From: a virus
Length of the DNA: 29,053 bases
IMG/VR virus record: IMGVR_UViG_3300025732_000199
Location: 1 to 29,053 of that record
Reading direction: 5' to 3' (one strand)
A program made the translations under genes and the position numbers. How positions within the stretch are numbered: position 1 is the first letter of the stretch; every line of letters starts with the position of its first letter. Of this stretch, positions 1 to 29,053 are shown one piece after another. Below the pieces are notes generated by a model, which was given only the letters and a program-made list of their open reading frames with translations, was not told the origin of the DNA and did not search any database.

Positions 1-175
1 TGTCGATTTGACATTCCCTCAGAACCGTGTATGGGGCTTCCAGAGAGACATCGTTGTAAACCGTGAATACAAGGCAAAGAAGGATACAATTGAGTATACC
101 GTCTTCGTCCGTTTTGGTATTCAATGGGAAGAAGAAGATGCAATCGTCTGGGCCGATGCTGCTGCAGATGCATAA
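1..175 (+). CDS. Major capsid protein, C-terminal end (partial)
   Basis: Only the last 57 codons are present, read in the frame that starts at base 2 and ends at TAA 173-175. The peptide ends in a beta-rich stretch (EYTVFVRFGIQW) and an acidic, alanine-rich tail. This is typical of the P-domain and C-terminus of HK97-fold capsid proteins, whose subunits build the icosahedral shell. Supporting context: a strong terminator directly follows, and the next genes are connector and neck genes in standard siphovirus order. Three of its four arginine codons are CGT, as in the major tail and SSB genes here, which fits a highly expressed protein. The fold cannot be proven from 57 residues; the call rests mainly on gene order. 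Confidence 0.7.
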   Translation, partial: VDLTFPQNRVWGFQRDIVVNREYKAKKDTIEYTVFVRFGIQWEEEDAIVWADAAADA

Positions 176-194
176 TCTGTAAACAGTAACCTTT

Positions 195-237
195 GAGAGG
201 GGGTAGGGGAAACATCTCCTCCCCCTCTTACTTTTTA
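195..237 (+). terminator. Intrinsic terminator after the capsid gene
   Basis: A long GC-rich hairpin: GAGAGGGGG then AGGGGA on the left arm, an AACA loop, and TCTCCT then CCCCCTCTT on the right arm, giving about 15 pairs with one bulged T and G-T wobbles. A run of five T follows at 232-236. It lies 20 bases after the capsid stop codon and directly upstream of a promoter, so it should limit read-through of the abundant capsid transcript. Confidence 0.9.
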
Positions 238-243
238 GTATTC

Positions 244-252
244 TGTTATAAT
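244..252 (+). promoter_or_regulatory. Extended -10 promoter (TGTTATAAT)
   Basis: TGTTATAAT is a perfect extended -10 element (TGn plus TATAAT). No convincing -35 is seen 16 to 18 bases upstream, where the terminator stem lies; extended -10 promoters can work without one. Initiation near 258-260 would place the AGGAGG at 262-267 almost at the 5' end of the mRNA for the gene at 275. It restarts transcription after the terminator. Confidence 0.7.
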
Positions 253-274
253 AGTTCACATAGGAGGTTAAATA

Positions 275-739
275 ATGGAAGAAAATAATTTAAATAATGA
301 AGCGCCAGTAGAAACACCAGTTGTTTCAGAACCAGTTGTCGAGGCTCCTATGCCAGAAACAAATGTAGAAGAGGTAGCGCCAGCAAACGAACCATCTGCT
401 TGGGAAAAGTATAAGATTTCAGCAGCAGAGGAATCAAAGGATTCTGGTGTTATTACTACAAATGATTTAAGCCGAGGATCTAATACGGTCCAAGGAATGG
501 GTTCTGTTGCCAATGGTGTTATTGGTGCAACTGAGGTTGAGCGTAAGCCAGCACCTGCTGCTGCTCCTGCAAAGAAGAAGGTTGTAATTCATTCTACAAA
601 GAATGTAAGCCTTCCAGGAGTTGGAAAAGTATATCGTGGCTATAACGTTGTAACTCCAGAACAAGCAGACAAGTGGTTAGAAAGAAATCACGTTCGTCTT
701 GCTACAGATGAAGAAGTCGCCAAGGAGTTTGGTCGATAA
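275..739 (+). CDS. Hypothetical virion-associated protein with acidic Pro/Glu-rich N-terminus
   Basis: 154 residues. Start: ATG 275 behind a strong AGGAGG with a 7-base spacer. Residues 1-45 are rich in Pro, Glu, Val and Ala and should be disordered. A middle linker ends in an Ala-Pro-Lys stretch. The last ~45 residues look like a small folded domain (KVYRGYNVVTPEQADKWLER pattern: G-x-x-Y-x-x-G-x-x-V, then a helix). That pattern resembles the short beta-strand plus helix domains found in small phage head or neck-associated proteins such as FluMu-type N-terminal domains. The position between capsid and adaptor genes suggests a capsid decoration or head-tail joining role, but no specific function is recognised. 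Transcription probably starts at the promoter at 244-252. Confidence 0.75.
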   Translation: MEENNLNNEAPVETPVVSEPVVEAPMPETNVEEVAPANEPSAWEKYKISAAEESKDSGVITTNDLSRGSNTVQGMGSVANGVIGATEVERKPAPAAAPAKKKVVIHSTKNVSLPGVGKVYRGYNVVTPEQADKWLERNHVRLATDEEVAKEFGR

Positions 740-1660
740 ATGGAAGTATTGAGAGTTCCACCTTATCCTCTAATCACAACATGGGATTTGCCTATAGCAA
801 ACTATGAGTATATTGTGTATGTTGAGGATTTGGTGGATCACTCAGTTGAAGAATCAAATATTTTTTCAAACGCAAATGGTAAATTGGTTTATCAATTACC
901 ACTTGAAAAGGTACAGTTTGATCGTGACTTCTTAATTAGATTTTATGATACAGAGCACGAACACATTTTATATGAAAGCAATTTATCTATCGTAAGACCT
1001 TATGTTGATCCAGTAGAATTAGGCGAAACAGCAACTGAAATCAATCAGTATAAAATGTACGAACTTATTGCAAGATCAATTATTGATACATATGTTGGTG
1101 ATGGTTTTTATAACCATAAGTTAGTTATGAACACAACTGGAAATGGTGCAGACTATTTCCCTGTCTGGCATGACTTTAACAGAATTTTAAAAGTTTATGA
1201 AAATAATATTTTAGTATATGATGTAGATAACCCAGATGATTATGATTTTGAATACAAAGTTTTATTGGATAACTCTGCAATATATAGAGTTGATAAAAGC
1301 GTTGCAGGTGAAGAACGAAACAGAAGAGAAAACGATTTAACAAAAATTTCTACAGCACATGGAGATTTAGGTTATGTTGCTTATTCTCCAACAGATTTTC
1401 CAAGAGGTTTTGATTATACATTTATTCTAGATGTTGGATATCGTGCAATTCCAGCAGATGTAGAAGTAGCATCAAAAATGCTTATTGAGGATATTAAGTG
1501 TGGAAAGTTAGACTATTACACAAGATATATTTCTGCATACAATACAGATCAATTTAGAATTCAATTTGATAAGGGCATGATGTCTGGTACTGGCAACATG
1601 ATTGTGGATAGAATTTTAGACAAGTACATTAAGGCAATTACTAAGCCAGGAGTATTATAA
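740..1660 (+). CDS. Head-tail adaptor (connector) protein, putative
   Basis: 306 residues, starting at ATG 740 directly after the TAA of the previous gene; an AAGGAG lies 12 bases upstream. The N-terminal ~90 residues look like a beta-rich domain. The central part is rich in Asp, Tyr and Asn. The C-terminal ~65 residues are mostly helical (VEVASKMLIEDIKCGKLDYY through DRILDKYIKAI) and resemble helical adaptor proteins of the HK97 gp6 or SPP1 gp15 type, which ring the portal and dock the neck. Placement after capsid and before head-closure and gp10-like genes supports this. It is longer than typical adaptors (about 100-200 residues) because of the N-terminal domain. Assignment is by order and fold impression; catalytic motifs are not expected. 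Confidence 0.6.
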   Translation: MEVLRVPPYPLITTWDLPIANYEYIVYVEDLVDHSVEESNIFSNANGKLVYQLPLEKVQFDRDFLIRFYDTEHEHILYESNLSIVRPYVDPVELGETATEINQYKMYELIARSIIDTYVGDGFYNHKLVMNTTGNGADYFPVWHDFNRILKVYENNILVYDVDNPDDYDFEYKVLLDNSAIYRVDKSVAGEERNRRENDLTKISTAHGDLGYVAYSPTDFPRGFDYTFILDVGYRAIPADVEVASKMLIEDIKCGKLDYYTRYISAYNTDQFRIQFDKGMMSGTGNMIVDRILDKYIKAITKPGVL

Positions 1661-2109
1661 TGACTATATGCGAAACTCCAGACTTCGCATTTCCTATGCA
1701 GGCAGATGTTTATCATCCAATAGTTGAGCAAGGTGTCTATGGCGAAGTTAAAAAGACATGGGTATTAGATCGCACCATTGCTTGTTCATTTGCACCCGCA
1801 GGTACAGCATTCAAAGAAGAAGTAACACCAAATGTTAATATTACACAAGACAAAATATTACTTGGAAGAGTTAAAACAGATATCAGAATGTCAAGTGTTG
1901 AGGGACGAAACTCAATTACAAATATCATAATTACTAATATTAAAGATAAAAATTGTAATGAAATATACACAGAAACATCAGGTCCACGTGCAGGAAAATC
2001 TACTATTTTTGAAATAGCAACTCAAGACCCATTTGCTGGACCATTTGGAAATGTTGAATACTATAAGTTAGTTATTAGAAGGTCTGAAAATCAGGCGGTA
2101 GATATATGA
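1660..2109 (+). CDS. Head closure / stopper protein, putative
   Basis: 149 residues. Its ATG overlaps the previous stop by one base (TAATG) and its own TGA overlaps the next start (ATGA), so it is translationally coupled on both sides. The sequence is beta-rich without enzymatic motifs. It ends with a strand pattern (YYKLVIRRSEN) common in small beta-barrel stopper proteins of the SPP1 gp16 or HK97 gp7 type, which close the portal channel. The call depends on its place between the adaptor and the gp10-like protein. It could also be a general neck protein. Confidence 0.5.
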   Translation: MTICETPDFAFPMQADVYHPIVEQGVYGEVKKTWVLDRTIACSFAPAGTAFKEEVTPNVNITQDKILLGRVKTDIRMSSVEGRNSITNIIITNIKDKNCNEIYTETSGPRAGKSTIFEIATQDPFAGPFGNVEYYKLVIRRSENQAVDI

Positions 2110-2777
2110 AAATAAGAGTTAATTCTACAAAGTTTAAGCGTGATATGGATAACATTATGAAGTATTCATTTGGATTTTTAGACGGCACACAACAAGGAAA
2201 AACTGCTATGTACGCTGCCCTTGCTCCAGAGATAGCAGAGATGGCATCTCAATATATAGATTCAAATGCAAGAATTACTCCAGAAACATTACATCACATA
2301 TACGAGTGGCATCAAACAGGAAGTCCTCAAGCAAGATTATTTGATATTGATTATTCTATAAATAAGGTTGGGATAGTATTTACTTCTAAATTTAAACAGT
2401 CAACAACAGTAAAAGATGGTTCAAGCGTTCCATTTTATAATAAAGCAGAAATTATGGAACAAGGTGCAGCAGTTACTATTAAGCCAAAGAAAGCAAATGT
2501 TTTAGCATTTGATGTTAATGGAGAACAAGTGTTTACTCCAAACCCTGTTGTTGTTCAAAACCCAGGCGGAAATACACAGGGACAATTTGAAAAGGCAATA
2601 AATAATTTTTTTAGTTTATATTTTAAGCAATCATTTTTAACAACAAGCGGATTAAAAAGATATTTCAACAACCCAACGGTTTATAAAAAGAATCTTGGAT
2701 ACGGAAAGCGAAGTGGAAGATATGCTGGCCTTAAGACAGGGTATCAATGGGTTGCTAAGGCAGGTACAATGAGATGA
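2106..2777 (+). CDS. HK97 gp10-like neck / tail completion protein
   Basis: 223 residues; ATG 2106 overlaps the upstream stop by four bases (ATGA). An N-terminal helical region (MKIRVNSTKFKRDMDNIMKY) is followed by an alpha-beta core with IYEWHQTG and later AVTIKPKKANVLAFDVNGE and VFTPNPVVVQNPGG. The 'I-x-P-x-x-A-x-V-L-x-F' plus 'V-F' pattern is characteristic of HK97-gp10 family proteins, which join the finished tail to the head. The basic C-terminus (KRSGRYAGLKTGYQWVAKAG) is rich in Lys, Arg and Tyr. Neighbours on both sides are neck and tail-terminator genes with coupled starts. Confidence 0.65.
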   Translation: MKIRVNSTKFKRDMDNIMKYSFGFLDGTQQGKTAMYAALAPEIAEMASQYIDSNARITPETLHHIYEWHQTGSPQARLFDIDYSINKVGIVFTSKFKQSTTVKDGSSVPFYNKAEIMEQGAAVTIKPKKANVLAFDVNGEQVFTPNPVVVQNPGGNTQGQFEKAINNFFSLYFKQSFLTTSGLKRYFNNPTVYKKNLGYGKRSGRYAGLKTGYQWVAKAGTMR

Positions 2778-3337
2778 CAGAACTTCAATCAATATCAACA
2801 CTTAATACACCAATCCTATGGATTAATGAATATCTAAAAGAAAAGATTGGCTTAGATACTGGTATAGGTGTGCCATTTTTTCCATCACGTCCAGCATCCA
2901 TAGATGAATTAACTGAAAGTTGGATTACCATTACTCCAGAAAGCACTAATGAGCCACAAAGACTTGCCTACGCTGGTGTTATGGCTACATGGGATAGACT
3001 TGTTCGTATGCGTAGATCTCCATTTCCTCATATTAAACAGGAACAAGCGCTTTATTATTTTTATGCAACACAAAGTGATGTAATAGGAAATATGGTGCGA
3101 GTACAAGAAAGAGTATTAAGACTGATGGACAGAGAGGATGAATCTGCCCAAGAAATCAACGACTGGGCAAAAAATAAAGAATTTGAGGGCATGAAGAATA
3201 AGTTCTATTTCCACAGATTTAGGGTCTATCAATTAGAAGAGGTCAGGGACATTATAGATTTCGGTACAGCCAGGACTTATGGCGGAAATAAGATTATTAT
3301 AGACTTTGAGTACCACCAAGACCGATCAATAATTTAA
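2774..3337 (+). CDS. Tail terminator protein, putative
   Basis: 187 residues, ATG 2774 overlapping the previous TGA by four bases. It has an alpha-beta character: an N-terminal helix (ILWINEYLKEKIG), a central helical stretch with YYFYATQSD and a long helix containing VQERVLRLMDREDESAQEIN, then a terminal beta segment (KIIIDFEYHQD). This resembles phage minor tail or terminator proteins of the lambda gpU kind, which form the hexameric ring that stops tube polymerisation. It is the last gene before the major tail protein, the usual location. No motif is diagnostic. A weak 7-bp inverted repeat follows it. Confidence 0.55.
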   Translation: MTELQSISTLNTPILWINEYLKEKIGLDTGIGVPFFPSRPASIDELTESWITITPESTNEPQRLAYAGVMATWDRLVRMRRSPFPHIKQEQALYYFYATQSDVIGNMVRVQERVLRLMDREDESAQEINDWAKNKEFEGMKNKFYFHRFRVYQLEEVRDIIDFGTARTYGGNKIIIDFEYHQDRSII

Positions 3338-3339
3338 TA

Positions 3340-3378
3340 AAAAGGCTGTATACTTATCAATGAGGAAACACGCCTTTT
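3340..3378 (+). promoter_or_regulatory. Inverted repeat with -10-like TATACT upstream of the major tail gene
   Basis: AAAAGGC (3340-3346) and GCCTTTT (3372-3378) are perfect inverted repeats with a 25-base spacer. TATACT at 3349-3354 inside the spacer resembles a -10 box but has no good -35 or TGn extension. The element may be a weak terminator for the neck operon, an RNA hairpin in the leader of the major tail transcript, or a promoter region. A separate transcription start is plausible because the major tail gene needs high expression, but the signal is weak. Confidence 0.3.
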
Positions 3379-3408
3379 AATTTCTAGAAAAATAAAGAGG
3401 TGAAATAC

Positions 3409-4032
3409 ATGGCATATACACGTGGTACTAGCAATAACATCATCGTTGGTGCAGCAGCGCTCTTCACATATGAAGACGGTGTAATCCCAGAGACTGGTGT
3501 TCTTCCAGGCTACATCCCAGGCACATCCTACAAGTCAACACTTCAGGATGAAGAAGGGTTCCGTAACGTAGGTTACACAATGAATGGTTTGGAACTTCAA
3601 TTCCAGCCAGATTTCGGTGAAGTTTCTGTAGATCAGGTTCTTGACGTTGCTAAGTTGTTCAAGCAAGGCATGCAGGTTAATCTAAATACTACATTCGCTG
3701 AGTCAACATTAGAAAATCTTTTGTTTGCTCTTGCAAGCAAGGATTCAAACCTATCGACAGTTTCAGGAAATCCAACACTTAATCTATCAGCAGGTGAAAT
3801 TGGCGAATGTCCAGTTGAGCGTGGTTTGGTAGCAGTTGGTCCAGGAACAGGAGACTGTGCAGCATCTGACCAGATCGAAAGAGTTTACGTTGCATACCGT
3901 GCACTCTCAATTGAGAATGTAACAGTATCAGCAAAGCGTGATGAGGCAACAATGTTCGAAGTTTCGTTCCGTTTGCTTCCAAACGACAATGGCTCTTACG
4001 GTAAGATCGTAGATCGTACAATCCCAGCATAA
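3409..4032 (+). CDS. Major tail protein (tail tube)
   Basis: 207 residues if translation starts at ATG 3409, preceded by AAAGAGGTG with good spacing. A GTG three codons upstream (3400) lies inside that ribosome binding site and is not a plausible start. The protein is beta-rich and Gly/Thr/Ser-rich, with FQPDFGEVSVDQVLDVAKLF and a late strand pair (TVSAKRDEATMFEVSFRLLP). This matches tube proteins of siphoviruses that stack as hexamers around the tape measure. Seven of its eight arginine codons are CGT, unlike its AGA-using neighbours, and many codons end in C, a sign of selection for high expression. Strong terminator downstream; chaperone and tape measure genes follow, as expected. Confidence 0.85.
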   Translation: MAYTRGTSNNIIVGAAALFTYEDGVIPETGVLPGYIPGTSYKSTLQDEEGFRNVGYTMNGLELQFQPDFGEVSVDQVLDVAKLFKQGMQVNLNTTFAESTLENLLFALASKDSNLSTVSGNPTLNLSAGEIGECPVERGLVAVGPGTGDCAASDQIERVYVAYRALSIENVTVSAKRDEATMFEVSFRLLPNDNGSYGKIVDRTIPA

Positions 4033-4047
4033 TACAATTAAATAATA

Positions 4048-4090
4048 CAGAAGGCCCAGTCATATTTGAAAAGGCTGGGCTTTTCTGTTT
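4048..4090 (+). terminator. Intrinsic terminator after the major tail gene
   Basis: A hairpin formed by CAGAAGGCCCAG (4048-4059) and CTGGGCTTTTCTG (4075-4087), 15-base loop, one bulge and a G-T wobble, with a T-rich 3' side (CTTTTCTGTTT). The stop codon of the major tail gene is 15 bases upstream. The 3' end touches the next promoter, so transcription of the abundant tail tube mRNA is cut off before the low-abundance chaperone and tape measure genes. Confidence 0.88.
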
Positions 4091-4098
4091 GCTATAAT
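4090..4098 (+). promoter_or_regulatory. Extended -10 promoter giving a leaderless start (TGCTATAAT)
   Basis: A perfect TGnTATAAT element. Only six bases separate it from the ATG at 4105, so a start at the usual distance from the -10 falls on or next to the A of that ATG. No Shine-Dalgarno sequence is present before that ATG. The -35 position lies within the terminator hairpin and has no TTGACA-like match. Confidence 0.75.
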
Positions 4099-4104
4099 TA
4101 AGTA

Positions 4105-4797
4105 ATGGCAACAAAAATATATAATACAGACAATATTATTTTAATTGATGGAACAGATGTTTTTTTAACACCATTAAAAATAAAATATTTAAGAGAATTT
4201 ATGTTTGTATTTGAAGAAGTAAAACTTGCAACAAATGATGATGAGGCTATTACGGCATTATCGAAATGTGCTCTTGTTAGCATGCAACAATATTATCCAT
4301 CTATAAAAACAATAGAAGAGATGGAAGACAAAATTGATTTACCTAGTATTTATAAAATATTGTATATTGCTGCAGGTATTAAAATAAATAAAAATTCAGA
4401 AGAACCAGTCAAAGATCAAGCAGTAGAAAGCGGATCTACTTGGGAAACATTAGACTTGGCAAAACTAGAGTCTGAACTATTCCTGTTGGGAATCTGGAAA
4501 GATTATGATGATTTAGAATCTTCTTTATCTATGCCAGAAATATTAGCAACATTAAGCGTAAAAAGAGATTTAGACTACGATAGTAAAAAGTTTTTGGCTG
4601 CTATGCAAGGTGTAGACTTAGATAAGCAGGTAGGAAAAGATAACAGCAACGCCTGGGAAGAAATGAAGGCCAGGGTATTCAGTAAAGGTAAGACAGACAA
4701 TCCTAATGATATAACAGCCCTTCAGGGAGTTAATGCTCAAAAGGCAGGTTTTGGCATAGGTCTCGGTTTGGACTACGAAGATCTTACTCAAAAATAA
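4105..4797 (+). CDS. Tail assembly chaperone paralog A (long form), probably leaderless
   Basis: 230 residues. The N-terminal ~95 residues match the next gene's product in order: IILIDGT / IKLIDGT, PLKI, LR-x-FM, a Cys-containing helix, Y-x-P, then IDLPSIYKI / IDLPTVYKL. This domain plus the position just before the tape measure fits tail assembly chaperones (lambda G and G-T), which coat the tape measure during tail building and are absent from the virion. The C-terminal ~130 residues, unique to this copy, are acidic and helical and end with GIGLGLDYEDL; they could play the 'T' extension role. The start lies six bases after a TGCTATAAT box with no ribosome binding site, so the mRNA is probably leaderless. 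Mostly AGA/AGG arginine codons. Confidence 0.65.
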   Translation: MATKIYNTDNIILIDGTDVFLTPLKIKYLREFMFVFEEVKLATNDDEAITALSKCALVSMQQYYPSIKTIEEMEDKIDLPSIYKILYIAAGIKINKNSEEPVKDQAVESGSTWETLDLAKLESELFLLGIWKDYDDLESSLSMPEILATLSVKRDLDYDSKKFLAAMQGVDLDKQVGKDNSNAWEEMKARVFSKGKTDNPNDITALQGVNAQKAGFGIGLGLDYEDLTQK

Positions 4798-4806
4798 AGT
4801 CGTTTG

Positions 4807-4815
4807 TGGTATAAT
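4807..4815 (+). promoter_or_regulatory. Extended -10 promoter (TGGTATAAT)
   Basis: A perfect TGnTATAAT element nine bases after the stop of chaperone paralog A. No clear -35. Start of RNA near 4821-4823 would give a short leader carrying the AAGGAGG at 4830-4836 for the gene at 4841. It may also feed the tape measure gene, since no terminator is visible after the gene at 4841. Confidence 0.68.
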
Positions 4816-4840
4816 TATTTCACTTACTTAAGGAGGAATA

Positions 4841-5173
4841 ATGGCAGATAAAACTCAGCCATCAGAAATTAAACTAATTGACGGAACAGTATTAAAGGCG
4901 GTACCACTAAAAATTTCGCTTCTACGACCTTTCATGACAAGGTTTGCGGATCTAACAAAAGTCGCCGAAGACAATGATAAATCAATGGACGTATTACTTG
5001 ATTGTGTTCAAATTGCACTTAAGCAATATAAGCCAGAACTTGCTGATGATCGTGAAGCATTAGAAGAAAATATCGATCTGCCAACAGTATATAAGTTAGT
5101 CGACGCTGCATCTGGAGTTAATCTACAGGGTGTTGACACAAACGATATTCTAAATACCGTTGGTAAAAAATAA
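4841..5173 (+). CDS. Tail assembly chaperone paralog B (short form)
   Basis: 110 residues, ATG behind AAGGAGG with a 4-base spacer, one of the strongest ribosome binding sites here. It is homologous to the N-terminal half of the previous gene's product (KLIDGT, PLKI, LRPFM, C-x-x-I-A-x-x-x-Y-x-P, IDLPTVYKL) but lacks the long C-terminal extension. The short form is comparable to lambda gpG and the long one to gpG-T, though here they are separate genes. The end reads GGT AAA AAA TAA; a -1 shift there would add only a few codons before a TGA, so no useful frameshift product is seen. The tape measure gene follows after 23 bases. Confidence 0.65.
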   Translation: MADKTQPSEIKLIDGTVLKAVPLKISLLRPFMTRFADLTKVAEDNDKSMDVLLDCVQIALKQYKPELADDREALEENIDLPTVYKLVDAASGVNLQGVDTNDILNTVGKK

Positions 5174-5196
5174 ACGATAAAGAGGTGTTATGAAAA

Positions 5197-8100
5197 GTGT
5201 CAGATGTTAATGCTCATATAGGCATAGATTTTGACACGGCTGGTGCACTTGCTCAGTTAAGGCGACTTCAGGCAGGCCTTAGTACATTCTATCAAACACT
5301 TGCCGAAGGTAACCTTGCTGCAGCAAATGCCCAGAAGGGGCTTAATGCCACCCTCGCACAAAGTATTGCTGCAAATGGAAAGTTTGCGGTAAGTCAAAAA
5401 ACAGTTGCAACAAGTACATTAGCGTTTACAACTGCATTAGAAAAAAATAAATTAAGCATGAAGGAATACTTCAGGTATTCTGCTGCTGCTGCAACCGCAA
5501 ACACTAAAACTCTATCACGAATGTTTGCACAAGAACGTGAAATTATTAACCGTGCACGTAGAGATAGAGTAAAGTCATTACAGGCACAATATGTTCAAAT
5601 GGCAAAGGCGCAAGGTGGCTTTGTAGAGGCAATGCGTATTATGCCAAGAACTCTGATGATGGCAAATGGCCAGTTTACAGAACTTGGAACTAGAATTCAG
5701 TATGCAGCACAAAGACAACAGTTCTTAAATCAGTTATTAAAACAAGGATCTACAAACCTATTAAACTTTGGTAAAAACATGCAGTGGGCTGGCCGTCAGT
5801 TGATGGTAGGTTTAACAATTCCTTTAACCATGCTTGCTGGGTATGCATCTAAGGCTTTCAGAGAATTAGAAAAAGAAACAATTAAGTTTAAGCGTGTATA
5901 TGGAGATGCTTTTACAAGTCAAGCAGAAACAGATGCTGCTGTTAAAAATGTTCAAACAATTGCTAATGAATATATGAAGTTTGGTGTAGCAGTAAAGGAC
6001 ACCATGACAATGGCAGCCGATGCTGCTGCAGCAGGTTTCCAGGGCGCAGATTTAGACAAACAAATAAGATCAGCAACCAAGTTAGCGGTGCTTGGTCAGA
6101 TTGAGCAACAGCAAGCACTTGAGACAACAATATCTTTACAGAACGCATTTGGTTTGTCTGCAGATCAGTTAGCAGAAAAAATTAATTTTTTAAACGCAGT
6201 AGAAAACCAAACAGTTCTTTCTATTGAAGATTTAACAATTGCAATTCCAAAGGCTGCACCAGTTGTTAAGCAACTTGGCGGTAACGTAGAAGATCTTGCA
6301 TTCTTCCTTACAGCAATGAAAGAAGGTGGAATCAATGCGTCAGAAGGTGCCAACGCACTTAAGTCTGGATTAGCATCTATGATTAACCCAACAGAAAAAG
6401 CATCTAAGATGCTCGATGGGCTTGGTATTAATATTAAGGGAATTATTGAAGCAAATAAGGGAGACCTTAAGGGAACTGTAGTAGGTTTTGCAAGAGCACT
6501 TGATACTTTAGATCCTTTAAATCGTGCTCGTGCTATTGAACAACTATTTGGTAAATTCCAGTTTGCTCGTTTATCTACACTATTCCAGAATGTAACTAAG
6601 GATGGAAGTCAAGCATCACGTGCTCTAGATTTGGCTGGTAAGTCAGTAGAAGAACTTGCCATCCTGTCTGAACGAGAAATGAAAAAGATCGAAGAGTCTA
6701 CTACATTTAAGTTCCAGGCAGCAATGGAACAATTCAAAAAAGATATTATGCCTTTAGGAAAAGCATTTTTAGAAGCAGTTACTCCAATAGTTAAATTCTT
6801 CTCAAAGGTATTTGAAAAATTTAATAGTTTTAGTGATGGAACAAAAAAGACAATAGCCATAATAACTGGAGTAATTGCTGGTATAGGACCAATAGCCCTT
6901 ATGACCTTTGGTTTAATGGCAAACGGTATAGCAAACTTGGTTAAATTATTTGCAACATTACGAGGCGGAATAGCAAAGTTAAATGGACAAAACTCCATAC
7001 TTGGTGGAGGGTTTGACTATGTTACACAACAAGAATTAGAAAATCAAGCAGCATCTCAAGCCTTGCATAATACACACACTAGATTAGTCGAAGTATTTAA
7101 TGTTGAAAAGGTTGCAGTCAGCGAACTTGCTGCATCATATGCATCATTAGGTTCTCAGATGAGAACAATGGCATCACAGAACCCAGGTCTTTTTGCTGGA
7201 GGAGTTAGAGGAGCAAAGGGTGCAGTAAAGGGATTACCACCAGTAAGAAAATATGCTGATGGAATTTTGAGTGTTCCAGGACCAAAGGGCGCAGGCGATG
7301 TTGTCCCAGCAATGTTATCTCCACAAGAAGCAGTTATCCCTTCTGATAGAGCACAGAAGTACAGTGGTTTAATTACTGCAATTTTCAATGATAAAGTTCC
7401 AGGCTTTATGGCAGGAAGATTGCCTTGGGGAAATAATCACCCAGTAAAGCCAGTTGGACCAGTAGACATTAAGGGACCCAAGCCTTTTGCAGAAACACAA
7501 TCTCAAAGAGTTGTTGCAGAACAAATAGCAGATGCAGTTAAAGCCAGCCGATACGGCTCAACAAAGCCTACAGATTTTGGTGCATTGGTACAACCATTCT
7601 CTGGTCGTAGTTTCCCTATACCTGGAGTTGGCGGGGTATACAGAAAGCCTAACGGCAAACTAGTAGTAGTAAAGCCTACAATGGATGAAAAGACTGCATT
7701 GGCAGAAGTTCGTGCTACACAAATAGCAAGAGATGTTCATGGTTTGGTATCACCAAAACAAACTATTAGAACTATGCTTGATCCTACTGATCCTTCAGGT
7801 AAGAGAAAGTTAATTGTTTTAGAATCACCATATGATCCAAGAATTGCAGAAACTACTGGTAAGTTTACGCAAAAGGATATGATTACTCAACTTGTTGCAT
7901 CAACATTAAGAGCAGACAAAGATTTACAACAGGCAAACCTTTCTGGTAACGTGCTTGCTGACGTAGGAACTGCTGGAGTGTTTGGTAGAGCATCAGGATT
8001 TAGAGATTATCAGACAGTTCTTCCAGGAATGGGAGAGATGGGACTTATCAATTTGCTTGGCGTTAAGGGTGGTGCTAAAAAATTCTTTGCACAAGAAACA

Positions 8101-11100
8101 TCAGCACTAGCCTCTAATATGACTCCTCAACAATATGAGGCAATGATAATTAAAGAAATAGATAAGTCTTTACCTAAATTAAGAAAGTTAATAGATAGTT
8201 GGGATTTAAATCCAGTTGAAAGACAAGTCTATGAAAATATGTATAAGAGACTTGAAGATGGTAAAAAGGTAGATTGGAAAGAATTACATAGCCACCATGT
8301 TCTTGCAGGAAAAAATGTTGCAAAACGTATAGAGGGATTTGATCCTTCTCCTAATGAAAAGGCAATGAAGGAAGCAATATCTAAGTATATGCTTGAAGGA
8401 AGTCAGGTAGATGCAGTATCATCTAGACTTGTCACAGAATTAGATAATGAATTTAATAAAGAATTACAAAAGTTAAAAGAAACAAATCCTCAACGAGCAA
8501 AAGCAATACAGGCAGCATGGACTGGTGTAGATTCTGATACAGGTAGACCTGCAGGAAAGGCAAGACAAACAAAATTCCACAGTGTTCTTAAGGATATGAT
8601 TCCAGTAAATGTAAATGGTGAAACAAGATATATTCATAAAAAAGACTTTGATGATTTTGCTTCAAATCCAGATCAAAAAATTAGAAACTCCAGAACTAGA
8701 CAGGAAGTTTTAGATCAAGCATTATATAGAATGGGTCTTCGTCCTAAAGGTGGAAGACTTGTTGGCGACGGCGATTTACGTGCATCAAAGGCATTAAATG
8801 CTTCAGCCTTTGCTTTTGACATGCAGTATACTGGAAAAGGTTCTGGTGGCGGTAGAGGAAACTTATCAAAGACAGTTAAACCAATTGCTGCAGTTCAAGA
8901 AGCAGAATATAACGCAAGACTTGGAAATGTTCTTAATACTGAAGTCGGAAGACTATTACAAAAGGCTGGATATTCAGATAAAGATATTAGAAGTTATTAT
9001 CTAAGACCAGAACTTTCTCACTTAGAAGGACATGGACTAGGTGAAAGACAAGGCGCACAGTCAATGAAAACTGGCTATGCTATGTATGATGCCAGACTTA
9101 TAAATGACTTTATGCGTACTCAGAAGAGACACAATAGTATCTTAGACTGGAACGATGATCAATGGGCAAAGGTAGATAGTGGAAAGAAGGGCTACCCATT
9201 TATACCAAAAGATGAGATAGCAGATTTTAGAAAGGCTGCAGACTTTATGTCTCAGGGCAGACATCCAGTAACAGAAGCCGAAAGATTATTAGTTGCAAAA
9301 GCAGCACGTCTAGATGAACTAACATTACTTGCAAAGCAAAACGGAACTCCTATAAGAACTGGTGATTTAACTAAGAGTAACATAAATCACATTAGAGCAA
9401 TTCAGGCTGCTGCATCTCCTGGAGGAATAATACCAAGTAGATTGATGGATCTTCAAGCATTGGATTCTGGAAAAGTTTTGGTTGAGCCTGGAGAAATTCA
9501 GGTAGATAAGAAAACAAGAAAGGTTTCTATTGTTCGTGGTGGTGCAAGTGCTTCATCAGGAACAGTAAGAGTTGGAGGAAGCGCTAGAGACAAGGTTCTT
9601 GGTGATGAAAGAAGAAATACATATTTGCCAAAGCCAAGAGCGGGAGTTAAACTAGTTCCAGCATTATTTGGAAGAAAGACTGGAACTCCAGGAGAAACTA
9701 CAATAAAGAACCCTACAGTTCGTCAAGGAGAAATTGCTGCAGATTTGCGTAGAAGAGGATATAGTCAGGCTGAAATTGATAAAGCATTAAGAAAACTTGC
9801 AAAGAAAGAATTAAGAATTAAACAAACTCAAGTAGGAAAAGCAGATAAAGCAGCAAGGGTTGAGGCTGCAAGATTACAAGAACAAGAAAGAATTCAAAAA
9901 GAATCTACAGAAGCGTCAAGAAAAAATTTCTTAAAACAACAGCATAGAGAGCGATTAAATTATGCACAAGCAACACATTATGATGCTGCAGTTAGAGAAG
10001 ATCAAAAGAGAACATTAAAAGCACAACGACAAACACAAAAAGAACAAATTAAGAATAAGAGAATGATGCGCCAAGAAAAGGTTGGCAGATGGTCTGGCGG
10101 TGCTTCAATGGCCCTTGGAACTGCTGGTATGGGCTTAATGATGGCTGGTCAGCAGGATGCTGGTATGGCTGTTATGGGAGCATCTGCAGTTGCAGGTATG
10201 GCACCAATGTTAACTAACCCATACGTCGCTGCTGGAACAGCAGTTTTAGCAGTTGCTGGATCTTTATGGTTATTAGATAAAAGAGCAAAACAGCAAGCAG
10301 AAACAACTTCAAAATTAGTTGATGCAACATCAGCAACAACAGAAAAAATGAAGGCAATTGGAGAAATGACCAATCAGGTTGGTGCTTCTGAATTAATGGC
10401 AAGAAGAAGAACACAACAGTCATCAGATAGATATGTTACAGGTTTTGAAAGAGGAAAGCAACAGTTTGGAACAACGTTTTTGGAAAGCGACGTTGGGAAA
10501 AATATTCTTCAAGGCTTTAAAGATAACATTGTTCAAAATGGTGCAGAAATATCTGCTCAGCAAATGGCTGTTCAACTTGCTGGGTATGTATCAGATGGAA
10601 TTCTTTCTGCAGAGCAAGCACATAGCGTTGCAGAGTCAATAGGATTAAACTTAAAAAATACTACAATAGGTTCACAAATAAGTGGTCAGTTGTTAGACTT
10701 AATTGGTCCAAATGGTGAAGATTTATTAAAGAATCCTCTAGAAGTAAGAGTTAATTTAGTAAACGAACAAAGAGATATAAAGAAACAAATCTCCTCTGGA
10801 TTTAATAAAGATGTTAATTCTTTAAATAGTGCATGGCTTGGTTCAGAAAAGGTGATGCAAAAACTTCCAGGATTTTTGGCATATAGCGATCAAGAGTTGT
10901 TGGGAACAACAAAAACAGAAGCAACAGCCTCCGCTTTGGCTGCATATGGAGCACAAAATCTTGAATTCAATCAAGCACAAATTGATTCATTAAATGTTCA
11001 ATATGAAAAGCAAATTGCAATTTTAGAAAAAGAAAAGGCTGCAACAAGTAATAAGGCAAAACAAGCAGAAATAGAAGATAAAATTGCAACCTTAAAGTCT

Positions 11101-14100
11101 GACCAAAAGTCACAAACAGATAGTTTAAGAGCGCTAAATGGAGAACTATTAAAAGATCAACTTGCATCATTTAAGGTAGCACAGCAGAGAGGTGCTGTAG
11201 AAGATGCGTTCTTTGACTCATTAAAGTCACAAGTAAAGACAAAGTGGGCAAATGATCCTATGGCAGAAGCATTCTTAAAAACTTCTGCAGATCTTAAGAG
11301 CAAAAATTTAGAGGTAACAATAGATACAATAGTTGCATCTGGACAGTTGTCTCCAATGGCAGCAACATCTTTAATGACAATGTTTGCTGGGCAAGAAGGA
11401 GATTTGCAAAAAACATTAGAAACAGCAATTAAGTTCCAAGACCCTGGTAAGTTTATGGAAATAGTTAATTTCTTTGGGGGAATGCAAGATCAAAAGGCAG
11501 GCAAAAAGAACCTAAAGTTATTGGTAAATATGGCACAAAAGAATCCAGATAAGGCAGATAAGTTAATGTCTGCAATTGCATTAATGCAGAAAATGGATGG
11601 CAAAGAGGTTAATCTAGAAGCATTCTTTAGCGGAGACGATGCTCAGAAAAAATTAGAAGATTTAGCAAATTCATTACAAGCAGTTGAAGATCATAAGGGT
11701 CCGTTTACCCTTAAAGCATTAACAGAAGTTAAAGAACTCGGTGGCGTTAATTTAGAAGGAATTTTATCAAGATGGTCAGAGTTTGAGAATCTTCCAGATG
11801 AAACAAAGAAAACTGTTATTCAAGAATACGTTACTTTGTATAAGACTATTGATGAGTCTGCAGTAAGTGATGAAATAAAGCGTAGAGTTGCAGAAGCACC
11901 AAAAGAAAAACAAGGATGGCTTAACGCATATTACAACAGTACTGCAGGCCGAGATAAGGTAAGACAAGACCTCGCTGGCGAACGAACAATGCAAAAGGTA
12001 AAGCAAGATATTGCAAGCAAGGCAGCAGGTGCAGGAAGCACTGACGGAACTGGAAGTAAAAAGAATCCATTTGCAGATATTCTTACAAGATTAAAGAATG
12101 TTAGAAATGCAGCAATAAATGCAGCAGGTGGATTTGATGAATTAAAGAAGGCTATCGCTGCTGCAGGAGACAAGTCGGTAGCAAATAAGTTTATGGGTAT
12201 AGAGCAGCAGATGATGAAGAAGGGATACAGTAAAGACTTCATCGACTATATGACTGGACTAGACCCAACAGAACAAGCAAAGATGGGCTTCACAGCAACC
12301 AAGGCTGGTAAGCAAACATACAATCAATATAACTATAAGACTGGTAAAAATGAAAAGAAAACAGTTAAATATAAGAAGGGTGATTTTGTATTAACTGATC
12401 AAGGAAATGCAATGCGCCAAGCCTTTGATAAGGCTGTAGTTGGAGAGTTTGAGATAGCACAAAGAGATGTGTTAAAAAATATTAATGAGCAAGAAGTTGC
12501 ATATAAGACACTCAAAGGTTTAGGCTTATCTAATTTAGAAATTGAAAAGGCTATGGAAAATGAAGCATATGTAACTGCCATTGCTACTGGCCAAATCACC
12601 AAAAAAGAATTAGAGACAAATGCTGCATTACAAAAGCAAGCATTGTTAAGGGAACAAATAAAGTCTATTACAGATAAAACAAAAACAAATGAAACAAGAA
12701 TTGATGCATTAAAGAAAGCACCAGATTTAATTAATTTCTTAAGTCAATTAAAAACAATTGACGCAGAAGGCAATCAGGTATCGTTAAGCATTACATCAAT
12801 ATTTGATGCTATCCAAGATCCAGAAGATTTAATTAAAATGGTTTCAATAATGGAAGCAATTAAAAATGGAACAATTTCTGCCGAGCAAGGATATAAGGAT
12901 TTATTTAATTTTATTAGTACATCAGAAGTTGCTAAAGACTTAGAGAAGAATTTATTAACACCACTTGAAAGATTCCAAAAGGCTTACGATGCAGCAATGA
13001 AGGTATTTGATGCCTATAAGACTATGGATGAATATACATTAAAGTCTAATATAACTGGCATGGATAAAAATACTGGTGTATCAGACTACAATGGTCAAAC
13101 ATATAAGCAATTAGAAAGAACAAAGACACAAAGCGATGAAGCACTTGCTGCAATGAATGCAGAACTTGCTATTTATGAGCATCAAATTTCTATGATTAGA
13201 AGTGAGATTGATCAGATCGAACAATCTATTGAAAATACGGATGTGTCAAGTCTCAGCCTTACAGTAGATGGCAAAAAGGTAAGTGGAAAACTTAAGTATG
13301 TATTAGAAGATCTTAAGGAGCAAATTAGCGATTGGGAACGTGAGATTGAGATTAATCCTAAGTGGGGAGATCGTGCAATTAAGAAACTTCAAGATGAGAC
13401 TAACATATATTCTCATGATCTTGAGGTTATGGATCATCAGGCACAAAAGATTAATGATAAATATGATAGTCAAGTTAAGGCATTAGAAGAAGTTCAAAAG
13501 GTCAATGACTCTATCATTAGACAACAAGAACAACAGTTAAATCTTGCAGATGCTTTGACACAAGGTGATATTGCAGCAGCAGCACAAGCAGCACAGGATA
13601 TGAGAGCGGGTAACGCCGAAGCCTTTGCAACAAGTCAAACAGATGCACTTGGACAGGCTAGAGATAATGCAATTAATGCTTTAACAAATTCTCAAGGAAT
13701 GACAAAGGATCAGATAGAAGAACGTCGTTGGGAAATATCACAGCAAATTTATGCAATGGAAAATGATCCTGCAAGACTTGCTATAGAAGAAAAGATTCAG
13801 CAAGCAAAAGATGCTATTTATACAATTGAAGATAAGCGTGATGAACTGCTTCTTCAAATTAGAACTAAAGAAGAAGCAATCTATAAATTAGAACAAGACA
13901 AGGTTGTTCCGCTACAAAAACAAATAGACATCGAAACAACCAAAAATCTTGCATTAGACTATCAGTTGGTTGTATTAGGAAATATTATTGCTGCTAATGA
14001 TAGAAATAGAGAAATTGCAGGAATGACCAGAGATCAATGGGAAGAAATGCTTGCTCAGCAGACTCTCATGGATGAAAAATTAAGAAAAGATATTGCAGAT

Positions 14101-15072
14101 GCCCTTGCTTTATTTAATAAAGACAGCATGACTGCAGAAGAAACATGGAAGAGAATTAAAGAATTATACGATGCAATTAAGGATAAGACTGTAACTATAA
14201 CTGTAAATTATGTTACAGGAAGTACTGTTACTGGACCTGGAGATGGTAATACTGGAGACGGCAACACTGGAGATGGTAACACTGGAGACGGTAACACTGG
14301 AGACGGTAATACGGGGGATGGAAATACAGGAACTGGTAATACTGGTAGTGGTAATAAATCAGGAACTGGTACATCTGGTACAGTCTCTGGCGTAGATGCA
14401 GCAACACCAGAAACACCTTATAAGTCAACATGGCAAGGTATTTCTGATCCAACTGCAAGAAGCCATGTCAAGGATATGGAGACAAATATTTCTGCTAATA
14501 TTGCAGAAAACTCAAGATTGTTTGCACAAAAGATTGCAGAGAAAAAAGCAACAGAAAATGCTGGTTCGGTTGCAGGAATGCACCTTGCTGATTTAAATAG
14601 AATGGGCAACTCACTGGCTTTAGCACAAAAATATGCTGGCCCAGAATCTGCTAAGAAGCAGGCAGAAGCAATTCAAAAAGCAAATGCTGATAAGGCAGCA
14701 AAAGCAAAAGCAGCAGCAGATTTAAAGAAGTTTGGCGGAAATTCAATTGCAGCAAGCCAGTTTGCTAACTGGGGTCATGCATCTGGTGGGTTAATAAAAC
14801 GATTTGCATTTGGCGGTAATGTAATAGGAACAGATGTTGTCCCTGCAATGTTAACTCCAGGCGAGTTTATAATGAGTAGATATGCTGTACAAAAGACTGG
14901 ACTTGATGCTATGAAGGCAATAAATAACGGGGATCAAGTAGGCGACTCAGTGTATAATTATAGTATTAACGTAAATGTTAAATCTGATGCAAACCCTGAT
15001 GAAATTGCCAAGGTAGTTATGACTCATATTCAGAGGGTTAATTCACAGGCAATAAGGAGTGTAAGAGTATAA
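5197..15072 (+). CDS. Tape measure protein, giant (3291 residues)
   Basis: The protein sets tail length and is ejected with the DNA. GTG start at 5197, nine bases after AGAGGTG; an ATG at 5190 is only two bases from it and encodes six codons. Residues ~1-190 are helical. Residues ~190-540 match TP901-type tape measure cores (FGKNMQWAGRQLMVG, TMAADAAAAGFQG, MKEGGINASEGANALKSGL, LFGKFQFARLSTLF). Hydrophobic stretches lie at ~551-586 and ~1629-1694. The motif DVVPAML(S/T)P occurs at 701 and again at 3213; the latter is the usual place. Residues ~809-935 look kinase-like (GVGGVYRKPNGKLVVVKP, then DLQQAN). Residues ~2860-3000 are coiled coil, followed by GDGNT repeats. At roughly 1.5 angstrom per residue the full length would give a tail near 490 nm, fewer if the inserted domains do not span the tube. 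Confidence 0.95.
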   Translation: MSDVNAHIGIDFDTAGALAQLRRLQAGLSTFYQTLAEGNLAAANAQKGLNATLAQSIAANGKFAVSQKTVATSTLAFTTALEKNKLSMKEYFRYSAAAATANTKTLSRMFAQEREIINRARRDRVKSLQAQYVQMAKAQGGFVEAMRIMPRTLMMANGQFTELGTRIQYAAQRQQFLNQLLKQGSTNLLNFGKNMQWAGRQLMVGLTIPLTMLAGYASKAFRELEKETIKFKRVYGDAFTSQAETDAAVKNVQTIANEYMKFGVAVKDTMTMAADAAAAGFQGADLDKQIRSATKLAVLGQIEQQQALETTISLQNAFGLSADQLAEKINFLNAVENQTVLSIEDLTIAIPKAAPVVKQLGGNVEDLAFFLTAMKEGGINASEGANALKSGLASMINPTEKASKMLDGLGINIKGIIEANKGDLKGTVVGFARALDTLDPLNRARAIEQLFGKFQFARLSTLFQNVTKDGSQASRALDLAGKSVEELAILSEREMKKIEESTTFKFQAAMEQFKKDIMPLGKAFLEAVTPIVKFFSKVFEKFNSFSDGTKKTIAIITGVIAGIGPIALMTFGLMANGIANLVKLFATLRGGIAKLNGQNSILGGGFDYVTQQELENQAASQALHNTHTRLVEVFNVEKVAVSELAASYASLGSQMRTMASQNPGLFAGGVRGAKGAVKGLPPVRKYADGILSVPGPKGAGDVVPAMLSPQEAVIPSDRAQKYSGLITAIFNDKVPGFMAGRLPWGNNHPVKPVGPVDIKGPKPFAETQSQRVVAEQIADAVKASRYGSTKPTDFGALVQPFSGRSFPIPGVGGVYRKPNGKLVVVKPTMDEKTALAEVRATQIARDVHGLVSPKQTIRTMLDPTDPSGKRKLIVLESPYDPRIAETTGKFTQKDMITQLVASTLRADKDLQQANLSGNVLADVGTAGVFGRASGFRDYQTVLPGMGEMGLINLLGVKGGAKKFFAQETSALASNMTPQQYEAMIIKEIDKSLPKLRKLIDSWDLNPVERQVYENMYKRLEDGKKVDWKELHSHHVLAGKNVAKRIEGFDPSPNEKAMKEAISKYMLEGSQVDAVSSRLVTELDNEFNKELQKLKETNPQRAKAIQAAWTGVDSDTGRPAGKARQTKFHSVLKDMIPVNVNGETRYIHKKDFDDFASNPDQKIRNSRTRQEVLDQALYRMGLRPKGGRLVGDGDLRASKALNASAFAFDMQYTGKGSGGGRGNLSKTVKPIAAVQEAEYNARLGNVLNTEVGRLLQKAGYSDKDIRSYYLRPELSHLEGHGLGERQGAQSMKTGYAMYDARLINDFMRTQKRHNSILDWNDDQWAKVDSGKKGYPFIPKDEIADFRKAADFMSQGRHPVTEAERLLVAKAARLDELTLLAKQNGTPIRTGDLTKSNINHIRAIQAAASPGGIIPSRLMDLQALDSGKVLVEPGEIQVDKKTRKVSIVRGGASASSGTVRVGGSARDKVLGDERRNTYLPKPRAGVKLVPALFGRKTGTPGETTIKNPTVRQGEIAADLRRRGYSQAEIDKALRKLAKKELRIKQTQVGKADKAARVEAARLQEQERIQKESTEASRKNFLKQQHRERLNYAQATHYDAAVREDQKRTLKAQRQTQKEQIKNKRMMRQEKVGRWSGGASMALGTAGMGLMMAGQQDAGMAVMGASAVAGMAPMLTNPYVAAGTAVLAVAGSLWLLDKRAKQQAETTSKLVDATSATTEKMKAIGEMTNQVGASELMARRRTQQSSDRYVTGFERGKQQFGTTFLESDVGKNILQGFKDNIVQNGAEISAQQMAVQLAGYVSDGILSAEQAHSVAESIGLNLKNTTIGSQISGQLLDLIGPNGEDLLKNPLEVRVNLVNEQRDIKKQISSGFNKDVNSLNSAWLGSEKVMQKLPGFLAYSDQELLGTTKTEATASALAAYGAQNLEFNQAQIDSLNVQYEKQIAILEKEKAATSNKAKQAEIEDKIATLKSDQKSQTDSLRALNGELLKDQLASFKVAQQRGAVEDAFFDSLKSQVKTKWANDPMAEAFLKTSADLKSKNLEVTIDTIVASGQLSPMAATSLMTMFAGQEGDLQKTLETAIKFQDPGKFMEIVNFFGGMQDQKAGKKNLKLLVNMAQKNPDKADKLMSAIALMQKMDGKEVNLEAFFSGDDAQKKLEDLANSLQAVEDHKGPFTLKALTEVKELGGVNLEGILSRWSEFENLPDETKKTVIQEYVTLYKTIDESAVSDEIKRRVAEAPKEKQGWLNAYYNSTAGRDKVRQDLAGERTMQKVKQDIASKAAGAGSTDGTGSKKNPFADILTRLKNVRNAAINAAGGFDELKKAIAAAGDKSVANKFMGIEQQMMKKGYSKDFIDYMTGLDPTEQAKMGFTATKAGKQTYNQYNYKTGKNEKKTVKYKKGDFVLTDQGNAMRQAFDKAVVGEFEIAQRDVLKNINEQEVAYKTLKGLGLSNLEIEKAMENEAYVTAIATGQITKKELETNAALQKQALLREQIKSITDKTKTNETRIDALKKAPDLINFLSQLKTIDAEGNQVSLSITSIFDAIQDPEDLIKMVSIMEAIKNGTISAEQGYKDLFNFISTSEVAKDLEKNLLTPLERFQKAYDAAMKVFDAYKTMDEYTLKSNITGMDKNTGVSDYNGQTYKQLERTKTQSDEALAAMNAELAIYEHQISMIRSEIDQIEQSIENTDVSSLSLTVDGKKVSGKLKYVLEDLKEQISDWEREIEINPKWGDRAIKKLQDETNIYSHDLEVMDHQAQKINDKYDSQVKALEEVQKVNDSIIRQQEQQLNLADALTQGDIAAAAQAAQDMRAGNAEAFATSQTDALGQARDNAINALTNSQGMTKDQIEERRWEISQQIYAMENDPARLAIEEKIQQAKDAIYTIEDKRDELLLQIRTKEEAIYKLEQDKVVPLQKQIDIETTKNLALDYQLVVLGNIIAANDRNREIAGMTRDQWEEMLAQQTLMDEKLRKDIADALALFNKDSMTAEETWKRIKELYDAIKDKTVTITVNYVTGSTVTGPGDGNTGDGNTGDGNTGDGNTGDGNTGDGNTGTGNTGSGNKSGTGTSGTVSGVDAATPETPYKSTWQGISDPTARSHVKDMETNISANIAENSRLFAQKIAEKKATENAGSVAGMHLADLNRMGNSLALAQKYAGPESAKKQAEAIQKANADKAAKAKAAADLKKFGGNSIAASQFANWGHASGGLIKRFAFGGNVIGTDVVPAMLTPGEFIMSRYAVQKTGLDAMKAINNGDQVGDSVYNYSINVNVKSDANPDEIAKVVMTHIQRVNSQAIRSVRV
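14239..14358 (+). repeat. Tandem 15-bp repeat encoding GDGNT pentapeptides
   Basis: Eight in-frame 15-base units inside the tape measure gene. The first six encode GDGNT and the last two are variants (GTGNT, GSGNK). Third codon positions vary between units (GAT/GAC, GGT/GGC/GGA, AAT/AAC), so the copies are old or kept at the protein level. The repeat forms a flexible, Gly/Asp/Asn-rich linker between the coiled-coil segment and the C-terminal region. Confidence 0.95.
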
Positions 15073-15707
15073 TGGCAACAAGCACATACATGACTGGTCG
15101 TAAAAAATACCAAAGACCACAGGCAATGCTATGGTCAGAAAACTCTGGCAAACTTGAAAATGGTTTATATATACCCAACGGACTTGAAATAAATGCTAAC
15201 CCTGGTTCAGAAGTAGACCCAGAAAATTTAGATCAATTTTTAATATTATCAGATGATAACAGATCTCCAATAGAATTTGGAACTAATAGAATTGAAAAAA
15301 GAGAAAGAATGATTAATGGCCGAATGCGCTCATATCACATTGCTGATAAATTAAATATTTCTCTTTCCTATACCAATTTACCATCCAGATCATTCCCATT
15401 GTCTGGTGATTTTGATTCAAGCGGTCAATCACAATTTACAAGTTCATCACAACAATATACAAGTGACGGTGGCGCAGGCGGAGTAGAGTTATTAGATTGG
15501 TATGAGAATCATCAGGGTTCATTTTGGTGCTATCTTGCTTACGATAAATACTCTGTATTTGGCAAAGACGATTCTGCATATGCACACCTTCCACAATACA
15601 ATCAATTAGTTGAAGTATTCTTTTCAGATTTTTCTTATACAGTTACCAAGCGTGGCGGAAACAATTTTGATTTTTGGGATATTTCAATTAGTCTGGAAGA
15701 GGCATAA
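15072..15707 (+). CDS. Distal tail (Dit-like) / minor tail protein, putative
   Basis: 211 residues, TAATG overlap with the tape measure stop; AAGGAG lies 12 bases upstream. Beta-rich with many aromatic residues: AMLWSENSGKLENGLYIPNG, RMRSYHIADKLNISLSYTNLPSRSF, a Ser/Gln-rich loop around residues 117-130, then LLDWYENHQGSFWCYLAYDK and a final strand set ending FDFWDISISLEEA. No enzymatic motif. Genes between the tape measure and the large tail-tip protein usually encode the distal tail ring that links tube and hub, so Dit is the leading guess. Sequence alone does not confirm the fold. Confidence 0.55.
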   Translation: MATSTYMTGRKKYQRPQAMLWSENSGKLENGLYIPNGLEINANPGSEVDPENLDQFLILSDDNRSPIEFGTNRIEKRERMINGRMRSYHIADKLNISLSYTNLPSRSFPLSGDFDSSGQSQFTSSSQQYTSDGGAGGVELLDWYENHQGSFWCYLAYDKYSVFGKDDSAYAHLPQYNQLVEVFFSDFSYTVTKRGGNNFDFWDISISLEEA

Positions 15708-18700
15708 TGTTTGAAGATCTTGACCTTAAAAAACATTTAGAAACCTCATCTGTTGTAAAAACAAAAACAGCAGTAATAGCAGAATGGAATCTAAATTCTC
15801 CAACCAATATTTCAAAAATTGGAAACTATAGATATAGACCAACACAAGCAGACTCTGTATATAAGTTAATTCCAAGTACATTTGATCCTTCTGAAAATAA
15901 AGATACGCTGATTCCATTTTATTACAATGCAACAGACTCAGATATTGTAATCGACGGTGGATTTGATGATGATGGTTTGCCAGTAACATTAAAACAAACT
16001 AAAGAAAAATTAAAAATGATTTATTCTTTAGAGGACTGTTTTAAAATGTTTAGACCAAGATCTGGAATTAATAAGGCAAGGTACCTTCCAGGAAACTATT
16101 TACATCATCCAAATATAAATATGGCCAATAGACCACGTTACTATATGCCAGATAAAAAAGATTATTTTAAATATTGGACATCTTTTAGAACAGAGAATGG
16201 CTTAGAGTATGGTATATCCATTTCTAAAAATGGAGAAAATGCAATAGAAGATACAGCACCATTTGTTGTATATAAAGATGAAGTTGCTGCAAATAGAATT
16301 ATTATAAAAATGCAAACGCATATAGGCAATAAAGATTTAGGTACATTTTCTTCTGCATCAGAATCAATATCAGATCCTTTTTACGGAGATACTAAAAAGG
16401 CAACACCAGTCAAATGGAAGATCCAGGCGTTAAAAAATAATTCTTGGTCTGATGTTATTTCTTTTACACAGTCTTCCACTAGAAGCGACGGGACCCCAAT
16501 AATTAGCCATGACGGATACGTAGAATTAGCATATGGACTTAAGGTACCAAAACAATACAGAGATATCTTTATTTTTGCAGAACAGTACTCTTCAGAAACT
16601 CTGTTGCCTGAAAAAGCACTCAACGGTTACTCATATTTAGTTGTTGAAAATGAAAACGATCTTGGAACCTTTCATATTTGGTTAGATGAATTTAATGACT
16701 ATAAGACATTTACACCAGATTACGGCTGGTATTTAGAGGAATCAGACGTAGATAGATTAACAAACTTTGTTACAGACATGACTAACCCACCTAAATATGC
16801 AGTTAATAATGCATATAGGTTTAGAGAGTTTGAAAAGATTAAGGGTATTAGGCTTGTTGTCGATACAATGAATAAGCCAAATTGCACCTTTGATCTAATT
16901 GAGATATCTCCAAGACTTTGTGCCGATATTTCTGATAAGGTAAGGGAATTTTCTTTAAAGAAAAATGCATCTGATTTAGGAATAAGCGGTATGCCAGTAG
17001 GACAACTATTAGCCTCCACGGGTTCTATAACCATCTTTGATTACGATGATGCATTTAATTATAATAATAACGATAGCATTATTAAAGATTTAATTGATAA
17101 GCATATACAGTTTAAGTTTTATGATATTATTTTTAATGTGGATGGTTGGGATTATTATGTTCCACTAAAAACATTATATTCAGATGGCTTTCCAGATATA
17201 AACTCAACAGATCAAACAGTTTCTTTAGAATTAAGAGATATGTTTTTTTATTTTGAAAATATAACCGCACCACAAACTTTGATGACAAGGGTATCTTTAA
17301 GTTCTGCCATAGCAATGCTATTAGATTCAATCGGTTTTTCTAACTATGTATTTAAAAGAGTTGCTGACGAAACAGAGTTAATAATTCCATACTTTTATAT
17401 TGAACCAGATGTTAGCGTGGCAGAAGTTTTACAAGACCTAGCAGTATCCACACAAACTGCAATGTTCTTTGATGAATATAATAATTTTGTAATGATGAGC
17501 AAGGATTACATCATGCCAACATTAGACCAAAGAGATACAGACATCATCTTGTCTGGAAATGAAAAAGAATCTGATAACGATATATTACCAAATATTTTAG
17601 AAATTTCATCACAAGAAAATAAAGTTTATAATGATGGAAAAATTAATTATTCAGAAAAATATATACAACGATCTGTCGGAACAATTAAGCAAGCAAGTTT
17701 AATTGACATGGAAAGATCTTGGATATATAAGCCAGTATTACTCTGGGAAGTTGCTGGAACAGAAAATACAAAATCTATCAATGGAGAAACAGCAACACAA
17801 TCAAGTTACACTCTTTCTGCAATACCATTGAACTCTGATCTTCCTGCTACCCTGCCAACAGTTGTTAATAGAGAAGTTATAAATAATGTTATTGATTTTG
17901 GTGAGGGCATATATTGGATATCAAGATACAATGGCTATTTTTATTCCAATGGAGAAATTATAAAATATGACGCTGTACAGTTTAATGTTTCTGGTGTAGG
18001 TAATGTCTGGATTAGTAGTAACCAAGAATATCAATATTATTTTTCATCGTTGCCATTTAATGGAAAAATTTATCCAACTGGCGTAGTAAGAATATACACA
18101 GTACCAAATTATGAGGAAGTTAATGGATTCTTAAAATTAAAAAATGGTGATGTCGCCCTTCATGGCCGTGCCCAATTCGGAACATCTATAACATCACACA
18201 GCGCTGGACTATCTGAATACTGGATGGATAACAACAATGTTCGTGGCTGCATGATGCAATCACAATATTTATTTGAAAATAATTTAACCGTACCTTCTAC
18301 AGAACTAGGGGTTGCTGGTCAAAATAATGAACTTGCAAAAAAGAGCACAAGAACTGGAGTTATTAGAAACTTTATGTCTTCATCATATAACTCAGAATCA
18401 GACATTAATACATTTAAACAAACAAAACCTGGAACTATCCAGTCCTCAGCATTGGTCATGCAAGGTCCATCATTTTTAGCAACAGATAAACCAAGAGACT
18501 TTGTTTCATATTTATATAAGCCATTGGATAATAGATACAAGCACTTTGGAACAAGAATGAGAATTATTGGAAAAATTGAAAATGGTTACAGTCGTGGACA
18601 GACTGCTAATGGAAGCACTAACTATTTTGTTGTTCCAGGATTAACACCAGACAAGGATATAACAATTTCTGGTGGTGGCGGTGGGTTAGCCGTAATGATA

Positions 18701-19957
18701 AATCCAGAAAACAATAATGGGTATTATCTTGAACTAAGTACATTAGGAAGTGCAAGTGTTACAACATTAGAAAAACAAAATGTTCACAATGTAATGTTTT
18801 ATAAAATTAAAAAAGATTCAGCATCATCAAATGCGATACCTGTAAAAATTTGGGAAGGTTTAGGAAATATTATAGTAGACGACGGCAAGTTCACTGGCCA
18901 ATATAGGATGGTTGCAGAAAAGAATCCTACAGTTTATGATATAGGGGTCGAATATGAAAATATTGGTAGCGCAAGAAGATTTCATATTTATATGAACGGA
19001 TCACTTTTAGCAACTGTTGTTGACCAAGATCCACTGCCTGTGTATAATAACATGGCACTATTTGTTCGTGGTTCCTCAAGACTTATGTTTGAAAACATCT
19101 ATGCCCTTACAAATAACTATAGCCAGAATACGCAGTTTGCCCTCAACACTCCAGTTAATTCAATTTTTGATGATGAGATTGATGCAACAGAATCTTTTAG
19201 AAAATATGCAATGAGTGGAGTTATTCAAGGCACGTACCTATCTGGTATAAGTAGTTCTGAGCCTCCAAAGTATAGTATGTATTTTGAAGAGTTTGGGACT
19301 ATTATGAGAGAGGCAGCAACTTTCAATATTAAATATGATAAGGCTTATCCAGCGTTGTATGCAAAACTTTCACCAACATTTAATAGAATTAAAGGTTATA
19401 CAGTTTCTGGTTTTAGGGCGGGATCTTACGGTGCTGAATTTATGATATTTAATGCAACAGATACGGCATTAAGCCTAGACGAAACTACTGGAAATTATTT
19501 AAGAATACAAGGTGTAACATTTACACAACAATCAAATAATGAATTAAAAGTAGATGATTATTTTTCAAAAAATAGTTCAATGTCTGATCCAGTAATCGAA
19601 GATTCTAATGTTATTATTTCACCGTTTAAAGTTAAAAAAGATTATGAAGATATTAAGTTAAGCAGAATGACCTACGGGAAAAAAGATTTTTCTATAGACA
19701 GTAGATATATTCAAACACAAGATGATGCAAATAATTTAATGAAGTGGCTTCTTTCAAAAATCAGTAAGCCAAGAAAAGCAATAGGTGTTAAAATTTTTAG
19801 TAATCCAACAATCCAATTAGGTGATATTGTTTCAATAAAATATACTCGTGAAAATTTAGAAAAAATAGAAAATACAAGATATGTTGTTTATTATATTGAA
19901 TATTCTAAAAGCATCAATGGTCCAGACATGACTCTTTATTTAAGTGAGGTAGCATAA
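15707..19957 (+). CDS. Tail hub / tip protein with lectin-like insertion
   Basis: 1416 residues, coupled start (TAATG) after GGAAGAGG. Residues ~410-610 have the look of baseplate hub or Tal-type proteins: SLKKNASDLG, then a helical part (AIAMLLDSIGFSNYVF) and SVAEVLQDLAVSTQTAMFFD. The C-terminus (~1345-1416, LGDIVSIKYTRENLEK and VVYYIEYSKS) is the beta domain that commonly closes such hubs. Residues ~918-1140 resemble a concanavalin A-like jelly roll: GGGLAVMINPENNNGYYLEL, RFHIYMNGSLLATVVD, ALFVRGSSRLMFENIYAL. Such domains bind glycans or sit beside hydrolases. The protein probably forms the tip that pierces or contacts the cell surface. No peptidase or lysozyme motif was recognised. Confidence 0.7.
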   Translation: MFEDLDLKKHLETSSVVKTKTAVIAEWNLNSPTNISKIGNYRYRPTQADSVYKLIPSTFDPSENKDTLIPFYYNATDSDIVIDGGFDDDGLPVTLKQTKEKLKMIYSLEDCFKMFRPRSGINKARYLPGNYLHHPNINMANRPRYYMPDKKDYFKYWTSFRTENGLEYGISISKNGENAIEDTAPFVVYKDEVAANRIIIKMQTHIGNKDLGTFSSASESISDPFYGDTKKATPVKWKIQALKNNSWSDVISFTQSSTRSDGTPIISHDGYVELAYGLKVPKQYRDIFIFAEQYSSETLLPEKALNGYSYLVVENENDLGTFHIWLDEFNDYKTFTPDYGWYLEESDVDRLTNFVTDMTNPPKYAVNNAYRFREFEKIKGIRLVVDTMNKPNCTFDLIEISPRLCADISDKVREFSLKKNASDLGISGMPVGQLLASTGSITIFDYDDAFNYNNNDSIIKDLIDKHIQFKFYDIIFNVDGWDYYVPLKTLYSDGFPDINSTDQTVSLELRDMFFYFENITAPQTLMTRVSLSSAIAMLLDSIGFSNYVFKRVADETELIIPYFYIEPDVSVAEVLQDLAVSTQTAMFFDEYNNFVMMSKDYIMPTLDQRDTDIILSGNEKESDNDILPNILEISSQENKVYNDGKINYSEKYIQRSVGTIKQASLIDMERSWIYKPVLLWEVAGTENTKSINGETATQSSYTLSAIPLNSDLPATLPTVVNREVINNVIDFGEGIYWISRYNGYFYSNGEIIKYDAVQFNVSGVGNVWISSNQEYQYYFSSLPFNGKIYPTGVVRIYTVPNYEEVNGFLKLKNGDVALHGRAQFGTSITSHSAGLSEYWMDNNNVRGCMMQSQYLFENNLTVPSTELGVAGQNNELAKKSTRTGVIRNFMSSSYNSESDINTFKQTKPGTIQSSALVMQGPSFLATDKPRDFVSYLYKPLDNRYKHFGTRMRIIGKIENGYSRGQTANGSTNYFVVPGLTPDKDITISGGGGGLAVMINPENNNGYYLELSTLGSASVTTLEKQNVHNVMFYKIKKDSASSNAIPVKIWEGLGNIIVDDGKFTGQYRMVAEKNPTVYDIGVEYENIGSARRFHIYMNGSLLATVVDQDPLPVYNNMALFVRGSSRLMFENIYALTNNYSQNTQFALNTPVNSIFDDEIDATESFRKYAMSGVIQGTYLSGISSSEPPKYSMYFEEFGTIMREAATFNIKYDKAYPALYAKLSPTFNRIKGYTVSGFRAGSYGAEFMIFNATDTALSLDETTGNYLRIQGVTFTQQSNNELKVDDYFSKNSSMSDPVIEDSNVIISPFKVKKDYEDIKLSRMTYGKKDFSIDSRYIQTQDDANNLMKWLLSKISKPRKAIGVKIFSNPTIQLGDIVSIKYTRENLEKIENTRYVVYYIEYSKSINGPDMTLYLSEVA

Positions 19958-20499
19958 TGGTTAGTTCAACTCCACAACTTCCACAGTCTAGCAATACTAC
20001 AAGTTCTACATTACCAGTAAAGATAGCAACACCAGACTTAATCTTAATGCCAGATGAATCTGTTCCTATTGAGGTAATGACAGATTTAGTTTTTGAAGAT
20101 ATTGGTGGACACGAACTAATTAATATATCAAGAAACGATTTAATTAATGGACAAGACGTTATATATAAACCAATTAAAAATCTTAGTTCTATATTTTTTC
20201 AATATAACCCACAAAATATTTTAGCATTACAAAAAACATCTGATTCTTACTTTAAAAACTTTCCAATTAAATTAGAAGATAAGACACCAGATTGTGGAAC
20301 TGGGTATACAAGGGTATACAATGATCCAAATAATTTAGAAGATTATACTGATACTGATAACTGTAAAATTGTTTATTGCGATCCAGCCAACGGTAGCATA
20401 ATAATAAATGTTATAAATATGGGCAAGGAAGAGCAAGTAGAGGTTCAAATACTTCAACAAGGGGTTGTTCTTAGTGATACAATATATGGGGTGGAATAA
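19957..20499 (+). CDS. Small tail-tip protein of unknown function
   Basis: 180 residues, start overlapping the previous stop (TAATG), GAGGT nearby. The first ~25 residues are Ser/Thr/Pro/Gln-rich and probably unstructured. The rest is mixed, with Asp/Asn-rich loops (GTGYTRVYNDPNNLEDYTDT) and four Cys-to-Cys candidates including CGTGY and NCKIVYC. The final strands (EQVEVQILQQGVVLSDTIYG) look like a beta-sandwich edge. It lies between the hub and a fibre-like protein, so a structural tail-tip role is likely. No family is recognised. Confidence 0.6.
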   Translation: MVSSTPQLPQSSNTTSSTLPVKIATPDLILMPDESVPIEVMTDLVFEDIGGHELINISRNDLINGQDVIYKPIKNLSSIFFQYNPQNILALQKTSDSYFKNFPIKLEDKTPDCGTGYTRVYNDPNNLEDYTDTDNCKIVYCDPANGSIIINVINMGKEEQVEVQILQQGVVLSDTIYGVE

Positions 20500-20501
20500 A
20501 T

Positions 20502-21650
20502 ATGATAACTAATAACGGTAAGTCTATAATTGCAAAATATTTAGTGGGGCAGTCACCAGCGTATGCCTCATACATTGCTGTGGGCTGTGGTCCTAAGCCA
20601 TTGGCACCAGATGATACATTCGGAGACTACTCAGACCAAAAGACATTAGACTTTGAGATGTTCCGTGTACCAATAACATCACGTGGTTTTATAAAAGAAG
20701 ATGATGGCACTGCTAAGGTTGTTTTGACTGCAGAATTGCCAACAGAAGAACGTTATGAGATTTCTGAAATAGGTGTATATTCAGCAGGATCAAACCCAAC
20801 TGCTGGAGCATATGATAGTAAAACATTATTTTCATTTTCTGAAGCAGAGGGATGGAAATATGATAATCAAACATCACTAGAATCAAAGTACGAACCATTA
20901 GATAAAGATGGTTCAAGTGGAGAGATTTATATAAAAAATAATGGTGAAGATGTTATGGCTTTTCAAACAAATGCTAATAATAGAATCTTTACAAACCCAG
21001 AAAGAGTTGCACGGTATGAAAGATGTAGATTTTTAAATAACATAGTTATAACCAATGGATCTATGTCAAATATATCTACTGAGGTTATAGATGGAGTAAC
21101 TAGGCTTAAGGCAAATACTGGTAGCCACTATATTGGATTAACTGGAACAAGTTTGTCACTTAATAAAAATGCACCGACAGATCAAATCAAACTTGCATTT
21201 TCTGTTGTTAATAAAAATAAAAATGATGTGTCACCTATTAATCCAGATAAGGTTTATATTCTAATAGAATTTTCTGATAGTGATATTTATGGAGAAGGTC
21301 AGTGGGCTAGACTTGAAGTAATGCTGGACAATTATGATTTTGCAACAAATAGATATTTAGTTATTACCAAAGCGTTACAAGATCTTAGAAAGAGTACATC
21401 TGGTTTTGACTGGAGTGCTGCTAATACTGTTAAGGTCTATACGACAGTAATTAAAGATGATATTGTGTCAGATGATTTTTATATTTGTTTTGATGCAATT
21501 AGACTAGAGAATATTACATCAGTAAATCCACTATATGGTCTTGTAGGATATACAGTGGTAAAAAATAATCATTCTGAAACTATTATTAAATCTGCAAACA
21601 GCACAAGTTATATAGAATTTAGGTTCGCTATGGGTGTAAATAATGGCTGA
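20502..21650 (+). CDS. Minor tail / fibre-like protein with probable carbohydrate-binding C-terminus
   Basis: 382 residues; ATG 20502 two bases after the previous stop, with GGGGTGG upstream. The N-terminus (ITNNGKSIIAKYLVGQSPAY, then YIAVGCG) and the following ERYEISEIGVYSAG are typical of phage fibre or minor tail proteins that attach to the tail tip. From ~185 on the pattern resembles a carbohydrate-binding jelly roll: NIVITNGSMSNIS, GSHYIGLTGTSLSLNK, KVYTTVIKDDIVSDDFYICF and DAIRLENI. Such a domain would bind surface sugars of the host. Its stop overlaps the next start by eight bases. Role inferred from pattern, not from a confirmed homolog. Confidence 0.65.
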   Translation: MITNNGKSIIAKYLVGQSPAYASYIAVGCGPKPLAPDDTFGDYSDQKTLDFEMFRVPITSRGFIKEDDGTAKVVLTAELPTEERYEISEIGVYSAGSNPTAGAYDSKTLFSFSEAEGWKYDNQTSLESKYEPLDKDGSSGEIYIKNNGEDVMAFQTNANNRIFTNPERVARYERCRFLNNIVITNGSMSNISTEVIDGVTRLKANTGSHYIGLTGTSLSLNKNAPTDQIKLAFSVVNKNKNDVSPINPDKVYILIEFSDSDIYGEGQWARLEVMLDNYDFATNRYLVITKALQDLRKSTSGFDWSAANTVKVYTTVIKDDIVSDDFYICFDAIRLENITSVNPLYGLVGYTVVKNNHSETIIKSANSTSYIEFRFAMGVNNG

Positions 21651-22083
21651 TCAAGGCATTAAAAAAGTTACAATTCCAAGATCATCATTACCTCCATCAG
21701 GTAAGGATGGTGAGTATCTAGTTAGATATAGAATAGCATCTCAAGATAAAAACAGATACTCACACTGGTCACCAATATATAAAGTTATAGGAAAATCTTT
21801 ACCAGATAATTTTGTTGCAGAAGATAATGGAACTATTGAGATGATTGGGTCTATTATCATGGTTGCTTGGAATGCTATTGAGGATATTTCGTCATATGAT
21901 ATATTTATTAAATATGATACAGACTCAGATTACTCATACCATGGCTCAGCAATAACCAATTCGTATTCAATAATAAAAGAAAGTAATAAAAATTCAATCT
22001 CTGTCAAAGTACAGTTGGGCGGGATATCTAAAGAAATAACAACTATTAATACTGTTTATACTGGAAGTATAAGTTTGGTATAA
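21643..22083 (+). CDS. Fibronectin type III-like tail protein
   Basis: 146 residues, ATG 21643 overlapping the stop of the previous gene by eight bases (ATGGCTGA). The segment with RYSHWSPIYKV, then IIMVAWNAIEDISSYDIFIK and a Thr/Ser/Asn-rich strand end, matches the strand pattern of a fibronectin III domain (W in strand B, Y in strand C), a common decoration of phage tail proteins thought to aid weak binding to cell-surface glycans. A single domain fills most of the protein. An extended -10 promoter overlaps its last codons. Confidence 0.6.
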   Translation: MADQGIKKVTIPRSSLPPSGKDGEYLVRYRIASQDKNRYSHWSPIYKVIGKSLPDNFVAEDNGTIEMIGSIIMVAWNAIEDISSYDIFIKYDTDSDYSYHGSAITNSYSIIKESNKNSISVKVQLGGISKEITTINTVYTGSISLV

Positions 22084-22084
22084 T
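22076..22084 (+). promoter_or_regulatory. Extended -10 promoter (TGGTATAAT) overlapping a stop codon
   Basis: A perfect TGnTATAAT element that spans the stop codon (22081-22083) of the fibronectin-like gene. No clear -35. RNA starting at about 22090 would carry the AGGAGG at 22090-22095 at its very 5' end, like the arrangement at 244-275, and would serve the gene at 22100 and perhaps the genes after it. Confidence 0.65.
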
Positions 22085-22099
22085 TATCCAGGAGGAATT

Positions 22100-22543
22100 A
22101 TGTCTAAAATACCATTACCCGAAAGAGGACAGCCACTAGATGTAAATTATTTATTTACTATGGCAAATGCAATAAATGATGTTGCACAGCAACTATCACC
22201 TTCATCATCTAAGTATGTCACTATAGATGTTCCAGGCGCAGATAGGCAGTCCGTTAAGGCATCAGAAGCAAGAATCATTGGCGCATATAAGATGGTTGTG
22301 ACAAATTCATCAAAAAATATTGGAGACGAAGAATCCTTTGAATATGTTTATCCAGCAGAATTTAAGTTTAGACCAATAGCAATTGCTACTGCAGAAAATA
22401 TAGGTCAAACACCTGCAGGAGAAAATGTTTCCGTAGTTCTAAAAAGTGTTGGAACCTCAAGAGTGGAAGGATTGGTACGATTTAACGAGACTGGTAATTT
22501 ATCAGTTGCTGTTAATATCCTCGTTGTTGGTATACCTCTTTAA
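22100..22543 (+). CDS. Tail-tip / fibre structural protein, putative
   Basis: 147 residues, ATG 22100 behind AGGAGG with a 4-base spacer. A short N-terminus (PLPERGQPLDVNYLFTMANA) forms a helix that could trimerise or anchor. The remainder is a beta-rich unit, including KFRPIAIATAENIGQT, VSVVLKSVGTSRVEGLVRF and a hydrophobic last strand. This resembles terminal domains of small phage fibre or baseplate proteins. It is the last gene of virion type before the small zinc-ribbon and replication genes. The own promoter and strong ribosome binding site suggest high expression. Function is inferred from order and beta content only. Confidence 0.55.
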   Translation: MSKIPLPERGQPLDVNYLFTMANAINDVAQQLSPSSSKYVTIDVPGADRQSVKASEARIIGAYKMVVTNSSKNIGDEESFEYVYPAEFKFRPIAIATAENIGQTPAGENVSVVLKSVGTSRVEGLVRFNETGNLSVAVNILVVGIPL

Positions 22544-22734
22544 TGATCAAATGCAAAAAATGTTCAAGAAAAATGTTTGTAGACAGGGTTCACAACTCAA
22601 TATCTCATTTAGAGATTTACTGTCTGCTATGTGGATCAAGAGTATTTTTTCATCCACCCTCTGATTCGAAGGAAGGCAGATGGCTACTAGAAAAGGAAAT
22701 AGAACGAGCCAAGAATACAATGTCGCTCCTGTAA
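22543..22734 (+). CDS. Zinc-ribbon microprotein
   Basis: 63 residues, ATG overlapping the previous stop (TAATG). Two CxxC knuckles, C4-x-x-C7 (CKKC) and C27-x-x-C30 (CLLC), separated by 19 residues, form a treble or ribbon zinc site. The C-terminal ~20 residues form a charged helix (KEGRWLLEKEIERAKNTM). Such small zinc-ribbon proteins in phages usually bind nucleic acid or a protein partner; a role in gene regulation or replication is possible but not shown. Its last 55 bases overlap the next gene in another frame. Confidence 0.7.
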   Translation: MIKCKKCSRKMFVDRVHNSISHLEIYCLLCGSRVFFHPPSDSKEGRWLLEKEIERAKNTMSLL

Positions 22735-23222
22735 TACCTGGAAATAAAAAAGTTTGGTTTTTAAATAAAGATCTTGTTAGGATTGTGCATTATAACAGAT
22801 CCAATGGCATTATGTCAATATATAATATAACAAAAGATCAACTTGAAAGTTGTTTAATTAGCGATTTTAAAAATAAAAGAGAAAGAGCATATACAGTAGG
22901 AGAAACTGCTGATTTAGTTAATAGACATAAAAAGTATATGCCATCACTTATGAAGCGTGGAGTTATTCCATTTCCGACTGGTTCACAAAAAGGTGGAGAA
23001 CGAGGATGGCAAGTAAGATCGTATTACTCTGAATCGCAAGTAAGAGAGATTCGTGATATACTGGCTACATACCATATTGGTAGACCGAGAAAAGATAATT
23101 TAATAACAAACGATATTACTCCTACAAAGGCTGAGTTGACACGCCGTATGGGAGATGGTATACTGACATATACGAAGACTGAAGATGGTAGATTTATACC
23201 AATTTGGTCAGAATCAATATAA
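22680..23222 (+). CDS. MerR-like helix-turn-helix DNA-binding protein with AT-hook-like motif
   Basis: 180 residues. ATG 22680 has AAGGAAGG close upstream, which supports this start despite the 55-base overlap with the zinc-ribbon gene. Residues ~70-130 carry a winged helix-turn-helix like that of MerR or excisionase proteins: AYTVGETADLVNRHKKYMPS, then a basic loop and SYYSESQVREIRDIL. Residues 134-138 are GRPRK, the core of an AT-hook, which binds the minor groove of AT-rich DNA, apt in this AT-rich genome. The N-terminal ~60 residues form a separate small domain with VWFLNKDLVRIVHYNR. Located between the virion genes and replication genes, it could regulate the switch or bind an origin; both are inferences. 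Confidence 0.7.
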   Translation: MATRKGNRTSQEYNVAPVIPGNKKVWFLNKDLVRIVHYNRSNGIMSIYNITKDQLESCLISDFKNKRERAYTVGETADLVNRHKKYMPSLMKRGVIPFPTGSQKGGERGWQVRSYYSESQVREIRDILATYHIGRPRKDNLITNDITPTKAELTRRMGDGILTYTKTEDGRFIPIWSESI

Positions 23223-23236
23223 CAGAAGGGTATGAA

Positions 23237-23443
23237 ATGGAAGAAACAAAGGTATCAGTAACACTTGGATACACATTAAATCTTGGTAATTTTCAATCAC
23301 TTAGACTTGATCTGGGTGTTGTAGATTCAAAGCGTGATGGCGAAAATACAGATCAGGCTTTTGAACGTGTATATAAATTCGTTGAAGATAAGTTAGCAGA
23401 AAAAATAGCAGAAGCAAAAGTTGAACTAGACGAAAGCGAATAA
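23237..23443 (+). CDS. Conserved small protein of unknown function
   Basis: 68 residues from ATG 23237, which has AGAAGGG six bases upstream; an in-frame TTG at 23204 would add 11 residues but has no ribosome binding site. The sequence begins with a beta hairpin (KVSVTLGYTLNLGNFQSLRL) and continues with a charged helix (TDQAFERVYKFVEDKLAEKI). Similar short proteins near replication genes are known in phages of Actinobacteria, going by general recollection and not by a search; their function is unknown. Confidence 0.7.
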   Translation: MEETKVSVTLGYTLNLGNFQSLRLDLGVVDSKRDGENTDQAFERVYKFVEDKLAEKIAEAKVELDESE

Positions 23444-23444
23444 T

Positions 23445-23753
23445 GTGACAGACAAACAGAAGCGATTTGCTCTGTTAAGTAGGTTTGATAAACATTATAA
23501 GTTTAAACTAGAACAAGAGCCACGCTATAACAAGTGGATTGAACAATGGTCTGCTGATGCTCTAATAGAGTCATATGGGCTAGATGTTTGCTATCAATTG
23601 CTTGAATATTATTTTGAGGTAACAGACAATCCATCGTGGAATCATTTTGCATATATTGCACATGATATACTTGAAAGAAAACAGGAACAAGAAAAAGATT
23701 TAATGGATAGATCACAACGTAGAAGAATGGCAAAGGAGTGGCTGAGTGAATAA
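23445..23753 (+). CDS. Small protein upstream of the helicase, unknown function
   Basis: 102 residues. The start is GTG 23445, just after TAA at 23441-23443; no strong Shine-Dalgarno is visible, so it probably depends on coupling. It is helical and rich in Trp, Tyr and Asp (PRYNKWIEQWSADALIESYG, LLEYYFEV, SWNHFAYIAHDILERKQ) with a basic, Arg-rich C-terminus (RSQRRRMAKEW). Its end overlaps the helicase start by eight bases. Position directly before a DnaB-type helicase makes a helicase-loader or replication accessory role possible, but no ATPase motif (P-loop) is present. Confidence 0.65.
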   Translation: MTDKQKRFALLSRFDKHYKFKLEQEPRYNKWIEQWSADALIESYGLDVCYQLLEYYFEVTDNPSWNHFAYIAHDILERKQEQEKDLMDRSQRRRMAKEWLSE

Positions 23754-24972
23754 TACAGAATCAAAACTAATCTCAGCCGTATTAAAAGACAAGCAGGCCC
23801 ATGTTTTATTGCAGGCCAATATAGAAAATATATTAACTACACATGTTGATGTATGGCATTTTATTAGAAAATACTATGAGAATAATGCTACAGTACCTCC
23901 TACCGATTTAGTAGTAGAAAAATTTAGAGATTTTGAACCAGTTGCTGGAGTTGGATCTACTAAGCATCATCTTGAAGAGTTACAGGCAGAATATCTTACA
24001 AATAGTTTAAAAGACATTATTAGATCTGCTGCTACAGATGTTCAGGGCGGACAAGGTGTTGAGGCACTTGAAACACTTATTACAAAAACAGCAGAACTAA
24101 GAAAAAATACTGCAGCCATTCGTGATATTGATGTAACAGATTTAGATTCTGCTGTTGCATATTTTGAAAATTTAAAGAAGCAACAAGAGGCTGGTGCCAT
24201 AGGAATTAAGACAGGGCTTCCAGGATTTGACAACTACCTACCCTCTGGAATCATGCCAGGGCAGTTAGGAGTCTTCCTTGCATATCCAGGTATAGGAAAG
24301 TCATGGTTGTCTCTCTATTTCGCTGTACAGGCTTGGAAACAGGGTCGTAGCCCTATGATCATTAGTCTTGAAATGTCTGAGGTTGAAGTTAGAAATCGTG
24401 TGTTTGCCATTATGGGCGAAGGGTTGTGGTCACACCGTAAACTAAGTGCTGGACAGATAGAGATGGACATGCTTAAGTCTTGGCATGGCAAACATGTTCA
24501 GGGTAAGCCAGAGTTTCATATTATTTCAAATGATACAGGTGGAGATATTACCCCATTAGTTTTGCGTGGAAAGATTGATCAATATAAACCAGACTTTGTT
24601 ATTGTCGACTACTTGCAACTAATGAGTCCAAACCAAAAGTCAGACAATGAAACTGTTCGTATGAAGAATCTTTCTCGTGAATTAAAGTTAATGGCTATTT
24701 CAGAAGAGGTCCCAATTATTGCAATCTCATCTGCAACTCCAGACGATGTTACAAAACTTGAGACCGTACCAACCCTTGGTCAAACAGCATGGTCAAGACA
24801 AATTGCCTATGATGCTGATTGGGTTTTGGCACTTGGTAGAGGTACAAATAGCGACATTATTGAGTGTGTATTCCGTAAGAATCGTAACGGTTTTATGGGG
24901 GAATTCTTAGTACAGGCTGATTTTGATAAGGGATATTACAGATATAAGGATTATGAAGATAAGTCAGTATAA
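23746..24972 (+). CDS. DnaB-family replicative helicase
   Basis: 408 residues, GTG 23746 with AAAGGAG seven bases upstream. It unwinds DNA at the phage fork as a hexamer. The N-terminal ~110 residues resemble the DnaB N-terminal helical domain. The RecA-like core has a Walker A motif at residues 179-186 (AYPGIGKS; Ala in place of the usual first Gly) and a Walker B at about 284-292 with D288 (VIVDYLQLMS). Typical DnaB features follow: NVRMKNLSRELK-type helix, QTAWSRQIAYDADW and the last FRKNRNGFMGEF. It is slightly shorter than bacterial DnaB (about 450-470). It lies with primase, SSB and polymerase genes, so a phage replisome is encoded here. Confidence 0.93.
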   Translation: MNNTESKLISAVLKDKQAHVLLQANIENILTTHVDVWHFIRKYYENNATVPPTDLVVEKFRDFEPVAGVGSTKHHLEELQAEYLTNSLKDIIRSAATDVQGGQGVEALETLITKTAELRKNTAAIRDIDVTDLDSAVAYFENLKKQQEAGAIGIKTGLPGFDNYLPSGIMPGQLGVFLAYPGIGKSWLSLYFAVQAWKQGRSPMIISLEMSEVEVRNRVFAIMGEGLWSHRKLSAGQIEMDMLKSWHGKHVQGKPEFHIISNDTGGDITPLVLRGKIDQYKPDFVIVDYLQLMSPNQKSDNETVRMKNLSRELKLMAISEEVPIIAISSATPDDVTKLETVPTLGQTAWSRQIAYDADWVLALGRGTNSDIIECVFRKNRNGFMGEFLVQADFDKGYYRYKDYEDKSV

Positions 24973-24973
24973 T
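24968..24973 (+). promoter_or_regulatory. Possible -10 box (TATAAT) giving a leaderless start
   Basis: TATAAT overlaps the helicase stop codon. Seven bases separate it from the ATG at 24981, so RNA initiating at the standard distance begins at that ATG. No TGn extension and no strong -35 is seen, so the case is weaker than at 4090. The lack of any ribosome binding site before 24981 supports it. Confidence 0.45.
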
Positions 24974-24980
24974 ATGCGGT

Positions 24981-25307
24981 ATGGAGATATATCAGCACAA
25001 GCCCATCAAAAGGTTTGGTTTGGACGGGATCATCAATGATGACTCTGCCATATATAGATTACAGCAAGAATATATCAGGCTACTGGTATCAGAGATGCGA
25101 TTATCTGGCTATGCTCCAAGAATTGATATCGATCCACAATTTACACTATCATATAATGAAACAAAAAATTACTTTGAATTTACATTAAGCGTATACGGAA
25201 TATATATAGGGAGAAAGAAAACAGAATGGATATTAGGGATAGACGGAATCAAACCAGTGTATACACAACCAGTCAAGTTAAAAGAGTACTCGCAGGGTCT
25301 GGCATAA
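24981..25307 (+). CDS. Small protein of unknown function between helicase and primase
   Basis: 108 residues, ATG 24981, nine bases after the helicase stop. No Shine-Dalgarno is visible; a TATAAT just upstream suggests a leaderless mRNA. The sequence is mixed: an N-terminal stretch with DDSAIYRLQQEYIRLLVSEM (helix), then a beta set (FTLSYNETKNYFEFTLSVYG) and a basic stretch KKTEWILGIDG. The final 82 bases overlap the primase gene in another frame. No family is recognised; location suggests a replication accessory. Confidence 0.65.
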   Translation: MEIYQHKPIKRFGLDGIINDDSAIYRLQQEYIRLLVSEMRLSGYAPRIDIDPQFTLSYNETKNYFEFTLSVYGIYIGRKKTEWILGIDGIKPVYTQPVKLKEYSQGLA

Positions 25308-26170
25308 CTGTAGAAAAAGAAGCAGAGTCAGAATACATAGTCTTTTGCCCATTCCATTCCAACCATAGAACCCCTGCTGGTGAGATTAATAAGTTTAGCG
25401 GATTGTTCTTTTGTTTCTCATGTAGCAAGACGGCAGATTTAGTAGAACTTGTAATGCATTTTTCTAATAGAACATATTTTGAGGCTGTTAGATTTATTAA
25501 AAGCAAAGAGGTAGAAACAGATATTCTATCTGAGGTTAATAATAAACTAGTTGAAAAAGAAGAATGGACAGAGTTTGACATTGGTGTTGTCAATAGACTT
25601 CACGAACAAGCGTTGATTTCTGAAAGAGCAAAAGAATATTTTATTAAAAGAAAGATTTCCAAAGAGTCTGTAGTTAAATTTAAACTTGGATATTCTGAAA
25701 ATCAAGACATGATATCAATACCAGTATACAACCATGAAGGACTTTGTGTTGGCTTTGTTGCAAGATCAATTGAAGGTAAAGACTTTAAGAATACAACAAG
25801 ATTGCCTAAGTCTAAACTATTGTTTAATTTAAATAGGGTCAAAACAGCATCTAAGGTTTATGTAGTGGAATCATCTTTTGATGCCATTAGATTAGATCAG
25901 GTAGGGTTTCCAGCAGTGGCCACATTGGGTGCAAATGTATCATCCAAACAAATAGATTTGCTTCAAAAGTATTTTAGCGATATAATAATTATTGCTGATA
26001 ATGATGAAGCAGGCGGTAATATGAAAGAAAAGATAGTTGAAAGACTAGATGGAAGTGTTACTGTTATTAATTTAGACAAACAATATAAAGATATAGGCGA
26101 TATGGATGATACGTCAATAAAAGAATTGGAATACCAATTTGACAAGTCAATACTGTCTATGCTAAAATAG
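25226..26170 (+). CDS. DNA primase (CHC2 zinc finger plus Toprim)
   Basis: 314 residues. It makes RNA primers for the fork. Start at ATG 25226: no later ATG, GTG or TTG precedes the zinc finger, so the 82-base overlap with the upstream gene looks real. The zinc-binding motif is C41-P-F-H44 ... C63-F-S-C66 (CHC2 family). The Toprim domain has the catalytic Glu215 (YVVESSFDAI) and D258-N-D260 (ADNDEAGG). Between them lies a short linker and core (AKEYFIKRKISKESVVKFKLGYS, with the usual SIPVYN and VGFVARS strands). It is shorter than bacterial DnaG (about 600) and lacks the C-terminal helicase-interacting domain. The promoter for SSB overlaps its last codons. Confidence 0.93.
   Translation: MDIRDRRNQTSVYTTSQVKRVLAGSGITVEKEAESEYIVFCPFHSNHRTPAGEINKFSGLFFCFSCSKTADLVELVMHFSNRTYFEAVRFIKSKEVETDILSEVNNKLVEKEEWTEFDIGVVNRLHEQALISERAKEYFIKRKISKESVVKFKLGYSENQDMISIPVYNHEGLCVGFVARSIEGKDFKNTTRLPKSKLLFNLNRVKTASKVYVVESSFDAIRLDQVGFPAVATLGANVSSKQIDLLQKYFSDIIIIADNDEAGGNMKEKIVERLDGSVTVINLDKQYKDIGDMDDTSIKELEYQFDKSILSMLK
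26139..26168 (+). promoter_or_regulatory. Near-consensus promoter upstream of SSB
   Basis: TTGACA (26139-26144), an 18-base spacer ending in TGC, and TAAAAT (26163-26168), with TG at 26160-26161 as an extended -10. This is the most complete -35/-10 pair in the window. It lies inside the last codons of the primase gene and should drive the ssDNA-binding protein and the polymerase. Confidence 0.75.
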
Positions 26171-26191
26171 AAAAGAACAAAGGAGAAAACT

Positions 26192-26851
26192 ATGAGCGTT
26201 ATTAAGGGACTAAAAAATATCAATGCCCTGCTCGACAAGAAAACAGATGAAACAGGTCCAAAGGTTCGTTGGCTTAAGTTGGCTGATGGACAAGCAGTAA
26301 AGATTCGATTCATTGAAGAATTGGATGAAGATTCAGCAAACTATAATGACAAGCGTGGTCTTGCGCTTGTTGTTAAGGAACACACAAATCCAAAGGACTA
26401 CAAGCGTAAGGCTGTAGACACTCTTGATACAGAAGGTCGTGACTGGGCTGAAGAAATGTATCGCAAGGATCCAAAGGGTAATAGCGGATGGCGTGGTCGT
26501 CTTCGTTTCTATTGCAACGTTTTGGTAGATGATGGTATTGAAGCACCGTATGTCGCAATTTGGTCAATGGGTGTAAGCAAGCAATCTTCGTTTAACACTA
26601 TCCGTGAGTATGCTCTTGAAACAGGAAGCATCTCAAACATTGTATGGAAGTTAAAGCGTAATGGTCAGGGAACTGAAACATCATACACTTTGATTCCTTC
26701 TGCTCCAGATAAGGAGCCTTTTAACTGGGAAGGCATTGAGCCATATCCACTAGAGAAAGCATTGCGTCGTGTTCCATATGCAGAACAAGAAGCATTCTAT
26801 CTCGGATTTGATTCACCTTCATCTACATCAGCGACGAATATCGACTGGTAG
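26192..26851 (+). CDS. Single-stranded DNA-binding protein
   Basis: 219 residues, ATG with AAAGGAG six bases upstream and a strong promoter. It should coat ssDNA at the fork. Positive and aromatic residues are spread through a beta-rich core (KVRWLKLADGQAVKIRFIEE, GRLRFYCNVLVDDG, VAIWSMGV), and the end is SPSSTSATNIDW with an acidic and aromatic tip, as in phage SSBs that recruit partners through the C-terminus. The position between primase and polymerase fits phage SSB genes of the T4 gp32-like or actinophage type. Eleven of thirteen arginine codons are CGT, a strong bias like that of the major tail protein, fitting high expression. Family is inferred, not proven. Confidence 0.78.
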   Translation: MSVIKGLKNINALLDKKTDETGPKVRWLKLADGQAVKIRFIEELDEDSANYNDKRGLALVVKEHTNPKDYKRKAVDTLDTEGRDWAEEMYRKDPKGNSGWRGRLRFYCNVLVDDGIEAPYVAIWSMGVSKQSSFNTIREYALETGSISNIVWKLKRNGQGTETSYTLIPSAPDKEPFNWEGIEPYPLEKALRRVPYAEQEAFYLGFDSPSSTSATNIDW

Positions 26852-26854
26852 TAG

Positions 26855-29053
26855 ATGAATTACGTACCACTACACTTACATACCCACTTTTCTTTATTCG
26901 ATGGTATTGGGTTGCCATCTGAATATGTAGATCGTGCTACAAAGTTGGGTATGCCTGCAATAGCAATTACAGACCATGGCTCCCTTTCTGGCCACAGAGA
27001 AATGTATCGCATTGCAAAAGCGAGTGGTGTCAAGCCTATTCTTGGCATAGAAGGTTATATGTGTGAAGATCGCTTTGATCACAGAGATAAGAGCGAGAGA
27101 ACCGATCAACTTGATATGGTTTACAACCATATAATTCTTCTAGCCAAGAATAAGGTTGGCTTAGAAAACTTAAACAAACTAAATGAAATTGCTTGGACAG
27201 AAGGATATTATAAGAAGCCAAGAATAGATTTTGAAGTTTTGTCTAAGTATAAGGAAGGTATCATTGTATCTTCTGCTTGTCCAAGTGGAATTATTGCTAA
27301 ATCAATCGAACTTGGCGAACTCGGCATGGCAAAGAAATATATTAAATGGTTTAAAGAAGAGTTTGGCGATGATTACTATCTTGAGGTTATGCCACATAAT
27401 GATGAATCAATTAATAGAAATATATTATTGTTAGCAGATGAGTTTAAGGTTAAGCCTATTGTAACTCCAGACTGTCACCACGTTGATCCATCACAAAAAG
27501 AAATTCAAGAATTAAAGTTGATTCTTAACACATACTCTAACAAGATTCAAAAAGATGCAACATATGAAAAGTCTAAAAAGCAAGGTGACTTAATGAAGCG
27601 TCTTGATTATTTATACGGTGCTGACAGACAGATGTCATTTAATAAGTTTGATATTCACCTATTGTCGTATGAAGAAATTAAAGAGGCAATGGAAAAGCAG
27701 GCGGTATGGAGAACTGATATTTATGAAAACACTATTGACCTTGCTAATAAGATTGAAGATTATGACATACAAGATGGATTAAACTTATTGCCAGTTCAAT
27801 ATAAAAATCCAGATAAGCAATTAAAAGAACTTGCTATGGAAGGTTTAAAAGATAAAGGTCTTGATACTAATCAAGAATATCTTGATAGACTTGAGGAAGA
27901 ACTAAAGGTTATTAAAGATAAAAACTTTGGACCTTACTTCCTTGTTGTTCAGAGCATGATTTCATGGGCAAAGAAAGAAAAGATTATGGTTGGTCCAGGT
28001 CGTGGATCATCTGCTGGTTCTTTATTGTGTTACGCATTGGGCATTACAGACATTGATCCATTAAAACATGGACTACTGTTCTTCCGTTTTATTAATCCAG
28101 AACGTAATGACTTCCCAGATATCGATACTGATATTCAAGATTCTCGTCGTGATGAGGTAAAGGATTATCTTGTTAGACAGTATAAGCATGTTGCTTCTAT
28201 TGCTACATTTTTAGAGTTTAAGGATAAGGGTGTAGTGCGAGATGTTGCTCGTGCATTAAATATACCACTAGTAGATGTAAATAAAGTTTTGAAGTTAGTA
28301 GATACATGGGATGAGTATTGCTCATCAAAAACTACTGCTTGGTTTAGAGAAAAGTATCCAGAGGTGGAACAATATGGAGAACAACTTCGTGGTCGTATTA
28401 GAGGTACTGGCATTCACGCTGCTGGTGTTGTCACTAGCAAAAATCCTATTTTTAGGTACGCACCGATGGAAACACGCAATTCTCCTGGTAGCGATGATCG
28501 CATTCCAGTTGTGGCGGTTGACATGGAAGAGGCTGAGAAAATTGGACTCATCAAAATCGATGCACTTGGTCTCAAAACCTTAAGCGTTATTAATGATACA
28601 TTAGCAATCATTAAGGATCGTGAGGGAACAGATATAGATTTACTCAATATAGATATGGATGACCAAAAAGTTTATCAGATGCTATCTGAGGGTTATACAA
28701 AAGGTGTATTCCAATGTGAAGCAACTCCATATACAAATCTTTTGGTTAAGATGGGTGTAAAAAATCTAGCAGAACTTGCAGCATCAAATGCTCTTGTTCG
28801 TCCAGGTGCCATGAACACTATTGGCAAAGATTATATTGAGCGTAAACATGGAAGACAGGCAGTAAACTACCTACACCAAACCATGAAACCTTTTACAGAA
28901 GAAACATATGGGTGTATCCTATATCAAGAACAGGTTATGCAGGCCTGTGTTCAATTGGGAGGAATGTCTTGGTCTGAGGCCGATAAGGTTCGTAAGATCA
29001 TTGGTAAAAAGAAGGATGCGAGAGAGTTTGATGCGTTTCGTGATAGGTTCGTT
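26855..29053 (+). CDS. DNA polymerase III alpha subunit, DnaE type (partial, runs off the end)
   Basis: 733 codons are present; the frame stays open to the window end. ATG 26855 lies three bases after the SSB stop; no clear ribosome binding site, so coupling is likely. Residues ~1-270 are a PHP domain: H7 and H9, D16 (LHLHTHFSLFDG), H41 (TDHG), E66, H92, C142, D206 and H208/H209 (TPDCHH). The polymerase core has GPGRGSSAGS, catalytic D422 and D424 (PDIDTD), and D569 in IKIDALGLKTL. Later ASNALVRPG and a helical finger region precede the cut. The clamp-binding and OB regions are beyond the window. It should be the phage's main replicative polymerase. Confidence 0.96.
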   Translation, partial: MNYVPLHLHTHFSLFDGIGLPSEYVDRATKLGMPAIAITDHGSLSGHREMYRIAKASGVKPILGIEGYMCEDRFDHRDKSERTDQLDMVYNHIILLAKNKVGLENLNKLNEIAWTEGYYKKPRIDFEVLSKYKEGIIVSSACPSGIIAKSIELGELGMAKKYIKWFKEEFGDDYYLEVMPHNDESINRNILLLADEFKVKPIVTPDCHHVDPSQKEIQELKLILNTYSNKIQKDATYEKSKKQGDLMKRLDYLYGADRQMSFNKFDIHLLSYEEIKEAMEKQAVWRTDIYENTIDLANKIEDYDIQDGLNLLPVQYKNPDKQLKELAMEGLKDKGLDTNQEYLDRLEEELKVIKDKNFGPYFLVVQSMISWAKKEKIMVGPGRGSSAGSLLCYALGITDIDPLKHGLLFFRFINPERNDFPDIDTDIQDSRRDEVKDYLVRQYKHVASIATFLEFKDKGVVRDVARALNIPLVDVNKVLKLVDTWDEYCSSKTTAWFREKYPEVEQYGEQLRGRIRGTGIHAAGVVTSKNPIFRYAPMETRNSPGSDDRIPVVAVDMEEAEKIGLIKIDALGLKTLSVINDTLAIIKDREGTDIDLLNIDMDDQKVYQMLSEGYTKGVFQCEATPYTNLLVKMGVKNLAELAASNALVRPGAMNTIGKDYIERKHGRQAVNYLHQTMKPFTEETYGCILYQEQVMQACVQLGGMSWSEADKVRKIIGKKKDAREFDAFRDRFV

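Follow-up and report, generated by a model that had tools for sequence, protein, structure and literature searches.

The tape measure protein (TMP) encoded in the virus record IMGVR_UViG_3300025732_000199 carries a predicted kinase-like domain in its middle part. Structural models, fold searches and conservation make it very probable that TMP residues ~786-1045 adopt a kinase-type fold. A set of candidate active-site residues is complete, and we consider it likely, with activity being the less certain part, that the domain is also catalytically competent. Judged from sequence comparisons among related TMPs, the domain belongs to a variable region of the protein, where it is an optional module. 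The explanation that fits best is a divergent kinase-fold TMP module that is injected and phosphorylates host targets; its transport and its phosphotransfer are the steps that we infer, and we regard this full reading as having about an even chance. All positions refer to the window, which is the whole stretch of DNA analysed (29,053 bases); the features are listed in Table 1.

The open reading frame of the TMP matches the Pfam family PhageMin_Tail (PF10145) at residues 262-452 (2e-26) and the tape measure family PHROG 10030 (7e-100). Upstream lie two genes whose position is that of tail chaperones, and downstream a gene for a minor tail protein, so that both the profile matches and the expected slot among the tail genes agree with the assignment. 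The two upstream genes (4105-4797 and 4841-5173) are adjacent and have a domain of ~86 residues in common (38% identical, PHROG 10504); this is a duplicated tail-chaperone-like gene, where a single frameshifted gene would be usual. Cultured phages are related only distantly, the nearest being Streptomyces phages (TMP N-terminus 29.5%, DnaE 55%, minor tail protein 24%) and the host of the window phage is therefore probably an actinobacterium. In phage Faust, the similarity to the window TMP is confined to the N-terminal part.

Table 1. Positions of the TMP gene, its regions and the motifs of the kinase-like domain in the window
Feature	TMP residues	Window positions	Strand	Basis
TMP, 3291 aa, GTG start		5197-15072	+	ORF, Pfam, PHROG
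Conserved N-terminal arm, common to TMPs without the kinase-like domain	1-743	5197-7425	+	identity to L254
VPAMLSPQEAVIP motif, directly upstream of the variable region	702-741	7300-7419	+	sequence
Variable middle region between conserved arms	~746-1600	7432-9996	+	rejoin points, conservation drop
Kinase-like domain (predicted)	~786-1045	7552-8331	+	AlphaFold models, Foldseek, conservation island
Gly-rich loop, beta2 and beta3 with Lys, GVGGVYRKPNGKLVVVKP	810-827	7624-7677	+	in-frame sequence, conservation
K826 codon		7672-7674	+	beta3 Lys
E837 (alphaC), which may form a salt bridge with K826		7705-7707	+	conservation, model helix
beta5 and hinge, LIVLESPYDP	872-881	7810-7839	+	model strand
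Catalytic loop RADKDLQQAN with D907, D909, N914	905-914	7909-7938	+	conservation
DLQQAN	909-914	7921-7938	+	in-frame sequence
D922-V-G, candidate metal-binding D-x-G after minimal beta7-beta8 hairpin		7960-7968	+	conservation, model strands
Helical C-terminal part, five helices	945-1036	8029-8304	+	DSSP of model
Second, more divergent module, same variable region	~1170-1470	8704-9606	+	conserved residues

With 51 sequences, AlphaFold modelled the domain of the window at a mean pLDDT of 88.7 and a pTM of 0.85. The N-lobe of this model begins with beta1 (796-800), the Gly loop, beta2 (813-816) and beta3 with K826 (822-827), followed by alphaC with E837 (831-846; model residues 67-82), beta4 and beta5 (871-878; model residues 107-114). 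The hinge leads into alphaE (892-904) and the catalytic loop (905-914); two strands of two residues each (model residues 151-152 and 155-156) then flank G917-N918, and D922, an extended segment and five helices complete the domain. A second model, of the trimmed domain from L318, which among the relatives is the most divergent (38% identity to the window), reached a pLDDT of 92.6 and a pTM of 0.90 with the same order of elements; according to DSSP, both models have the kinase order of N-lobe strands and alphaC, hinge, catalytic loop and metal-Asp loop.

Foldseek searches of the PDB point in the same direction: CtkA (E 1.4e-3, probability 1.00) heads the 50 matches listed for the window model, every one of which is a kinase or a kinase fold; the 50 listed for the L318 model likewise comprise only kinases, their complexes or kinase folds, CtkA (16th among them) and HipA included. 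The TM-scores are 0.33-0.40 for CtkA and 0.2-0.4 for solved kinases overall, with E-values of ~1e-3 for both models; the main strength of the fold case is the kinases-only lists for both models, rather than any one score. As the PDB E-values are only ~1e-3 and the TM-scores are below 0.4, we describe the C-lobe as divergent: in the models, the N-lobe and the catalytic loop resemble kinases, while the C-lobe is divergent or unlike. A viral library gave 10 matches at E <= 1e-3. Some of these phage proteins are annotated as PI3/PI4-kinase or as multidomain ADP-ribosyltransferase, and they are better fold matches (E ~1e-5) than the PDB kinases (~1e-3).

A preliminary description of the DNA had placed a kinase-like segment at 7600-8010, and had named structure prediction and a fold search as the check. 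The kinase-like layout that it had read from the letters is now found as predicted kinase topology in two models, with fold searches that return kinases (E ~1e-3, TM below 0.4), and all its motifs (Gly-rich loop and K826, E837, LIVLESPYDP, DLQQAN and D922-V-G) are in frame, exactly where it had put them. Only the extent needs revision: the N-terminal half does lie inside the domain, but the domain reaches residue ~1045 (window ~8331), so that the end at 8010 was set too early and cut off the helical C-terminal half.

For the analysis of conservation, IMG/VR was scanned for relatives of the domain, giving 14 and, with a wider alignment, 307 (the best 80 per scan were taken). The alignments grew from 62 to 104 distinct sequences and then to 132 rows, with identity down to 38%; the 132 rows are the 104 distinct sequences plus 28 from a search with the TMP N-terminus, some from the same contigs. 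Conservation of the residues named in the preliminary description had been its second check, and K826, D909, N914 and D922 are indeed invariant in all 132 rows, as is D907; position 837 is E in 126 rows, D in four and Q in two. R905, K826 and P827 are present in 104 of 104 distinct sequences. In the Gly-rich loop, G813 is found in 131/132 rows (one gap) and G812 in 123/132, with S or A in eight. Across residues 786-1034, only 19 of 249 columns are invariant in the 132 rows, and these include K826, D909, N914 and D922 (P = 2.5e-5 for random placement). The median dN/dS for close pairs of the domain is 0.15. Along the TMP, the domain forms an island of conservation that nearly matches the N-terminal arm and ends in a steep fall after residue ~1020. 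Conservation and occupancy are also low near the TMP C-terminus, at a 15-base repeat that occurs eight times (14237-14356; GDGNT repeats).

From the sequence and the models, these residues would make a complete candidate active site, with K826 and E837 for ATP positioning, D909 as catalytic base and N914 and D922 for metal binding. Two details are atypical. The catalytic loop reads D-K-D-L, instead of H-R-D-L, and the distance from N914 to D922 is 8 residues, against about 13 in kinases. The short distance, which had been noticed from the letters, proves to be a fixed trait of the family, with zero exceptions in a pattern check of the 104 sequences; in the model it is explained by the reduction of beta7 and beta8 to a tight two-strand hairpin with a two-residue turn.

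Profile searches returned no match of the domain to kinase families in Pfam, NCBIfam, PHROGs and PDB sequences. In particular, neither the window nor any of 51 relatives had a Pfam match to PI3_PI4_kinase (PF00454), and the HipA family is absent from the Pfam matches of the domain. Three proteins were tried individually: HSTV-2 gp16, HHTV-1 gp13 and Escherichia coli HipA, scored with the family profile, gave zero significant matches, and an hhalign alignment of HSTV-2 gp16 with the family profile was insignificant and out of register. No member of the family was found among the phages in GenBank (50,697 phage records; the single match, with E 0.7, is a chance match), and a peptide-pattern scan of GTDB genomes found no relatives. 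By the tests run, the domain is thus outside PF00454, HipA and the polyvalent-protein kinases of Iyer et al.; it is kinase-like by its fold and active site.

Among known systems, the atypical Ser/Thr kinases of the HipA/CtkA type (3akk, 3akl, 4pu5) include CtkA, the top PDB match of the window model, and HipA, which is also listed, and they likewise have a Lys-Asp-Asn-Asp active site; the TMP domain differs in its low TM-scores (0.35-0.40) and in having no sequence similarity to them, in the shortened hairpin before the metal Asp and in being embedded in a TMP. HSTV-2 gp16, a protein of a haloarchaeal tailed virus, likewise has a kinase-type domain (a PI3/PI4-kinase segment) encoded among virion genes, in the head/tail gene module (fold match E 6.3e-4); VFKP surrounds its candidate beta3 Lys, and its catalytic loop has the form D-x4-N. 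It is, however, not a TMP, its N-to-D spacing is 13, and it has a weak match to PF00454 (1.5e-5, below cut-off) that the TMP domain lacks. HHTV-1 gp13, a protein of 1100 aa from the head gene module that the fold search matched at E 7.4e-6, aligns GNRDIHGGN under the family's RgDkDLqksN, which puts D909 and N914 where they are expected, in an alignment that is insignificant alone; it too is not a TMP and has a spacing of 13, and its architecture is different, with two segments that look metallopeptidase-like by eye.

Polyvalent proteins offer another parallel: some of these large phage proteins, which are presumed to enter the cell along with the DNA, have kinase domains embedded in them (Iyer et al. 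2017, PMC5512222). These kinases have lost the C-terminal subdomain and have a conserved His before the catalytic Asp, whereas the TMP domain has five helices after the active site and lacks the His; TMPs are not mentioned in that paper. Enzyme domains that act during entry are known from TMPs themselves (mycobacteriophage TM4; enterococcal lytic transglycosylases, PMC10194240). Those are peptidoglycan hydrolases that work on the cell wall, while a kinase needs ATP and would therefore be useful in the cytoplasm.

The distribution of the domain suggests a module. All 95 of the 95 5'-complete open reading frames with distinct copies of the domain are TMPs, and among 54 complete related TMPs (from the best 80 matches of a search with the TMP N-terminus, a few of them near-identical) 19 have the domain and 35 lack it. 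One of those that lack it, L254, is 73% identical to the window TMP over residues 1-743; the similarity stops there and rejoins at residue 1298, while other TMPs without the domain rejoin at ~1588-1619. In relatives, the domain starts at residue ~700-850 of most TMPs and at ~950-1400 of others. The variable start and the rejoining arms indicate that the TMP middle is a variable region with the kinase-like domain among its contents. These TMPs have two copies of a VPAMLxPGE-type motif, one directly ahead of the variable region and one C-terminal (window ~14779-14934), and the relatives' copies of the upstream motif match residues 3195-3246 of the window TMP. The pair could mark boundaries that are used for module exchange.

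A folded domain of ~30 kDa is too bulky for the lumen of a siphophage tail that holds several TMP copies. The module should thus not fit beside the other copies when folded and would have to be threaded in extended form and refold. During DNA entry, TMPs reportedly exit the tail and make contact with inner-membrane proteins or machinery (PMC13190303, PMC11445458). On this basis, the kinase-like module may travel in the tail tube in extended form as part of the TMP, be pushed into the host as the TMP exits ahead of the DNA and refold in the host cytoplasm, where, early in infection, it would move phosphate from ATP to host proteins, or possibly to lipids or small molecules; defence could, for example, be blunted, or transcription or translation retuned. 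That the domain is delivered into the host and acts there seems to us about evenly poised between right and wrong. Host proteins as the default substrate are a guess by analogy to the injected polyvalent-protein kinases (PMC5512222).

Two alternatives, both unlikely and to a similar degree, accept the kinase fold but change its place or its chemistry. First, an active enzyme could be used in the producing cell during tail assembly, on the TMP, the chaperones or a host factor, and not be injected. The intact active site also suits this, as does the fact that synthesis of the TMP and its binding by chaperones precede completion of the tail; two chaperone-like genes are directly upstream. But the absence of the domain from 35 of the 54 complete related TMPs, many of them close, speaks against any general need for it in assembly, and we have set a general assembly role aside; optional carriage suits an accessory better, and we prefer action in the newly infected cell after ejection to action in the producing cell before assembly. 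Second, the substrate may not be a protein, or the chemistry may be another one (phosphorylation of lipids or small molecules, AMP transfer, or regulation by nucleotide binding). This would agree with the PI3/PI4-kinase and multidomain ADP-ribosyltransferase annotations among the top viral fold matches, and with the D-K-D-L loop and the atypical D-x-G spacing; the lack of a Pfam PI3_PI4_kinase match and the full K/E/D/N/D set, which resembles protein phosphotransferases, argue against it.

Less probable still is a structural spacer or pseudokinase, that is, a kinase-derived fold that serves as tape measure part, plug or channel element and catalyses nothing. The domain does sit in a structural protein and its global fold match is weak, but its catalytic residues count among its most constant positions, unlike those of pseudokinases, and as an optional domain it is dispensable for length measurement. 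An unrelated fold with chance motif resemblance, which the lack of a sequence profile match and TM-scores below 0.4 to solved kinases might suggest, is very improbable and was set aside, as it is contradicted by the conservation and by two independent high-confidence models with kinase topology whose PDB matches listed (50 each) are kinases or kinase folds only.

Kinase domains in virion-module or injected proteins of phages are already known, as are enzyme domains in TMPs, which in the papers found are all cell-wall hydrolases (PMC10194240). Searches of open-access papers turned up no kinase-like domain inside a TMP. If the preferred reading of an injected kinase is true, a kinase module that is both conserved and optional would make the ruler of the tail a vehicle for effectors as well; effector delivery has so far been described mainly for capsid-borne proteins. 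The family lends itself to tests: it comprises some hundred distinct sequences, of which cultured phages yielded none, and the residues for mutation are named. More tentatively, at somewhat less than even chances, a large group of uncultured phages may have an exchangeable payload region in the middle of the TMP, one payload being an active ATP-dependent kinase from a new family, which would be threaded into the host before the DNA and there modify its targets at the very start of infection.

The same variable region holds a second module with conserved H1275, D1298, N1303, H1356-P1357 and E1433, which is partly common to TMPs without the kinase-like domain. Neither this module nor the middle regions of nine TMPs lacking the kinase-like domain have a Pfam match above cut-off; the second module could be another enzyme. 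The TMP of one relative (L179; 3792-16211, 4140 aa) combines the kinase-like domain with C-terminal CHAP and LysM cell-wall domains. In three others (L028, L051 and L189), the TMP frames stop early after the kinase-like domain (at 2035, 2201 and 1790 codons, respectively), which may reflect split genes or sequencing errors.
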